Assembly: GCF_028748065.1 (NCBI RefSeq)
Contig: NZ_CP118166.1
Location: forward strand, 3,363,501 to 3,427,500
Reading direction: 5' to 3'
DNA length: 64,000 nt
Origin: Hyphococcus flavus
GTDB lineage: Bacteria > Pseudomonadota > Alphaproteobacteria > Caulobacterales > Parvularculaceae
Under the pieces are notes generated by a model. It ran no database searches. It saw only the letters and a program-made list of their open reading frames with translations, and had not been told where the DNA came from. This document shows positions 1-64,000 of this stretch, piece by piece (position 1 is the stretch's first letter; the number at the start of each line of letters is the position of its first letter). Both the position numbers and the translations under genes were made by a program.

Positions 1-314
1 TTCATGGCGCCGCATTCCGTATGACCGCAAATAACAATATGCGGCACGTTCAGCGCCGCCACGGCGAATTCAATCGCTGCGGTAACGCCGCCCGTGTGGC
101 TTGTGTGCGGCGGCACGATGTTTCCTGCGTTACGAACGATAAATAGATCGCCCGGTTCGGTCTGGGTGATCATCGCGGTTTCAATGCGTGAGTCTGAACA
201 GGTAATAAACAGCGCTTCGGGCGCCTGGCCTTTGCTGAGCTGTTCAAACAATTCTTTTTTCTGCGGGTAAACTTCGTTCTGAAATTTTACGACGCCGGCG
301 GCGAAGCGGGGCAT
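1..314 (-). CDS. beta-class carbonic anhydrase (3' part missing)
   Basis: Interconverts CO2 and bicarbonate with a zinc ion, in the cytoplasm. The N-terminal 104 codons are present; the rest lies beyond the window edge. The sequence shows the beta-class motif CSDSR at residues 39-43 (zinc-ligand Cys and Asp-Arg dyad) and, near residue 100, GHTECGA with the His-x2-Cys zinc ligands. The ATG at 312-314 has GGAG 7 bases upstream. The ArsR-type regulator upstream ends only 11 bases before this start, so the two are probably co-transcribed and the regulator may control it. Family is certain; cellular role (anaplerosis, pH) is inferred. Confidence 0.93.
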   Translation of the reverse strand, partial: MPRFAAGVVKFQNEVYPQKKELFEQLSKGQAPEALFITCSDSRIETAMITQTEPGDLFIVRNAGNIVPPHTSHTGGVTAAIEFAVAALNVPHIVICGHTECGAM

Positions 315-325
315 TTAACTCTCCA

Positions 326-691
326 TCAGGGGGTAACTGTTTTCACGGGGGCGGACCACATACGGCGCGCCTGTTTAATGCTGGACTTTGCCGGACCGTT
401 CAGACGGCCCTCAACAAAATCGAGCCCATCGACGATCCAGGCGGCAATTTCCGGCTGGGTCAGGTGATAGAAATGATGACGGCCGTCCCGGCGTTCTTCG
501 ACCAGGCGGTGCGCACGCATCAAGCTCAAATGCTGTGACACGCGGGCGCCAGGCAGATCCAGCGCCTCGGCAAGCGTGTTCACGTCTTTTTCGCCTGTGC
601 GCAGTTCCTCGATCATCCGGATGCGATCCGGATGCGCCACGATCTTGAAGATCTCGGCAAGTTCCCTGGCGACGACCTGACGGCCCGGCAT
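326..691 (-). CDS. ArsR-family winged-helix transcriptional regulator
   Basis: Small DNA-binding repressor-type protein of 121 residues. Residues 10-85 form the ArsR winged helix: ELAEIFKIVAHPDRIRMIEEL, then LAEALDLPGARVSQHLSLM as recognition helix and a wing rich in Arg/Asp. The metal-binding ELCVCDL motif of ArsR/SmtB metal sensors is absent, so the signal is unlikely to be a metal bound at that site. Start chosen at 691 because GGAG lies upstream (GGAGTGATGAA); the open frame runs further up but has no recognisable protein there. It is followed within 11 bases by the carbonic anhydrase gene. A perfect 12-base inverted repeat 61 bases upstream of the start suggests autoregulation. Confidence 0.88.
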   Translation of the reverse strand: MPGRQVVARELAEIFKIVAHPDRIRMIEELRTGEKDVNTLAEALDLPGARVSQHLSLMRAHRLVEERRDGRHHFYHLTQPEIAAWIVDGLDFVEGRLNGPAKSSIKQARRMWSAPVKTVTP

Positions 692-751
692 TTCATCACT
701 CCATTCCCGCAGCGGACAGAGATACGCCATACTAGCATGCCGCTGCGGATA

Positions 752-781
752 TGCATATCTGCATGAATTTGCAGATATGCA
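752..781. promoter_or_regulatory. candidate ArsR operator, perfect inverted repeat
   Basis: TGCATATCTGCA and TGCAGATATGCA form a perfect 12-base inverted repeat around a 6-base spacer (TGAATT). It lies 61 bases upstream of the ArsR-type gene, in the position expected of an autoregulatory operator. ArsR-family operators are typically AT-containing 12-2-12 or similar dyads, which fits. Binding is inferred. Confidence 0.6.
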
Positions 782-928
782 GCCATTTAGAACGCCCCTC
801 CCCAGTTTCAAGACCCGGCATGTCGATTTTTGAACGGCCCGGCGCAAGGGAGGTTCGCTTCGCCGCAAGCAACTCGTCTTAACGCATGCCCGAACTAGGG
901 TCGCATGACCCGGCAAGGAGAACTTCAA

Positions 929-1405
929 TTGAAAACTGTAATTGCATTCACGGCATTCGCCCTTTCAGTCTGCGCGAATGCAGGCGCTGAAACCATGCCT
1001 GACAGGGCGGCCGACGAAACAGCGCTAACGACCATTAAACTTGAAACCTGGCCCGGCTTTTACCGGACCCAGAACGTTGAGGGCCTTGGCGCTTTCCTGG
1101 ACCCGGCTTTCGTAATCATCGGGCCGGATGGCGAACTGACAACAAAGACTCAAGCGCTTGATGGCGTGCGCGCTGCGCCATGGACGCCGTCAAACTTCCG
1201 TTACGAGATCGGGTCTTTCGTATGGCTTAACGATGACCTCGTCATCGTTGTCGGCAAAGGGAACAGCGATCGCGAGGATGCCGCCGGCCGGCCATGCGCG
1301 CATTCCTATACGTCATCGAATCTGCTGGAACGCGCATCCGATGCGCCGGAGGGCTGGCGTGCCCTTTCCAGCCACGTTTCCAACGTACAATGCAAAACTG
1401 ACTGA
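929..1405 (+). CDS. secreted SnoaL/DUF4440-like protein
   Basis: Unassigned exported protein of about 158 residues. It opens with a clear signal peptide (KTVIAFTAFALSVCANAGAE) and then has the size and pattern of an NTF2/SnoaL-like alpha-beta cone (DUF4440): an N-terminal helix, then FYRTQNVEGLGAFLDPAF followed by strands ending near the C terminus. Such domains bind small ligands or act as isomerases; nothing here fixes a substrate. I prefer the TTG at 929 because AAGGAG sits 7 bases upstream; an in-frame ATG at 905 lacks such a site and would extend the signal peptide unnaturally. Convergent with the PuuD-like gene across a shared terminator. Confidence 0.6.
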   Translation: MKTVIAFTAFALSVCANAGAETMPDRAADETALTTIKLETWPGFYRTQNVEGLGAFLDPAFVIIGPDGELTTKTQALDGVRAAPWTPSNFRYEIGSFVWLNDDLVIVVGKGNSDREDAAGRPCAHSYTSSNLLERASDAPEGWRALSSHVSNVQCKTD

Positions 1406-1419
1406 CATTAATAGTCAAA

Positions 1420-1447
1420 AAAAGGCGGCAGTCGCCTGCCGCCTTTT
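1420..1447. terminator. bidirectional intrinsic terminator
   Basis: AAAAGGCGGCAG, loop TCGC, CTGCCGCCTTTT: a perfect 12-base stem with A-run on one side and T-run on the other. It lies between two convergent genes ending at 1405 and 1470, so it can serve both. Confidence 0.85.
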
Positions 1448-1469
1448 CGACTTTATTCTTGACGCAAAG

Positions 1470-2078
1470 CTAAAGGTTCTGCGCCGCCACCATGCAGAAC
1501 AGCATCGGGATCGACAGCACTGTATTGGTGCGCGAGAACAGCATCGCCTTTTTCGCCGAAGCGGCCTTGGCGTCTGCTGCAAGGTCCGGATGCTTGTTGT
1601 CGATATTGAGCGCCTTGATCTGGTTCGGCCAGATGATGAACCAGACATTGAACCACATGATCGCACCCAGCCACATACCGATGCCGATCAGCACATGATT
1701 ACGTACAAACCCTTCGGCAAGTCCGAGCGTCAACGCATTCAGAATGTAACCGTTCAACGTTGCCAGGATAAGGCCAGTGACGATGGTCGCCATGGCGCCC
1801 CAGCGGAACCACCAAAGCGCTTTTGGCGCAATGTGTTTGCCGATCGCCGGTTTTTGATCATCCGGGATGGATGGCATGGTCGGTATCTGAACGAAGTTGA
1901 AGTACCACAACAGGCCAATCCACATGACGCCAGCCAGAACATGAAGCCAGCGGAAGAAAAACATCCAGTACACTTGCCCGAAGCCGCCGCCCCAAACCGC
2001 GTATAAAACAACAAGCAATGCGGCGAGGACGACCCCCGTGATCACCGCATTGCGTAAATTTGTCAGTAAGGCCGCCAT
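1470..2078 (-). CDS. PuuD-like (DUF989) multi-pass membrane protein
   Basis: Inner-membrane protein of 202 residues related to the N-terminal membrane domain of urate hydroxylase PuuD. It shows several hydrophobic segments and the family-like stretch FRWLHVLAGVMWIGLLWYF with a conserved His and Trp. Full PuuD proteins carry a C-terminal cytochrome c domain; this one ends after the membrane part with no CxxCH, so a urate-oxidising role is doubtful. Start at 2078 is supported by AGGAG 8 bases upstream; the longer frame to 2123 lacks one. No purine-catabolism genes lie nearby. Confidence 0.75.
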   Translation of the reverse strand: MAALLTNLRNAVITGVVLAALLVVLYAVWGGGFGQVYWMFFFRWLHVLAGVMWIGLLWYFNFVQIPTMPSIPDDQKPAIGKHIAPKALWWFRWGAMATIVTGLILATLNGYILNALTLGLAEGFVRNHVLIGIGMWLGAIMWFNVWFIIWPNQIKALNIDNKHPDLAADAKAASAKKAMLFSRTNTVLSIPMLFCMVAAQNL

Positions 2079-2352
2079 TGCGCCATCTCCTGTTCTTGTT
2101 TCGCCGTCCGGAAAACGCAACACCCGTCATTCGCCGCCTGCTATACCAGTGCTGCGCCGCTTGTTTCAATCAATTAGAGGGCGAATCGGGCGCTGAAAGC
2201 AATATACGCTCCGTTTTCCGCCGCCATTACGCATGCGAATCAATGCGGTCAGGCGGCAGAACGCACATCGCGGCGTAAAACAGAGCCATCTTCCCATATT
2301 CAATTAATAGTGATACTGAGCATCGCTTCATCACCCGGGGGCGGGACACAGC

Positions 2353-3774
2353 ATGCTTTTCAATTCGTTGACCTTCCTGGTCTTCTTCGCAATCGTGCTT
2401 GCGTTGCACAATGCGCCGTTTCCCTGGCGCATGAAGAAATTCAATCTTTTGATCGCCAGCTATCTTTTCTATGCCGCGTGGAGTCCGCCATTCGTCATCC
2501 TGTTATGGATATCGACGGCCGTTGATTGGAAAGTCGCGCAATGGATTCACCGTTCCGACGATACGGCGCGGCGGCGGTTTATTCTGATCCTTTCCATGGC
2601 GACAAACCTCGGCATTCTCGGTTATTTCAAATATGGCGGTTTCTTGCTGGAAAATTTCACCGTCACAATGGCTGCGATGGGCGTGAATTACCAGGCGCCG
2701 GATTGGAACATCATCCTGCCTGTCGGGATTTCGTTCTACACATTCCAGACCATGGCCTACTCGCTCGACGTTTATCTAAAACGCGCAGAGCCTGCGAAAT
2801 CGCTTCTCGACTTTTCTTTGTTCGTGACGTTCTTTCCTCAACTGGTGGCGGGTCCGATCGTGCGTCCGTCGCAACTGGTGCCGCAATTTGCAACGCCGAA
2901 AAAAGCGACGCCGCCGCAATTTTACTGGGGCCTCGGATTAATCACCATTGGCATGTTCGAAAAGATTGTGCTGGCGGACAGCTTCCTCGCACCGGCCGCG
3001 GATGGCGCCTTCGGCGCGGCAGGCGCGCTCGCGCCGCTTGACGCATGGACCGGCGTACTCGCTTTCTCCGGCCAGATCTTTTTTGATTTTTCGGGCTATT
3101 CGACAATTGCGATTGGAACGGCGCTTTGCCTTGGCTTCGCGCTGCCGAATAACTTCCTTTACCCCTACGCCGCCATTGGCTTTTCGGATTTCTGGCGGCG
3201 CTGGCACATATCGCTTTCAACCTGGCTGCGCGATTATCTTTACATTCCTATCGGCGGCAACAAGCGCGGCAGAATTCGCACTTACGTCAACTTGATGATC
3301 ACCATGCTGCTTGGCGGGCTTTGGCACGGCGCAAGCTGGACTTTCGTGATCTGGGGCGGCCTGCATGGATTGTATCTCAGCGTCGAGCGAATGCTGCGCG
3401 AGGCCATCCCTGAGCAAAACTGGTTTCGCTCTTTATGGTTCAAGATCGCCATGGCGCTTGTTACTTATTTCCTGATCAACATCACCTGGGTGTTTTTCCG
3501 GGCGCAAAGTTTTGACCAGGCGATGACCATGCTTGCCTCCATGGCGGGCATAGCCGTGGAACCTGAAAAAGTTCTTTATCTCAACGAGATCGTTCCGGCG
3601 GCGATCATTATCGCCGGCATGGTGGCGACGCATTGGTATTTGCGCATGCGGTCCATGGAGGACGTCATCGCCGCGGCGCCGAAATGGCTGATCGGCGTCA
3701 TCTGGACGTTCATGCTTTTCATGCTGATGATTACACAGGGGTCGGACAGTGCCTTCATCTACTTCCAGTTCTAA
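2353..3774 (+). CDS. MBOAT-family O-acyltransferase (AlgI-like)
   Basis: Membrane-bound O-acyltransferase of 473 residues, the family length for AlgI/DltB/PatA-type proteins that pass acetyl groups across the inner membrane for polysaccharide O-acetylation. Many hydrophobic segments are visible, together with the family blocks LPVGISFYTFQTMAY, FPQLVAGPIVR, FWRRWHISLSTWLRDYLYIP (first conserved His) and LLGGLWHGASWTFVIWG (catalytic His). The next gene starts inside its last codons (26-base overlap), so the two are translationally coupled. No polysaccharide polymerase or glycosyltransferase is in the window, so the acceptor is unknown. Confidence 0.92.
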   Translation: MLFNSLTFLVFFAIVLALHNAPFPWRMKKFNLLIASYLFYAAWSPPFVILLWISTAVDWKVAQWIHRSDDTARRRFILILSMATNLGILGYFKYGGFLLENFTVTMAAMGVNYQAPDWNIILPVGISFYTFQTMAYSLDVYLKRAEPAKSLLDFSLFVTFFPQLVAGPIVRPSQLVPQFATPKKATPPQFYWGLGLITIGMFEKIVLADSFLAPAADGAFGAAGALAPLDAWTGVLAFSGQIFFDFSGYSTIAIGTALCLGFALPNNFLYPYAAIGFSDFWRRWHISLSTWLRDYLYIPIGGNKRGRIRTYVNLMITMLLGGLWHGASWTFVIWGGLHGLYLSVERMLREAIPEQNWFRSLWFKIAMALVTYFLINITWVFFRAQSFDQAMTMLASMAGIAVEPEKVLYLNEIVPAAIIIAGMVATHWYLRMRSMEDVIAAAPKWLIGVIWTFMLFMLMITQGSDSAFIYFQF

Positions 3775-4864
3775 ACCGCAACTGGCGCGCCCGTTTGACG
3801 ATGATGTGGTCAGGCGACCGGTGCCTGAACGCCCCTGGCGGGGCTTAGCGATCATCTCGGTTATCGCGACCATCGCCCTCATGGTCGGCTGGGAGCTTTA
3901 CTGGCGGGCCAACTGGCATATTCCAGGCGACTTCAAGAACACCACGTCTCTTTGGGCCGAGCAGCGCAGGAATGCGAAAGGCGATGCGACGGTTCTGATC
4001 GGATCCTCACGCATTCTTTTCGACACTGACCTCAATGTCTGGGAAAACACAGTGGGCGTCCGCCCGATCCAGTTGGCGCTTGAGGGCACGAGCCCGCAAC
4101 CGGTATTGGCGGACCTCGCCGCTGACGAAGAATTTAACGGGCTGGTTGTGGTGGGTGTGACGGCGCCCCTGACCTTCAGCGGATACGCCTATCGCGGCGA
4201 CGTGATTGAGGAGGCGCGAAACGAAGCGCCTTTTGAGCGCGCCGGACATGTCTTGTGGATGCAGCTTGAAAAACTCTTTGCGTATACGGACGAAGCGACC
4301 CGGCCCAAGACCATGGTTTTCTATGCGGGCTTACCCTTACGGGAGGGCATGCGCCGGCGGATGGAACCGCGCAAACTGGAAATAATGAACGCCGATAGAA
4401 ACACGGAGATGTGGTCGCGCGTTGTTGATGACCCAGCCTATCAACAACTGGCGAGAGATGTGTGGGGGAATTCTGTCGGCCCGATGCTGGAGGGATTGAA
4501 AGATCCGAACTCGCCCGCCTATGGCGCGATCGCCGAGCAAACCAACAAGATCATTGCGGAACTAGGCGCAGATATCGAGAAAATCCGCGCACGCGGCGGC
4601 GATGTCGTCTTCGCACGCATGCCTTATGACGGTCTTTATGAAGAGATCGAGGAAAAGGCTTTTCCGCGCGAAAAAGCGTGGGACAAGCTGTTAGCGGAAA
4701 CAAATTCCATTGGCGTTCATTTTAAAGACTACGAAGCCTTACAAGGCTTTTACATTGTTGAATGGTCGCATCTCGCGCCACGTGACGCAGAAGCGTTTAC
4801 CGCTGCGTTCGTCCCTATCCTTTATGAGCAGATGGATACCGCGACTGGCGCCAGCGCGGATTAG
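3749..4864 (+). CDS. SGNH-like periplasmic partner of the MBOAT protein
   Basis: Protein of 371 residues with one N-terminal membrane anchor (about residues 32-50) and a large periplasmic domain. GSSRILFDTDL near residue 90 matches an SGNH/GDSL block I (nucleophile Ser), and EWSHLAPRDAEAF near the C terminus resembles block V with the catalytic His, as in AlgJ/AlgX/DltD-like partners. Starts with GTG at 3749 inside the MBOAT gene. By analogy it takes the acetyl group from the MBOAT protein and transfers it to a glycan; this is inferred from context. Its stop overlaps the stop of the convergent serine hydrolase gene. Confidence 0.7.
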   Translation: MPSSTSSSKPQLARPFDDDVVRRPVPERPWRGLAIISVIATIALMVGWELYWRANWHIPGDFKNTTSLWAEQRRNAKGDATVLIGSSRILFDTDLNVWENTVGVRPIQLALEGTSPQPVLADLAADEEFNGLVVVGVTAPLTFSGYAYRGDVIEEARNEAPFERAGHVLWMQLEKLFAYTDEATRPKTMVFYAGLPLREGMRRRMEPRKLEIMNADRNTEMWSRVVDDPAYQQLARDVWGNSVGPMLEGLKDPNSPAYGAIAEQTNKIIAELGADIEKIRARGGDVVFARMPYDGLYEEIEEKAFPREKAWDKLLAETNSIGVHFKDYEALQGFYIVEWSHLAPRDAEAFTAAFVPILYEQMDTATGASAD

Positions 4865-6081
4865 CCTTCAGCTTGATTTGAGTCCTGAAAGTTTCTCGCG
4901 ATATTCGCCGCCAATTGAATCAAACTCCCCGAACCGCCTGTAAAGGCGTTGCCGCAGAGTGCAACGGACATTTCAAACTCAGGCGCTAACAATAACGCAC
5001 ATTCAGACCCCGCCGCTGTGCCGCCATGATGGAATATAGGTGTCAGCCTATCACTCCCTCTCGGATAGGACATCGTTCCTATACGAAACCCAAGGCCGTA
5101 TTGTTGTGGATTCATATCGCCATTTGGCAGGAGGCGCGGCGTTGTCATAGCGGCAAACGCAGATTCGCTGATGAGAGCGTTGCTTAGCAACGCATCACCG
5201 AATTGCGTTAGCTCGTCCGGCGTAGACAAATATCCCCCGCCGGCCCACTTGTAACTGCTGTTTGTTTTCGGCGATTGGATAACGCCCAGCTTTCGTAACG
5301 CGCTCATGTAATCTGTTGAACGCCTAGCTGCCCTCGGATTTTGCTGGTCCGGCTGTGTTTTATTTAGTGCCAGCGGAGCCAGGACTACTTCTTCCATCAA
5401 GGTCAGGAAATCTTTCCCGCTCGCCTGCTCTAAAACATAAGCCACAAGCGTGTAACCGAAAGTGCTATATTGAAACGAAGCATCAGGCTCAAAAAGCACT
5501 GGATCGTCGATAAACAGCGACAAACTTTCCTTAGTTGTATCGAACTCTCTGTTCAGGCCGTTCTCGGTAAAAAACGGCGGCGCGAAAGCAACGCCATAAT
5601 TACGAACGCCGGCCTGATGCGACAGTAGTTGCCGCAACGTGACTGCGCCGTAATCATCGGGAAGGCCGGGCGCATAGGCGTGGATTGGCGCGTCGAGTTC
5701 AATCCGCCCCTCATCGGCCATTTTCATCACCAGTGCTGCGGTCAGCGTCTTCGACACGCTGCCGATCGGATAAAGCGTTTGTGGCGTCGCGGCGACAGCG
5801 CCTTTGAGGTCCGACAAACCGATCGACTCCGACCAGACATGCTTACCTCGCTGGTTAACACTGACGGTCATGGACGGATAAAACTTGGTTTGCCTGACCG
5901 TGACCAGTTCATTGCGGGACTTGGTGATAGCGGTTTCAAATTCCTGCGCTGCTATTGCAGCATGCGGGGATTGGGGTTCATACAAATCGGGAATTGTCTC
6001 GCGCGCCCACAGCAAGAATCCGCCGCCGCCAAGAACAATGACCAAAACCAGTAGTCCAATGACCTTCAGTATGGCGCGCAT
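4861..6081 (-). CDS. membrane-anchored serine hydrolase (beta-lactamase class C fold)
   Basis: A 406-residue protein with one N-terminal hydrophobic anchor (residues 5-25) and a periplasmic penicillin-binding/class C beta-lactamase domain. The catalytic SxxK is S108-V-S-K111; the YxN position reads YSTFGY, so the usual Asn is replaced by Thr; the third motif is HHGG. Members act as D-amino-acid peptidases, esterases or lactamases; the substrate cannot be told. It overlaps the preceding convergent gene by 4 bases. Confidence 0.87.
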   Translation of the reverse strand: MRAILKVIGLLVLVIVLGGGGFLLWARETIPDLYEPQSPHAAIAAQEFETAITKSRNELVTVRQTKFYPSMTVSVNQRGKHVWSESIGLSDLKGAVAATPQTLYPIGSVSKTLTAALVMKMADEGRIELDAPIHAYAPGLPDDYGAVTLRQLLSHQAGVRNYGVAFAPPFFTENGLNREFDTTKESLSLFIDDPVLFEPDASFQYSTFGYTLVAYVLEQASGKDFLTLMEEVVLAPLALNKTQPDQQNPRAARRSTDYMSALRKLGVIQSPKTNSSYKWAGGGYLSTPDELTQFGDALLSNALISESAFAAMTTPRLLPNGDMNPQQYGLGFRIGTMSYPRGSDRLTPIFHHGGTAAGSECALLLAPEFEMSVALCGNAFTGGSGSLIQLAANIARNFQDSNQAEG

Positions 6082-6153
6082 TTAGATACTCCTCCGGCTT
6101 TCGGAAAAAACTTGGGTGAATAAAAACGGGTTCAGGCGCCGCTGGCTTTCGCG

Positions 6154-6867
6154 TTACGGCTTCCAGCGAAAGGCGATGTAAAAGCAGCCGATGCTGCCTG
6201 CCAGAAACATAAATGCAGGCACGAAAAACCAGCGAAGAACAGAATTTTCCTGCACAGGTCGCGTATCGTAAAGGTTATAGACCCGCCTTTGCGTTGAGGT
6301 GTTTTCAACGAACTCTTCGCCACGAAATTCTGTCGTTACGAAATACTTTTCATCAATCCGATCGATCATCGCTTGTTGTCTTGACCGCAAACGATCAAAG
6401 TCCGGGTCCTCTTCATCAAGATCCTGTGCGACAATATCGAAAACATTCAGATTTTCATTGGCGAGCAATATGCCCATGGACCTGTAACGGAACTCGTGTT
6501 GGTCAATGGATGAGTTCACGCCCACCAGCCCGAGGCTGCCCGCGCCGATCATCAAACAAACCAGCCCGGCAGCAAGCCACCCCCGTACAATTGTCACAGA
6601 TGTTTTTTTGCGGGCAAGCACCGCGTTGCGGATCTCCGGAACGTCCTTGAGCTTATCTAGTTCAGCGTCGGAGACAGCCTTGGTCAGATCGTCTAGCTTC
6701 AGTTCATAAGCTTGTTTCAGCCGCTCGAATATCTCCGCTGAAGGGTAGGATTTTCCGGTTTCAAGTTTTGACAGATAGGATTGTTCAATGCCGGCTTTTA
6801 CGGCGGCCTCCGGCTGGGTCCAGTTATGGTCTTCGCGTTTCCGCCGTAAGTAGTCGCCAAACTTCAT
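6154..6867 (-). CDS. membrane-anchored XRE-family regulator
   Basis: A 237-residue protein with an N-terminal Cro/CI-type helix-turn-helix (residues 3-60; QPEAAVKAGIEQSYLSKLE with the usual Gln-Ser recognition helix), then a transmembrane helix (about 94-116), a roughly 95-residue acidic domain and a second transmembrane helix (about 213-233) close to the C terminus. The middle domain would be periplasmic and could sense an envelope signal, as in membrane-bound one-component regulators. Start set at 6867, immediately before MKFGDYLRRKRE; the longer open frame to 6933 adds only an Arg-rich, unlikely extension. Targets are unknown. Confidence 0.8.
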   Translation of the reverse strand: MKFGDYLRRKREDHNWTQPEAAVKAGIEQSYLSKLETGKSYPSAEIFERLKQAYELKLDDLTKAVSDAELDKLKDVPEIRNAVLARKKTSVTIVRGWLAAGLVCLMIGAGSLGLVGVNSSIDQHEFRYRSMGILLANENLNVFDIVAQDLDEEDPDFDRLRSRQQAMIDRIDEKYFVTTEFRGEEFVENTSTQRRVYNLYDTRPVQENSVLRWFFVPAFMFLAGSIGCFYIAFRWKP

Positions 6868-7049
6868 TTCTGCTCTCAGCCTTCTTTTGACTCGCCATGT
6901 TCGAAGTAAAGTCTGGCGAAGGCGGCGGCGCAATTCCAGATGAATATGCGGGAATAAACGGGCATATGCCTGAATTTAAGCGGTTTTTGAGTGCGGGCCG
7001 GGAAGCACGCGCAAAGAAGCCCCTTGCGCAACGAACCCGGCCGTGTGCG

Positions 7050-8021
7050 CTAGTCGTCGACTTTTACACCTTTTACGTAAACCGCACCCGAGCCGTGATG
7101 GGTCAGCCGACCGTTAATTTCATCAACGCGAACTTCGGACGAGCCGTAAAGCTTAAGCTCCGGCTGCGTCACGGCGCCGCCGAAGAAGATCGCGCCCGAT
7201 CCGTCGATGAACGCCCGCAGCTTGTCCGCCGTACCTGCTTTCACCGCAACCGCGCCGGAACCCGCGATCCTCGTCGTCATCGGCCCGTCGAGGCGCGCAG
7301 CGCGAACAAGCCCCGAACCCGCAATCGAAATATCCAGCATGCCGTCAATATCGCCGAGAATGACATCCCCCGGCCCTGCAACATCAACATCGACCATGGA
7401 CGCATCACCGACGCGCAGATCGGCATCGCCGGAGACATCGATTTCAAGACCCGCACTCACATTGCCCATGACGAGACGAGAGCCGTGAATGATATTCACA
7501 ACAGCTTCTTCAAGGTCGCTTGTTTCTCCGTAAACGAAGCATGAATCGAGATGAAGCGCGCCGCCCAGCCTTTCCATCGCAAGCTTGATCCGCGCGTCAA
7601 TAAATTCAACATCGCCCTGAAACGGCATTGAGACTTCTATCGTCGGATAGTCAGCGAAGAGCGCCTCATCGAGCGGCTCGCCTGTTGTCATTTCACGGGT
7701 CGCGCGCGCATCAAACGTTCTCGTGATACGCTTATCGCAGCAATCAAGCCCCTCTTCTTCTTTCCAAGGATCCATGACCACCGTAACGACGCCATCTTTT
7801 TCCTCTAGCCGTACCTGGCGGTAGGTCGTTCCCTGTTGGATGGAAATATCCATCTCATCACCGCTGGTGGTTTTGATTTCCACTGTGCCGGTGATGTCCC
7901 GAAATGAGATTTCCGAAGCGGTGAATGTCTCAGCGCTGGACATCCCCGCCAAAACGGCGGCGCTTGCCGCAAGAGCGGTTACAGCCCGAAGTGGATTAAT
8001 CAACATGGAATACATCGCCAT
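7050..8021 (-). CDS. exported DUF2807 (GIN-domain) protein
   Basis: A 323-residue exported protein. A signal peptide ends near AGMSSAETF (residues 26-33). The second half is a run of short beta-strand repeats with alternating Val/Asp/Gly (VDVDVAGPGDVILGDIDG, ISIAGSGLVRAARLDG, TTRIAGSGAVAVKAG), the beta-solenoid pattern of DUF2807, the putative auto-transporter adhesin head domain. No autotransporter barrel follows, so it is a soluble or loosely attached envelope protein. AGGTG lies 6 bases before the ATG at 8021. Function unknown for the family. Confidence 0.83.
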   Translation of the reverse strand: MAMYSMLINPLRAVTALAASAAVLAGMSSAETFTASEISFRDITGTVEIKTTSGDEMDISIQQGTTYRQVRLEEKDGVVTVVMDPWKEEEGLDCCDKRITRTFDARATREMTTGEPLDEALFADYPTIEVSMPFQGDVEFIDARIKLAMERLGGALHLDSCFVYGETSDLEEAVVNIIHGSRLVMGNVSAGLEIDVSGDADLRVGDASMVDVDVAGPGDVILGDIDGMLDISIAGSGLVRAARLDGPMTTRIAGSGAVAVKAGTADKLRAFIDGSGAIFFGGAVTQPELKLYGSSEVRVDEINGRLTHHGSGAVYVKGVKVDD

Positions 8022-8196
8022 GGCGTCACCTGTGATCGTTACTAAGCGCTCATATTAACTATTGCGCGTCCCTAACTCAGCAAAAACCGCGCCGTTTCAA
8101 CAATTTTTCTGTTTTATTATCCCATAGGCGAAGGTTTGCCGTTACGCTGCCAAGCGTCAGGCCAAACATTCACAAAAGTCACGACCGGGATTATAT

Positions 8197-9420
8197 ATGG
8201 TTCAGACCATGTGGGATTTGCTGTTAACCAACGCGACCCTCGCAACCATGCGGGATAATTCGCCTTACGGGCTGATTTCGGATGGCGCGATAGGCATTCA
8301 CAGCGGCCGCATTGCGTGGATTGGAGCACTTGCGGATCTTCCGATTGCGGAAGGCTCATCAGCGCGCGAAATTCACGATCTTAAAGGCTCTCTCGTTACG
8401 CCCGGCCTCATTGATTGCCATACTCATCTTGTTTATGGCGGTGACCGAGCGCGGGAATTCGAAGCACGCCTTCTCGGCAAATCTTATGAAGAAATCGCCC
8501 GCGCAGGTGGGGGAATACTTTCAACGGTGAACGCAACACGCGCCGCAAGCGAGGATGAACTCGTTAAAGCGGCCCTGCCCCGGCTCGATGCGTTAATCGC
8601 CGAAGGCGTGACGACAGTAGAGATCAAATCCGGTTACGGTCTCGATACGGAAAACGAATTGAAAATGTTGCGCGCAGCGCGGCGGCTTGAACATGAACGG
8701 GCCGTTCGTATCAAGACGACCCTGCTTGCCGCTCACGCCTTGCCGCCGGAATTTAAAGACAAGCCTGACGATTACATTACGCTGGTGTGCGAGGAAATAC
8801 TGCCCGCTGCGAGCGCTGAAGGACTTGCCGATGCGGTAGACGGGTTTTGCGAAGGCATCGGTTTTTCATGCGACCAGATGCGGCGCGTTTTTGATAAGGC
8901 GACGTCACTCGGGCTTTCGGTAAAGCTGCATGCCGAACAGCTTTCCGATCTTGGCGGCGCGAAAATGGCGGCCGGCTATGGCGCGCTTTCCGCTGATCAT
9001 CTTGAATATCTGAAACCGGAGGACGCCGGGGTTCTTGCCGATGCGGGTACTGTCGCCGTGCTATTGCCGGGCGCGTTCTACTATTTGCGAGAGACCAAAC
9101 TGCCGCCCATTGACGCGCTTCGCGCGGCGAAGGCGCCCATGGCGCTCGCCACTGACTGTAACCCAGGCACCTCGCCTTTGACCTCGCTCCTCCTGACGAT
9201 GAACATGGGCTGCACCCTGTTTCGCATGACGCCTGAAGAAGCTTTGGCGGGCGTCACGCGAAACGCCGTAAAGGCTCTGGGTCTGGACGGCGATGCGGGA
9301 ACCATCGAGATTGGCAAGCGGGCGGACCTGTGCGTCTGGCGCGCCGGCCACCCTTCAGAACTCAGCTATATGATCGGCCATAATCCGCTGAAAATGCGAA
9401 TTTTTGGCGGAAAGCGCTGA
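8197..9420 (+). CDS. hutI: imidazolonepropionase
   Basis: Third step of histidine degradation: hydrolyses 4-imidazolone-5-propanoate to N-formimino-L-glutamate in the cytoplasm. The 407-residue length is typical of the amidohydrolase family. Visible motifs: [10 protein letters not shown] (metal-binding HxH), [29 protein letters not shown] and [11 protein letters not shown] (metal-ligand Asp). An alternative ATG four codons in (8209) is possible. Unusually, hutU, hutH and hutG are not adjacent; both neighbours are unrelated, so the rest of the pathway must lie elsewhere. Confidence 0.96.
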
Positions 9421-9575
9421 GGCACGCACTAGATGCGCTGGCGAACTAGGCTAAGCAGTCTCCAGCATCACAAATAGCGGCGCATGTCTTCCATTTAGGG
9501 CCGAAAGCCCCATTTTGCCGATTGCCTATCATCCGGTTTCGGGGGATAAATATGGCCGTTTTGTGACAAGCCGTT

Positions 9576-9600
9576 CATCCATCGTTCTTCACGGTGGATG
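9576..9600. other. hairpin in a 289-base intergenic stretch
   Basis: CATCCATCG and CGGTGGATG form a 9-base stem (one G-T pair) with a 7-base loop. It lies in the gap between hutI and the lipid kinase gene. There is no T-run, so it is not a clear terminator. The GC-rich stretch that follows (about 9610-9680) could fold further, but I recognise no known RNA family. Confidence 0.35.
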
Positions 9601-9709
9601 GCGCTTGCGTGGGGGCCGGGCAGGAAAGCAGGGGCGGCGAGCGTCCGAAAACCCCGGCTTGGATGGTTAACCCCGTTCTGGCGCGAATTGCCGCCAGACG
9701 ATCTTATGT

Positions 9710-10663
9710 GTGCGTGAAATGTCGACCGCGTCGATGATTATCAATTCAAAGAGCACCCGCAGCCCTTTGCTCGCGGATGATCTTTTGTACGTGTCCAAGC
9801 GGCATGACGATATTCGCCCCTATGTTCTGGAACACATTGAAGATCTCGACCCTGCTCTCGACGACATCGAACGCGGCGGCTCGAACACGCTGATCCTCGC
9901 TGGCGGCGACGGCACCATGCAGGCGGCGATCACCAGCGCCATCAACAAGCGGCGGTTTCAAAATCATCCGAACTACGTCGCCCTGCCCTGCGGCATGACC
10001 AATGTCATCGCTAATGATTGCGGATTGCAGGGCCCGCCGGCCACATCGCTCGACAATTTCCTCTGGCGGCGCGGGCGCGGTGAAGTCAGTCGCGTGGAAC
10101 GGCCGCTCATCGGCATGCAACTGTCAGAACAGCAGGATCCGATTTACGGCTTCTTTCTTGGCGCGGGTCTTTTCCACAAGGCGGTGCAGTTCAGCCGCGA
10201 GAAAGTTCAAAAAATCGGCGCTAAGCGTTCCCTTGCCGTTGGGATCAGCACATTCAGTTTCGTTTTTCAGGAACTGTTCGACGATCATCAGGGGCCGGCG
10301 CCGTTGCCCACCCAATTCCGTGACGAAGACGGCGAACTGATCGACCGCGATCTATCGATCATCCTGATGACGACCTTGAACAAACTGTCCGCTGGCATCT
10401 TCCCCTTCTGGGGCGGCGGCAAAGCGCCCATGAACATCATGGCTGTTGATTATCCCCGAAACAAACTGTTGTGGGCGGCGATGAATATTTTCACAGGACG
10501 TCACCCGGAATGGCTGCCGGATGCGGGGTTTCATAGCTGGAAAAGCGATGAACTAAGACTGCGGTTTGACGGCCCGGTCGTTTTTGACGGCGAAATTTTT
10601 CACACCAACCCGAAAGAAGACCTGATCCTCAAGGTCTCCGAAAAAGCCGCATTTCTGGTTTGA
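9710..10663 (+). CDS. diacylglycerol kinase-family lipid kinase
   Basis: A 317-residue member of the DAGK/YegS/sphingosine kinase catalytic family, which phosphorylates a lipid hydroxyl using ATP. The nucleotide-binding GGDGTMQAA motif is at about residues 65-73, followed by ALPCGMTNVIANDCGL and the C-terminal DGEIFHTNP block. The N-terminal residues before the motif are shorter than in YegS. Possible starts are GTG 9710 and ATG 9719. Its stop overlaps the TTG start of the next gene in TTGA, indicating translational coupling; that gene looks like a CDP-diacylglycerol synthase, which would use the phosphatidic acid made here. Confidence 0.88.
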   Translation: MREMSTASMIINSKSTRSPLLADDLLYVSKRHDDIRPYVLEHIEDLDPALDDIERGGSNTLILAGGDGTMQAAITSAINKRRFQNHPNYVALPCGMTNVIANDCGLQGPPATSLDNFLWRRGRGEVSRVERPLIGMQLSEQQDPIYGFFLGAGLFHKAVQFSREKVQKIGAKRSLAVGISTFSFVFQELFDDHQGPAPLPTQFRDEDGELIDRDLSIILMTTLNKLSAGIFPFWGGGKAPMNIMAVDYPRNKLLWAAMNIFTGRHPEWLPDAGFHSWKSDELRLRFDGPVVFDGEIFHTNPKEDLILKVSEKAAFLV

Positions 10664-11679
10664 CTAAAGCACCCATCGATAACGTGGCGCAAACGGCTGC
10701 GCCGCTTGAACAATTGCGCGCACGCGTCGCGCAAGCATCAGCGCAACCGCTTTCACAACCTGCAAAAATTCTTTTGGATGCGCTTCTTGAAAAATATCCG
10801 GGCGCCGCGGCGCTGTTTTACGGATCGGGGGCGAGCGTCTCTTCCCATGAAAACCCGGCCGATATCATCTTTGATTTCTACCTGATCGGCGACACTTACG
10901 AAGCGCTTTACAAATCGAGCGCCATGCGTTTGGCGAACCGGCTGGTGCCGCCGAATGTTTTTTATCTGGAAACGGCGTCGCCCTTTGGAACCTTGCGGGC
11001 GAAATACGCTGTCCTGACGCTCGATCATTTCGAACGGCTCGTCAGCTCGAAAACATTTCATTCCTATTTCTGGGCGCGGTTCGCACAGCCGACGGTTGTT
11101 TACGATCCCAGCGGCGACATGCGCTCGCGTTTGCAAGCGGCGCTGGCGCAGGCGATCATCAGTTTTTGCCAGGAAAGCGCGGGCCTGATGGAAAACCCGT
11201 TCACGCCGCGCGCGCTCTGGCTTGCTGGGCTCGGACGCTCGTACAAAGCCGAATTGCGGGCGGAAGACATGACGCGAGCTGCAAAATTGATCGAAAGCTA
11301 CGGCGACTGGGCCGATGATGTGACGCTGCCCGCACTTGAGGCGGCTGGGCTAAACCCCAAACCCGATAACGGCGCCATCACGGTCACAGGCACGGTCACA
11401 GGCACGGTCACAGGCACGGTCACAGGCCAGCCGTCAGCGTGGCGCACAAAAACCGCATGGCGGCTGCGGGCGCTGGCCGGCGCGCCGCTTTCCGTTCTAC
11501 AGCTGTTAAAAGGAACGCAAACCTTCAACGGCGGCATCGATTATATCGCCTGGAAGATCAAACGACACACCGGCATTGACCTCGAAATCACCGACTGGGA
11601 ACGCCGCCACCCGATGCTCGCCGCGCCCGGCGCCGCCTTGCGTTATTACCGGCTTCGCGCGGGAAAAAAGCAGAAGTAG
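10660..11679 (+). CDS. Tam41/Mmp37-like putative CTP:phosphatidate cytidylyltransferase
   Basis: I assign this 339-residue protein tentatively to the Tam41-type nucleotidyltransferases, which make CDP-diacylglycerol from phosphatidic acid and CTP. The support is the block AALFYGSGASVSS followed by ADIIFDFYLIGD (residues 48-75): Gly-Ser-Gly then Asp-x-x-x-Asp spacing as in Tam41, and the overall length. It is coupled to a diacylglycerol kinase, whose product would be its substrate. A run of four VTGT units around residues 241-256 sits between the N-terminal domain and a basic C-terminal part. Starts with TTG. If not Tam41-like, it is an unassigned nucleotidyltransferase-fold protein. Confidence 0.5.
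   Translation: MTKAPIDNVAQTAAPLEQLRARVAQASAQPLSQPAKILLDALLEKYPGAAALFYGSGASVSSHENPADIIFDFYLIGDTYEALYKSSAMRLANRLVPPNVFYLETASPFGTLRAKYAVLTLDHFERLVSSKTFHSYFWARFAQPTVVYDPSGDMRSRLQAALAQAIISFCQESAGLMENPFTPRALWLAGLGRSYKAELRAEDMTRAAKLIESYGDWADDVTLPALEAAGLNPKPDNGAITVTGTVTGTVTGTVTGQPSAWRTKTAWRLRALAGAPLSVLQLLKGTQTFNGGIDYIAWKIKRHTGIDLEITDWERRHPMLAAPGAALRYYRLRAGKKQK
11380..11427 (+). repeat. four perfect 12-base tandem repeats
   Basis: The unit ACGGTCACAGGC is repeated four times without a mismatch inside the Tam41-like gene, encoding Thr-Val-Thr-Gly four times. The repeat length keeps the reading frame, so unit number can vary without breaking the gene. Confidence 0.95.
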
Positions 11680-11732
11680 CGCAAAACGCCTTGAGTGTAG
11701 TTTATCACGCCGCTTAATGGTAAGTTTTAAGC

Positions 11733-12380
11733 ATGTTCAAATTCGCACAACGTTTGTCACTGTTATTTTTTGCTTTACTTTTGCCGGGATGCTTAAGCGC
11801 TCACTATTTTCCCGTAGGCAGTTTTACAGAGTTTGAAAATGAGCGGGATGCAACATTTTTTGCAAAAAGATATTCGGAAAACCTGTCGAAGCTGAGAGAA
11901 CCGTCACTTTGGAAAACAGCTGACAACACACAAGGCGCAGAACAATATCGGCTTTTATTTTCAACCGGCGCCTCCCCTGTGCATTCAATCAGACTGGTTG
12001 TTGTTCCCGATTCCTCAGCGACAGTTATTATTAAGAAACTGAACACAGGTGTGCGTCAGACTGGAAACAAGTATTTGGATTTATCCAAGCGGATTAGCGC
12101 ATCCGAGAATGAAGTCAACGCGTTTCAGCAAGTCCTAACCGAACTCGACTTTTGGAATGCGCAACCCATCGATCCTTTTGGAACTCAGGAAATAATTTGC
12201 CTGCATCCTACATTCTTCTTATTCGAGGCGGTTAAGTCTGGAGGCTATAAAGCGCACCAAGAAACGACTTGCTCTTACACCGAGATCACGACCGAACTGG
12301 CGCCTCTATTTATGGAGCTTGCCGGTTTTGGTCCCGACACCAGCGATTGGACGTTTTGGGATTATTTCAACCACTATTAG
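11733..12380 (+). CDS. hypothetical lipoprotein
   Basis: A 215-residue protein I do not recognise. The N terminus is a lipoprotein signal: hydrophobic LSLLFFALLLPGC with lipobox Leu-Pro-Gly-Cys (Cys20), so it should be membrane-attached in the periplasm. The rest has mixed alpha/beta character, two further Cys residues near positions 152 and 180, and an aromatic C terminus. The DNA is visibly more AT-rich than the flanking genes, which may mean recent acquisition. It stands alone between the Tam41-like gene and the TonB-receptor leader. Confidence 0.62.
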   Translation: MFKFAQRLSLLFFALLLPGCLSAHYFPVGSFTEFENERDATFFAKRYSENLSKLREPSLWKTADNTQGAEQYRLLFSTGASPVHSIRLVVVPDSSATVIIKKLNTGVRQTGNKYLDLSKRISASENEVNAFQQVLTELDFWNAQPIDPFGTQEIICLHPTFFLFEAVKSGGYKAHQETTCSYTEITTELAPLFMELAGFGPDTSDWTFWDYFNHY

Positions 12381-12457
12381 TTGAATTGACCTTGCCTTGA
12401 AGCCTGACTGATTTTCCCTTAAAAGACGCCCTTCGCGACCCGCGCTGCGTTCTTTCC

Positions 12458-12594
12458 GGCCGAGTAAAACGGCCAGCCCTGCGAGGCAGGAATGACACGG
12501 CCCGGCGGCTCATCTCCCGGCGGCGAGTAAAACGCTGCGACAGGACAAGCCACGCGAAGCGTTGGAGACGGCGCGGCCTTGAGTAAAACAGGGT
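12458..12594 (+). ncRNA. leader with three hairpins sharing an AGTAAAA loop
   Basis: The 252-base leader before the TonB-dependent receptor folds into three hairpins with the same 7-base loop AGTAAAA, each closed by a G-C pair: 12458-12474 (GGCCG/CGGCC), 12520-12538 (GCGGCG/CGCTGC, one G-T pair) and 12577-12593 (CCTTG/CAGGG, one G-T pair). The stems differ in sequence but keep pairing, which argues for a conserved RNA shape. No T-run follows, and no cobalamin-box consensus is present. It may be a binding platform for an RNA-binding protein or small RNA. A further ATAAAAC lies 8 bases before the start codon. Confidence 0.5.
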
Positions 12595-12632
12595 GGCGCG
12601 CGTGCTTCGGCAAACGAACGGATAAAACAATC

Positions 12633-14855
12633 ATGAAATTACTGGGATGGAGCGCCGCCCTGGCCACGGGGCTGTTCAGCAATGCGGGCTTTGCGCAGGT
12701 CGAGACCGCGAACGCAGACACCGCAAGCGAAGACCGGATCATCGTCACAGCGCAGCGGCGCGAGCAATCGCCGCAAGATGTGGGCGTCGCACTCAATGTG
12801 TTTTCCGGCGCCGAGTTAATCGATCAGGGCATTGACCGGATCAACGGTCTTGAGAACGCCTCGCCGAACCTTGAAATCGAAAACCAGTTCGGCTCCGGCC
12901 AACCGAGCTTTTCCATTCGCGGGGTCGGCTTTCGCGATTACGCCACCAACAACACGCCGACAGTCGGCGTCTATGTTGACGATGTCGCCTATCCGATCCC
13001 GGTGATGACGCAAGGGGTTCTGTTCGATGTCGAGCGCGTCGAGGTTTTACGCGGACCCCAAGGAACGCTTTACGGACGCAACACCACCGGCGGCGCCATC
13101 AAGATCATCAGCGCCCAGCCGACTGACGCGTTCGCCGCCGGCCTGACTGTCGAGGGCGGGCGTTTCGGCCGCGTCGATGCGGAAGGATACGTTTCCGGTC
13201 CGGCAAGTAATTCGATCCGTGTACGGCTTTCCGGCGCCACAGCCCATGGCGGCGACTGGCAGGTCAATCGTGAAACGGGCGAGGAAATCGGCAGCGCGGA
13301 GCAGTATGCATTGCGTGGGCTTGTGGCCGCCGACCTGGCGCCTGATGTGGAAGCCATATTCAACCTGCATGGCTTTATCGATCAGTCGGACGGGCTGGGC
13401 CTGCAACTCTTCAACGACTCCGTCTTCGGCCCCCTCGCCCATGCCGGTCGGCGCGAGACCAGTTTTGGCTCGTCCACAACGTTCGCCAATCTTATCGGCA
13501 TTGATGAGGGCCAGCATCCATTCCGCGACAACGAGGGCTGGGGAACCAGCCTGACGCTCAACGCCGGGCTTGGCGATGTAACGCTCACTTATATCGGCGC
13601 ATACGAAGTGTTGAACAGGAAAGAGTTCAACGACTTTGATGCGCTCACGGTTGGCGGCGCAGGCGTGTACTTTGAAACAAGCGCCGACGTCATGAGCCAT
13701 GAGTTGCGGCTTTCCGGCGATACCGGTCGCCTCAACTGGGTCGGCGGGCTTTATTATTCGAAAGAAGACCTGAACGAGCTTTATCAGTCGGACTTCGTCG
13801 CCAGCTTTGGCCCCGGCTTCGCCGTGACGACGCCATACAATCAGAATGCGCGCACCCTCGCCGCCTATATTCATGGCGATTATGCGTTGACCGAGACGCT
13901 CTCAATTATCGCCGGCGTTCGCTACGAAGACGAGAACCGCGCGCTTCGCGATCTTGGCACTTTTTCCGTCGGTACGGGTCCACTCAACTTCGCCAATGGA
14001 ACCATCGACGGTACGCTCGAAAACCGCGATCTCAATTCTGACAATGTCAGCGGCAAGATCGGTATCGAGCTGACGCCTGCAGACAATCTGTTGCTTTACG
14101 CAAATTACAGCCGCGGCGTGAAGTCCGGCGGTTTCACCGCCTATAACACGCTGAACCCCAATGCGCTGACGCCGTTCCAGCCGGAAAAGCTGAATGCGTA
14201 TGAGGCCGGCTTTAAGTCCAATCTCAACGACGCGCTGCAACTCAACGGCGCAATCTTTTTCTACGACTATAAAGACCAGCAGGTTCAGTCGGCGATCTTT
14301 GACGCAGGCACGGGCGCCGTCGTTGGCCGCATCGTCAATGCCGACAGCGAGATCTGGGGCGCCGAACTGGAAGCAGTGCTGAACCCCGCGCCATGGCTGA
14401 CGATCGGCCAATCGCTCGGGTACAAGGATGGCGAGTTCACAGACTTCGACGACCTCGACATCGCCGCCACAACGCTCGCTGGCATGGAAGTGCTTATTGA
14501 CCGTTCCGGACAGGACCTCGGTTTTCCGAACTGGAGCTATCAAGGCTTCGCGACGGCGGAAACCGCGATTGCCGAAGGATGGATCGCCTCGGCGCGGTTC
14601 GATTATTCCTATCGCGACGATCTCGCCTTGCCGCTGTTGGGCCCTGCTTTCGCGGTCGATGATTACTGGCTCGCCAATGCGCAAGTCGCTTTCGGACCGG
14701 AAGATGGACGCTGGGAACTGGCGCTCTGGGGACGGAACATCTTCAACGCCGATTATGACGAGACCCGGAACTTCTTCATCACCGGCGGCGCGGCGGATGT
14801 GGCCGCGCCGGGCATGCCGGTTACATATGGGGCAAGAGTGAGCGTCAGGTATTAA
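12633..14855 (+). CDS. TonB-dependent outer-membrane receptor
   Basis: A 740-residue outer-membrane transporter for a scarce large substrate, energised by TonB. Signal peptide ends at residues 20-22 (GFAQ). Then comes a TonB-box-like DRIIVTAQRREQ, a plug domain with the blocks PSFSIRGVGFRD, VGVYVDDV and VEVLRGPQGTLYGRNTTGGAI, and a long beta-barrel ending in an aromatic residue (VSVRY). This is the broad FecA/CirA-like group common in marine alphaproteobacteria; the substrate cannot be told and no partner transporter is adjacent. Start at 12633 begins the signal peptide; the upstream frame is the structured leader. No good ribosome-binding site precedes the ATG. Confidence 0.93.
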   Translation: MKLLGWSAALATGLFSNAGFAQVETANADTASEDRIIVTAQRREQSPQDVGVALNVFSGAELIDQGIDRINGLENASPNLEIENQFGSGQPSFSIRGVGFRDYATNNTPTVGVYVDDVAYPIPVMTQGVLFDVERVEVLRGPQGTLYGRNTTGGAIKIISAQPTDAFAAGLTVEGGRFGRVDAEGYVSGPASNSIRVRLSGATAHGGDWQVNRETGEEIGSAEQYALRGLVAADLAPDVEAIFNLHGFIDQSDGLGLQLFNDSVFGPLAHAGRRETSFGSSTTFANLIGIDEGQHPFRDNEGWGTSLTLNAGLGDVTLTYIGAYEVLNRKEFNDFDALTVGGAGVYFETSADVMSHELRLSGDTGRLNWVGGLYYSKEDLNELYQSDFVASFGPGFAVTTPYNQNARTLAAYIHGDYALTETLSIIAGVRYEDENRALRDLGTFSVGTGPLNFANGTIDGTLENRDLNSDNVSGKIGIELTPADNLLLYANYSRGVKSGGFTAYNTLNPNALTPFQPEKLNAYEAGFKSNLNDALQLNGAIFFYDYKDQQVQSAIFDAGTGAVVGRIVNADSEIWGAELEAVLNPAPWLTIGQSLGYKDGEFTDFDDLDIAATTLAGMEVLIDRSGQDLGFPNWSYQGFATAETAIAEGWIASARFDYSYRDDLALPLLGPAFAVDDYWLANAQVAFGPEDGRWELALWGRNIFNADYDETRNFFITGGAADVAAPGMPVTYGARVSVRY

Positions 14856-14866
14856 GTTTCAAACCA

Positions 14867-14911
14867 ACCGTACTCGTCATCCCGGATCACGCCCGGGATG
14901 ACGAGTACGGT
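14867..14911. terminator. 19-base perfect inverted repeat between convergent genes
   Basis: ACCGTACTCGTCATCCCGG, 7-base loop ATCACGC, then the exact reverse complement. It lies between the stops of the TonB receptor and the metallo-beta-lactamase gene, where it can terminate both. The GTCATCCCGG core resembles dispersed palindromic repeats common in alphaproteobacteria, so it may also be a mobile REP-like element. Confidence 0.75.
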
Positions 14912-14916
14912 GAAAT

Positions 14917-15777
14917 TTAGTCCAGATATTCCGGAACCTTCGGCAGCGCTTCGAAATCGGACAGCGAGTGCTGGACTACGACGCGGGCGTTCTTTTCTTC
15001 AGCCAGTTGTTCGAACCGGTCCATGGATGCGTAGGTCTGTTCAACATCCACATTGAATTTCGGCATCAGGCGCCGCTCGCGTGACTCATTGAGATGATAA
15101 AGATCGCCCGTGAACATCACCGGCCCTTCATTGGCGAGGTTGACCAGCAATGATGTGTGCCCCGGCGTGTGGCCCGGCATGGCGAGAATAACAACCGACC
15201 CGTCACCGAAGACGTCATGGTCGCCGTCGAACTCGACCGTTTCGGCGTTTTCAAGTTCATTGTAATTGGCGAATGACTGCGCGTCGGCGCGCGCTTCCTC
15301 ACGGAACATATGCGCGCGCTCATCGCTGTCGACTAGAAAGGTCGCGCCGGCAAACATGTTGCCGTTGCCGATATGGTCAAAATGGGAATGCGACACGGAA
15401 AAATAATCGATGTCGTCGACGCTCACGCCAATGGCGTCGAACTGTTCGCTGATGGTCGTTGGAACGGAAAGATGAAACGGGCCGTTAGTTAACCCGTCTT
15501 CCATCTCATTCAGCGCCATGGGCAGGCCTGCATCCCACATGAGGTCGCCGTCAGGGTGGCGCACCAGCACGCACATGTCAGAGGCGCTGTTGGTGCGCCC
15601 TGCATATTCGTCTTCGAGCGCGAAGAACGACAGATCATTCATTTCAATCCGGCCGCAGTCGAGTACATAAGCTTTGATATCCGCTGCAGCGCTGGACGCA
15701 GCCGCGCTTTCATTTTCCGTTTCCCCGCCCGAACAAGCGGCGACAGCCATAAAGCTAATAAGACCCAGTTTTTTCAT
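14917..15777 (-). CDS. metallo-beta-lactamase-fold lipoprotein hydrolase
   Basis: A 286-residue zinc hydrolase anchored as a lipoprotein: signal MKKLGLISFMAVAACSGG with lipobox Cys. The metal motif HSHFDH (HxHxDH) is intact, followed by the downstream ligands in MPGHTPGHT, FTGDLYH and a C-terminal VQHS. The fold and spacing resemble N-acyl-homoserine lactonases (AiiA/AttM), though other lactones or esters are equally possible. ATG at 15777 is preferred to the GTG just before it because AGGAG is 6 bases away. Confidence 0.86.
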   Translation of the reverse strand: MKKLGLISFMAVAACSGGETENESAAASSAAADIKAYVLDCGRIEMNDLSFFALEDEYAGRTNSASDMCVLVRHPDGDLMWDAGLPMALNEMEDGLTNGPFHLSVPTTISEQFDAIGVSVDDIDYFSVSHSHFDHIGNGNMFAGATFLVDSDERAHMFREEARADAQSFANYNELENAETVEFDGDHDVFGDGSVVILAMPGHTPGHTSLLVNLANEGPVMFTGDLYHLNESRERRLMPKFNVDVEQTYASMDRFEQLAEEKNARVVVQHSLSDFEALPKVPEYLD

Positions 15778-16018
15778 CACCCTCTCCTGTGAAACCTGCG
15801 AGCGGCCTAGCAGCGTTCCGGCCGCTTGAAAACTCTACACCTATAGGGCGAACCGGACTGCGAAAAATACATGCTTTATGATGAAAATCGGCCGGAAACC
15901 CGCCTTTGGTGGACGGTTATCCCCATTGCGCCGGGCGCCCTTATGATGGCGGGCGTTATGGACCATCGAACCCTTTATACGCTCAACGCCGCACATGCCG
16001 CGAAACCATCCGTCAGGT

Positions 16019-16056
16019 TTGTTGTACAAATCGGGGCCTGCTCTTTTGTACAACAA
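16019..16056. promoter_or_regulatory. paired TTGTACAA palindromes upstream of glpK
   Basis: TTGTTGTACAAA (16019-16030) and TTTGTACAACAA (16045-16056) form a perfect 12-base inverted repeat. Each arm contains the 8-base palindrome TTGTACAA, with centres 24 bases apart. It sits 139 bases upstream of glpK, inside a 417-base gap (15778-16194) where I see no convincing gene. It could be a paired operator or an RNA hairpin. Confidence 0.45.
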
Positions 16057-16194
16057 TCGGCTGTAGCCCTTGAAACAAGCCAAAAGGAAGACGCGAGACA
16101 CCGTCGCAATATAACATTTATTCACCCGCGATACGGGGTTATCGCCGCTGCCGGATCGCGGTAAAGTTGTAAGACACCGGGCTGATGGAAAAGC

Positions 16195-17688
16195 ATGACC
16201 ATGACTGACTTCGAAGCGCCGTTCATTCTTGCGATCGATCAGGGCACGACCTCCAGCCGCGCCATTGTTTTCGATCAGGCTGGGCGGATCGTCGCCTCAG
16301 CTCAGGAAGAATTCCCGCAACACTACCCGCACGACGGCTGGGTCGAGCATGACCCGGAAGACATCTGGAATACGACGCTTTCGACGGCGCGTGCGGCCTT
16401 CGCCGAAGCGGAAAAATCCGGCGAAGTCGGCGCCATTGGCGTCACCAACCAACGCGAAACGACAATACTTTGGGACCGGACCACCAGCGCGCCAATTCAT
16501 AACGCAATCGTCTGGCAGGACCGGCGCACGGCCGATGTGTGCGCAGCATTACGTGAAGAAGGGCTGGAACCTCACGTGGCGGCGCGTACAGGCCTCCTCC
16601 TCGATCCTTATTTCTCTGCAACCAAAGCCGCGTGGATTCTCGATAATGTTGAGGGCGCGCGCGAGCGCGCGGAAAAAAGCGAACTGGCGTTCGGCACCGT
16701 TGATGCGTTTTTGATCTGGCGCCTCACCGGCGGCAAGGTTCACGCGACGGATGCGACAAACGCCAGCCGCACGAGCCTTTACAACATCCGCGACAATCGC
16801 TGGGATGAGATACTGCTGGAAAAGTTCCGCGTGCCCGAAAGCATCCTGCCGCAGGTTTTCGACTGCGCCGCCGACTATGGCGAGACCGATCCGGAAATTT
16901 TTGGACGGCCCCTCCCTATTTGCGGCGTCGCCGGCGATCAACAGGCGGCGGCCATTGGCCAGGCGTGCTTCGCGCCCGGCGACATTAAAAGCACCTACGG
17001 AACCGGATGTTTCGTGCTGGTGCATACGGGGCATGAGATCGTTGAGTCGAAAAACAAGTTGCTGTCGACCATCGCCTATCGGTTGAACGGTGAGACTTCA
17101 TACGCGCTGGAAGGCTCGATCTTCATCGCGGGGGCGGCGATACAGTGGCTGCGCGACGAACTCGGCGTCATCAAGTCCGCCGATGAAACAGCGGCGCTAG
17201 CCGAAAGCCTAGAAACAAACGAGGGTGTTTATCTCGTCCCAGCCTTTACCGGCCTTGGCGCGCCGCATTGGGCGCCGGACGCACGCGGCGCCATCACCGG
17301 CCTCACGCGCGGCGCTGGCAAAGCGCATTTTGCGCGCGCTGCGCTTGAAAGCGTTGTTTATCAGACTGCGGATTTGATGACGGCGATTGCGCGCGATGGC
17401 GCCGATGCAAAAACCTTGCGCGTCGATGGCGGCATGGTCGCCAATGACTGGACCATGCAGTTCCTCGCCGACATGCTCGGCCTTCCGGTAGAGCGTCCTA
17501 AAGTGCTGGAGACAACGGCCCTCGGTGCAGCGTATCTCGCTGGCATGCAAGCCGGATATTTTCAGAGTACGGATGAAATTGTCGAACGCTGGCGCCTCGA
17601 TGCGCGTTTCCAGCCGGCCATGTCAGGCGAAGCGCGGCAGAAAAACCTCGATGGCTGGGCGGACGCATTACGACGGACGCTCGACTAA
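16195..17688 (+). CDS. glpK: glycerol kinase
   Basis: Phosphorylates glycerol to glycerol 3-phosphate with ATP in the cytoplasm, committing it to lipid synthesis or glycolysis. The 497-residue length is typical of the FGGY family. Visible: phosphate-binding N terminus [51 protein letters not shown], and the C-terminal FGGY signature region [16 protein letters not shown]. Starts at 16195 or two codons later. No glpF or glpD is beside it. Its stop overlaps the convergent selD stop by 4 bases. Confidence 0.97.
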
Positions 17689-18737
17689 GCGATTTTTATG
17701 CGTGCCGGCCCCGTCGCAACTTCACCAATGACGCTGGCGGCGTCATGGCCATGCTGCCTGAAGAGATCAAGGACGTTATCAACAGCTTCAGGGGCGCAGG
17801 ATACAAGCAATCCGCCACTCGTTTGCGGGTCGGTTAAGAGATCACGGGACGCATCAGACCAGCCCGCCGGAGCATCAACCATGTCCTTTATTGCATTCCA
17901 GTTGCGCCCGCTCGCACCGGTTTTAACCCCCTCGTCGAGCAGTTTCCGCGCCAGCTCGAAAGATGGAATGGACGCTTCATTGACTAAGGCGCCGGCGCCG
18001 CTGGCATTACAGACCACAGACAGATGACCCAGCAATCCAAATCCCGTTACGTCTGTCGCCGCATGTACGCCTTCAATAGCCGAAAGCTCAGTTCCCGGAT
18101 GATTGAGCAGCGTGGTGGATGCGATCATCTGCTCGTAGCCGTCCGGCGTGAGGATTTCTTTCTTCAGCGCGGCGCTGAAGACGCCGACCCCGAGCGGCTT
18201 ACCCAGGATCAAGGCGTCGCCTGCCTTCGCGCCGGCGTTACGCAAGATCTTATCGGGATGTGCAAGGCCCATCGCCACAAGGCCGTAAATCGGTTCGGCG
18301 GAATCAATCGAATGACCGCCCGCAACCGGCGCGCCGGCGCCCAACGCGACAGAACGGCCGCCTTCGAGAATTCTGGCAATGGTACCTGTCGACATCTTCC
18401 CGATAGGCATGCCGACCACGGCAAGGCAAAAAATCGGGCGGCCGCCCATGGCGTAAATATCAGACAGCGCATTGGTCGCCGCGATCCGGCCAAAGTCGAA
18501 AGGATCATCGACAATCGGCATGAAAAAATCCGTGGTGGCGATCAGCGCAGCGTCATCGGAAAGTCGATAAACAGCAGCATCATCGCTGGCGCCGGCGTCC
18601 ACCATCAAGACCTCAAACCCTGCAGGGGTCGGACTGTCGCCTATGATGGCGCGCAACACGTCAGGCGCAATTTTGCACCCGCAACCGCCGCCATGAGCGA
18701 GCGAAGTCAACCGTGGTTCATGATCATTGTCAGCCAT
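17685..18737 (-). CDS. selD: selenide, water dikinase
   Basis: Makes selenophosphate from selenide and ATP, the selenium donor for selenoproteins and selenouridine tRNA. The 350-residue length is normal. The N terminus carries HGGGCGCK, with catalytic Cys19 and Lys22 in the positions of E. coli Cys17 and Lys20; it uses Cys, not selenocysteine. DTTDFF-type nucleotide block (here [13 protein letters not shown]) follows. ATG at 18737 is chosen with AGGAG 6 bases upstream. It is divergent from mnmH, with 84 bases between starts, so the two selenium genes likely share a control region. Confidence 0.96.
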
Positions 18738-18821
18738 CAAACTCTCCTGCTCTTGCAGTCCGGCAGAGACAATCTACAACAGCTTTTTTCGACCGCATGC
18801 AACAGGCTTGTTTTGCCCCTC

Positions 18822-19883
18822 ATGAACATCGAGGAAATCGCCGATACAGGACGGACAACGCTGGCGCGTTTCGACGCCATTATTGACGTGCGCTCTCCTG
18901 ATGAATTTGCAGCCGATCATTTGCCTGCAGCGATAAACCTGCCTGTACTCTCAAACCAAGAGCGCGCCGAAATAGGCGCAATTTATAAGCAAGACTCTCC
19001 GTTTCGCGCTCGACGCCTTGGTGCGGCCTATGTGGCGCGCAATGTCGCTCATCATCTGCAAACGGCGCTTGCAAACAAGCCAAACAACTTTCTACCACTA
19101 ATCTATTGCTGGCGCGGAGGTATGCGCTCAAACGCCATGGCGACAATCCTTTCGCAAGTGGGTTGGCGTACCGCAGTTCTGAAAGGCGGTTATAAAACCT
19201 GGCGCCGTTCCGTTTTTGCAGCGTTGCGCGATGACGGCGCCCCTCTGAACATTGTTTTGCTTGACGGGCAAACCGGTACAGCGAAATCTGAAATTTTACG
19301 GCGCGTGGCTTCACTTGGTGTGCAGACAATAGATCTTGAAGGCCTAGCAAATCATCGCGGCTCTGTGTTTGGCGGGTTCGGTGATGATACACAACCTTCG
19401 CAAAAATTGTTCGAAAGCCGGTTATGGACGCAGTTGCAAGGCCTGGATTTATCCAGGCCAATATTGCTGGAAGCGGAGTCAAACCGTATCGGCCAATGCG
19501 AAGTGCCGCGCCGGTTATGGTCCGCAATGCGCGTTGCGCCCAGTTTGGCACTATCAGCCTCGCCAGCCGCCAGAGCCAAGTTTTTACTGACGGCCTATGC
19601 GGATATCACACAAAATGAAACCACCATCATGGCCGCGATCAGCCGGCTGGCGCCGTTCCACGCCAGAGGCCGTATTGCCGAGTGGCGCGAGTTGGCGGAA
19701 ACCAGGGACCATCAAATTCTCGCCAAGGCGCTAATGCGCGATCATTACGATCCCCTATATGACCGAAGCCGTAATAACCGGGGCAACAATGAGGCCAAAG
19801 CGCATTTTCATATTCAAGATTTTGATGACGCGACGCTGGATGCGGTTGCAAAAGATGTCGCTTCCGCATTAACCCAATTCTGA
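18822..19883 (+). CDS. mnmH: tRNA 2-selenouridine synthase
   Basis: Replaces sulfur by selenium in wobble 2-thiouridine of tRNAs, using selenophosphate from SelD. The 353-residue protein has an N-terminal rhodanese domain with the active-site loop YCWRGGMRS (Cys96) and a C-terminal P-loop domain (GQTGTAKS, residues 149-156). The open frame extends far upstream, but that part is antisense to selD and not homologous; MNIEEIAD at 18822 fits the family start. With selD adjacent and no selA/selB in view, tRNA modification is probably the main use of selenium here. Confidence 0.95.
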   Translation: MNIEEIADTGRTTLARFDAIIDVRSPDEFAADHLPAAINLPVLSNQERAEIGAIYKQDSPFRARRLGAAYVARNVAHHLQTALANKPNNFLPLIYCWRGGMRSNAMATILSQVGWRTAVLKGGYKTWRRSVFAALRDDGAPLNIVLLDGQTGTAKSEILRRVASLGVQTIDLEGLANHRGSVFGGFGDDTQPSQKLFESRLWTQLQGLDLSRPILLEAESNRIGQCEVPRRLWSAMRVAPSLALSASPAARAKFLLTAYADITQNETTIMAAISRLAPFHARGRIAEWRELAETRDHQILAKALMRDHYDPLYDRSRNNRGNNEAKAHFHIQDFDDATLDAVAKDVASALTQF

Positions 19884-19899
19884 GTTTAAGGACGCTTTG

Positions 19900-20631
19900 A
19901 TGAATATTCCCGATCTTAACGGCAAAACCGCGCTGGTCACCGGCGCTTCCCGCGGTATTGGAAAAGCGATCGCGGTTGCTCTTGCAAAGGCAGGCGCCCA
20001 TGTGCTCGCCCTCGCCCGAACATCGGGCGCCCTTGAGGAACTTGACGATGAGATCAAAGCCGCCGGCGGCAATGCATCCCTGATACCGATGGACCTGATT
20101 GAGGGCGATAACATTGAACGTCTTGCCGGCGCGCTTACCGAACGGTTTGAAAAACTCGATATTCTTGTTCTCAACGCCGCTATTCTTGGCGAACTGGCGC
20201 CGCTGCCGGACATTGACCCGAAAGTCTGGAAACAGACACTTGACCTGAACGTCACAGCGAACTGGAGACTTCTGCGGGCGCTGGATCCTATCCTTCGCAA
20301 ATCCGATTCCGGCCATGTCATGTTCCTGACATCCGCAGTAGGCGGAGAGTACGCACGCGCATTTTGGGGCGCGTATGCCGTTTCGAAAGCAGCGCTCGAA
20401 ATGCTTGCCGAAACCTACGCTGAAGAAACGAAGAAGTCTTCTTTGCATATCTCAATTGTCAATCCAGGCGCGACCCGTACTGACATGCGCGCTCTTGCCA
20501 TGCCGGGTGAAGATCCGATGACTTTGCCGGCGCCGGAAGAACTGACACCGATGATCTATGAGGCGCTGGCTGATAAAAGGACAGAATTAAAGCGTTACTC
20601 ATTCCGGCAATGGCGTGAGAACGGCAACTAG
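19900..20631 (+). CDS. short-chain dehydrogenase/reductase
   Basis: A 243-residue classical SDR. Residues 10-22 hold the Rossmann motif TGASRGIG, then NAAIL replaces the usual NNAG, the catalytic Ser lies in FLTSAVGGEY and YAVSKAALE gives the Tyr-x3-Lys. It resembles YciK-type oxidoreductases in size and motifs, but the substrate is unknown. ATG at 19900 follows AAGGA closely. Only 16 bases separate it from mnmH, so they probably form an operon. It ends just before a tandem pair of palindromic repeats. Confidence 0.9.
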   Translation: MNIPDLNGKTALVTGASRGIGKAIAVALAKAGAHVLALARTSGALEELDDEIKAAGGNASLIPMDLIEGDNIERLAGALTERFEKLDILVLNAAILGELAPLPDIDPKVWKQTLDLNVTANWRLLRALDPILRKSDSGHVMFLTSAVGGEYARAFWGAYAVSKAALEMLAETYAEETKKSSLHISIVNPGATRTDMRALAMPGEDPMTLPAPEELTPMIYEALADKRTELKRYSFRQWRENGN

Positions 20632-20632
20632 A

Positions 20633-20675
20633 GCGCGTCCACAAAAAGTGTGAGCGGTTTTGGGTTCGGACGCGC
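20633..20675. repeat. alphaproteobacterial palindromic repeat element
   Basis: GCGCGTCC ... GGACGCGC form outer arms; inside, CAAAA-AGTGTGAGCGG-TTTTG forms a second stem. This matches the dispersed repeat seen in Rhizobiales and relatives, whose core reads AAAAGTGTGA-GCGGTTTT between complementary arms. It lies directly after the SDR stop codon, between convergent genes. Confidence 0.75.
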
Positions 20676-20689
20676 GACTACTAAAGAAT

Positions 20690-20732
20690 CTAGACTGCGT
20701 TCTTGATTCCACAAAAAGTGAACGCAGTCTAG
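20690..20732. terminator. 13-base inverted repeat at the end of der
   Basis: CTAGACTGCGTTC and GAACGCAGTCTAG are perfect arms around a 17-base loop. The right arm contains the der stop codon. The loop repeats the TCCACAAAAAGTG of the neighbouring palindromic element, so the pair looks like a full and a degenerate copy side by side. Likely terminates both convergent transcripts. Confidence 0.65.
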
Positions 20733-22111
20733 TGTTTTCGTTTCTCTTTGTGGGCATACGGATTATCTGGCTTTTTCAAAATCAGCCTTATGGGCACGGC
20801 CTTGATGTCGAAAGCATCGCGGATGCCGTTTACAAGGTATCGTTTATATGAATCTGGCACTTCTTCCGCGCGCGTACATTGCGCGACAAATGTCGGTGGC
20901 CGGGTTTTTGTCTGAGCTATGTAGCGAAGTTTGATGCGCTGTCCTGAAACCGCCGGCGGCGCATGACGTGATGTCGCTTCCTGCAGCCAGTCGTTAAGCT
21001 CGGAAGTTTTAACGCGCGCGTTCCAGTCTACATAGACTTGCGTAACCGCCGGCATAATCCGATTAAGCCCTGCCCCTGTCTTTGCGGAAAAGGCGACAAT
21101 AGGAACGCCTGGCGCCTGAGGCAAAAGCCGGCCCGCCATCTCCTGCAGACTACGCATCTTGGTATTGCGCTCTTCAATCAGATCCCACTTATTGACGCCG
21201 ATGACGAGCGCTCGCCCCTCGCGTAAGGCAAGGTCGGCAATTTGCAGGTCCTGTTTTTCAAAAGGCGTTTCAGCATCCAGCAGCATCACTACGACTTCCG
21301 CGAACTTGATGGCGCGCAACGCATCTGAAACAGACAATTTTTCAAGCTTCGACTGTACGCGTGCTTTCTTGCGCATGCCTGCGGTATCAAAAAGTTTCAC
21401 TGGCCATTCACGGTTCTTGCCTTGCCAGCGCCACTCTACAGAGATGGAGTCGCGCGTGATGCCGGCTTCAGGACCTGTAAGTAAACGGTCTTCACCGATC
21501 AGCTTGTTAACCAGCGTGGACTTTCCGGCATTCGGGCGGCCTACAATCGCCACACGTAGTGGCTTTAAAGGATCATCCCACGCTATCTCGTCATTGGACT
21601 CATCGACCGCTTCTTCGGTAGCAAGAAAGCTCTCAAGGGCCGCGTATAGATCACCCATGCCTTCGCCGTGTTCTGCGGAAATAGCGATTGGCTCACCTAC
21701 GCCAAGCGCATAAGCGTCGTATAGACCCGCATTGGCAGCAGACCCTTCCGCTTTGTTCGCCAGCAAGATGACAGGCTTTCCGCTGGACCGCAGTATCGAT
21801 GCAAAAGCCTTGTCGAGTGGCGTGACTCCGGCGCGTGCGTCAATCATGAAAAGGCAGGCGGCTGCATCTTCCACTGCCCGGTCGGTCTGCTGACGCATCC
21901 GGCCTTCGAGCGCCGCTTCCGGCGCCTCTTCCAGGCCGGGCGTGTCAACAACTGTGAATGATAAGTCGCCGAGCTTTGCTTCACCCTCGCGCCGGTCGCG
22001 TGTTACGCCGGGAGTGTCGTCAACCAGCGCCAGACGCTTACCCACAAGCCGGTTGAACAGCGTGGATTTGCCAACATTAGGCCGTCCGACGAGTGCGATT
22101 TTCGCTGCCAT
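20729..22111 (-). CDS. der: ribosome-assembly GTPase Der (EngA)
   Basis: Essential double GTPase for 50S ribosome maturation, cytoplasmic. The 460-residue protein has two G domains: the first with GRPNVGKST (residues 8-16), DTPGL and NKAEG in place of the usual NKxD; the second with GRPNAGKST near residue 191, DTAGM and NKWD. A KH-like C-terminal domain ends in basic residues. It is last in a yfgM-like/bamB/der operon, 25 bases after bamB, an arrangement conserved in proteobacteria. Confidence 0.97.
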
Positions 22112-22136
22112 CCATGTTTCTCAAGCCCGCTTCGCA

Positions 22137-23543
22137 TCAGCGCATGGCGATCAGCTTGCCCTCTTGCGTCAGGACAAAGAGTTTCTCTCCGGCGACAACC
22201 GGCGCGACAACGGATCCATCATCAATTTCCTCGCTCGCAACAACTTCTCCGTTTTGCGGCGACACTTTCACGATGTCTCCTTCAGTAGAAACAAGCACCA
22301 AGTGATCGCCCGCGAGTACGGGACCAGCCCAGGAGATCCGTCCTTTTCGCTTCTTCTCGTTCTTAAATTGCTGCAGTTGGGACACCCATACGATGGCGCC
22401 GTCGTTTCGCGAAACGCAAACGAGTTCGGAATCTATGGAAACAAGGAAAATGAAGTCGCCGGCAACCCACGGCATCTGTAAACTTGCAAGCCTGTTTTCC
22501 CAAACCGGCTGACCGGAACGAATATCGATTGCAGAAAAGCGGCCACCATGACTGACCACATAAACGAGGCCTCTGTCGATTACCGGGCTTCCGGCAATAT
22601 CGTTTAATGTTGACAGAGCGGTTAAACGGGACTGTCGGACCAAGGTCGTATCCCAGACTGAACGGCCGTTATCGGTAATAAAAGCCACTAGCTCGCCGGA
22701 AGAAAACGGCGCCACTACTAGATCGCCAGCAGCAGCGGGGCTGGCGGAAGATAAAAACCGGGCACTCTCCTCAAAGGACTGAAACGTCCACGCCTTTTCG
22801 CCAGTCTCCTGTTCAAGCGCATTAAACTCATTGGTGATAGTGGAGAAATACACCTTGCCGCGATAGGCCGTTGGCGGCGTGCGAACTGGTGAATCCGTTT
22901 GCACGCGCCACAACTCTTCTCCAGAAATAGCGTCCAACGCTGCAACAAAACCAAATCCAGAAGTCACAAACAAGCGCCCCTGATCGAAAGCGACGCCGCC
23001 GCCAAATCCGATTTGCGCAGGGTCGGGTCCGCGGAAAAGGTCGCGCAGACGAAACCTTTCTTTAATGTCTGGGGCCAGCTCCGTACGCCAATTTAGGTCG
23101 CCGGTTTCTGCATTGAATGATGAAACGCGGGTAGCCGCATCAATGACGAAGACTCTGTCTTCAATAACGATCGGGGGCGATGTCAGTCGTTCACGCGACT
23201 CACTCGCTTCGCCGACATCAGCTTTCCATACAGTTTCGAATGTCAAAGCGGCGCCAAGGTGATGCAACGTATGATCCGCCTCACCGCCGGGCTGTGTCCA
23301 TGACGTATTCACATATGAAGGCGGAACATCAATTGTTGCGCCGGCATATCGCGGGTCTGCCGTCAGTTCCTCATTCAACGCCAGAATGGAAATACGATCT
23401 TCCTCATCAGGCGCTTCTCCTTCGGTGTTTTCGTCATCACCGCCAAACAAACCAAAGACCGGGTTCGAACTACATGCCGAAAGAGAGAATAGGGTAAATG
23501 TCAGCAATAAAGCCTGACGAAACAAAAACCTGTCAGATGTCAT
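22137..23543 (-). CDS. bamB: outer-membrane assembly lipoprotein BamB
   Basis: Lipoprotein of the BAM complex that helps insert beta-barrel proteins in the outer membrane. The 468-residue precursor starts with a lipoprotein signal (LFSLSAC). The mature part is an eight-bladed PQQ-type beta-propeller; repeats such as FNAETGDLNWRTEL, LDAISGEELWRVQT, LEQETGEKAWTFQ and IDIRSGQPVWENRL are plain. An acidic stretch (residues 36-48) follows the lipid anchor and is longer than in E. coli BamB. Only 3 bases separate it from the upstream gene. Confidence 0.94.
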   Translation of the reverse strand: MTSDRFLFRQALLLTFTLFSLSACSSNPVFGLFGGDDENTEGEAPDEEDRISILALNEELTADPRYAGATIDVPPSYVNTSWTQPGGEADHTLHHLGAALTFETVWKADVGEASESRERLTSPPIVIEDRVFVIDAATRVSSFNAETGDLNWRTELAPDIKERFRLRDLFRGPDPAQIGFGGGVAFDQGRLFVTSGFGFVAALDAISGEELWRVQTDSPVRTPPTAYRGKVYFSTITNEFNALEQETGEKAWTFQSFEESARFLSSASPAAAGDLVVAPFSSGELVAFITDNGRSVWDTTLVRQSRLTALSTLNDIAGSPVIDRGLVYVVSHGGRFSAIDIRSGQPVWENRLASLQMPWVAGDFIFLVSIDSELVCVSRNDGAIVWVSQLQQFKNEKKRKGRISWAGPVLAGDHLVLVSTEGDIVKVSPQNGEVVASEEIDDGSVVAPVVAGEKLFVLTQEGKLIAMR

Positions 23544-23546
23544 ATT

Positions 23547-24380
23547 TTACTCTTCGTGATCGTGACCGGTATGGTCATCGGCAACGTCTTCTTGCGCCCC
23601 CTCTTCCGCCGGATTGTCTTCCGCCGAAGTCACGCTTTCATCATTCGTCACGGTGTCCGTTTCACTCAAACTATCCTGGCCAACAGTTCGCAAAAGATCT
23701 TCCAGTCGAGCTTCGCCAGTAACATTTACGCCCGCTTTTGCAGACTGCGCCAGCGCCCCGAATTCTTCCGCCCTGTCTCTGATCTCCACTGGCGCTTCCA
23801 TATCCAGTGAAAGCATCTGAAAAGTGGAAAACGCGGTTTCATAATCTTCAACTTGAAATGCCGCCAGCCCGGCCACTTCCCTAGCAAAATAGCTATAACG
23901 GCCGGTAGAATCTTGCAGACCATCGAGTTCAGCCAAAACAGCATCGCGGCCATCGGCGAGTGAAAGATGGGCCGCACGTACTCTTGCGAGATCTCGGATC
24001 TGTTTTGGAGCGGAACCATTCGCAACTTGCCGATAGGTTTCAATTGCCTTCAGCCGCTCGCCACCCGCGGCGTAAGACCCTGCACGCTGCATGGTTGCAA
24101 GGACGCCATAACCGGACCTTTCCGCCGCCACCGCCTCAAGCGCCGCACGGCCTGCAGTCTGATCATCTTCAAGCAGCGAGATCGCCTCACGGTACTCAAG
24201 TGCGGACTTTTCCGCTGCGCTGGTTTTCGTGTAATTCCACACCTGCCAGCCGGCAACGCCAATGACGACGGCGGCTGCTATACTGATTACGGCAGGCCCA
24301 TGGCGGCGGAACATCGCCCATTGGCGCTCTTCCGCCAGCTCCTGATCGACCTCTCGTAATACGCTTTCGTCGTTCGCCAC
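23547..24380 (-). CDS. YfgM-like TPR membrane protein
   Basis: A 277-residue inner-membrane protein with a short cytoplasmic N terminus, one transmembrane helix (about residues 29-48) and a periplasmic tetratricopeptide-like helical domain. E. coli YfgM has the same layout, binds SecYEG and periplasmic chaperones, and lies next to bamB and der as here. The C-terminal 60 residues are strongly acidic and end in HTGHDHEE, an unusual His/Asp tail that might bind metal. First gene of the operon. Confidence 0.85.
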   Translation of the reverse strand: MANDESVLREVDQELAEERQWAMFRRHGPAVISIAAAVVIGVAGWQVWNYTKTSAAEKSALEYREAISLLEDDQTAGRAALEAVAAERSGYGVLATMQRAGSYAAGGERLKAIETYRQVANGSAPKQIRDLARVRAAHLSLADGRDAVLAELDGLQDSTGRYSYFAREVAGLAAFQVEDYETAFSTFQMLSLDMEAPVEIRDRAEEFGALAQSAKAGVNVTGEARLEDLLRTVGQDSLSETDTVTNDESVTSAEDNPAEEGAQEDVADDHTGHDHEE

Positions 24381-24598
24381 TGGGCGGATCCTGTGTGTTG
24401 AGTGTTGCTAAAGCCCGGAGGTTCTAACGGCCTTTGAGCCAGTGCGCAACGCGGCTCAGCCCCGTTTTTCAAGGGGTTCTTACCGGTACAGCAGCTTTTA
24501 TTTGCGGCGCAGCAATCTTCAGAATCGAGCGGTTTAGGATGAATTCGATTGCCCAGCGCCGGAATAGACGGCACGATGGCGGCAAAACGAGGTAGCTG

Positions 24599-25549
24599 AT
24601 GGACAAGCTTAAGGTGGTGCATAGCGCCGCAGCAGGCCCACAAAACCGTCAAGATCAATTTGATCGGCAATTAGCCGCCCTACGCGAACATCTGGAGCGC
24701 CGGCTGGCGGAATTGTTTCCTAACCCTGCCTCTAGCGAACTCAGCGCAGCCATCTCCCATGGACTACTTTCTCCAGGCAAAAGGCTGAGGCCCCTTATTA
24801 CGATGCTGGCCTGTAAACAATGTGGCGGAGATCCGCTCGAAGCAATAGACGCCGCCTGCGCCGTGGAAATGGTGCATGCCGCTTCGTTGATCGTGGACGA
24901 TCTGCCCTGCATGGACAATGCAACCCTGCGGCGCAATGGCGAGACCACACATGTTGCCTTTGGCGAGGGGGTCAGCATTCTCGCCTCCATTACGCTAGTC
25001 AATGAAGCATTCGGCGTCATGGCGAGAATGCAAACAGCCGACCAGCGTCAACGTATTGCCGCGATTGACAAACTTGCAAAAGCAATAGGTGTAAATGGCC
25101 TGGCGGGCGGCCAGGAACGTGACATCGCCCGATCAGGAATCGGATCTGGCGGCAGCATCAAAGAAATAGAGCAGAGTCATCTTGAAAAAACCGGAGCTCT
25201 CTTTGCTGCCGCTGCCGGCATCGGCGCCGTCGTTGCAGGAGCGAGAACTGTAGAAATCGACGCCATGGAAAACTTCGGCGCAGCGCTGGGACTCGCGTAT
25301 CAAACCTTTGACGATGTTATTGACGCTCAATGCAGTGAGAACCAGACGGGCAAAAACGCCAATCAAGATGAAAACCGCACAACTGTCGTCACCATGCTGG
25401 GGCAAGAACAGGCGAATAAATCAGCCGGTCAGTGGCTTAGTGACGCTGTCAAAGAAGCCGAAAAAGTGGATTACGGCGCCGGCTCGCCGTTGACGGAACT
25501 CGCCAAGCTCATAGAACTGAAATTCAGCAAACTCACTGAAAACCGTTAG
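24599..25549 (+). CDS. crtE: geranylgeranyl diphosphate synthase (polyprenyl synthetase)
   Basis: Condenses isopentenyl and allylic diphosphates to C20 geranylgeranyl diphosphate, the carotenoid precursor. The 316-residue protein has the first Asp-rich motif DDLPCMDN followed by RRNGETTHVAFGE, and the second as DDVID (usually DDILD). GGQERDIA matches the GGQxxD block. CrtE is chosen over FPP synthase because it heads a carotenoid cluster, 10 bases before crtZ; chain length cannot be proven from sequence. The 218 bases upstream contain a CCCC/GGGG hairpin but no clear promoter. Confidence 0.88.
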   Translation: MDKLKVVHSAAAGPQNRQDQFDRQLAALREHLERRLAELFPNPASSELSAAISHGLLSPGKRLRPLITMLACKQCGGDPLEAIDAACAVEMVHAASLIVDDLPCMDNATLRRNGETTHVAFGEGVSILASITLVNEAFGVMARMQTADQRQRIAAIDKLAKAIGVNGLAGGQERDIARSGIGSGGSIKEIEQSHLEKTGALFAAAAGIGAVVAGARTVEIDAMENFGAALGLAYQTFDDVIDAQCSENQTGKNANQDENRTTVVTMLGQEQANKSAGQWLSDAVKEAEKVDYGAGSPLTELAKLIELKFSKLTENR

Positions 25550-25559
25550 TACTACCAAA

Positions 25560-26075
25560 ATGAGCGCATTGATTTTTTTTCTCGTTTTTGCGGGTTTTAT
25601 CCTGCTGATGGAAATCGTCGCGTGGATAACCCATAAGTATGTCATGCATGGCTGGCTTTGGAGCCTTCACAGGTCTCATCATGAACCACGTGAGGGTGCG
25701 TTCGAAAAAAATGACTGGTTTGCCGTCCTTTTCGCCGTCCCGTCGATGATCTTGATGTATTTCGGCGTGCATGGATATCCGCTCGCCATGGCTGCCGGGC
25801 TTGGTATTCTGGGTTATGGACTGATCTATTTTTTCTTCCACGATATCCTCGTGCATCGTCGCATAGACTTCGGCCTGCGACCGAAAAAAGGATACCTTGC
25901 ACGGATCGTACAAGCGCACCGGCTGCATCATGCTGTAGAAAGCAAGGATGGGTGTGTTTCTTTCGGCTTCATTTTTCCGCCATCTCCAAAACATTTGAAG
26001 ACATTGCTCAAGGCGAAAGAAGCAGCGGTTTTGCGTGCACCCGATAGTGAAAGTTTTAGCGCACACGCTCCATGA
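25560..26075 (+). CDS. crtZ: beta-carotene 3-hydroxylase
   Basis: Membrane di-iron enzyme that hydroxylates the beta-ionone rings, turning beta-carotene into zeaxanthin. The 171-residue protein has all His motifs: HKYVMHG, HRSHH, HDILVHRR and HRLHH, between four hydrophobic segments. It follows crtE by 10 bases and its end overlaps the end of convergent crtB by 20 bases. Confidence 0.95.
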   Translation: MSALIFFLVFAGFILLMEIVAWITHKYVMHGWLWSLHRSHHEPREGAFEKNDWFAVLFAVPSMILMYFGVHGYPLAMAAGLGILGYGLIYFFFHDILVHRRIDFGLRPKKGYLARIVQAHRLHHAVESKDGCVSFGFIFPPSPKHLKTLLKAKEAAVLRAPDSESFSAHAP

Positions 26076-27042
26076 CAGTACGTCGCCAGAGATCGCCGCG
26101 TTCCGTCAAGGGCGCTGACCCTTTTGAGATAGATTGCACTGCGCCGGACGCTGCGCCAGAAACAGCCAGAAACACTTTACGGTGCGTTGAGACCACCGTC
26201 CTGTTCTCCCATGCCGCCTCACCGCGTGCAGCAACTTTGCGTCCGATATCACGGTAAACATTTCGGGCTGCCAGTACCGCTGCAGAAGCACGAAGCGGCA
26301 AAAACCGCACCCCTTCACTGGCAGAGTCATAATATCGATCTGCGATCGCCAACACTTGTTTTACGACGCGCGTAAGCCCTGCTCTGTTGGTTTCGTGCAT
26401 GATGGCGGAAGGGTCGGCAGAAATGTTTTCCGCTTCGAGCCAACTAGTGGGCAAATAAATACGCCCGCCTCGGGCGTCATCAAATACGTCTCGACAAATG
26501 TTTGTAAGCTGAAAGGCAAGACCAAGATCACAAGCTCGATCAAGCACTTCACCATCGTCCTTACTCACGCCCATTATAATAGCCATCATGATCCCGACGA
26601 CGCCAGCAACGCCGTAGCAATATTCCATCAAGTCATCGAACGAAGTAAACTCTCGCTGGTCAACATCGTTTGCAAACCCATCAAGCAAATCAAGCGGGTA
26701 CCGCTCAGGCAAGTCATGACGCCGGGCAACAAGCGAAAACCCATCAAAAGCCGGCGTACCGGTAAGATCACCGCTAAAGGCCGTCCTTGTTTTAGCGCGC
26801 AACTCATCAAGCCGTTCAGCCATTTCTTTTCGGGACAATGTTCTGTCCGGCGCATCACCGCCCAGCTCTTGGCCATCGATCACATCATCGCAATACCGGC
26901 ACCATGCATAAAGCATATGCACATCGGACTGCATTGCTTTTCCAAACAATAGCGAGGCGATTGCAAAACTTTTTGAGCCCTTGGCGATCGTCTGCGCGCC
27001 GTGTGACGCAAGCGCGCTTTCGTTGAGTTGCATACTTGTCAC
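26056..27042 (-). CDS. crtB: phytoene synthase
   Basis: Joins two geranylgeranyl diphosphates to 15-cis-phytoene, the first committed carotenoid step. The 328-residue squalene/phytoene synthase fold shows the Asp-rich WCRYCDDVID and the second NICRDVFDDARGGRIYLP. The GTG start at 27042 overlaps the crtI stop in GTGA, so translation is coupled; an ATG three codons later (27033) is an alternative. Last gene of the crtY-crtI-crtB operon. Confidence 0.95.
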   Translation of the reverse strand: MTSMQLNESALASHGAQTIAKGSKSFAIASLLFGKAMQSDVHMLYAWCRYCDDVIDGQELGGDAPDRTLSRKEMAERLDELRAKTRTAFSGDLTGTPAFDGFSLVARRHDLPERYPLDLLDGFANDVDQREFTSFDDLMEYCYGVAGVVGIMMAIIMGVSKDDGEVLDRACDLGLAFQLTNICRDVFDDARGGRIYLPTSWLEAENISADPSAIMHETNRAGLTRVVKQVLAIADRYYDSASEGVRFLPLRASAAVLAARNVYRDIGRKVAARGEAAWENRTVVSTHRKVFLAVSGAASGAVQSISKGSAPLTERGDLWRRTVMERVR

Positions 27043-28544
27043 TGCGCAGCTTTCGGAGATGCAAAAACGTCTTCAAGCATGAGTCCGGCTGTCGCTTTGG
27101 CGGAACCCACAACTCCAGGAACGCCTGCTCCCGGATGAGTTCCAGCGCCAACAAAATAGAGATTAGGAATCTTGTCATCACGGTTGTGGATACGGAAAAA
27201 TGCTGACTGGGTCAGAATAGGCTCAATTGAAAAGGCAGACCCGGCATGTGCGTTCAAGTGGGTTTCAAAGTCAGCAGGCGTGAAGATATGGCTTGTCACC
27301 AGATCAGCACGCAGATCCGGAATGTAACGCTTCTCCAGATAGTCAAAGATTCGATCCCGGTATTTCGGTCCCTCAGCTGACCAATCGATATCTGCCTTTT
27401 CCAGATTTGGCACGGGCGCAAGTGCATAAAATGCAGAACACCCTTCAGGAGCCAGCTTCGGGTCGGTTTTTGTCGGCATGTGCAGATAAAGTGAAAAATC
27501 ATCAGGCAGGTCAGGACCAGAAAAAATTTCTGAAATCAACTCCCTATACCTTGGCCCGAATAATATTGAATGATGCGCCAAGTGTTTATGTTTGTGGTTA
27601 TTTTTCAGTCCGAAATACGCCACAAACAATGAGTTTGAAAATCGTTTCTTTTTTAGAGATCGCCCTTTTGACTGACCGCGCCTGTCATTCCGCAGTAATG
27701 TATCGTAGGTATGGACGATATCAGCGTTCGACGCGATCATATCAAAACGTTCACGGACGCCATTTTCCAAAATTATTTCTTCAACCCGGCCATCGTGCGT
27801 TGTGATTTCGTTTACTGGCGCGTTCAGGCGTATAACGCCACCCAGATCGCTAAAAAGCCTTGCCAGACCTGATACAAGGGCGCCGGTCCCGCCACGTGGA
27901 AACCAGACGCCCCACTTGCGTTCAAGCGCATGTATCAATGCGTAGATTGACGATGTTTTGAATGGATCGCCCCCCACTAGCAACGTGTGAAAGCTAAACG
28001 CCTGACGCAATTGCGGGTCTTTGATAAAATCAGACAATCTACCGTAAACGCTCCGGAAACTTTGCAACTGTGTCAGTTGCGGCGCCACACGCACCATGGA
28101 CCAGAAATTCAAAAACGGGACGGCGCCAAGCTTTTCATAGCCTTCACGGAATACGGCTTCCGAAAACTCGTAGAATTTTTTGTAGCCCTCAAGATCGTCA
28201 GGGTTCTTCTGTTCTATTTGGTCATAAAGGCGCGTTTCATCGCTGCAGTAATCAAACGAGTAACCATCCTCCCAGCACAGCCGGTAAAATGGATCGACAT
28301 TGATCATCTCGACGTAGTCAGACAGTTTCCGGCCCGATAGCGCGAATAATTCTTCCAGCGCTGAAGGATCGGTGATGACCGTGGGACCTGCATCAAACGT
28401 GAAGCCGTCTTTGCGAAACACATAAGCTCGTCCGCCTGGCATGTCGCGTTTTTCATAGAGCGTTGTTTGCACTCCTGCCGACTGCAAGCGGATCGCCAGC
28501 GCCAGACCGCCAAATCCTGAACCAATCACTGCGGCCTTTTTCAT
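27039..28544 (-). CDS. crtI: phytoene desaturase (phytoene to lycopene)
   Basis: FAD-dependent desaturase, 501 residues, that carries phytoene to lycopene. N-terminal dinucleotide fold IGSGFGGLALAIRLQ, then EKRDMPGGRAYVF; C-terminal carotenoid-desaturase signature NLYFVGAGTHPGAGVPGVVGSAK. Overlaps crtY upstream (ATGA) and crtB downstream (GTGA), a tightly coupled operon. The number of desaturation steps (four for lycopene, given the cyclase next door) is inferred. Confidence 0.96.
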   Translation of the reverse strand: MKKAAVIGSGFGGLALAIRLQSAGVQTTLYEKRDMPGGRAYVFRKDGFTFDAGPTVITDPSALEELFALSGRKLSDYVEMINVDPFYRLCWEDGYSFDYCSDETRLYDQIEQKNPDDLEGYKKFYEFSEAVFREGYEKLGAVPFLNFWSMVRVAPQLTQLQSFRSVYGRLSDFIKDPQLRQAFSFHTLLVGGDPFKTSSIYALIHALERKWGVWFPRGGTGALVSGLARLFSDLGGVIRLNAPVNEITTHDGRVEEIILENGVRERFDMIASNADIVHTYDTLLRNDRRGQSKGRSLKKKRFSNSLFVAYFGLKNNHKHKHLAHHSILFGPRYRELISEIFSGPDLPDDFSLYLHMPTKTDPKLAPEGCSAFYALAPVPNLEKADIDWSAEGPKYRDRIFDYLEKRYIPDLRADLVTSHIFTPADFETHLNAHAGSAFSIEPILTQSAFFRIHNRDDKIPNLYFVGAGTHPGAGVPGVVGSAKATAGLMLEDVFASPKAAQ

Positions 28545-29734
28545 GGACTCACTCTTTTTGTTTCGGTTTCAAACACGCTTGATTCACTCAACACTTTAAT
28601 CGCACTAGAGATAGGTACGGGAGGTTTGCCTGCAAGGACGCGCAATTTATCGGACACGGTCGACCCTCCTGCATAAAACCTCTCTATCAGACCTTGCGGA
28701 AGCTTATAAAATCTCTCGAGTACTCGATAGCGCTGGTCTGGCGCGGCCGCGCGGAAAAGCATTCGCGATAAAAGGCGATAAAACGAACGTTTACGCCACA
28801 TTTCCAGCGAGAACGTCTTTGTCAGCTCATAAAGCGATGTTGCAGACAGATCCTTCGCGTGTGCGATCTTAAGCGCGAGGGCCGCCGCATCCGGTAAGGA
28901 ATACCCGGTCAATGGGTGAAAAAGCCCTGCGCGCATACCAGCGCGTGGAACTAGGCCCGCAAGGTCCGGCCCAGGTTCATTCCAGAACCCTTCAATATCG
29001 CCAGCAAGGGCTATCGGCAGGACCCCTTTTTCTTCGCGCAGGATATTTTTAATCCTCCAACCATTGGTTTGCGCATAGTCTGTAATGGCTTGGCGCAAAT
29101 CTTTTTCGGCGAGGCTTGGCCCGTCTGAATATCGTGTGTCTTCTATCAGCGCGGTGCTCTCATCAAACGGCAAAACGTATAAAAAGCGATAGCCATCAAC
29201 CTGCGGCACTGTCGCATCCATGATGATCGGACAGTCAAGCCGATGCGGTGTTGTTAGCTCAACCACTTGTCCGATAAATTTCTGGTAGCCAAGCTGTATA
29301 TGAGCGCTTCGTTGACCTCCTCTGCAATCAATGACTGCATCTGCGTCCAGGTCATTCCCATCCTGAAACCCGACACGTTGTGGCAAAACCATGGTGACAG
29401 CACGATTTAACTCAACGCAGCCCTTTAGGGATTCCATTATCACCGTATGAAACTTTTCTGACGTGATCGAATTATACTGTGTGGATAGCTGCCTTGAATG
29501 CGCCGGAAACCGGACCTGCTGTTCACGCCATAGATAGCTGATTAGCGGTTTAACAAGAGCATGCCCCTCATCACTAAGATCGGGACCATGGAAAGACCAA
29601 GTATGGGCGCCGCCAAGCTTGCTGCCAGCCTCTATTAACTTGATGTTGATTTCAGGCCGGGCTTTCCGCAATGCCAGCGCCACTAGACCGCCCGCCAGTC
29701 CGCCGCCGACTATTGCAATATTCGTTTGTGACAT
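28541..29734 (-). CDS. crtY: lycopene beta-cyclase
   Basis: Closes beta rings on lycopene to form beta-carotene. CrtY-type enzyme of about 397 residues with the FAD fold IVGGGLAGGLVALALRK, GGAHTWSFHG, the LPFDESTALIEDTRYSD block and GLFHPLTGYSLPDA. I start at ATG 29734, preceded by GGGAG; the longer frame begins at 29755. First gene of the minus-strand carotenoid operon and divergent from the hydroxylase gene at 29801. Confidence 0.94.
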   Translation of the reverse strand: MSQTNIAIVGGGLAGGLVALALRKARPEINIKLIEAGSKLGGAHTWSFHGPDLSDEGHALVKPLISYLWREQQVRFPAHSRQLSTQYNSITSEKFHTVIMESLKGCVELNRAVTMVLPQRVGFQDGNDLDADAVIDCRGGQRSAHIQLGYQKFIGQVVELTTPHRLDCPIIMDATVPQVDGYRFLYVLPFDESTALIEDTRYSDGPSLAEKDLRQAITDYAQTNGWRIKNILREEKGVLPIALAGDIEGFWNEPGPDLAGLVPRAGMRAGLFHPLTGYSLPDAAALALKIAHAKDLSATSLYELTKTFSLEMWRKRSFYRLLSRMLFRAAAPDQRYRVLERFYKLPQGLIERFYAGGSTVSDKLRVLAGKPPVPISSAIKVLSESSVFETETKRVSP

Positions 29735-29800
29735 GAACTCCCGATCTCGCGTCATGCTGGCAACTATGGCAGATTAGCAGATTATGGACGATCATAGCGC

Positions 29801-30583
29801 ATGAATTTCTTCAATATCGATACGCTTGGCGGATTCGCCGCAACGTATGGTGCTTTGACTGTGCTCATCTGGGCTCGTTATTTTGTCATTGCGGGGCTTT
29901 TTTACTGGTTGCTATGGGGGCGACCCGAGGAAAAAGTTCATGCGGTGCGATTGTCGGAGAAACGACCAACGCGGGACACTGTAGCTTTCGAAATCAAGAT
30001 GTCGCTGTTGTCGTCCTTGATTTATGCTGCGCCCGGAACGGTCGTTATCGAAGCGTACAAAGCGGGCGGCACACAAATCTACACCAATATAGATTCTGTG
30101 TTTGCGTGGGCTTGGATACCATTCTCAATATTAATTTATCTTGTAATTCACGACACGTACTTCTATTGGACCCACCGCGCGATGCATGATCCCAAACTGT
30201 TTCGCGCCGTGCACCTCGCGCATCATCGGTCCCGACACCCAACACCGTGGGCGGGATTTTCCTTTCACCCATGGGAATCAATCATTAGTGCATGGCCGCT
30301 GCCGTTGGCGACTTTCTTTATTCCGATACATATCGGCGCTGTCGCTTTCCTGCTTGTGGTAATGACCGTCGCGGCAATTACCAATCACGCCGGCTGGGAA
30401 ATCCTGCCTCAAAAACTTGTTCGCAGCGCCGTGGGAAAGCATATTATTTCCGCCACACACCACAACCTTCATCACACGGACTATAACGCCAACTATGGGC
30501 TTTACTTCCGTTTTTGGGACAAGGTCATGAAAACGGATAAAGGGCTGGCGAAAGCACAGCCAGCCAAGTCAGAAAGCGTTTAG
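29801..30583 (+). CDS. sterol desaturase / fatty-acid hydroxylase family enzyme
   Basis: Integral membrane di-iron oxygenase of 260 residues. The His clusters are complete: HDTYFYWTHRAMH, HLAHHRSRHP and HHNLHHTDYN, between hydrophobic segments. It is divergent from crtY, with 66 bases between starts, so it probably acts on carotenoids. A 2,2'-hydroxylase (CrtG-like) making caloxanthin or nostoxanthin from zeaxanthin is possible; it is not a CrtW ketolase by its motif spacing. A role on hopanoids or lipids cannot be excluded. Confidence 0.78.
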   Translation: MNFFNIDTLGGFAATYGALTVLIWARYFVIAGLFYWLLWGRPEEKVHAVRLSEKRPTRDTVAFEIKMSLLSSLIYAAPGTVVIEAYKAGGTQIYTNIDSVFAWAWIPFSILIYLVIHDTYFYWTHRAMHDPKLFRAVHLAHHRSRHPTPWAGFSFHPWESIISAWPLPLATFFIPIHIGAVAFLLVVMTVAAITNHAGWEILPQKLVRSAVGKHIISATHHNLHHTDYNANYGLYFRFWDKVMKTDKGLAKAQPAKSESV

Positions 30584-30610
30584 AAATAAAGTTGAAGGCT
30601 CTCCGAGACG

Positions 30611-31858
30611 TTAGTTAATTCCGCCGAGAATAACGTGTTGAACAGCAGCGTATGAGGTTAATGCAGCCGCCCGGTTCACGCCCATCTGATGCACAAAATT
30701 CGGCACTGTTACATTTACGTCTACTTGTGTTTTGATGACTTGATTATCAAGCGTGTTGTTCAACACTGTCAAAATCCCTTGTGTGCCAACCCGTTGAATA
30801 ACTTCCGGATCAGTCACCTGGGCAAGAGTAGCAGACATGCTTGACTCGCTTTGCCCAGTTTGCGGGGTCGGTGTTTTTGTTTCCACGCTATATTGGCTGT
30901 AGATTTCGCCCCCATCAAAATTATTAGAGTTACCGCCAGATGGTGCAGAATTATCGGCAACAGTGATTGTTTCCTGTCCGCCTGATGGTGATGGATCGTT
31001 CTGGGGCTTTGGATTGGCTCCGTAGGCCATTCCATCATTGATGCTTGTGGTTGGGGTGTTGTTCACTGGCGTGCTGGTTTGAGCAGAACCGCCAGATGCA
31101 GAAGCTACAGTCGTAGTATCAGTGGCTCCAGTACTTGGCGCCGTGTTTGTTGCCGGCACTGTATTTTCAACAACCGTGATTACGCCAGCGTCGGTAGGAA
31201 GTTGTGTTGTCGGTGCAGTTTGATTCGAAACAGTCTGACTAGGTTCTGGTGTCGCAGCCACAGTTGCTGGTGCAGGCGCATTTGGCGTTGGCTGCGTTGT
31301 TGTTGGCGTTACCGTTGTTGTTACTACTGGTGGTTGGCTGGGGGTATTAGTCGTTGCTGCTTGCTGCGTGGAGGAAGCAGCAGGCTGAGGATTATTAGCC
31401 GGTGGCGGCGTTGATTGGGTACTATTTGATCCGGTTGTTGCCGGGGCGGACTGTTGACCTGCACCGGCAGAAGGACCGTCATTGCCAAATACGCCGCCTG
31501 GACCGAATACGCCGCCATCATCAATTGGCCCGCCATCGTCACCAAAAACGCCGCCTTCGCCAAAAGGACCGCCATCATCGCCAAAAACGCTGCCGCTATC
31601 GCCAAAGGGACCGTTTGGAAGCGGATTGATGCTCGGGGGCGTTACGGTCACGCCGATATTGAAAACAAATCCGCCAACCTGAAACCCGCCGCGTGCTTCG
31701 CTCAATTCTGTAGAAGAAAGCGGTGCTTCATTTAATTCCAGAAGATCACCGGAGAATAAATCATCCTCAACGGCGTCCATCGTTTCAGCCATAGCAGTGT
31801 TAAATGCTGCCAGACTGATTGCTCCTGTAATCGAAAATGTTTTTTTCAAATTCATCAT
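30611..31858 (-). CDS. secreted Thr/Pro/Asn-rich protein with double-glycine propeptide
   Basis: Unknown family, 415 residues. Signal peptide to AMA-E (residues 1-24). An acidic propeptide follows and ends in LSSTELSEARGG (residues 47-58), an exact fit to the double-glycine leader pattern (Leu-12, Ser-11, Glu-8, Leu-7, Gly-2, Gly-1). Then come a glycine-rich FGDDGG region (about 86-125), a long Thr/Pro/Ala/Asn low-complexity part, and a C-terminal domain with GILTVLNNT...VDVNV, shared with the small protein at 32641-33054. No cysteines. It overlaps the C39 peptidase stop by one base (TAATG). Probably a minor fibre or tip component; inferred. Confidence 0.72.
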   Translation of the reverse strand: MMNLKKTFSITGAISLAAFNTAMAETMDAVEDDLFSGDLLELNEAPLSSTELSEARGGFQVGGFVFNIGVTVTPPSINPLPNGPFGDSGSVFGDDGGPFGEGGVFGDDGGPIDDGGVFGPGGVFGNDGPSAGAGQQSAPATTGSNSTQSTPPPANNPQPAASSTQQAATTNTPSQPPVVTTTVTPTTTQPTPNAPAPATVAATPEPSQTVSNQTAPTTQLPTDAGVITVVENTVPATNTAPSTGATDTTTVASASGGSAQTSTPVNNTPTTSINDGMAYGANPKPQNDPSPSGGQETITVADNSAPSGGNSNNFDGGEIYSQYSVETKTPTPQTGQSESSMSATLAQVTDPEVIQRVGTQGILTVLNNTLDNQVIKTQVDVNVTVPNFVHQMGVNRAAALTSYAAVQHVILGGIN

Positions 31859-32631
31859 TATGGGCTCTCCACGAGCGTTCCAATAGAAATTCCAGAAAAA
31901 GACGGGCGGGTTTGATGTAAATGAAGCGATTGCAACGATTCATCATCCCTGGCCCGGTCGTATGGTGAGGTTGGCGTCAAACGCCAGTCAGCAACACGGT
32001 TGAAGTTGGCCTTACCGACCAGCACTTCCGACCGGATAAACAGGATCGTTCCATCCCAACGCTCTTCAAAAATGTGGCGCGGCATCGAAGTGACGCCCGT
32101 TGATGGATCACCGACGAGTACGACGCGGTCCGTAATTCCTTTGACCACGACAAAGTGCTTGTAGCCGCGGACATCGACCAATGCGATTCCGGGAACGCCG
32201 ATTTCCTGGACCCTGTCGAGCGTCAGGCTGAAACCATCTGCTTTAAGATTGATGCTTTCAAGATACCGTTTCATCTCAAGCAGGGAAAACCCCAACTCCC
32301 GGATACGGTTCTGGTCGCCAACATCCCACATAGCCTGGAACGCATCCGTTTCCGTCGTGGGACGTTGATAGTGGTGTGTCAGCAACGTTGCGAGCGCTGC
32401 CGAACCGCAACTGAAATCATATTGCTGGCGTACAACAGTCGAAAATTTTCGCTCCACCATGCTGGCGACTTTAATGCGCGCCATGGCGCCGCCAGAATTC
32501 ACAAGAAGGTCGCTAGCAAGTGCAGGCGTAGGCGCGCCTAGAGAAGCTGCGAAACAAGCCGAAATCAGCGGCGCCGCCAAAAGACTGCGCCAGCCGTACC
32601 GGTTGGGTTTATTTCGCGCTGTCTCCCCCAT
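31858..32631 (-). CDS. periplasmic C39-family cysteine peptidase (FapD-like)
   Basis: A 257-residue peptidase with a long basic N terminus and signal peptide (to about residue 40, TPALAS), so it works in the periplasm rather than as part of an ABC transporter. The papain-like triad is visible: Cys75 in YDFSCGSAAL with oxyanion-hole Gln69 or Gln70, His159 in YKHFVVV and Asp175 in GDPSTG. C39 domains cut after double-glycine leaders; both neighbouring secreted proteins carry such leaders. Free-standing periplasmic C39 peptidases are known as FapD in Pseudomonas amyloid operons. AGGA precedes the ATG; the gap from the upstream gene is 9 bases. Confidence 0.88.
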   Translation of the reverse strand: MGETARNKPNRYGWRSLLAAPLISACFAASLGAPTPALASDLLVNSGGAMARIKVASMVERKFSTVVRQQYDFSCGSAALATLLTHHYQRPTTETDAFQAMWDVGDQNRIRELGFSLLEMKRYLESINLKADGFSLTLDRVQEIGVPGIALVDVRGYKHFVVVKGITDRVVLVGDPSTGVTSMPRHIFEERWDGTILFIRSEVLVGKANFNRVADWRLTPTSPYDRARDDESLQSLHLHQTRPSFSGISIGTLVESP

Positions 32632-32640
32632 GCGTGTCCT

Positions 32641-33054
32641 TTACTGAGGCCCTGCCGCGCCAAGGAAAATGTTTACGTTGACGACGCTTTGCATAACGAC
32701 GCCATTGCCTGTGTTGTTGAAAACGGTCGTGATGCCGCCATTGTCGCTAATCATGTTGTTAGCGATTTGACCGTTGGTGGAATTGTTTGTCGTCACGCCT
32801 TCAACAGTGCCGGTATTTTCACCGACATTAGCGCCTAAATTGGCGATATCTATCGCAGTTTGGGAACCACCTGACGCAGACGCCATTGCGGTTTCATCAA
32901 GAGAGGCGAGATCACCAAAAATATCAGTTTGAAGCTCGGCGGGCGCAGACATCATGTGAGACGCTAACTGCTCTTCGCGCGTTGCGTCGTCAATTGTCGG
33001 ATCAGCTGCGATAAGAACGGGAGTAATAAAAAACCCCCACGCGCTCATACCCAT
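32641..33054 (-). CDS. small secreted protein with double-glycine propeptide
   Basis: Unknown family, 137 residues. The N terminus is short and hydrophobic (residues 4-17) but lacks positive charge, a weak export signal. An acidic propeptide ends in LDETAMASASGG (residues 52-63), with Leu-12, Met-7, Ala-4 and Gly-2/Gly-1 of the double-glycine leader. Cleavage would release 74 residues rich in Asn, Gly, Thr and Val, ending with GGITTVFNNTGNG...VVNVNI, the strand motif shared with its neighbours. It resembles in size and position an amyloid nucleator (FapB-like); this is inference. AGGGGG lies 6 bases before the ATG. Confidence 0.7.
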   Translation of the reverse strand: MGMSAWGFFITPVLIAADPTIDDATREEQLASHMMSAPAELQTDIFGDLASLDETAMASASGGSQTAIDIANLGANVGENTGTVEGVTTNNSTNGQIANNMISDNGGITTVFNNTGNGVVMQSVVNVNIFLGAAGPQ

Positions 33055-33164
33055 TTCAGTCCCCCTAACTCAGTTTGTAACAGCGCCAATACACGCGCCC
33101 CACAAACCATCTTTACTAAATTACTCATCAAACCCTGATTCAGAAAGTTATCGTTTGTTAATAA

Positions 33165-33192
33165 CGGCGCTGCAGGAAACCCTGCAGCGCCG
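33165..33192. terminator. 12-base stem-loop behind the repeat-protein gene
   Basis: CGGCGCTGCAGG, loop AAAC, CCTGCAGCGCCG: a perfect 12-base stem 18 bases beyond the minus-strand stop at 33210. Only short T-runs follow, so termination may be partial. That would give more mRNA for the major protein than for the downstream secretion genes. Confidence 0.7.
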
Positions 33193-33209
33193 CCGGTAAA
33201 AGAACCGTA

Positions 33210-35201
33210 CTAGTTGTTGTTCACAGTACCGATATTCACGTTCTGCGAGTTCGAGAACGTGCCGTTGCCGGTATTGCTGTTGTTGATGGTCAAGCCACGG
33301 TTGTTGTTCATCGTCTGGTTGTTGATGTTGCCTGTTGAGACAGGGCCAGAACCAGGGATGGTACCCATGTTGACGTTGCTGACAGAAGAAGACAGCTCAG
33401 TTGAGTTCAGCTGAACATCACCGATCCGCAACTCAAGCGTAACGTTGTTTGAATCGTTGACCGAGTTGTCTGAGTTGTTCGAGTTGTCAGAGTTGTCGAT
33501 CGTGACAGAACCGCTGTCGTTAGCAACAGCACCGCCGTCGCCGGTCGAGTTGTTGTCGGAAGCATCGATTTCAACGTTGACGTCAGTGTTGCCTGAGTCG
33601 TTGATCGAGTTATCCGAGTTATCGGAGTTATCCGAATTGTCGGAGCTATCCGAAGAAATAGCGACCGAGCCGTCATTGGCCGATGCGCCATTGTCGCCGG
33701 AAGATGCTTCGTCACTAGCGTCAACTGCAATGTCGGTATTGCCCGAATCATTGATCGAGTTGTCCGAGTTGTCCGAGTTGTCTGAATTGTCTGAGTTATC
33801 AGAGTTGTCGGAGTTGTCGGAGTTGTCGATTGACGAACCGTTATTCGCAGAACCGTTGTCGGCGCTGGAATTGTCGTTTCCGCTGTCATTGACATCCAGA
33901 TCGAGAACATCGCTGTCCTCGCCAGTGAACGCTTCGACGTTGTTCGAGTCGTTCGTAGAGTTGTCGGAATTGTCCGAGTTATCTGAATTGTCGTTTGCAG
34001 TAACGGCTACAGAGCCGTCGTTTGCAGCAGATGACTGGTTGTCAGCAGCGTTGTTGTCGCTGGCGTCAACCGCAACGTCGGTGTTACCCGAATCGCTGAT
34101 GTTGCCCGAATCGTTGATCGAGTTATCAGAGTTATCGGAGTTGTCCGAATTGTCGTTGCCCGAATCCTGAATGTTCAGGTCCGTGTTACCCGAGTCGTTG
34201 ATCGAGTTATCGGAGTTGTCCGAGTTGTCCGAGTTGTCGTTGCCGCTGTCGGAAACGTCAAGATCGAGCACATCAGAGTCGTCGCCCGTGAAAGCTTCGG
34301 TGTTGCCCGAATCATTCGTGGAGCTGTCCGAATTGTCATTTGAAGTAACAGCTACAGAACCGTCGTTTGCGGTCGAGCCGTTATCGCCTGACGAGTTGTC
34401 GTCGCTAGCGTCGACAGCAAGGTCCAGATTACCCGAATCGTTGATCGAATTATCTGAGTTGTCGGAATTATCGGAGTTATCCGAGTTATCCGAGTTGTCA
34501 TTGCCGCTGTCGGCTACGTCAACGTCGAGAACATCGCTGTCGTCGCCTGTGAAGGCGTCAACATCGGCATTGCCGGAGTCGTTGATCGAATTATCGGAAT
34601 TGTCCGAGTTGTCCGAATTGTCGTTGCCGTTGTCCTGAACGTCTACATCGAGACCGTCATTGTCTGATCCGTCGCCAGAGAAAGCGTCGACATCAGCATT
34701 GCCGGAGTCGTTGATGGAGTTGTCAGAGTTATCAGAGTTGTCGGAATTGTCCGAATTGTCTGAGTTGTCGTTGCCAGAATCGTCAACATCAATAACGTCG
34801 CTGTCGTCGCCTGTGAAGGCGTCTACATCGGCGTTGTTCGAGTCATTCGTCGAATTGTCGGAATTATCCGAGTTGTCCGAATTATCGTTGTTGTTGTCCT
34901 GAATGTCAGCGTCGATGCCGTCAGCATCGTCACCCTGGAACGCATCAACGTCAGCATTACCCGAGTCATTGACCGAGTTGTCTGAGTTGTTCGAGCTGTC
35001 GTTGTTGCTGTTGGATGTATTGTCGTTCAGGTTGTTGCTGAGAATGTCAGCATCAACAACGTCGTCGTCAGTCGTGTTGGACTGATCGCCGTCGCCGGTC
35101 TCCTGATCGCCAATGCCAGACTCGGAAGGTTGCGCCCATGCACTACCTGCCGAAACGAGCAACGCAGAAGCTGCGATCGTTGTTAAAAGCTTCAATTTCA
35201 C
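33210..35201 (-). CDS. giant Asn/Asp/Ser-repeat secreted protein (candidate major fibre subunit)
   Basis: A 663-residue protein with a clear signal peptide (KLKLLTTIAASALLVSAGSAWA). The mature part has about 11 modules, each starting with NDNSDNSDNSDNS and INDSGNTD, followed by either a DAFTGDDSDVLDLDV segment or a VAVDASDNNSSGDNG segment. It is extremely acidic, lacks Cys, and has almost no aromatic residues. The last 60 residues differ: LNSTELSSSVSN, then GLTINNSNTGNG...QNVNIG, the end motif of the two smaller secreted proteins. GTG start at 35201 is supported by GGGAG 7 bases upstream; no site supports 35234. A sigma-54 promoter lies about 120 bases upstream. Confidence 0.78.
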   Translation of the reverse strand: MKLKLLTTIAASALLVSAGSAWAQPSESGIGDQETGDGDQSNTTDDDVVDADILSNNLNDNTSNSNNDSSNNSDNSVNDSGNADVDAFQGDDADGIDADIQDNNNDNSDNSDNSDNSTNDSNNADVDAFTGDDSDVIDVDDSGNDNSDNSDNSDNSDNSDNSINDSGNADVDAFSGDGSDNDGLDVDVQDNGNDNSDNSDNSDNSINDSGNADVDAFTGDDSDVLDVDVADSGNDNSDNSDNSDNSDNSDNSINDSGNLDLAVDASDDNSSGDNGSTANDGSVAVTSNDNSDSSTNDSGNTEAFTGDDSDVLDLDVSDSGNDNSDNSDNSDNSINDSGNTDLNIQDSGNDNSDNSDNSDNSINDSGNISDSGNTDVAVDASDNNAADNQSSAANDGSVAVTANDNSDNSDNSDNSTNDSNNVEAFTGEDSDVLDLDVNDSGNDNSSADNGSANNGSSIDNSDNSDNSDNSDNSDNSDNSDNSINDSGNTDIAVDASDEASSGDNGASANDGSVAISSDSSDNSDNSDNSDNSINDSGNTDVNVEIDASDNNSTGDGGAVANDSGSVTIDNSDNSNNSDNSVNDSNNVTLELRIGDVQLNSTELSSSVSNVNMGTIPGSGPVSTGNINNQTMNNNRGLTINNSNTGNGTFSNSQNVNIGTVNNN
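33440..35000 (-). repeat. array of 9-base tandem repeats coding Asp-Asn-Ser
   Basis: Runs of degenerate 9-base units (plus-strand form GAGTTGTCC, with GAGTTATCG and GAATTGTCT variants) encode the DNS repeats. Third codon positions vary while the protein stays constant, so selection on the protein keeps the repeat. The complementary strand shows long open frames of Glu-Leu-Ser repeats, which are shadows. Confidence 0.85.
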
Positions 35202-35322
35202 TTGTCGTCTCCCACTTTGAGTTTCAACTAACAATGTGCGTCCCGCCCTCTCCGGTACTCCTTGGAGTAGAGCGCGATCACACAGCTGGGAGTACGTGTC
35301 CCCCCCAACGCATTAACTATTT

Positions 35323-35337
35323 GCAACGACCGTGCCA
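35323..35337 (-). promoter_or_regulatory. sigma-54 promoter for the repeat-protein gene
   Basis: On the minus strand TGGCAC-GGTCG-TTGC is an exact match to the -24/-12 consensus TGGCAC-N5-TTGC. The start of transcription would be near 35311, giving a leader of about 110 bases before the GTG at 35201. A sigma-54 activator gene is encoded in the same locus. Confidence 0.88.
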
Positions 35338-35440
35338 GTCCGTGACGGCACACGAGCTCCAATGGTTAACATTCGGTAAATGCTGTCTTAGAGGCGCATA
35401 TTCAGTACGGTTCAGGGGCAAAAACCATCTTTTTGCAACG

Positions 35441-35450
35441 CACAATTGTG
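35441..35450. promoter_or_regulatory. CACAATTGTG palindrome between the two sigma-54 promoters
   Basis: Perfect 10-base palindrome about 104 bases from the minus-strand sigma-54 promoter and 162 bases from the plus-strand one, a typical distance for an activator site. Binding is inferred only. Confidence 0.3.
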
Positions 35451-35515
35451 TTCAGTCTGTCAGCCAAGTGTTGAGTCCGCTAGGCGCCCGCTTCGTTAAT
35501 GCATCGATCAGGAGC

Positions 35516-35532
35516 AGGTGTTGGTAACACCT
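35516..35532. promoter_or_regulatory. candidate activator site between the two sigma-54 promoters
   Basis: AGGTGTT-GGT-AACACCT is a perfect 7-base dyad 80 bases upstream of the plus-strand sigma-54 promoter and about 180 bases upstream of the minus-strand one, the usual distance for an enhancer bound by a sigma-54 activator. Confidence 0.4.
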
Positions 35533-35611
35533 TGTTTGACCACCGCTTTGGATCAACCGGATACGTTGTCAGACGCCCAATTGCACCTGCTTCAATTCCG
35601 GCGTTTAATTC

Positions 35612-35626
35612 TGGCTTTAAGGTTGC
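35612..35626 (+). promoter_or_regulatory. sigma-54 promoter for the trypsin-like protease gene
   Basis: TGGCTT-TAAGG-TTGC keeps the invariant GG and GC with exactly 10 bases between and an intact TTGC; two positions differ from the TGGCAC box. Transcription would start near 35638, 26 bases before the ATG at 35664, which also argues against the longer open frame from 35499. Confidence 0.72.
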
Positions 35627-35663
35627 AAGGTCTTGGGGAAATGGTGGTTTCAGGAACAGGTCA

Positions 35664-37466
35664 ATGGGGGAAAATCAACTAGGCGGTGTATTGGGTCGAT
35701 ACCTGACAGCGATTGTTATCATCGCCGGCATCGCCTTGTTCATCAGTATTGAAACCGCGCGATATGCGGAAATTCGCCGCCTGCGTTCGGCAACGAATAC
35801 CCTTCAGGAAGATATTCAACGCGCGAATGAAAAGGCGGACGCCGCGCTTTCAGCTATTATTTCGCCTGAAACGCTCTCTTCTGCGCAGTCTTCGGTCTAT
35901 CTCATCGTCGTCAATGGATCAGCGCGTGGGACGGCTTTTGTCCTCGATAGAGACAAAGGCTTGCTGGTCACCGCAGCTCACGTCGCCAGCGAGTTGCCGC
36001 TGCAAGATGAAAACGCCTCAGTTTATATCCTTAACAGAAGCACGAAGGTTGCGATGAAAGTGCAAACCGTTCGGTTGCATGCTGGCTACGGTGCGTTTCG
36101 AACCCTGGTGGAGGATTATCAGCCTATCCGGAAAAACTCTTCCATCTATGCGCCTCAGGCAGCGCCTTTGCGCGATTTGGCCTTTGACGCTGCATTCATA
36201 ACGGTCGATAGCGCCGATGCCGAGACTGGCGAAAATCTGTTGGGTCCAAACTTCAGTTTGGCGCCTGAAGACCATCTTCTCGGTCTTGAGCCAGGCGCGC
36301 CAATCGCCGTTATTGGTTATCCCTACGACACCCTTGATGACGGTTTTGCCCCCGATTCTGCGATTCCCAGAATTGAACGCGGGGTGATTTCCGCCATAAC
36401 GCCGCCGCTCGATAATGTCGCCGAGGCCCAAAATCCGGTCACTGCGAATCTGATTATTCATCGCCTCTCTACGGCTGGCGGCAGCAGTGGAAGCCCGATC
36501 ATCAATGCAGCAGGAGAAGTTATCGGCATTCACACGCACGGAATCGAATCGGCGAGTTCCAATGCTGATGGCGCGGCGCAACGCGCCGAAGTGATCCTGG
36601 ACCTTTTCTCGTCAGATCGTGAAACTGACAGGCTAAACGAAGTTTTCTATCCGTCATGGCGGCGTCTTCTCTCCTATTGGGCCCGCGCGGAGGATAGTTT
36701 GCCGTGGTCGTTCTACATGGAGTACGCGCGACCGGACGAAACACCGCCGCCGCAAGTTCGTGAGTTCCAGATTGACAATTCGACGCCGTTCACTCGCGAC
36801 TTAATCCGGCAGGACTTCGAACCGGAAACAGAAACAAAACGCGTTGAAGCCAGTGATATTGATCTCGCCAAGATCAGTGATGAAGACGGCGACACCGGGA
36901 AACTGCGAGAAAGTTCGAGCTTCTTGCTGAACGAAAAGGGCGAATATGCCGAGCTCTGGCGCAGTGTTGACCGTAGCAGAGAAAACGTACTGTTCGCTTT
37001 TGATTACTCGCTTCGCTCAAAGCGCGGTTATTGCCCACTGAAAACCTATTGGCGCAAAAAGGGCGAAACCCGGCTTCAAGCGACACCGTTTCGCGCCTCC
37101 TTTGAACTGCATCTTCCCCCCACCCAAGAAGCGAACACCGAAGAATATCATATTGTTATACAGCGCCCAGCGGGCTGCGATCCGATCAGTAAAGAGTTCT
37201 TTTTCGGCAGCATTTCGTGGACTGGCGCCGAAGATCCGCTGACCACTGCCTCGCTCTCATCTAACCAAACCTCTCGTAACGAGGATGCGAAACATGAGTT
37301 TTATTCGAGGGTTTCTGAGGTTCAGAGCAGAATTGGCAAATTTATCAAATGCTTGCCGCCGATAAATGACGCAACGTCAGGCTGCACGGCGCCTGAATAT
37401 GTTGAATTGGCAAGCCGCGAAGACATGGCGCGCTACTTGCTCACTCAGTCTCAAAACGAAAACTAG
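35664..37466 (+). CDS. membrane-anchored trypsin-like serine protease
   Basis: A 600-residue protein with one N-terminal transmembrane helix (about residues 14-31), a short coiled coil (about 35-65) and a periplasmic trypsin-like domain. The triad is visible: His in GLLVTAAHVA, Asp in DLAFDAAFITVD, Ser in STAGGSSGSPI. The C-terminal 230 residues contain several Cys and no PDZ domain, unlike DegP/DegS; I do not recognise them. It is the first gene on the plus side of the fibre locus and has its own sigma-54 promoter, so it is probably co-regulated with secretion, for processing or quality control. Start chosen at 35664 by promoter position and AGGAACAGG upstream. Confidence 0.82.
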   Translation: MGENQLGGVLGRYLTAIVIIAGIALFISIETARYAEIRRLRSATNTLQEDIQRANEKADAALSAIISPETLSSAQSSVYLIVVNGSARGTAFVLDRDKGLLVTAAHVASELPLQDENASVYILNRSTKVAMKVQTVRLHAGYGAFRTLVEDYQPIRKNSSIYAPQAAPLRDLAFDAAFITVDSADAETGENLLGPNFSLAPEDHLLGLEPGAPIAVIGYPYDTLDDGFAPDSAIPRIERGVISAITPPLDNVAEAQNPVTANLIIHRLSTAGGSSGSPIINAAGEVIGIHTHGIESASSNADGAAQRAEVILDLFSSDRETDRLNEVFYPSWRRLLSYWARAEDSLPWSFYMEYARPDETPPPQVREFQIDNSTPFTRDLIRQDFEPETETKRVEASDIDLAKISDEDGDTGKLRESSSFLLNEKGEYAELWRSVDRSRENVLFAFDYSLRSKRGYCPLKTYWRKKGETRLQATPFRASFELHLPPTQEANTEEYHIVIQRPAGCDPISKEFFFGSISWTGAEDPLTTASLSSNQTSRNEDAKHEFYSRVSEVQSRIGKFIKCLPPINDATSGCTAPEYVELASREDMARYLLTQSQNEN

Positions 37467-37760
37467 AAGAAGGTTTTAAGCCGAACGCGTGTGCTCTCCC
37501 TTCGGGTACAATCCAAGGAAGAAAAAATGGCGAAAATAGCCGACTATTTTTGCTCAACAGCGGGATTCTTGTTGATTATTCCGGGCATTGTTCTAGCTTG
37601 CCCGAACGCAAAAGCGTTGTTGTGGTGTGGGAAAATACGTTGTCGCTGGTGGGCGGCGCGGGTGGCTGTGGGACCCGCCTCTTTTAGAGGCGAAAACTTA
37701 AGCCTGCTTTCCAAAATCCCGTTCTGCATTTGACGCGCCTGCATGCTTTGGGGGAAGCGA
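37467..37760 (+). other. gap between protease and regulator genes
   Basis: Contains a short open frame starting at 37527 after AAGGAAG (68 codons, one hydrophobic segment, several Cys) that I cannot support as a gene, and a small stem-loop CGCCTC-TTTTA-GAGGCG near 37676-37692. No convincing sigma-54 site is present. Confidence 0.4.
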
Positions 37761-38957
37761 ATGGACGATAACGATCACGACGGCCAAGGCCGAAATTCTA
37801 CATTCGACAGCGAATTCCCGAATGCGGGTTTTTCCCATTCTGTCTATTCGCCGTCAGGAAACGGCTATTCGGACGCCCCCGGTTCCGGTGCGCGTCAATC
37901 GAGCTTTATCAACCTGAAAAAAGTGTCTTCCGAGCGAAAGAACCGGAACACCGCCCGGCGTCCGGAACCCGGCCCGATCATTGGATCGAGCGCCGCAGCC
38001 GAAAAGCTGCGCGAAACTATCGCTCTTTATGCCGACAATGACGCGCCGGTGCTAATCACCGGAGAGACGGGTGTCGGCAAGGAACTGGTTGCGCGCCACC
38101 TTCATACGCAAAGCCGACGCGGTTCAGATCCCTTTTCTCCTTTAAATGCTGGCGCAGTACCTGAAACCCTTGCCGCATCAGAACTGTTCGGCCACTCTCG
38201 AGGCGCATTTACAGGCGCTATCGCCGAACGCGAAGGGGCGATTTCGCTCGCGAATGGCGGTGTCTTGTTTCTCGACGAGATCGGTGAAATGCCGCTTTCG
38301 ATTCAGACACACCTACTGCGCGTTCTGGAAGACGGCCTCGTCACAAAAGTCGGCGGAAAATCAGCGACAAAAACCGACTTCCGTTTGATTTCAGCGACGA
38401 ACGTACCGTTAAGCCAGCATGTTCAGGAAAAGAAGTTTCGTCGCGACCTGTATTATCGAATCAATGTCCTGTCCATTGACGTGCCGCCGCTACGCGCCCG
38501 CGCACATGACGCGGCTGAAATCGCCGAATCGTTCGTCGCCAGCTACGCGAAGGCTCAAGACAGGAAGATTACGCTATCTCCGAAAGCTTCGGATAAGCTT
38601 CTTACCCACGCCTATCCAGGCAACGTTCGTGAATTACGTAACGTCCTCGCACGTGCTGTCGTACATGCCATTGATGGGAAAATTCTACCCGAGCATATCG
38701 TGTTCGATCATGACTGCAGTTCGGCGACTGTGGAAAATACTGTGTTCGATATCGACGATGCAAAGAACCTTGTAAGCCGTTTTGTCATGATGAGGGCATT
38801 GCATATAAGCGATGGAAACGTCACTAAGGCGGCCGCACTGACGGGCCGGTCTAGAGGCACGTTCCACACTTTGAAAAAAAGCATTAAAGGTGATGACTTC
38901 GACGCCGCTTACCATCAGGTTTGCATAGACGTAAAAGCGCTGATCGATGGATGCTAA
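37761..38957 (+). CDS. sigma-54-dependent activator without receiver domain
   Basis: A 398-residue enhancer-binding protein that drives open-complex formation by sigma-54 polymerase. The AAA+ domain (about residues 72-300) has Walker A GETGVGKE, the sigma-54 contact loop GAFTGA, Walker B LFLDEIGE and the arginine-finger region [12 protein letters not shown]. The C terminus carries a Fis-type helix-turn-helix ([22 protein letters not shown], in part). The first 70 residues are low-complexity, with no receiver, GAF or PAS domain, so activity is probably set by a partner or by abundance, as in PspF. Start at 37761 follows GGGGGAAG. The OM-protein gene starts 18 bases after its stop. Confidence 0.93.
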
Positions 38958-38975
38958 ACGCCCATGGGGGAGAAT

Positions 38976-40751
38976 ATGAAAGTAAAGTTGTTATGCAATG
39001 CAGCCGCTATCGTTTTTGCTGGAACGGTCGCTGGCTCAGCTTATGCAAATCAGGACCCTTCGGTTAGCGATACGCCGGCTGGCGGCACGCAAATCCTCCC
39101 CAAGCCGTCAGTTGAAGAAGATCTCGTCTATCTCAAAGATATCGTTGCTTTGCAGACAATCCGGCTCGATGAAGCCGAAGAGCTGATTGAAAAGCAAAAT
39201 GCGTTGATCGAAGCGCAGGCACAGCAGTTACAAGCCCTGAATGCCGCAATGACGGCTATGGGCCAGTCCCCAGCTATGGCGGCGGCTGGAATGGGCGGTT
39301 CATATCGCGTTCAGTCCGGCGATACGCTTAGCGCGATTGCCCGCCGAAATAACACGACAGTCGCCGCACTTGCGGAAGCAAACAATCTGCGCGCGCCCTA
39401 CCCTCTCCGCGTTGGCGATACGCTGGCCGTGCCGGGCGCAGCTCCTGTTGCACAAACCCGCGTTGCGGCGGCGCCATCGACGCCGCCTCAACAGGCGCCG
39501 GCAAAAACTGCAAACAACACTGCACAACAATCCAGCACTGCGCAAAGTCAGGCCCAATCGCAATCGTCAACGCCGCAACCGACCCGCGTTGCTAGCAACA
39601 CGACGAGCGGCGGACAGAACAACGATCCACAAAATGAAGCGCTTCCCCAAGAAGTCGGCGTGCGCCCGGAAGACGAGAACGAACGTCCCTATCTGGCGAT
39701 ATTCTCTGACATTGGCGGCATTCTAACCCCCAAGGGCTCGCTATATCTCGAACCTGCTATCGATCACACAGTAACGTCAGACAATCGCTTCTTCTTCCAG
39801 GGAATTGAAATCGTCGACGCTGTCCTGATCGGCGCGATCGAGGCGACAGACAGTGACAGGCGTGCGCTGACGGAGAGCCTTGGTTTCCGTTATGGTCTGA
39901 CCAACCGAATGGAAATTGACGGACGCTTTTCATACGTCTCTCGAAAAGACCGCGTAACCGGCGTCGCTATTGACGATACGACGGCCACGACCCGCGATAT
40001 CGGCGGATATGGTTGGGGCGATGCTGAAATCGGCCTTCACTACCAGCTCAATAATGGCGTGAAGTTTCCATACACAGTTGCGAACGTCAGGGTAAAGGCG
40101 CCAACAGGCGAAGGTCCGTTTGAAGTCGATCGCAACCTTAATTCAGGCATCGAAACTGAATTGGCGGTCGGTTCCGGGTTCTGGACTGTTGAACCTAGCT
40201 TGACCTTTATCCTCGCGAGCGATCCTGCATCGCTTTATGCGAATATCGGATATCAGATGAACATGCCAACCTCACCTAACCAGGTGCTGGTTGATACATT
40301 CCCAGGCATGCAAGCAGGCACGACCCTAATACGGCAAACGTTGCAAGAGTTCGATCCTGGCGATGCTTTGCGAACGAGCATCGGCGTCGGGCTTTCGCTT
40401 AATGAGCGCTTGTCCCTGAACTTCGGTTATGACCAGAGCTATTTCTTCCGGTCCTCAACTGACTTTGAGTTTATTACAAGCGAGCCGGTTTTGTTGCCGG
40501 ATGACGGCGATCCCGATACGCCGCGCGTGCAAGACCGCGACCCAATGACTAACGCCCTTATTTTTGAGGATCCGGTTACAACGCTGCGGCGGACACAAAC
40601 ATCGACTGCGACTGTCGGGTCATTCCTGTTTGGCGGCTCCTACGCTGTGAACGACAGCCTGCGAATCAACCTGAACGGCGCCATCGGCGCCACGGACGAG
40701 GCGCCAGATGCACGGATTTCAATTCGTGCGCAGTACCGCCTGTTCGATTAA
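38976..40751 (+). CDS. outer-membrane beta-barrel with coiled coil and LysM domain (FapF-like)
   Basis: A 591-residue envelope protein. A signal peptide (to GSAYA-N) is followed by a coiled-coil stretch LVYLKDIVALQTIRLDEAEE to about residue 92, a LysM peptidoglycan-binding domain (YRVQSGDTLSAIARRN... to about 150), a Gln/Ser/Thr linker, and from about residue 240 a C-terminal barrel of alternating strands ending in QYRLF. FapF of Pseudomonas, the amyloid exporter, has a periplasmic coiled coil plus a barrel; the LysM insert is an addition that would fix the pore to the cell wall. Start at 38976 follows GGGGGAG. It forms an operon with the sigma-54 activator. Confidence 0.8.
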   Translation: MKVKLLCNAAAIVFAGTVAGSAYANQDPSVSDTPAGGTQILPKPSVEEDLVYLKDIVALQTIRLDEAEELIEKQNALIEAQAQQLQALNAAMTAMGQSPAMAAAGMGGSYRVQSGDTLSAIARRNNTTVAALAEANNLRAPYPLRVGDTLAVPGAAPVAQTRVAAAPSTPPQQAPAKTANNTAQQSSTAQSQAQSQSSTPQPTRVASNTTSGGQNNDPQNEALPQEVGVRPEDENERPYLAIFSDIGGILTPKGSLYLEPAIDHTVTSDNRFFFQGIEIVDAVLIGAIEATDSDRRALTESLGFRYGLTNRMEIDGRFSYVSRKDRVTGVAIDDTTATTRDIGGYGWGDAEIGLHYQLNNGVKFPYTVANVRVKAPTGEGPFEVDRNLNSGIETELAVGSGFWTVEPSLTFILASDPASLYANIGYQMNMPTSPNQVLVDTFPGMQAGTTLIRQTLQEFDPGDALRTSIGVGLSLNERLSLNFGYDQSYFFRSSTDFEFITSEPVLLPDDGDPDTPRVQDRDPMTNALIFEDPVTTLRRTQTSTATVGSFLFGGSYAVNDSLRINLNGAIGATDEAPDARISIRAQYRLFD

Positions 40752-40754
40752 AGC

Positions 40755-41723
40755 TTACTGTTTTCCACCCGCAAAATTGACGAGCGCTTCTATGCGCTTG
40801 TCAATTGGCGGGTGCGTGGCAAAGACACCGGCAAAGGGTTGCGTGTTTTCAACCATCATTTGTTGAATGTCGTTTGGCGCATCGATCCGGGCGCGGCCTG
40901 AAATCTTCTTCAATGCTGAGATCATGGCGTTCGGATTACGGGTTAGTTCCACTGCTCCCGCATCGGCAAGATATTCACGCCGTTGAGACAGTGCAAACCT
41001 GATCACCAAAGCCAATAAGTAAGCAATGACAATCATTGCGATGGCAATCAGAATGAGAACCCCGCCGCCCCGGCTATCGCCATTTCGCGATCGCGTGTGC
41101 CCGCCGACACGCAAGCCCGTACGGAACATATTGCGAAAGAGGAGTTCTCCGAAGAATGAGAAAATACCGACGAATATAACCGCAATAATCAATAAACGTA
41201 CGTCCCGGTTCATGATGTGCGTCAACTCATGCGCCAGCACTGCTTCAAGCTCATCTCTGTCCAGAGTTTCAATCAGACCACGCGTAACGGTCACTTTGTA
41301 TGTTTTATCGCTGACGCCACTCGCAAACGCATTCAGTGATGGCGATTCGATGATATTGAGTTTTGGCGTTGCGAGACCCCGCGAGATGCATAAATTCTCG
41401 AGAAGATTATAAAGCTCAGGCGCTTCTTTGCGTGACAAACCCTTTGCGCCGACTGACGCCTCGATAATTTTCTGATGGAACATCCAGGCGAAAAAAAACC
41501 ATAGCCCCGCCCCTAAAAACGCGAATGGCCAGATGCGGCTCAAGTGTTCAATCGCGAGGGTCAGTCCCTCGCCAACCCCATTCACCGGTTCCACCAAGCC
41601 GACATAGCCGACCGACAACCCAAAACTTAATAGCAGCAACAGCACCGGAAACCCGGCAAGCAACAGGATGGATTTCAGATTGTTGTTCCAGATATGGGTT
41701 TGCAGGCCGAACGCGCCCATCAT
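40755..41723 (-). CDS. M48-family membrane zinc metallopeptidase (HtpX-like)
   Basis: A 322-residue membrane protease with two N-terminal and two central hydrophobic segments. The zinc site HELTH is present and the third ligand Glu lies in RREYLADAGAVELTRNP, as in HtpX/Ste24-like enzymes that degrade faulty membrane proteins. It begins directly after the racemase stop codon (TAG-ATG) and, with lemA two genes up, forms the common LemA/M48 pair. GAGG precedes the ATG by 5 bases. Confidence 0.93.
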   Translation of the reverse strand: MMGAFGLQTHIWNNNLKSILLLAGFPVLLLLLSFGLSVGYVGLVEPVNGVGEGLTLAIEHLSRIWPFAFLGAGLWFFFAWMFHQKIIEASVGAKGLSRKEAPELYNLLENLCISRGLATPKLNIIESPSLNAFASGVSDKTYKVTVTRGLIETLDRDELEAVLAHELTHIMNRDVRLLIIAVIFVGIFSFFGELLFRNMFRTGLRVGGHTRSRNGDSRGGGVLILIAIAMIVIAYLLALVIRFALSQRREYLADAGAVELTRNPNAMISALKKISGRARIDAPNDIQQMMVENTQPFAGVFATHPPIDKRIEALVNFAGGKQ

Positions 41724-42413
41724 CTACGCCTCACTGAAAGCGTATTGGCTTGCAGCCTTAACATGCAAAGCCGTGGTGTCGAAAACGGGGATATCACAAT
41801 GGTCTGCGCTTAAAATCATACATAGTTCAGTGCAGCCAAGAATGACACTGTCAGCGCCAGAGTTAGCAATGATTTCCAACAACGCCGCACGTGAAGCACT
41901 TCGCACCACGCCATTGACAAGTTCATCCAGGATTATCCGGCCCACTTCAAGTTGCTGCGCTTCTGTAGGAACCAGCACGTTCCCGGCATATCTTTTTGTA
42001 AGCTCGCTGCGATAGTGCGCCTCTCCCATCACGACCGGGGTGCCCATAAGCAAGGGCTTGTTTACGCCAGCACGCGTCATTGCTTCTCCCAGCGCATCGA
42101 GCATGTGTAGAACCGGCAAGCCCGTTCTTTCGGCCACCGCTTCAGCTGCTATGTGCGTGGTGTTCGAGCTGATGACGATCGCTTGAACGCCGGCGGCAGC
42201 GAGCCTTTCAGCTCCGGCTACGACCTCTGCCGTGAAAGCATTCCAATCACGCGCATTGTAATGCTTGATCATGACGCCATAGTCGAGGGCATAAATCATC
42301 AGGTTGGCTGAATGCTCACCACCCAGTTTTTCTCGTGCAGCTTCATTCAGCAAGCGATAATATAGAGCTGTCGATTCCGGACTTACGCCGCCAATAACGC
42401 CAAGCATTTTCAT
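41724..42413 (-). CDS. aspartate/glutamate racemase-family protein
   Basis: A 229-residue PF01177-type racemase. N-terminal LGVIGGVSPEST and the second catalytic Cys194 in GCTE are intact. At the first catalytic site the motif is SSNTTH with Ser83, where aspartate racemases have Cys and YgeA-type broad racemases have Thr, so it is probably YgeA-like. Start uncertain: ATG 42413 begins at the family N terminus, but ATG 42425 or TTG 42473 are in frame; none has a strong ribosome-binding site. Lies between lemA and the M48 peptidase gene. Confidence 0.85.
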   Translation of the reverse strand: MKMLGVIGGVSPESTALYYRLLNEAAREKLGGEHSANLMIYALDYGVMIKHYNARDWNAFTAEVVAGAERLAAAGVQAIVISSNTTHIAAEAVAERTGLPVLHMLDALGEAMTRAGVNKPLLMGTPVVMGEAHYRSELTKRYAGNVLVPTEAQQLEVGRIILDELVNGVVRSASRAALLEIIANSGADSVILGCTELCMILSADHCDIPVFDTTALHVKAASQYAFSEA

Positions 42414-42479
42414 CTCGAACGCCATATCATGGAAGCATTCCTCTGCAAGTCGCAAAAAGCTTCCAGCGCGCAACCAGCC

Positions 42480-43043
42480 TTAAAACTTGACTTCGGGCGC
42501 TGCTTCAACCTCAGCCCGGCTGCTTTCGGGAATTTCGAAATATTCCTTCTCGCTGAAACTCCCAAGTGGCGCTACGAGATTTCCCGGCACCTGTTTGATG
42601 GATGTGTTATATTCCTGAACAGCATTATTAAAGAACCGGCGCGCAGCGGCGATTTTATTTTCGACATCGGAAAGCTCACGCTGCAATTCCATAAAGTTTT
42701 CATTTGCCTTTAAGTCCGGATAAGCTTCGGCGAGTGCGAAAAGCTTGCCGAGGGCTGCGCCCAACATACCCTCAGCCTGACCTTGCGCCGCAGGACCACT
42801 CGCCGCTTGCGCAGCGTTTCGCGCCGTAATCACTGCATCCAGCGTTTCTTTTTCGTGGCTGGCGTAGCCTTTTACCGTCTCGACAAGATTGGGAATAAGG
42901 TCATGCCGCTGCCGCAACTGGACGTCCACATCGGCGAAAGCCTGTTCCGTGCGCTGAGAAAGCGCGACGATCCGGTTGTAAATTGTAATGACGAATATCG
43001 CCAGAACAACGATGATGCCGATAGTAATCAAAAAGCCAGACAT
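42480..43043 (-). CDS. lemA: LemA-family membrane protein
   Basis: A 187-residue protein with an N-terminal transmembrane helix (about residues 5-22) and the LemA helical domain, marked by YNRIVALSQRTEQAFADVD and LRQRHDLIPNLVETVKGYA. The biochemical role of LemA is not known; it is often encoded with M48 peptidases or TPM-domain proteins, as here. First gene of a lemA-racemase-M48 operon, divergent from the phosphoesterase gene. Confidence 0.93.
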   Translation of the reverse strand: MSGFLITIGIIVVLAIFVITIYNRIVALSQRTEQAFADVDVQLRQRHDLIPNLVETVKGYASHEKETLDAVITARNAAQAASGPAAQGQAEGMLGAALGKLFALAEAYPDLKANENFMELQRELSDVENKIAAARRFFNNAVQEYNTSIKQVPGNLVAPLGSFSEKEYFEIPESSRAEVEAAPEVKF

Positions 43044-43185
43044 GCCGTCTCCTGTTCAAAAGATAGCGCCGCTGGTGCAACTTTCCGGCGCAGACGGTGT
43101 TTATATAGGCGTTTGCCGCAAAGCGGCAATGTTGATCAACCGGTTGTTTTCAGGCTCTTTTCTCATCTATTAACGTTTACAAAAT

Positions 43186-43983
43186 ATGACCCGCCTGGCA
43201 CACATTTCCGATATCCATTTCGGCGCCGTCGACCCTGCCGCCGTCGAGGCGCTGGCCGTGCATATTAACGCCGCTGGCATAGACGGGCTCGTTGTTACAG
43301 GCGATCTGACACAGGCTGGACGCAAAGATGAATTCCGCCAGGCCGCAGCATATCTGGACCGCTTTGACGTTCCCGCGCTTGTCGTGCCGGGCAATCATGA
43401 CACGCCTGTTTACAATCTCGGACGTCGATTTGTTGACCCTTGGGGGCGTTACCGGCAGCATATTCATTCGGAACTCAACCCAGCCATAAACATCGGTGAA
43501 GCATTCGTGATCGGGTTGAATTCCGCACGACGCGCAAACCTGACTTTTGACTGGTCTCTTGGCCGACTGTCTTCTCGACAACTTGACGACGCGACCAAAC
43601 GTCTGCGGAGTTCCAGCCATTCCAAGCTAAAACTGGTTGCCTTTCACCATCCTGTGCTGCCAGGTCCGGGTCGCGCGGGCATGGCGGTCATCAATCAACC
43701 CGCACGAGCCCTAAGCAGGTTCGCCGAAGCCGGGGCGGACGTACTTTTAACCGGTCACGCGCATGTGGCGCGCGCAGAGCTTTACAAAAAAGCCCAAAAC
43801 CCGCTGATTGTGACGGCGGCTGGAACTGCGACGTCAACAAGACTGCGCGGCGAAGCGCCATCCTATAATTTATTATCATGGGATGGCAGGGAACTTTCTG
43901 TGTCCATTCATCGTTTGAGTCAGAACGGTTATGAACAAGATAGTACAAAAACATTCACACGAAAAAATAATTCCTGGAGTTGA
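43186..43983 (+). CDS. calcineurin-like metallophosphoesterase
   Basis: A 265-residue cytoplasmic phosphoesterase with the full motif set: ISDIHFG, GDLTQAG, PGNHDTP, FHHPVLP and LTGHAHV. Closest in layout to CpdA-like cyclic-nucleotide or nucleotide phosphodiesterases (class III), but the substrate is not fixed. It is followed 10 bases later by a lipid kinase-family gene, so the pair may work on phospholipid intermediates. Confidence 0.92.
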   Translation: MTRLAHISDIHFGAVDPAAVEALAVHINAAGIDGLVVTGDLTQAGRKDEFRQAAAYLDRFDVPALVVPGNHDTPVYNLGRRFVDPWGRYRQHIHSELNPAINIGEAFVIGLNSARRANLTFDWSLGRLSSRQLDDATKRLRSSSHSKLKLVAFHHPVLPGPGRAGMAVINQPARALSRFAEAGADVLLTGHAHVARAELYKKAQNPLIVTAAGTATSTRLRGEAPSYNLLSWDGRELSVSIHRLSQNGYEQDSTKTFTRKNNSWS

Positions 43984-43993
43984 GTGAAATTTC

Positions 43994-44887
43994 ATGAAAG
44001 CCTTGCTTGTTATCAACGAAAAATCCGGCGGCGTGCTGAGCTGCGGTGCAGACCATATCGTAAGCCTTGCCGAAAGAACCGTGGAAACCATTGACGACGC
44101 GTCGCTTGAAATCGTCGCCGGCGACTATGCGATCATTGCGGATGAGGTAGAAAAAGCCTCCGACGCAGATACGATTATATGCGCAGGCGGTGATGGAACA
44201 CAGGCGAATATCGCAGCAAAGCTCCTTTACGACCGACGCGCGCTTTTGCCATTGCCATGCGGCACAATGAACCTTTTGAGTCGAGATCTCGGCTACTCTC
44301 TCGATCTGGAAGAGGCGTTGCTGGAAGGTTTTACTTCGCAATCATCTACTATTGATGTCGGCCAGATCGGCGATCGCATTTTTTTAAACAATGTCGTCTT
44401 TGGCGCTTATGCAGCGCTTGCCGATGCACGCGAAGAATTGCGCGACGTCGACACGTTGGATGATTTAAGCTTTGGTGTGGTGGAGGCTGCGCATGCGCTG
44501 GTTAATGCTGACGCAATTGAGTACCAGATTATAATTGATGATGAAGGTTTCAGTTATAAGACAAATACGGTTGTTGTTTCCAACAATGAAATATCGGGTT
44601 CCGATAATTTTATCCCCTACCGAACCCGGCTCGATCAAGGCCACCTCTACACGTATCTTAGCGATGCAAGAAATGGTGCAGAGTTCACATCAACCTTGTA
44701 TTCATTTTTAAGAGGTGAGCACGAGGCCTCCGACAGGATCGACATAAGGCAAAGCACTACATTCCAGATTTCAGCAGACACGGACAATTTCAGCTATACA
44801 GTTGACGGTGACCCTGTCGAAACATCTGAACCTGTGAAAATTAAGATGTTGGCCGGCGCATTAAAGGTAAAGGCGCCGACACAATGA
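43994..44887 (+). CDS. second diacylglycerol kinase-family lipid kinase
   Basis: A 297-residue DAGK-catalytic-domain protein with the nucleotide loop CAGGDGTQANIA (about residues 62-73), LPLPCGTMNLLSRDLG and the C-terminal TVDGDPVE block. It differs strongly from the other lipid kinase in the window (9710-10663), which is coupled to a Tam41-like gene; here the partner is a metallophosphoesterase. The lipid substrate is unknown. Confidence 0.88.
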   Translation: MKALLVINEKSGGVLSCGADHIVSLAERTVETIDDASLEIVAGDYAIIADEVEKASDADTIICAGGDGTQANIAAKLLYDRRALLPLPCGTMNLLSRDLGYSLDLEEALLEGFTSQSSTIDVGQIGDRIFLNNVVFGAYAALADAREELRDVDTLDDLSFGVVEAAHALVNADAIEYQIIIDDEGFSYKTNTVVVSNNEISGSDNFIPYRTRLDQGHLYTYLSDARNGAEFTSTLYSFLRGEHEASDRIDIRQSTTFQISADTDNFSYTVDGDPVETSEPVKIKMLAGALKVKAPTQ

Positions 44888-44896
44888 CCACCGCTT

Positions 44897-45670
44897 CTAT
44901 TGCGCGGTAATGCCGCCGTCGATCTTGAACTCTGCAGCAGTGATATAGCGGGACTCATCCGAAGCAAGGTATAAGATAGCGTATCCGACATCCTCCGGCT
45001 CGGCGAGCCGTTTCCAAGGTATCTGCTGCACCAGTCTTTTCTCCCCTTCATCGCCGCCGCCGCCAAGCTGAATCAACGGGTCAATAATTGGCGTCCGCGT
45101 GAAAACCGGATGCACGGAATTACAACGAATGTCATAGCCGGACCGTGCGCAATGCAATGCAATAGACTTGCTCATCATCCAAACGGCCGCTTTCGCCGCG
45201 TTGTAGGACAGCATCATGCCATCCGCGATCAATCCGGCTACTGAAGAGATATTGATGATTGATGCTGGCTGGCTCTTTTTGAGGTATGGCATGGCAAGCT
45301 GCGTGCCAATGAAGATTGAATCAACATCGATCTCTTGTGTTCGCCGCCAGTTTTCGTAAGTTTCCGTCTCAATACTACCGGCCGTGCCGATACCCGCATT
45401 ATTAATCAGAACGTCAATGCCGCCTAGAAAATCTGCTGCGGCGCCGAGGGCGCTTTCCCAGTCTTCCTTGCTGGTGACGTCGTGTTTTAAGGCCAGCGTA
45501 GAGTTGTCATGAGTTTGATTAATAGCTGTGGCGGTTTCTTCTGCACCGTCAAGGTTCACGTCAGTAAGAACAACCCGTGCACCCTCATTGGCAAGCATGC
45601 GCCCAAAACAGGCGCCGAGCCCTTGCGCTCCACCTGTGATGAAAACTTTTTTTCCCTGGACACGTCCCAT
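44897..45670 (-). CDS. short-chain dehydrogenase/reductase
   Basis: A 257-residue classical SDR: cofactor motif TGGAQGLG (residues 12-19), Asp37-type preference for NAD (LTDVNLDG), NNAGIG, catalytic Ser in NISSVAG and YNAAK with Tyr-x3-Lys. Resembles 3-alpha/7-alpha-hydroxysteroid or cyclopentanol dehydrogenases, but the substrate is open. Convergent with the lipid kinase gene. Confidence 0.92.
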   Translation of the reverse strand: MGRVQGKKVFITGGAQGLGACFGRMLANEGARVVLTDVNLDGAEETATAINQTHDNSTLALKHDVTSKEDWESALGAAADFLGGIDVLINNAGIGTAGSIETETYENWRRTQEIDVDSIFIGTQLAMPYLKKSQPASIINISSVAGLIADGMMLSYNAAKAAVWMMSKSIALHCARSGYDIRCNSVHPVFTRTPIIDPLIQLGGGGDEGEKRLVQQIPWKRLAEPEDVGYAILYLASDESRYITAAEFKIDGGITAQ

Positions 45671-45747
45671 GGCGCCGCTCCTCCTTTTTGATGGAGCCTA
45701 TCCCATAGGGCGCTGAGCGCCCACCGCTTTATACAGCGGCAAACGCC

Positions 45748-46071
45748 TCAGCCTTCGTTCTGAATCTGATTAACCGCTTCCGCCAGATATTCATCCATCT
45801 GGCGACGGATCTGGTGGTCGGATTGCTCTACACCTGCGCTATCGAAATCCTGCCGGATTTTCCGGAAGACGTCTTCGTCGCCAGCTTCCTCAAAATCCGC
45901 CTTGATGACCTCTTTTGCGTAGGCTTCTGCTTCAGCGCCAGTCTTGCCAAGAAGTTCCGCAGCCCAAACGCCCAAAAGCTTGTTACGGCGCGCCTCGGCC
46001 TTGAATTTCAGCTCAGCGTCATGGGCGAATTTCTTCTCAAATTTGTCTTCGCGGTCGTCAAAAGTCGTCAT
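45748..46071 (-). CDS. ATP synthase inhibitor subunit zeta (DUF1476)
   Basis: A 107-residue alphaproteobacterial zeta subunit that binds the F1 part of ATP synthase and blocks ATP hydrolysis. The N-terminal inhibitory region MTTFDDREDKFEKKFAHDAE is typical, followed by the four-helix body (RRNKLLGVWAAELLG, then a long acidic helix). The open frame runs further upstream to 46182, but MTTFDDRE at 46071 is the family start, with GGAG 11 bases before it. The ATP synthase operon is not in the window. Confidence 0.94.
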   Translation of the reverse strand: MTTFDDREDKFEKKFAHDAELKFKAEARRNKLLGVWAAELLGKTGAEAEAYAKEVIKADFEEAGDEDVFRKIRQDFDSAGVEQSDHQIRRQMDEYLAEAVNQIQNEG

Positions 46072-46335
46072 CGAACAGTGTCTCCAAACTCGGGGGGCTG
46101 CAAACCTATTTCTGGTACTTATATCCGCTCCCGTCCATGTGCAACGAGGCTGCGTGAAATGACCGGGACAAGGGCTTTTCAACCTTTCCGCAAAAGCGTA
46201 AACCCCGCGCTTCTCTCGCTGCGTAAGCCATGGTAGCTGGACTCATTGAGATTGGCATGAGACGCGCTCCATCACGACCCGTCAGGTGGGGGATTACTGG
46301 CGATTTCGCCACTAAGGCACTGAAAGGATTAATGA

Positions 46336-47112
46336 ATGGCCCGCCGTAAGCAAATATATGAAGGCAAGGCGAAAATCCTCTTTGAAGGGCCTGAACCCGG
46401 CACTATCATCCAGTATTTCAAAGACGACGCGACGGCTTTCAACAATCAGAAGAAGGCCGTGCTTGAGGGCAAGGGCGTTCTCAACAACCGCATCTCCGAA
46501 TTCATTATGACCGGGCTGGAGCGTATTGGCGTGCCGACCCATTTCATCAAGCGCCTGAACATGCGCGAGCAGCTTGTCCGCCATGTGGAGATCGTGCCGC
46601 TGGAAGTGGTGGTGCGCAATGTGGCCGCCGGCAGCATATCAAAAAGGCTCGGGATCGAAGACGGGACGGCCCTGCCGCGCTCCGTTATCGAATTTTATTT
46701 CAAGAATGACGACCTCGGAGACCCGCTCGTCTCAGAAGAACACATTACGGCTTTCAACTGGGCGAACCCGCAGGAAATTGATGACATGATGGCTCTCGCC
46801 CTGCGCATTAACGACTTTTTGTCGGGCTTGTTTGCCGGTGTCGGCATCAAGCTGATCGATTTTAAAGTTGAGTTCGGCCGACAGTACGAGGGCGACATGA
46901 TGCGCCTCATCGTCGCCGACGAGATCAGCCCGGACAGTTGCCGTTTATGGGATATGGAAACCGGCGATATCATGGACAAGGACCGATTCCGGAAAGACCT
47001 CGGCGACGTCACCGACGCTTATCGTGAAGTGGCGCGACGCCTTGGCGTGCTTCGTGAAAACGAAAGCTCCGGCCAGACTGGTCCTGTGCTGGTCAGCGAC
47101 AACGAAAAATAA
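46336..47112 (+). CDS. purC: SAICAR synthetase
   Basis: Step 8 (of 11) of de novo purine synthesis: joins aspartate to CAIR with ATP. The 258-residue protein shows the ATP-grasp start [20 protein letters not shown], the FNNQKK motif, RNVAAGS and [10 protein letters not shown] blocks. AAAGGA precedes the ATG. Unusually, the next plus-strand gene, purS, is more than 1.2 kb away because a lipoprotein hydrolase gene lies between on the other strand. Confidence 0.97.
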
Positions 47113-48219
47113 TCAGTCCGTCATCGCATCGAGCGTCAGGTCGATCAGCACGCGCATTTCATCCCATGTCACGTTCACCGCCGCGTATTCCTCAGGCGTA
47201 TCGTAGGGCGTCGGCGCGGTTTTATGCGCAAAGACCAAATCGACCGCCGGCAATACTACGATATACTGTCCAAAATGGCCGCGCGCCGCATAGCCGCCAT
47301 AAAATTCTGGCGGGAAGTGTTCAGGATCGAAAATCCACCACATGTAGCCATAGGCAAACCCGCTATCACGATAGTTTTCAGGGTTCATTTCAGCGTTTGG
47401 CGTGGCGATGGAAACGCTTTCGCGCACCCAGTTTTCAGTAATGATTTTCTCGCCGTTCCACTCGCCATTGCGCAGCATCAACAGGCCTAAACGCGCGACG
47501 TCACGCGCTGACAGATAGAAATGATAGGCGGCAAATTTTGAGTGTTCGAGGTTACCGGTCTTTCCATTTTCCTGATGCAACTGAAGATCGTAATCTTGCA
47601 TCTGCAATGGTCCGGCGAATTGCTCCTCAAAAGCTTCGTAGATGTCTTTGCCGACAAGTTCTTCGAAAATACCGCCCGCAGCGTTAAAGTCCCAATTGTT
47701 GTACCAGTAATAGGTTCCGGGCGCATGATCGCCGCGTTGAGGGCCTTCCGCTGTCACACCGCTAAAATTTGACGCCGGGTGGTATATTCCCGACCGCGCC
47801 GTGATCAGATCGCGCAACGTCGCTGATTTTTCTGTTTCTGTCAGACCTTGAACATCATCAACGCCGAGTTCCGCCAGCGTTTTGCGGATGTCGATCTCGC
47901 CACTTTCGACATATTTTCCCATCAGCATGGTCAGGATGCTTTTGCGAACAGAAGCGAGATAGGTTCCTTCAGTCTGCGTTACGTCGCCATAGGAAAAGGC
48001 TATCTTCCCATCCTTAACGACAACCATGGAGTGAGTAGTCCCATCAGCGACCGCGGCTTCAAGCGCCGCATATTTTTCCGGATCAAAGCCTGCCGCTACC
48101 GGGCTTTCATAGGCAGACCAGGTCGCGCCTGGCAGCGCCGATTCGGTTTTTTCCGCACCGCAAGCCGCCAGCCACAACAGCCCCAGAAAACCAAATGCTG
48201 CTTTAAAAGAAATAGTCAT
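47113..48219 (-). CDS. lipoprotein serine hydrolase (beta-lactamase fold)
   Basis: A 368-residue lipoprotein: signal with lipobox LAAC (Cys20). The class C beta-lactamase-like catalytic SxxK is S90-V-R-K93, the YxN reads YNN in YYWYNNWDF, and ARGHFGQ gives the third motif. It sits between purC and purS on the opposite strand and abuts the purC stop. Substrate unknown. Confidence 0.88.
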   Translation of the reverse strand: MTISFKAAFGFLGLLWLAACGAEKTESALPGATWSAYESPVAAGFDPEKYAALEAAVADGTTHSMVVVKDGKIAFSYGDVTQTEGTYLASVRKSILTMLMGKYVESGEIDIRKTLAELGVDDVQGLTETEKSATLRDLITARSGIYHPASNFSGVTAEGPQRGDHAPGTYYWYNNWDFNAAGGIFEELVGKDIYEAFEEQFAGPLQMQDYDLQLHQENGKTGNLEHSKFAAYHFYLSARDVARLGLLMLRNGEWNGEKIITENWVRESVSIATPNAEMNPENYRDSGFAYGYMWWIFDPEHFPPEFYGGYAARGHFGQYIVVLPAVDLVFAHKTAPTPYDTPEEYAAVNVTWDEMRVLIDLTLDAMTD

Positions 48220-48347
48220 GCCCCCTCCTCTTTTCTATTTCCGAAAACGTAGCCTGTGTTTGACTGCCACAGCAAGCAAGCTGCTTGCCTGAAGCCGCAC
48301 AAGGGCGTATGGCGGTCCATAGATTCTCCCGGATTATGGACCAATTC

Positions 48348-48590
48348 ATGAAGGCTAAAATCACCATCACTCTGAAAAATGGCGTTCTAGACCCACAAGG
48401 CGCGGCTATAGAAAACGCCCTCGCCAGCCTCGGATTTGAGGGCGCTGATAGTGTCCGACAGGGCAAGGTGATCGAGATGAAGCTGTCGGAAACGGATGAG
48501 ATCGCCGCGCGCGCCAAGGCAGAAGAGATGTGCAAAAAACTTCTCGCCAATCCGGTGATGGAAAATTACGCCATAGAAATTCTTGCTTGA
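48348..48590 (+). CDS. purS: phosphoribosylformylglycinamidine synthase subunit PurS
   Basis: Small bridging subunit (80 residues) of the PurSQL complex that makes FGAM from FGAR. Matches the family start KAKITITLKNGVLDPQG and the LANPVMENYAIEIL end. The open frame begins earlier, but MKAKITI at 48348 is the usual start. A methyltransferase gene begins 14 bases after its stop and separates it from purQ. Confidence 0.95.
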   Translation: MKAKITITLKNGVLDPQGAAIENALASLGFEGADSVRQGKVIEMKLSETDEIAARAKAEEMCKKLLANPVMENYAIEILA

Positions 48591-48604
48591 CGGACGACAA
48601 AGGC

Positions 48605-49330
48605 ATGGTGGCCGGGGAACCTCATTACATTCGCGAATACCGGCGAATGATCAGTTCACTTCGCAAAAGAAGTGCGAACGAAGAAGAAGTGATGGAGCGC
48701 GCTGTTGGCGGCGCCTACGAGAAAACCGGTGCTGTACAAGCGGCGCTGATCGACGAACTTATCCCTGAAAGGCCTATCCATATTATTGACGTTGGGTGCG
48801 GGTCAGGCCGCCTTGCCTATGCCCTACGAGGGCAGAAACGCATCGCCTATTCAGGGTTCGATATAATGGCGGACCTGGTTGAGTACGCAAAAAGCAAATG
48901 CGGACGATCGGACTGGCGGCTTGAAACCATCAGCACGTTGCAACTTCCCGTTCCAAATGCCTGCGCAGACATGGTCGTTTTCATGTCGGTCTTTACGCAT
49001 CTCAAGCCTGGGGAGATAAAAATCTATATCAAGGAAGCATTACGCGTCCTCAAGCCAGGCGGTCTCGTTGTCGCTTCTTATCTTGACCCGAATGAACCGC
49101 GTCACACTAAAGGCTGGCTACCCGCGCCTTTACAGCTGCTCGCCCGGCTCCTCGGCCGCGATGTCATGCTGACCCGGACCAGCCAGAAAATGCTGGCTGA
49201 GTGGCTGACAGACGGCGGCTTCGTTATTGAACGCGCTATCGACGACGGATCATTCGGACAGCATGTGCTCATCGCCAGCAAAAGCGGCGGACAGATTGCA
49301 ACTGCCGACGGCTCAAGCTACGAGAATTGA
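48605..49330 (+). CDS. class I SAM-dependent methyltransferase
   Basis: A 241-residue cytoplasmic methyltransferase. Motif [16 protein letters not shown], motif II region [12 protein letters not shown], then [13 protein letters not shown] and [13 protein letters not shown] are clear. It is inserted between purS and purQ with gaps of 14 and 1 bases, so it is translated within the purine operon; its substrate is not known. ATG at 48605 follows AAAGG; the open frame from 48530 lies in purS. Confidence 0.86.
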
Positions 49331-49331
49331 A

Positions 49332-49994
49332 ATGAAATCAGCCGTTATTGTCTTTCCCGCTTCGAACTGCGACCGCGATATCGCCGTGGCGCTGGAACAG
49401 GCCACGGGTAAGAAACCGGCCATGGTCTGGCATGGCGATACGGACCTGCCTGATGCTGACTTCTACGCCCTGCCCGGCGGGTTTTCATATGGCGATTATC
49501 TGCGCGCGGGGGCAATGGCGGCGAAATCGCCGATCATGCGTGCGGTCATCGACAAGGCTAAAGCAGGCGCGCCGCTGATTGGCGTTTGCAACGGGTTTCA
49601 GATCTTGTGCGAGACGGGGCTGTTGCCAGGCGTCCTTTTGCGCAACGCCAATCTAGATTTCGTTTGCCGCACGGTGACGTTGAAAGTGGAAAACACGCAA
49701 TCAATGTTTACTTCGGGCTATGAGAAAGGCGATTACGTTAACTTCCCTGTCGCCCATCATGACGGCAACTACTTCGCCGATGATGAAACCCTCGACACAC
49801 TTGAGGCTGAGGGCCGCGTGGCGCTGCGTTATGTAGACAATCCCAACGGCTCGGCGCGCAATATCGCCGGCCTTATCAGCGATGGCGGCAACGTCATGGG
49901 CCTGATGCCGCATCCGGAACGGGTGATTTCCCCGCTGCTCGGCGGCGCAGACGGCGCAGCGTTTTTCAAGAACCTTGTAAACGCCGTCTCCTGA
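49332..49994 (+). CDS. purQ: phosphoribosylformylglycinamidine synthase subunit PurQ
   Basis: Glutaminase subunit of PurSQL, 220 residues. Class I glutamine amidotransferase: nucleophile Cys in [10 protein letters not shown], His/Glu in LMPHPERV. The family start [16 protein letters not shown] fits ATG 49332. Follows the methyltransferase stop by 1 base. purL is not present; the next gene is on the other strand. Confidence 0.96.
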
Positions 49995-49997
49995 AAT

Positions 49998-51485
49998 CTA
50001 GCCGAAAACTGCCGGACGCCTTCCCGCCCAAGGCGCTGCTTCTTCCAGCTCATAGGCAAGCTGCAGCAGTATTTCCTCCTGCCCTAGTGCGGCGCCGAAC
50101 ATGGCGCCGATGGGCAGACCTTCTTGAGACATAGAAAGCGGCAAGGAAATCGCCGGTGCGCCAGTGATATTGCAAAGGACTGTGTACTGAACGTAATCGA
50201 ATAACCTAACAATGAGCGTATCGTAATCTAGTGAGCCGCCAAGATACCCGATTTTTGGCGGTGGCGCTGTGACTACCGGCGACAGGATGAGATCATAGGT
50301 TTCATGCACGCCGGCCATGACGCCTTCAACCGCCTGCAGGCGTTTGATGCTGTCCTCGAACTTGTCCTGTTCCGCTTCAAAACGGCGGGCAAGCCCAAGA
50401 GTAAAGGGCTCAAACGCCAGACCGTTCCGCGGCAGGCCCGTCGCCTCCTCCCATACTTTTACGGCGCTATGCGCAAATGCGGCCCAGTAGAGACCAAAAT
50501 CCTGATCAAGGTTTTCATCAATGGGCAGTTCGACCGGTTCCACCTGATGACCGAGCGAAGCACACAACTCAGCGACTCGCATTGTCGCGTCTTCAACCTG
50601 TTTGTCGGGCTCGGCGCCGCCGAGACCCTTCGTCGTCACGCCAATGCGCAATCGGCGTGTAGCGGGCGCGGACACCAGCCCCAGGGGCACGAGCCCATTC
50701 TCGCTTTCCGGCAATGCAAGCGCTGCCGCAACCGCCGCCGTATCCCTGACCGTTCGTGTTTGAGCGCCGTGAACTGACAAGGAAATCGGCCCCACAACAG
50801 TATGAGGGCGCGCAATGGGATTGCGCCCGCGAGAAACCTTCAGCCCCACATTTCCGCAGCATGAAGCTGGGATACGTATGGAACCGCCGCCATCGCTGGC
50901 GTGTGCAATCGGCACAACGCCGCTAGCCACAAGCGCGGCCGCCCCGCCGGATGACCCGCCAGTTGAATAATCCGTATTCCAAGGGTTTCTGGTTTTGCCA
51001 GAGCTGACCGGCTCTGTTGTCGCGGACAATCCGAATTCAGGCGTAGAGCTTTTGCCAAGACTGACAACACCAAGCCCTAGAAAAGCATTAATCAGCGGAT
51101 TTTGTTCTTCGCCCTTGTATCCCGGGAACGCCCTGCTGCCGAATGCCGTACGCACGCCGGTGACATCATCGAGATCTTTGACGAATGTAGGCACGCCCGC
51201 CCAGGGACCGCTCGCATTGCCTGCTTCTTCGCGAGCCTTATCGAATGTCTTGGTCACGATGGCATTGATCTGTCGATCTATTCGTTTGGCGCGCTCGATC
51301 GCGGCGTCGACAGCTTCGGTTGCGCTCAGTTCGCCGGACTTGATTCGCGCGGCGGTTTCAACGCCATCAAGTTCAGCGAGATCATTCGATGCTTTTTGAT
51401 CTGACCGCGAGCAAGCAGCCCCCATGGCGATCAACGATGCGCCCATTGCGCCACGCTCAATCAGGCTCCGCCGCGTCAATGACAT
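49998..51485 (-). CDS. exported amidase-signature-family hydrolase
   Basis: A 495-residue amidase with an N-terminal export signal [16 protein letters not shown] (Tat-like twin Arg) and a possible lipobox MGAAC. The amidase-signature triad is Lys103 (FVKDL), Ser178 (GGSSGG) and Ser202 ([10 protein letters not shown]), with the expected 24-residue Ser-Ser spacing. Substrate unknown; periplasmic forms act on peptide or aryl amides. Convergent with purQ. Confidence 0.92.
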
Positions 51486-51589
51486 GCGCTCATTCCTTTT
51501 CTTCCTGCTTCGATTCCGGCATCATGCTTACCTGAAAAGGGCTCGCACGCGTCGTCAAGACAAGAGCGCAGGAACGGGGAAGAAAGATC

Positions 51590-52810
51590 ATGAGACTTGT
51601 TTTAGCGACTGCAGCATTTCTGGCGCTTGCGGCTTGCGGCCAAAAAGAAACTGCGCCGCCGCCGGGAGACGACAGCTATCAGGAAACGCTGATGACGCAA
51701 CTGATCGATGCAAAGCCGGGCGATGTCATCGAAATCCCTGAAGGCCGCTTTGCGTTTGACCGCTCGCTAAGCCTGACGGTCGATGGCGTCACCATACGCG
51801 GCGCCGGCATGGACAAATCCGTTCTGACATTCGCCAATCAGATCGCCGGGGCCGAAGGCCTCCTCGTCACCGCCAGCGATTTTACGATTGAAGATGTAGC
51901 CATTGAAGACACGAAAGGCGATGCGCTGAAAATCTCAGAAGGTGAAAACATCGTCATTCGCCGTGTGCGCACGGAATGGACAACGGGTCCGAAGACCGAA
52001 AACGGCGCCTACGGTATCTACCCCGTACAAGTTGAAAACCTGTTGATGGAAGACAGCGTTGCGATTGGCGCCTCTGACGCCGGGCTTTACATTGGCCAGT
52101 CAAAAAACGTCGTCATCCGCAACAACCGCGCGGAATATAATGTCGCCGGCATTGAAATTGAAAACACATTTGATGCTGATGTTTACGGCAATGTGGCGAC
52201 CAACAACACCGGCGGCATACTCGTCTTTAATATGCCGAACCTGAGCCAACCGGGTGCGCGCACGCGTGTTTTCAATAATGAAATTTATGAGAACAACACC
52301 AAGAATTTCGGCCACAAGGGAACGCCGGTGGCGTCGATCCCCGCCGGTTCAGGCGTTGTTGTAAACTCCAACGACCAGGTCGAAATATTCAGCAACAACA
52401 TTCGCGATAACAAAACCGCCAATGTCATCGTCGCCAGCGTCTTCTCATCCGATATTGGCGACGGCGATATGGCCGCTGATTTCGACCCCTACCCTGAAAA
52501 GATTTTTGTCTATGACAACGCGTTTGAAGGCGGGGGGGACAATCCTGATGGTCTGGAACTGCAGGCGTTGAAACTCGCCATCGCCGGGCCCATGGGCCGT
52601 ATCCCTGATGTCTTATGGGACGGCTATGTGGACCCTGACGGGAGCGGCCCTCAGGATGTTCTCTGCGTTCAGAACGGCGAAGCGAGGGTGCTGAATGTTG
52701 ACGGGCCGAACGATAATAAAAGCCCGCGCATCGCGGAAACCCGCGATCATGACTGCACCTTTGAAAAACTGCCCGAGGTCGAACTGAACGAACCGCTCGC
52801 CAGCCTATAG
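51590..52810 (+). CDS. parallel beta-helix lipoprotein
   Basis: A 406-residue lipoprotein (FLALAAC lipobox). Its middle (residues 55-290) is a right-handed parallel beta-helix, with repeated NVVIRNNRAEYNVAGIEIEN-type coils like those of pectate lyase-like proteins. It is a family that is found next to the diheme cytochrome encoded here (next gene), described from Hyphomonas and Shewanella genomes. Role unknown; probably binds a substrate or supports the cytochrome in the envelope. Confidence 0.85.
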   Translation: MRLVLATAAFLALAACGQKETAPPPGDDSYQETLMTQLIDAKPGDVIEIPEGRFAFDRSLSLTVDGVTIRGAGMDKSVLTFANQIAGAEGLLVTASDFTIEDVAIEDTKGDALKISEGENIVIRRVRTEWTTGPKTENGAYGIYPVQVENLLMEDSVAIGASDAGLYIGQSKNVVIRNNRAEYNVAGIEIENTFDADVYGNVATNNTGGILVFNMPNLSQPGARTRVFNNEIYENNTKNFGHKGTPVASIPAGSGVVVNSNDQVEIFSNNIRDNKTANVIVASVFSSDIGDGDMAADFDPYPEKIFVYDNAFEGGGDNPDGLELQALKLAIAGPMGRIPDVLWDGYVDPDGSGPQDVLCVQNGEARVLNVDGPNDNKSPRIAETRDHDCTFEKLPEVELNEPLASL

Positions 52811-53042
52811 GGGCGAAAAAATGAGGCGCTGGAGTGCGCCCGCTAAACGGGAAAAACACCTCAAAAGTGTTGAATTCTTCAATATTTCCCAGTGTTGGTG
52901 GAAGGTTATCCCCCACTTTCTCGGCTGTCGTATACTGCTCGGCAGTTGAAATGAGCGTTAAAGCTTTTCGTTGCGGCGGAATATTCATCCTCGCACGAAT
53001 GCCCTGAACCGCTGCACTGGGTTAGGAGCAGAAGAACTAAGA

Positions 53043-54206
53043 ATGAAGGCCGTAAGAACTTTCATGCAACGATACAATTTTGCCAGCCCTGCAATAATGC
53101 TCGCCATCTTTGCCGGCCTACTGCTGTCCGCTTGTTCTGAACAGCAGACTGCCCCAACGTTTCACGCACAAGATAACCCGACGCGTTTAAGCGACTGGGG
53201 CATGCTTGAGACGAGCACAGATGAACTGGTCATCAGCGAGGGCGTTACGCCGTACGATCTCGCGACACCTTTGTTTTCCGACTATGCGCTGAAGCTTAGG
53301 ACAGTATGGACGCCGGCAGGCGCGCCAGTGTTGTACAACTCTGACAGCGTTTTTGAGTTTCCCGTTGGCACGGTCATCACAAAAACCTTTTACTATCCGA
53401 CGACAGGAGACGAATGGACGGGGGACGTCTCCATCAGCCGGGAGCGCAGCATCAACAACAACGCCATGGCGTTGGATCATTTACGGCTGATCGAGACGCG
53501 GGTTCTTGTACATCGTGAAACGGGCTGGGAGGCGCTTCCCTATATCTGGAACGATGAACAGACCGACGCGGTGTTGAAACGTACGGGCGACGTCATCCCC
53601 ATGACATTGCATCGAGATGACGGACGGACGGAACAATTCGGCTATCTTGTACCGAACGTGAACCAGTGCGCCGGCTGTCACGCGACCGACGCCACAGCGA
53701 GAACGATCGAGCCAATCGGGCCAAAGGCGCGGCACCTGAATAAGCCGTCATCTTTCGCCCCTGCCTTTAACCAGCTCGATCACTGGCTGGCGAAGGGCCT
53801 GCTCACCGGAGAGATTGCCCAACCCGCACCGAGAAACGCCGAGTGGACGGATGAAAGCGAGCCGGTTGAGGTGCGCGCGCGCGCCTATCTCGACGCCAAT
53901 TGCAGCCATTGCCACAACCCGGTCGGCCCGGCAGACACATCCGGCCTCAATCTGGAACCGGACGCCACAGGTCCCGCCCTCGGCATCTGTAAAACGCCCA
54001 TTGCCGCCGGCATCGGCACAGGCGACCGCATCTTTGATATCGTCCCGGGTGACCCGGATGCATCGATCACCATCTTCCGCATGGAAACTGACAACCCAGG
54101 CGCCATGATGCCGGAACTCGGCCGCGCAGTAACGCATGAGGAGGGCGTCGCATTAGTGTCCGAATGGATTGCAAGAATGGATGGCGATTGTTCGCAAAAA
54201 GGATAA
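53043..54206 (+). CDS. SO2930-family diheme c-type cytochrome lipoprotein
   Basis: A protein of 387 residues with a lipoprotein signal (GLLLSAC) after a short N terminus. Two CxxCH heme sites: CAGCH near residue 202 and CSHCH near residue 285. The remainder matches the conserved family defined by Shewanella SO2930 and Hyphomonas HNE_0200, with PYDLATPLFSDYALKLR near the start. It follows the beta-helix lipoprotein gene by 232 bases and probably works with it in periplasmic electron transfer. Start is uncertain; ATG 53064 is also possible. Confidence 0.86.
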   Translation: MKAVRTFMQRYNFASPAIMLAIFAGLLLSACSEQQTAPTFHAQDNPTRLSDWGMLETSTDELVISEGVTPYDLATPLFSDYALKLRTVWTPAGAPVLYNSDSVFEFPVGTVITKTFYYPTTGDEWTGDVSISRERSINNNAMALDHLRLIETRVLVHRETGWEALPYIWNDEQTDAVLKRTGDVIPMTLHRDDGRTEQFGYLVPNVNQCAGCHATDATARTIEPIGPKARHLNKPSSFAPAFNQLDHWLAKGLLTGEIAQPAPRNAEWTDESEPVEVRARAYLDANCSHCHNPVGPADTSGLNLEPDATGPALGICKTPIAAGIGTGDRIFDIVPGDPDASITIFRMETDNPGAMMPELGRAVTHEEGVALVSEWIARMDGDCSQKG

Positions 54207-54215
54207 AGCGATAAA

Positions 54216-54998
54216 ATGAACCTGAAATTTTTGAAGTTCAGCATTGCTGCCGTTATCCTGATCTATATGGTGATCTACGGCGGGCTTTATATTTTTCAAC
54301 GCAGCTTTCTGTATTTTCCTACGCCGGAAGTTCAGCACCCCGATGCTGAGGCGATCTACATCGAAAATGATGTCGCTCGAATAAAACTTTGGAAGGCCGG
54401 AACTGGAAGCAAGAAAGCGATTCTTTACTTTGGTGGAAACGCCGAGGAGGTATCGAGAAATATCACGCCATTTCTGCAGCACTTAACGACATACGATATC
54501 TACCTGATGAATTATCGCGGATTCAGCGGCAGCACGGGGTCGCCAAACGAAACTGCATTATATATCGACGCACTATCACTCTATGATCTCGCAGCCAAAG
54601 ACTATGATGACATCTCTGTTATTGGACGCAGCCTTGGAAGCGGCGTGGCAACCTATGTTGCTGCAAACAGGGAAATAGAAAAACTTTTTCTCATCACCCC
54701 TTATGACAGCATAGAAAATGTGGCCCAAAGCAAGTTTCCTTTTGTTCCAGTTTCGCTGCTGCTTCATGACAAATATAATTCCGCAGCGCGCGCCCATAAA
54801 ATTGACGCGGAAACATTAATTGTCATGGCTGAGAACGACGGCGTTATTCCATTACATTTTACTGAGGCTTTGATCAGGCAGTTTGGAGCGCCTGCACCTC
54901 AGATACATCAAATTCCGGGAACGCATCACCTGACAGTGTCAAATCCACCGCTGTTTTGGCGGATTCTCGGCGATTTTTTTGATCCTCATGACGTTTAG
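54216..54998 (+). CDS. alpha/beta hydrolase of the BEM46/ABHD-like type
   Basis: A 260-residue hydrolase with an N-terminal membrane anchor (about residues 9-27). Nucleophile Ser in GRSLGSG, acid Asp in AENDGVIP, His in PGTHHL. The NYRGFSGSTGSP and LYFGGNAEE blocks are as in BEM46/YfhR-like proteins. The gene begins 9 bases after the cytochrome stop, so they may be co-transcribed. Its end overlaps the end of the hopene cyclase gene by 4 bases. Confidence 0.88.
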   Translation: MNLKFLKFSIAAVILIYMVIYGGLYIFQRSFLYFPTPEVQHPDAEAIYIENDVARIKLWKAGTGSKKAILYFGGNAEEVSRNITPFLQHLTTYDIYLMNYRGFSGSTGSPNETALYIDALSLYDLAAKDYDDISVIGRSLGSGVATYVAANREIEKLFLITPYDSIENVAQSKFPFVPVSLLLHDKYNSAARAHKIDAETLIVMAENDGVIPLHFTEALIRQFGAPAPQIHQIPGTHHLTVSNPPLFWRILGDFFDPHDV

Positions 54999-57052
54999 GC
55001 CATCATCTTCCGTACGCGCCCCATCGCCATCAGCGGAAAGTAGTGACGATAAAGATTATAATTGATCATGAAAGCGCGAGAGAGTTCGGGCCCCTGCTTA
55101 AGTCGCTCTTCAAGCGACGGATCGCCAAGCTTGATATGCTGGCCGACGCCGTAACCCGGAAACCCGGTACCGGTATATTCGGGCTCTTCCCATGTGCCGT
55201 CTTTCTGACGCTCAATCAGGAACTGCACGCCGTCGGCAATGGCGCGCTCGTCTTCCGCCCGGCCTACCGCAGCAAGACCCATGAGCGCCCAGGCGGTTTG
55301 CGAGGCGGTCGATTTGCCCCGGCCCATCTGTTTTTGATCCATATACGACGCGCAGGATTCACCCCAGCCGCCATCCTCATTCTGATGCAGGATCAACCAG
55401 TCCGACGCTTTACGGATATAACTTTGCGTCATGTCCTCGCCAATCGCTTCGAGCGCTGGCAGCACGGCGCCCGTGCCGTAAACGTAGTTGACGCCCCAAC
55501 GGCCGAACCAGGCGCCGTCCGCGTGCTGCTCCGACTTGATATAATCGAGCGCGCGAACCATGGACGGATGATCGGCGCCTATGCCGAGCTTGCCAAACGC
55601 CTCTATAATATGGGCGGTCACATCCACCGACGGCGGATCGAGCGCTTCGCCAAAATCGCAGAACGGAATTTTCGTCAGGATCTGTTTGTCGTTGTCCTTG
55701 TCAAAAGCACCCCAGCCGCCGCCTTTCGACTGCATGCCGATAAGCCAATTGACGCCCTTCTCAATAGCTTCTTCGATGCCCTTTTCTTTCCACTTCGGAT
55801 CGTTGCGGAACGGCGCCAACGCAATCAACGCCACCGCCGTATCATCCGTATCGGGATAGAAGTAATTCTTGTATTCAAACGCCCAGCCGCCGGGCTCAAG
55901 TTTCGGGCATTTCACTTTCCAGTCGCCGGGCCGCAACACCTGTTGCGCCAAGACCCAGTCGAGCGCTTTTTCGACCTCTTCCTGCTGGCGCTCATTCAGA
56001 TCGCAATCATCAAACGCCAGCAAGGTCAGCACCGTATCCCAGACAGGGCTGGTGGAGGCCTGAATCCAGGTCGCCTCACCTACGTCAACACGCCACCGCG
56101 GATCATCGAGAGCGTTCAGCCCTTTCTCAACCACTGCGTGATCGAGCGCGTAGCCTTCATTATAAAGCGCCATCAGCGAATAGATCCATGGCGGCTGGAT
56201 GCCGCCCCAGACGCCATCCGCATCCTGATGCTGAATGATCCACTCCAGCGCGCGGGAAACCGCGCCCTTACGCAGCAAGCCGATCTTCGCCGTATCGCCG
56301 AACCCTTGCAACGCGTGAAGAACCTTGTCCGCTCCCAGAAAGAAAGCGTCGAGAAATCCCGCGCCTGGTTTTTTTGGGTAGGCGAAATCATGCTTGTCAC
56401 GCCCTTCCGGAAAAAGCTCATCAAGACGTTGTCCCTGCGGCAATGGCCGCGACGGCCGCCGTGCGGACAACACTGCAATTGGCATCAAGGTCGCCCGCGC
56501 CCACTGCGCAAAATTGTAGATCGAAAACACAAACCAGTTTGGAAAGAAAATTACTTCCGGCGGCAGGTTCGGCGTTTTCTCCCACGGCCATTCGCCGATA
56601 AGCGCAAGCCAGTAACGCGTAAAGACGCGGATATTTTTAAGCCCACCCTTCGACATGATCCATTCGCGAGCGCGCACCATATGCGGCGCATCCTTGCGAT
56701 CACCCATGGAACGCAACGCCGCATAGGCCTCAACAGTCGTATTGATATCGCCAGCCGGCGCGCCATAGTAAATCTGCCAGGAGCCGTCTTCACGCTGGGT
56801 TTCCCGTAACGAGTTCGCCAATCGCGGACGCAGGTGATGGTTCTCAAGCCCCATGAACCAAAGCGCGAGGATCCATTGCGCTTCCATGCAAGCGTTCGAC
56901 TCAAGCCTACCGACCCAATAGCCTTCAGGCTTTTGCCGCGCGCTGAGCCAGCCCGCCGCCGCATCAATGGCGCCGGTAAGCTGCTGATCGAAATTGGACC
57001 GTTTGGCGCCACTGCTTGTCTTATCGTCGAACATCCCATAACCCTTTGACAT
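54995..57052 (-). CDS. shc: squalene-hopene cyclase
   Basis: Cyclises squalene to hopene, the hopanoid precursor, at the membrane. The 685-residue protein has the protonating Asp motif DTDDTA and several QW repeats (QHADGAWFGRWG, QNEDGGWGES, QDADGVWGG). The start is taken at ATG 57052; a TTG precedes it. No hpnC/D/E squalene genes are in view, so hopanoid synthesis depends on genes elsewhere. The carotenoid crtE/B genes in this window share prenyl precursors but not products. Confidence 0.96.
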   Translation of the reverse strand: MSKGYGMFDDKTSSGAKRSNFDQQLTGAIDAAAGWLSARQKPEGYWVGRLESNACMEAQWILALWFMGLENHHLRPRLANSLRETQREDGSWQIYYGAPAGDINTTVEAYAALRSMGDRKDAPHMVRAREWIMSKGGLKNIRVFTRYWLALIGEWPWEKTPNLPPEVIFFPNWFVFSIYNFAQWARATLMPIAVLSARRPSRPLPQGQRLDELFPEGRDKHDFAYPKKPGAGFLDAFFLGADKVLHALQGFGDTAKIGLLRKGAVSRALEWIIQHQDADGVWGGIQPPWIYSLMALYNEGYALDHAVVEKGLNALDDPRWRVDVGEATWIQASTSPVWDTVLTLLAFDDCDLNERQQEEVEKALDWVLAQQVLRPGDWKVKCPKLEPGGWAFEYKNYFYPDTDDTAVALIALAPFRNDPKWKEKGIEEAIEKGVNWLIGMQSKGGGWGAFDKDNDKQILTKIPFCDFGEALDPPSVDVTAHIIEAFGKLGIGADHPSMVRALDYIKSEQHADGAWFGRWGVNYVYGTGAVLPALEAIGEDMTQSYIRKASDWLILHQNEDGGWGESCASYMDQKQMGRGKSTASQTAWALMGLAAVGRAEDERAIADGVQFLIERQKDGTWEEPEYTGTGFPGYGVGQHIKLGDPSLEERLKQGPELSRAFMINYNLYRHYFPLMAMGRVRKMMA

Positions 57053-57162
57053 CAAGGGCTACTTAGCGCGAGAGACAGCTCCAAGCTAGACCTTGACGCG
57101 GCTTGTTCGGCGCATATCGGTTGTTCCTTAACATGCTTAGCGCCAGGAAATGGACATTTCTT

Positions 57163-58026
57163 ATGAAACCCGACGTCAAAACCTTCTTCGACGAGGAAAC
57201 ATTTACCGCCAGCCACGTGGTTTGCGATCAATCGGAGGGAACATGCGCGATTATCGATTCCGTGCTCGACTATGACGCCGCCGCCGGCCGAACGAGCACG
57301 TCATCTGCCGACGCTATCATCGACTATGTCAGAAGCAACGACATGGCCGTCGAATGGATTCTCGAGACCCACGTTCACGCGGATCATTTAACCGCCGCGC
57401 CATATCTGAAAGAAAAACTTGGCGGCAAGAGCGGCATTGGTGACCAGGTTAGGGTCATTCAAGATACGTTTGGCAAAATATTTAACGTCGAAGCCGAATT
57501 CAGCACTCATGGCAGCCATTTCGACACATTGTTTGCCGACGGAGAAGCATTCAAAGTCGGCGGAATAGAAGCGAAGTTCATTTACACCCCCGGCCACACG
57601 CCCGCTTGCTCAACCATCGTGATCGGCGACGCCGCCTTTGTCGGCGATACGCTGTTCATGCCCGATTACGGGACGGCGCGCTGCGATTTTCCAGGCGGCG
57701 ATGCACGCACACTTTACCGATCAATTCAGAGAATCTTCGCTCTGCCCGACGAGACCCGTCTGTTCATGTGCCACGACTATAAAGCGCCTGGCCGAGATAC
57801 ATTTAAATGGCAAACCACAGTTGCTGAACAGCGATCAAAAAATATTCACATTCATGGCGGCGTCAGCGAAGATGAGTTTGTGGCCATGCGCGAAAGCCGG
57901 GACAAAAATCTATCCATGCCGAAACTGATCTTGCCCTCCGTGCAGGTCAATATGCGTGGCGGCGCCATGCCGCCGCCGGAGGATAATGGCGTTTCATATC
58001 TCAAGATTCCGATAAACACGTTGTAG
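57163..58026 (+). CDS. ETHE1-like metallo-beta-lactamase-fold hydrolase
   Basis: A 287-residue hydrolase resembling persulfide dioxygenases and beta-lactamase-hydrolase-like (Blh) proteins. Metal motif THVHADHL, YTPGHTPACS, FVGDTLFM and MCHDY are intact, as in the mononuclear iron ETHE1 group. Probably oxidises glutathione persulfide or works in sulfide handling; inferred. Start at ATG 57163 fits the family N terminus. Confidence 0.86.
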   Translation: MKPDVKTFFDEETFTASHVVCDQSEGTCAIIDSVLDYDAAAGRTSTSSADAIIDYVRSNDMAVEWILETHVHADHLTAAPYLKEKLGGKSGIGDQVRVIQDTFGKIFNVEAEFSTHGSHFDTLFADGEAFKVGGIEAKFIYTPGHTPACSTIVIGDAAFVGDTLFMPDYGTARCDFPGGDARTLYRSIQRIFALPDETRLFMCHDYKAPGRDTFKWQTTVAEQRSKNIHIHGGVSEDEFVAMRESRDKNLSMPKLILPSVQVNMRGGAMPPPEDNGVSYLKIPINTL

Positions 58027-58062
58027 TTATTCGTTGATAATAAGTCCGCTTAGAAATATCGT

Positions 58063-59553
58063 ATGAGCAACGCTAATTTTTTTGAAACACTGAAGGCTGC
58101 GTATTCGAACGCATTTGATAAGCCATGTTTGTCGCTCCCCAATGGTCGCAGCTTCACTTATGGCGACATTGACGCGCTTTCAGCGAAAATGGCTGGAGCG
58201 CTGTTGGCTACAGGCGCTAAACCCGGAGACCGCATTACAGTTCAAGTCGAGAAATCAGCCGAGAACATTGCTCTGTATCTTGGCGCAATGCGCGCTGGGC
58301 TTATTTATGTTCCGCTCAATACGGCCTACACGCCAGAGGAAGTCCAGTATTTTCTAAGTGACGCCAAGCCGGCTATATTCGTCTGTTCACCCGAGAATTA
58401 CGCTGCACTAGCGCCGGCTGCAAAAAAAGCCAGGCTAAAAAAGCTTTTCACCCTTGGTGCTGAGGGCAATGGATCGCTGCCAGATACAGCGAGCAGCATT
58501 TCACCATTCAAAAGGTGTTGCTCACGCACCGAAACAGATACTGCGGTCATCCTCTATACATCCGGCACAACCGGCCGATCGAAAGGCGCGATGCTGACGC
58601 ATGGGAACCTCAGATCTAATGCTGAAACATTAAACACTCTTTGGGACTTCACGCACCACGACGTCCTTCTACACGCTTTGCCAGTCTTCCATATTCACGG
58701 GCTTTTCGTTGCACTACACACCGCCATGCTCAGCGCTTGTGAAATTCTCTTTTTACCAAAATTCGACGTATGCGAAATCCTGAGCCAATTGCCAAAATCG
58801 AGCGTAATGATGGGCGTGCCGACTTTTTATACACGCTTGCTGGCCAACGTTAATTTTACGAAGACGGTGTGTGAAAGTGTACGTCTATTCATCTCTGGCT
58901 CCGCGCCGTTGACAACCGAAACTTTCAAAGCGTTTGAAACGCGCACCGGTCATAAAATTCTTGAACGCTACGGCATGTCAGAGGCCGGCATGATTGCATC
59001 TAATCCGCTCAACGGGGAACGCGTTGCCGGAACAGTCGGGTATCCGTTGCCGAAAGTTTCCATTCGCATCTCCGGTGAAGCACCAAGCGAAGTAGAAATC
59101 AAGGGACCGAATGTTTTTGCTGGATACTGGGAAAAGCCAGACAAGACCAAAGAAGTCTTTACCAAAGACCTCTGGTTTCGCACGGGCGACATAGGAACAT
59201 TATCTGATGATGGGCGTCTTACGCTTGTGGGCCGTGAAAAAGACCTCATTATTTCTGGTGGCTTTAACATCTACCCCGTCGAAATTGAGCAAGTGATTAA
59301 CGCACTTTCAGGTGTTGCAGAAAGCGCCGTCATTGGCGTTCCTCATCCAGATATGGGTGAAGGCGTCGTCGCTATTCTTGTGGAAGAGAACTCTGGAGTC
59401 ACAGACGAAGCCTTGTCTCAAGCTGTGAGCAAGCTTGCTAAATTCAAAAGGCCAAGAAGATTTATCCGGTTGCGTACCCTTCCCCGTAACGCAATGGGCA
59501 AAGTGCAAAAACAAGCGCTTCGTGAGACTTATAAAAACATTTATCGCGTGTGA
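58063..59553 (+). CDS. malonyl-CoA synthetase (AMP-binding)
   Basis: A 496-residue acyl-CoA synthetase of the MatB type, making malonyl-CoA from malonate, CoA and ATP. AMP-binding P-loop YTSGTTGRSKGAML, LPVFHIHGLFVALH, ERYGMSEAGM and the Gly-Phe-Asn-Ile-Tyr-Pro-Val-Glu linker are typical of MatB, though other acyl-CoA ligases share most of these. The 37 bases before it hold no strong terminator. It may be co-transcribed with the ETHE1-like gene. Confidence 0.82.
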   Translation: MSNANFFETLKAAYSNAFDKPCLSLPNGRSFTYGDIDALSAKMAGALLATGAKPGDRITVQVEKSAENIALYLGAMRAGLIYVPLNTAYTPEEVQYFLSDAKPAIFVCSPENYAALAPAAKKARLKKLFTLGAEGNGSLPDTASSISPFKRCCSRTETDTAVILYTSGTTGRSKGAMLTHGNLRSNAETLNTLWDFTHHDVLLHALPVFHIHGLFVALHTAMLSACEILFLPKFDVCEILSQLPKSSVMMGVPTFYTRLLANVNFTKTVCESVRLFISGSAPLTTETFKAFETRTGHKILERYGMSEAGMIASNPLNGERVAGTVGYPLPKVSIRISGEAPSEVEIKGPNVFAGYWEKPDKTKEVFTKDLWFRTGDIGTLSDDGRLTLVGREKDLIISGGFNIYPVEIEQVINALSGVAESAVIGVPHPDMGEGVVAILVEENSGVTDEALSQAVSKLAKFKRPRRFIRLRTLPRNAMGKVQKQALRETYKNIYRV

Positions 59554-60111
59554 CTATTGCGGATCACGATGAAATATAATGATCGGGTCATCATTATAGG
59601 TTGCCCGCGCGCTTTCATGAAACCCGCATTTGCGAGCGACCCGTATCGAAGCATCATTACCAGGACTGATGATGCAACATAACCGCCGGGTCCCAAACGC
59701 CGCGTCGGCCCATGCCGTGGCTGCTAATGCTGCTTCGCTGGCGTAGCCACGCCCATGAAAATCTGGTGCTATCGCCCAACCAATCTCCGGGTCAGCCCCT
59801 AACGAGGGATATATGTCTCTTTTATAATCGCCAAACCCCGCCTCGCCGATAAAAGCGCCGGAATGTTTGTCCTCGACTGCCCAATATCCATACCCGAGCA
59901 ACAGCCAATGCCCTGCTTTCCGCAAAAATTTTGTCCATGATAATTCATCTGGAGCCGGCTTACCGCCAAAGAATTTGGTGACATCTGGATGCTTCCACAT
60001 ATCTCTGACATCTGACCAGTCAGAGAGCCTGTACTCACGCAATCTCAAGCGATCGGTTTCGACAACCGGCGCTGCTCCATTCCAAGGGAGCCGAACTATC
60101 GCCTCCTTCAT
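59554..60111 (-). CDS. GNAT-family N-acetyltransferase (RimJ/RimL-like)
   Basis: A 185-residue acetyltransferase with the GNAT core (ETDRLRLREYRLSDW start, WAIAPDFHGRGYASEA acetyl-CoA loop with RGYASEA). Related to RimJ/RimL ribosomal protein acetyltransferases, but these also modify drugs and other substrates. Starts inside the last bases of the DUF885 gene (ATGA overlap), so translation is coupled. Confidence 0.9.
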   Translation of the reverse strand: MKEAIVRLPWNGAAPVVETDRLRLREYRLSDWSDVRDMWKHPDVTKFFGGKPAPDELSWTKFLRKAGHWLLLGYGYWAVEDKHSGAFIGEAGFGDYKRDIYPSLGADPEIGWAIAPDFHGRGYASEAALAATAWADAAFGTRRLCCIISPGNDASIRVARKCGFHESARATYNDDPIIIFHRDPQ

Positions 60112-61862
60112 TCAGCTTTGGTCTCCAAGATATATTTATCAACCTGACTGGACAGAAGTTCCAGAGGTAAGCCGCCGCCATTCAAGATGACATTGTGAAA
60201 TTCACGAATATCAAACCTGTCTCCAAGCTGTTTTTCTGCATTAGTGCGCAGCTCCCATATCTTCAGTTCTCCCATTTTATACGCGAGCGCTTGACCAGGC
60301 CATGCAATATATCGGTCCACCTCTGTCTGAACATTGTGCAATGATAGCGCGGTATTGGAGGCAAGGTAATCAATAGCCTGTTCCCGGGTCCAGCCTTTGG
60401 AATGTATGCCTGTATCAATCACCAGGCGGCATGCGCGCCACATTTCATAGGATAGACGCCCGAAATGATCGTAGGGTGTTCCATAAACGCCCATCTCTAC
60501 CCCTAACTTTTCTGAATAGAGCCCCCACCCTTCTCCGAAAGCATGAGGATAAAATTCCTTGCGAAACTCCGGTGCATTTTCAATTTCCAGCGCCAGCGCG
60601 TTTTGAAAGTGGTGGCCGGGAACGGCCTCATGGAGAGTGAGCGCGGTTAGCGAATAAAAGGGGCGTTTATCCAGCGCATAAGTGTTGACCCAATATTGTC
60701 CGCCGCGATCCGCATCTGCCGGTGCGCCAATATAACGTCCAGTCGTATAGTTTGGCGCGATTTCGGCGGGCACAGGTTCTACTGAATAAGGTTGACGCGG
60801 TAATTTTCCGAAGAACGCCGGCAATCTTCCATCAATGTCTTTTGAAATCCACGCCGCACGTTCCAGCAACGCTTGCGGGGTTGTTGGGTAAAATTGTTCA
60901 TCAGTACGCAAATATTCAACAAACTCCTGGAAAGAACCTTCAAACCCGGTTTCTTCGATGACCGCATCCATCTCTCGTCGAATCCGCGCCACTTCCTTAA
61001 GCCCTATTTTATGGACGCCATCCGGAGTCACATCGTCCAGAGTTGTGTAATATCGCACCAGTGCGGCGTAGTAATCCTTGCCATTGGGCAGTTTGTCGGC
61101 ACCGAGAGTGTCACGAGCGCCTGGGAGGTATTCTTCTTCCATAAAACTCAAGGCGCGCTGAAACGCCGGGATAACTTCATCAGCAATGACAGCTCTTCCA
61201 GCTTCCTTCAATACGGCCTGGCGGCGGGCGGATATCGACTGCGGCATAGATGTAAATGGAGCGTAATATGGGTGCGCGGCAGCATTGTCTTTAATCTGCG
61301 CCCGAAATGACGGCATGATATTCGCGAGAATTTCTTTGGGCTGGGAAAAGCCGTCTTCTAACCCACGGCGCATATTCGCGATGTTCTGATCGATAAACTC
61401 CGGTAACTTTCCAAGCCGTCCCAGATAGTCTTCGTAATCTTTCTCAGAGCGGAATGTCGTAGCGTCGACTGTATATCCAAAATTCGTATGAAATCCCGTG
61501 TCCGCCAAAAATGGAATACGCCAACGATCATATTCAGCTAAAACGATATCGTGTTCCAGAATAAACTCCAGCAGGTCGGCGCTAAGCGCCTGTGAATCAC
61601 TCAGGCCTTCACGGTTTACTTCATTCAGACGCTCTAAAAACAGCTCTGCTTTCTGGGTACGCCGTTCAAAATCAGCAGGAGCAACTAGCCGCACTTCAGC
61701 ATTATAGTCACGAACACCGGATCTGGTTGCGGTGAAAGGGTTTTCGCGCATCTCGTTTGTCCAGTATTCTTCAAAAAGAGCATCTAAGTCTTCGCCTGGC
61801 GAAGCCGCAGCAACTCCCATCGCAATCAGGCTGGCCATGGCGCTGATAAACAAGGTCTTCAT
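60108..61862 (-). CDS. exported DUF885 family protein (putative zinc peptidase)
   Basis: A 584-residue secreted protein with a signal peptide (FISAMASLIAMGVAAASPGE) and the DUF885 zinc-like motif HEAVPGHH. Family members are thought to be metallopeptidases, but few are characterised. ATG at 61862 is supported by AGGAG 8 bases upstream; the open frame reaches 61934. It is the upstream gene of a pair with the GNAT gene. Confidence 0.9.
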   Translation of the reverse strand: MKTLFISAMASLIAMGVAAASPGEDLDALFEEYWTNEMRENPFTATRSGVRDYNAEVRLVAPADFERRTQKAELFLERLNEVNREGLSDSQALSADLLEFILEHDIVLAEYDRWRIPFLADTGFHTNFGYTVDATTFRSEKDYEDYLGRLGKLPEFIDQNIANMRRGLEDGFSQPKEILANIMPSFRAQIKDNAAAHPYYAPFTSMPQSISARRQAVLKEAGRAVIADEVIPAFQRALSFMEEEYLPGARDTLGADKLPNGKDYYAALVRYYTTLDDVTPDGVHKIGLKEVARIRREMDAVIEETGFEGSFQEFVEYLRTDEQFYPTTPQALLERAAWISKDIDGRLPAFFGKLPRQPYSVEPVPAEIAPNYTTGRYIGAPADADRGGQYWVNTYALDKRPFYSLTALTLHEAVPGHHFQNALALEIENAPEFRKEFYPHAFGEGWGLYSEKLGVEMGVYGTPYDHFGRLSYEMWRACRLVIDTGIHSKGWTREQAIDYLASNTALSLHNVQTEVDRYIAWPGQALAYKMGELKIWELRTNAEKQLGDRFDIREFHNVILNGGGLPLELLSSQVDKYILETKAE

Positions 61863-62042
61863 GTCATTTCTCCTGTGCCCCGCGCGGTACGCTCCGGATT
61901 CGTTTGGATAATACCATGCTCCGAGCATATCCACACTATGGAGGCTCTCAGCGCCCTCTCAACAGCGTGAAATTACGTGTGTTGAAGGGGCGGTTTCGCT
62001 TTTGTAGAAATCAGTGGAAACTTAAACCAACGGGAGTTTTTG

Positions 62043-62495
62043 ATGCTTCGCCGGATCCTCACCCTAATGACCGTCCTATTTGCCGCATTTTCTTTACAAG
62101 GTGCGATGGCGGAAAGCCCTGTCTATACAAAGCTATTTTCCAACCTGGCAGTCGATGGATATGACCCAGTCGCCTATTTCACAGATGGCGCGCCCCTGAA
62201 AGGGAAAAAACAGTTTTCCTACGAATTTAATGGTGCTGAATGGCGTTTTTATTCAGCGGAAAATCTTGAAGCATTTAAATCCGACCCCGAGGCATACGCT
62301 CCGCAATACGGCGGTTACTGTGCCTGGGCTGTCTCTCAAAATTATATTGCTCGTGGCAATCCGAAAAACTGGTCGATTGTGGATGGAAAACTCTACCTGA
62401 ACTACAACAATGAAATCCAGTCCAGATGGGAGCAAGACATTCCAAGCTTTATCGAACTTGCTAATACAAACTGGCCGGGCGTCATTGACAAATAA
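62043..62495 (+). CDS. exported YHS-domain protein
   Basis: A 150-residue protein with a signal peptide (LMTVLFAAFSLQGAMA) and a YHS domain: DGYDPVAYFTDG, then FYSAENLEAFKSDPEAYAPQYGGYCAWAV. YHS domains bind metal or heme-like ligands in copper and other ATPases; the exported single-domain form has no fixed role. GGGAG precedes the ATG by 6 bases. Followed by a strong terminator. Confidence 0.85.
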   Translation: MLRRILTLMTVLFAAFSLQGAMAESPVYTKLFSNLAVDGYDPVAYFTDGAPLKGKKQFSYEFNGAEWRFYSAENLEAFKSDPEAYAPQYGGYCAWAVSQNYIARGNPKNWSIVDGKLYLNYNNEIQSRWEQDIPSFIELANTNWPGVIDK

Positions 62496-62531
62496 CTCTC
62501 AGTATAAAGGTTGCCATATTTGTGAACTGTT

Positions 62532-62563
62532 ATACAGCGCCGCCGACTAGTGCGGCGCTGTAT
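62532..62563. terminator. 12-base stem-loop between convergent genes
   Basis: ATACAGCGCCGC, loop CGACTAGT, GCGGCGCTGTAT: a perfect 12-base stem. It lies between the YHS gene and the M28 peptidase gene, which read toward each other. Few T residues follow on either strand, so efficiency is uncertain. Confidence 0.7.
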
Positions 62564-62596
62564 TGATGGTGGACTACCAAGGTTGGTGCTATTTCT

Positions 62597-64000
62597 TTAT
62601 TGATCAATGGCTCTCTGCTCGTCTCTAAGCGCTCTGAACTCGTTTCCTTGGTACCAGTTCGGCCACTTGTCCGAGTACGCCATGTCCGCGCCAACTTCAT
62701 AGAGCACGCTAACAACATTAGTCATGCCATCCATATTCCAATCAGCAGAATATTCATCTGATGGCTGATGATAGCGATTGACGCGATAGTCGTCAGAAAA
62801 GGCGGAGCCTGCACCTTCACCGCCGTCTAAAAGATCAATTCCAGCGTCAGCGTAAAGCATTGGCACGCCCTTCTTCGCGAGAGAAATATGATCAGAGCGA
62901 TAGAAGTACCCTTTTTCAGGCTCTGGGTCCGGCCTTAAATACATGCCGCGTTTCTCCGCGACGTTTTCCAAGATATCCTCCAGTTCAGAGGCGCCATACC
63001 CCACGACCATCAAATCTTTGGTCGGCGGCAAGGGCAGGATTGCATCGATATTGATGCCACCAACGATCTGGTTAAAGGGAACGACCGGATCCTCTGCCAT
63101 ATATGCAGAACCCAAAAGCCCGGATTCTTCCGCCGTAACCGCTGCAACTATGACTGACCGTTCCGTCGGGTTTTCACTTTGAAGGAATGCTTCCGCTATA
63201 CTCAGTATAGCGGCAGTACCCGTTGCGTTATCGACCGCACCATTGGCGACCTGGTCGCCTTCAGCGTTTGGATTAACGCCAAGATGGTCCCAATGCGCCA
63301 TATAAAGCACGTATTCTTCCGGGTGCTCAGAACCAGGAACAACCCCTACAACATTTGCAGACTCCGATCGACGGATAGTACTATTAATTACGCCTGAAGA
63401 TTTGAGATCACCCATCGGCATTGCAGTGAAGCCTCTAGACTTTGCCGCTTCTACCGCATCATCAAAATTCATTCCGGCTTTATCGAAAAGATCACGCGCA
63501 ACGCTTTCCTGAATCCACCCTTCGAGCGCGGTACGGTTAGCGCCGCCATCAGGCCTTTCCAGATCAAGCTGCGCTCCTGTCCAGCTTCCTTCAACAACAT
63601 TCCAGCCATAAGCTGCAGGCGCAGTTTGGTGAACGACCAAGGCTGCCGCAGCACCCTGCCTACCGGCCTCTTCGAACTTGTAGGTCCAGCGACCGTAGTA
63701 AGTCATAGCGTTTCCGTTAAATAGGTCGGGGTCTCCGGTCGCATAACCCGGATCATTCACAAGGATGACGACTGTTTTTCCAGTTACATCGATCCCTTCA
63801 TAGTCGTTCCAGTTATACTCAGGCGCGACAACGCCATAGCCAACGAATACCAGATCACTTTCAGTGAATGAGACCTCTTCCTGCACTCTTTTCGTCCAGT
63901 AGACGGCTTCTGAGCCTTGGGCCAGTTCTTCTCCGTTTATGGTAAGGTTTGACTGGTCCATCTGGAGCGTCAGCTCAACTAGCGGCACCACCTGCTCATA
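62597..64000 (-). CDS. M28-family zinc aminopeptidase (5' part missing)
   Basis: The C-terminal part (467 residues seen) of an exported M28 peptidase with a PA-domain insert (VFVGYGVVAPEYNWNDYEGIDVTGK region). The zinc-binding set is complete: AHWDHLG, Asp in GAVDNATG, Glu-Glu in TAEESG, NIDAIL and His in YHQPSDE. The frame continues beyond the window edge; residues Y-E-Q are still in frame at 64000. Likely a secreted peptidase degrading peptides outside the cytoplasm. Confidence 0.9.
   Translation of the reverse strand, partial: YEQVVPLVELTLQMDQSNLTINGEELAQGSEAVYWTKRVQEEVSFTESDLVFVGYGVVAPEYNWNDYEGIDVTGKTVVILVNDPGYATGDPDLFNGNAMTYYGRWTYKFEEAGRQGAAAALVVHQTAPAAYGWNVVEGSWTGAQLDLERPDGGANRTALEGWIQESVARDLFDKAGMNFDDAVEAAKSRGFTAMPMGDLKSSGVINSTIRRSESANVVGVVPGSEHPEEYVLYMAHWDHLGVNPNAEGDQVANGAVDNATGTAAILSIAEAFLQSENPTERSVIVAAVTAEESGLLGSAYMAEDPVVPFNQIVGGINIDAILPLPPTKDLMVVGYGASELEDILENVAEKRGMYLRPDPEPEKGYFYRSDHISLAKKGVPMLYADAGIDLLDGGEGAGSAFSDDYRVNRYHQPSDEYSADWNMDGMTNVVSVLYEVGADMAYSDKWPNWYQGNEFRALRDEQRAIDQ

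Follow-up and report, generated by a model that had tools for sequence, protein, structure and literature searches.

Double-glycine leaders are normally cut inside the cell, on small antibiotics. The recognition rule of C39 peptidases comprises Leu at -12, Glu at -8, Leu at -7 and Gly at -2 and -1, and in PCAT1 the leader helix docks via -12 and -7 with the Gly-Gly at the catalytic Cys (PMC6959990). Among the closest described systems is Fap of Pseudomonas. FapD is the Sec-exported C39 peptidase of Fap and is needed for secretion of the amyloid, and a Cys38Ala exchange in FapD abolished secretion of FapC (Rouse et al. 2017, PMC5557850). Its authors saw no canonical C39 site and left the target of FapD unclear. 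No peptides were recovered from the first ~70 residues of FapE, peptides throughout FapA to FapD were read as no processing, and cleavage of FapF was proposed (PMC5557850). Later papers regard FapE, alone or together with FapF, as the likely target (PMC6173800, PMC12822426), the one from December 2025 still stating that the substrates are only 'thought' to be FapE and FapF (PMC12822426). A double glycine in FapF has been noted (PMC5135000), a figure legend has FapD modifying FapC (PMC10638192), and a review regards FapA and FapD as likely chaperones (PMC9268375). Colocalised fapD and fapF homologues beyond Pseudomonas had already been reported (PMC6173800). No report of a leader in FapE or in neighbours of FapD-like peptidases was found in the open literature, with most subscription papers and all preprints lying outside it.

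Layout of the locus and its C39 peptidase

The window, i.e. the whole stretch of 64,000 nucleotides that was analysed, contains the following features.

30611..31858, minus strand: larger exported protein, 415 residues, FapE-like by profile comparison of its C-terminal domain
31685..31720, minus strand: leader LSSTELSEARGG in the larger protein (residues 47-58), with cleavage predicted after Gly58
31858..32631, minus strand: free exported C39 peptidase, 257 residues, FapD-like (PF03412, NCBIfam C39_FapD)
32641..33054, minus strand: smaller exported protein, 137 residues (open reading frame, alignment)
32866..32901, minus strand: leader LDETAMASASGG in the smaller protein (residues 52-63), with cleavage predicted after Gly63
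33164..33193, minus strand: perfect 13-bp RNA hairpin immediately 3' of the repeat-protein gene
33210..35234, minus strand: exported Asp/Asn/Ser-repeat protein (open reading frame; likely GTG start near 35201, VKLKLLTT..)
37743..38957, plus strand: sigma-54 activator directly before the FapF-like gene (PF00158, E 9.5e-64)
38964..40751, plus strand: FapF-like outer-membrane channel (NCBIfam FapF, LysM)

To judge from these matches the locus is Fap-like (functional amyloid), with a FapD-like peptidase, a FapE-like larger protein and a FapF-like channel. Its Fap-like nature was missed in the earlier note; a Sec-exported C39 peptidase was already known in that system (FapD). Both exported proteins were located where the earlier note had placed them, with the free exported peptidase between them. 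Transcription on the minus strand runs from the repeat protein through the 137-residue protein and the peptidase to the 415-residue protein. Nine bases separate the small-protein gene from the peptidase gene, and the peptidase and larger-protein genes overlap by one base. The hairpin (-33.6 kcal/mol, z -6.06) was equalled by none of 200 shuffles; no T-run terminator was called there, and it is possibly a stability element or a partial terminator ahead of the small-protein gene. The repeat protein had no match in Pfam or NCBIfam and no leader was seen in it; comparable repeat proteins lie upstream in seven other loci (L016, L017, L019-L022, L031), and it is likely a fibre or matrix subunit. The sigma-54 activator was searched for a receiver domain and none was found. 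The FapF-like protein consists of a signal, a coiled-coil stretch (by eye), a LysM domain (residues 114-157, about 39303-39434; PF01476, E 8.2e-16) and then a barrel, and it matched NCBIfam FapF at 102.9 bits (E 1.6e-29), under the cut-off of 700.

The peptidase matched PF03412 (Peptidase_C39) at E 3.6e-21. Its best NCBIfam match was C39_FapD (E 2.5e-44, 151 bits, under the equivalog cut-off of 330), followed by FilB at 112.6 bits, also under its cut-off; as FapD is the top match, this free, putatively periplasmic C39 peptidase is termed FapD-like. Apart from an N-terminal hydrophobic export signal (by eye), the 257 residues hold only the C39 domain, and fused transmembrane and ATP-binding domains are absent. 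An ABC-exported double-glycine bacteriocin was considered and rejected, because the peptidase lacks a transporter part and each candidate substrate has an export signal.

For comparison, 97 loci were assembled: 12 wide loci from 60 relatives, 75 of 80 further loci, and 10 Fap loci, defined by a match to the FapE model. The 80 further loci are the best 80 of at least 574 relatives in a contig search, from which five (L025-L028, L030) were dropped as repeats of genomes in the first set. Every count below over the 97 loci, or over clusters of them, thus refers to a set that includes the best 80 of at least 574; it is mostly Pseudomonadota. The catalytic residues Gln69, Cys75, His159 and Asp175 are conserved in 96-97 of these 97 loci, the single gap arising because L076 is cut by a contig end. 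In the structural model of the peptidase, pLDDT is mostly >90 at about residues 80-210 and <50 at residues 65-70, which include Gln69. Best matches in the PDB were the peptidase domains of PCAT1 and ComA, with LahT among the next, and two of the matched structures (6v9z, 6mpz) contain a bound substrate or leader. The FapD-like peptidase has an intact catalytic site.

Leaders of the two exported proteins

In the larger protein a signal peptide, with Ala24 invariant ahead of its predicted cut, is followed by a propeptide, the leader, a Gly/Pro/Thr-rich middle part and the C-terminal domain. The leader ends in Gly57-Gly58 and has Leu at -12, Glu at -8, Leu at -7, Arg at -3 and Gly at -2 and -1. 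The smaller protein (start MGM) has its leader at Gly62-Gly63, with Leu at -12, Met at -7 and Gly at -2 and -1, ahead of a predicted mature part of 74 residues that is Asn/Gly-rich. Hydrophobic residues at -12 and -7 and Gly-Gly at -2/-1 are thus present in both window proteins, as the earlier note had claimed. The signal peptide of the smaller protein, MGMSAWGFFITPVLIAAD, lacks Lys or Arg ahead of the hydrophobic stretch, an unusual feature for a Sec signal; in the more remote homologues L031 and L029, Lys or Arg is present there. Its predicted fold had a mean pLDDT of 49.8, and comparison with FapE found no homology (hhalign 0.9%). With hhalign, the C-terminal domain of the larger protein matched 32 FapE-like proteins encoded downstream in other lineages (97.2%, E 2.9e-11).

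The propeptide alignment across homologues that the earlier note had proposed was carried out. Gly-Gly was kept in 13/13 small proteins and in 11/13 large ones, the remaining two (L019, L023) having Gly-Ala, so that the reading of the earlier note, which was to fall if homologues did not conserve the Gly-Gly, was not refuted by this alignment. The small-protein alignment (n = 13) has 12 invariant columns, including G62 and G63, and M57 is nearly invariant. In the alignment of the larger proteins (n = 11, leaving out L023 and L015, the latter cut by its contig; the Ala of L019 was put by the aligner into a separate column), four of the seven invariant columns (L52, R56, G57, G58) fall inside the 12-residue leader, which has a chance of 2.9e-5 if invariant columns are placed at random. 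A stretch Asp-(Ile/Leu)-Phe-x-Gly-Asp-Leu, described earlier as shared by both propeptides, is present in the larger protein as DLFSGDL; the smaller one has DIFGDL, one residue shorter. The Phe of this stretch is found in 13/13 small proteins and in 8/11 aligned larger ones.

The genome, one contig of 3.47 Mb, was searched with both leader profiles up to E 5. The downstream-type profile found a single place, the larger protein of the window, and the upstream-type profile found the smaller protein and one 11-bit match (E 2.4). As these profiles include the leaders of the window itself, the absence of other matches is the informative part: within its own genome the leader is confined to the two proteins encoded beside the single FapD-like gene that was found. 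Among the 60 relatives, 12 have the peptidase. The small protein was found in 11 of these 12 and in 0/48 of the others; the large protein was likewise found in 11 of the 12, and outside them there was one marginal match (G058, E 5e-4, 34 positions). The profiles include sequences of these genomes, so what counts is the absence from the remaining ones. The twelfth peptidase-bearing genome (G031, locus L024) has a FapE-like protein of its own with LSDKEMGELRGG, and no upstream leader was found in it. The reading of the earlier note is supported in these respects, since the leader fits the C39 rule, is confined to the peptidase neighbours in its own genome and is absent where relatives have no peptidase. 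The two leaders are real and are most simply read as those of substrates of the neighbouring peptidase.

Leaders beside other FapD-like and FilB-type peptidases

In all 97 loci (best 80 of at least 574 included, as throughout this and the next paragraph) the gene directly downstream of the peptidase bears the leader; 85 cases were found by profile within 600 bp and 12 were read by eye, in the form RGG, RGA, RAG, RGK or TGK. The profile spans 28 residues and was built from 37 distinct downstream leaders from outside the window's family and Fap; 38 of the 85 loci had supplied seeds to it. Built in this way without the window's family, it scored the window protein at 20.0 bits. Among 79 clusters at 90% peptidase identity, -12 is hydrophobic in 79, -7 is Leu or Met in 79, -3 is Arg in 74 and -2 is Gly in 75 and Ala in 4, while -1 is Gly in 62, Lys in 9, Arg in 4, Ala in 3 and Thr in 1. 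At 50% identity (15 clusters) -12 and -7 hold in 15/15, with Gly (14) or Ala (1) at -2 and Gly (12), Lys (2) or Arg (1) at -1. Glu at -8 is present in 58/97 downstream leaders, and the +1 residue is Phe or Tyr in 82/97.

A small upstream protein with a leader was found in 71/97 loci at a threshold of ≥2.5 bits (25 of the 71 are seeds of the upstream profile; matches in Fap loci, ≤2.6 bits, were set aside as chance), and none was found in the other 26. All 71 upstream leaders have Leu or Met at -7; -2 is Gly in 62 and Ala in 9, and -1 is Gly in 35, Arg in 29, Lys in 5 and Ala in 2. The leader pattern occurs in 96/97 downstream precursors compared with a mean of 6.2 after residue shuffling, the one exception (L050) having its leader beyond the searched range. 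For the upstream proteins, a set chosen for having the leader, the values are 71/71 and a mean of 7.0. Other signal-bearing open reading frames of the same loci show the pattern in 31 of 313 cases, at least one being a second FapE. The leader pattern is therefore present beyond chance at the neighbours of the peptidase. A joint change from Gly to Ala at -2 in both leaders (Fisher test) was rejected as evidence, because all seven loci with Ala in both belong to one Halomonas clade (peptidases 0.81-0.97 identical). The table comprised 70 loci with both leaders, leaving out L040: 61 had Gly in both, 7 Ala in both, 2 Ala upstream only and 0 Ala downstream only. Clustering at 80% left one locus with Ala in both against two discordant ones. 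One further case with Ala in both, L034, was identified by reading only.

Fap loci show the same element. A leader with RGR or RGK was read in FapE of 10/10 Fap loci, six of which have a FapE over the curated cut-off; RG[RK] instead of RGG may explain why no canonical site was seen by Rouse et al. Aligned at the leader, FapE of the Fap loci and the RGG proteins gave 95.9% in hhalign (E 5.1e-9). Compared directly, the window's large-protein family and FapE showed weak similarity (51%, E 1.5e-4), at the leader only, and the larger protein had no match up to E 1 in NCBIfam including the curated FapE model NF058559; it is linked to FapE via intermediate profiles. FapA has a degenerate leader, LSDxD[FI]xx[VI]xSG, in 6/6 loci where FapA was found. 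The peptides reported throughout FapA speak against a cut there, although the same result would be expected if FapA were cut and both pieces stayed. No leader was found in FapB and FapC of the 10 Fap loci.

FapF-like genes were present in 18/18 genomes searched (12 peptidase-bearing relatives and 6 others) and within the stretch at 88/97 loci, the set that includes the best 80 of at least 574; three of the nine loci with no FapF-like gene nearby (L014, L018, L045) have one elsewhere in the genome. Some FapF-like proteins bear the same leader, or R[GA]G, at the junction of coiled coil and barrel (L089 and L090, LSDDELGEARGG; L032, L034-L037, L050, L102). The FapF-like protein of the window was searched by eye and with a simple pattern, and only a Gly-Gly lacking the -12/-7 pattern was found.

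What precedes the leader is exchangeable. In L083 and L084 a lipoprotein start (LSGC) and ~110 residues, and in L032, L034-L037, L050 and L102 a membrane helix and a long coiled coil, are followed by the leader and a FapE-like domain (all by eye). The leader thus sits at the junction of an exchangeable front part and a rear part that starts alike, which is the pattern that a cut there would produce, and this suggests that cutting at the leader frees FapE-like cargo.

FilB-type peptidases were matched in 53/293 genomes, none over the cut-off, and 12 loci were taken. In 9/12 a FilA-like protein adjoining the peptidase has the same leader geometry right after its signal (eight [LM]xxxxLSx[VI]TG[QR], one LxxxxLxxATGQ); no FilA-like gene was found in the flank covered in the remaining three. 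Two of two FilA-like proteins compared with NCBIfam matched FilA, under the cut-off, and the one compared with Pfam matched DUF6160.

Proposed cleavage after export and comparison with known systems

We propose, with a probability of roughly 0.8, that both proteins are exported by Sec and then cut in the periplasm by the FapD-like peptidase, which would license their passage through the FapF-like channel. Once Sec has carried them over the inner membrane and their signal peptides are gone, each would retain a propeptide that ends in a C39 leader. The leader would dock on the peptidase via residues -12, -7 and -4, and the bond after the Gly-Gly would be cut, at Gly58 in the larger protein and at Gly63 in the smaller. 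In their mature form the FapE-like protein and the small protein of 74 residues could then use the channel and might join or anchor a fibre made of the repeat protein. That the precursors are cut, at which bond and in what sequence of steps, and that cutting licenses secretion, is what we infer from leader, peptidase and gene neighbourhood; least certain are the exact bond, because the -1 residue varies, and the physiological purpose.

Several observations run against this explanation. Position -1 is often not Gly, unlike classical C39 sites. The peptide-free region of FapE (~70 residues, PMC5557850) exceeds the ~40 residues up to the predicted site. The legend that has FapD modifying FapC (PMC10638192), the review that regards FapA and FapD as likely chaperones (PMC9268375) and the weak direct similarity between the large-protein family and FapE also count against it. 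The signal peptide of the small protein is atypical, an upstream leader is missing at 26/97 loci (best 80 of at least 574 included) as well as any leader in FapB and FapC, the FapD-like and FapF-like scores are under the curated cut-offs, and the FapE model is unmatched. The variable -1 residue could also mean that the cut falls one residue earlier, after -2 (RG|G, RG|R, RG|K, RA|G), giving mature N termini at Gly58 and Gly63. Across the clusters only Gly or Ala occurs at -2, while -1 may be Gly, Lys, Arg, Ala or Thr and is Gln or Arg in FilA-like proteins. Against the shifted cut stand PCAT1, in which the leader docks by -12 and -7 with the Gly-Gly at the catalytic Cys (PMC6959990), and the distance to -12 and -7, which is the same in every cluster; we regard such a cut as unlikely, but as a serious candidate.

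It is quite improbable that the leader is a docking tag only and the FapD-like protein a non-cutting chaperone like the C39-like domains of HlyB type. The C39-like domains known to lack activity have lost the Cys, whereas here all four catalytic residues (Gln, Cys, His, Asp) are conserved in 96-97/97 loci (best 80 of at least 574 included). Inactive C39-like domains do exist, and yet the Cys38Ala exchange in FapD abolishes secretion (both PMC5557850). The conserved stretch might instead be a sorting signal for the FapF-like channel, or a structural turn, with the peptidase cutting something else such as FapF. Cleavage of FapF was proposed by Rouse et al. (PMC5557850), and the leader or R[GA]G does occur at the coiled-coil/barrel junction of some FapF-like proteins; a leader-bearing FapF would itself be a substrate, the FapF-like protein of the window has no such leader (by eye), and the motif is the C39 recognition motif rather than a generic turn. 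This possibility appears highly improbable to us.

Cleavage of the exported precursors by the FapD-like peptidase can be extended into a joint reading, toward which we lean slightly. Free periplasmic C39 peptidases (FapD, FapD-like, FilB) would be a widespread second leader peptidase acting after Sec. They would recognise one degenerate leader, hydrophobic-x4-Leu/Met-x3-(R/T/S)-(G/A)-(G/R/K/Q), in FapE, FapA (with a Ser-Gly end), FilA/DUF6160, the small proteins and sometimes FapF. In some lineages cutting would detach the cargo from its lipid or membrane anchor. Passage through a channel of the FapF/FilC type would be licensed by the cut, and on this joint reading the missing substrate of FapD would therefore be FapE, with LRG[RK] as its site and Arg or Lys accepted just ahead of the cut. 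The leaders of two exported proteins beside an exported peptidase thus hint at what FapD cuts, and they suggest that the double-glycine code works also outside the cytoplasm, after Sec export, in the assembly of biofilm fibres. Found beside FapD-like peptidases in many Pseudomonadota and in some further lineages, though few, the leader points to the substrates and the bond to test.

With PCAT1, ComA and LahT the window peptidase shares the C39 fold, the catalytic residues and the leader rule. It differs in having no ABC transporter part and in its candidate substrates, which are exported and as precursors 137 and 415 residues long; cutting would be periplasmic. In the Fil system (NCBIfam names: FilA, DUF6160; FilB, C39 peptidase; FilC) the FilA-like proteins have the same leader geometry, ending in TGQ or TGR as opposed to RGG in the window. 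Because the curated FapE model is unmatched and the fibre subunit is not recognised by the libraries used, we call the window system Fap-like and do not count it as a certified member of Fap. Unlike Pseudomonas FapABCDEF, it has Gly-Gly where FapE has Gly-Arg or Gly-Lys, an additional small protein with a leader, encoded immediately upstream of the peptidase, an Asp/Asn/Ser-repeat protein in place of FapB/FapC, and a divergent channel gene with an added LysM and scores under the NCBIfam cut-offs. In common with Fap it has a Sec-exported C39 peptidase adjoining a FapE-like protein, together with a FapF-like channel, and FapE itself bears the same leader directly after its signal peptide.

Paired leaders and channel proteins

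At seven loci with a FapD-like peptidase, all from one Halomonas clade (L065, L073, L088, L094, L099, L101 and L104), position -2 from the predicted cut is Ala in both the upstream leader (small protein) and the downstream leader (FapE-like protein). Such a joint replacement would be predicted for two leaders recognised by the same enzyme, and it was probably a single event.

In FapF-like proteins of other such loci (L089, L090, L032, L034-L037, L050 and L102), the coiled-coil/barrel junction bears a leader, LSDDELGEARGG, or else R[GA]G. Such channels would themselves be candidate substrates of the peptidase.

L089:8066-9469, FapF-like protein with leader or R[GA]G at the junction
L090:8102-9505, FapF-like protein with leader or R[GA]G at the junction
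Window 38964-40751, plus strand, FapF-like channel; LysM domain (residues 114-157) between coiled coil and barrel

The LysM domain suggests that the channel of the window grips peptidoglycan. With a simple pattern, LysM was also detected in the FapF-like proteins of L015, L016, L019 and L021.

Repeat protein and surrounding genes

33210-35234, minus strand, exported DNSDNS-repeat protein with Asn/Gly stretches at its C-terminal side
33164-33193, perfect 13-bp RNA hairpin directly 3' of the repeat-protein gene (z -6.06)

The hairpin may set the ratio of the likely fibre protein to the downstream proteins. Long open frames on the strand opposite the repeat-protein gene are due to the repeats. 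Divergent from the operon lies a Trypsin_2-type protease (35499-37466; Pfam) with one N-terminal hydrophobic segment, seen by eye. The adjacent region 27039-30583 holds carotenoid genes (lycopene cyclase by Pfam, phytoene desaturase by eye) and a fatty-acid-hydroxylase-family gene, an ordinary neighbourhood.

Peptidase signal and the Fil system

The signal of the FapD-like peptidase contains ISAC (residues 23-26, window 32554-32565), a possible lipobox. Some relatives also have a Cys in this signal, at a position that is not conserved. The same leader geometry was found in FilA-like proteins adjoining FilB-type peptidases (loci L158-L161 and L164-L168).
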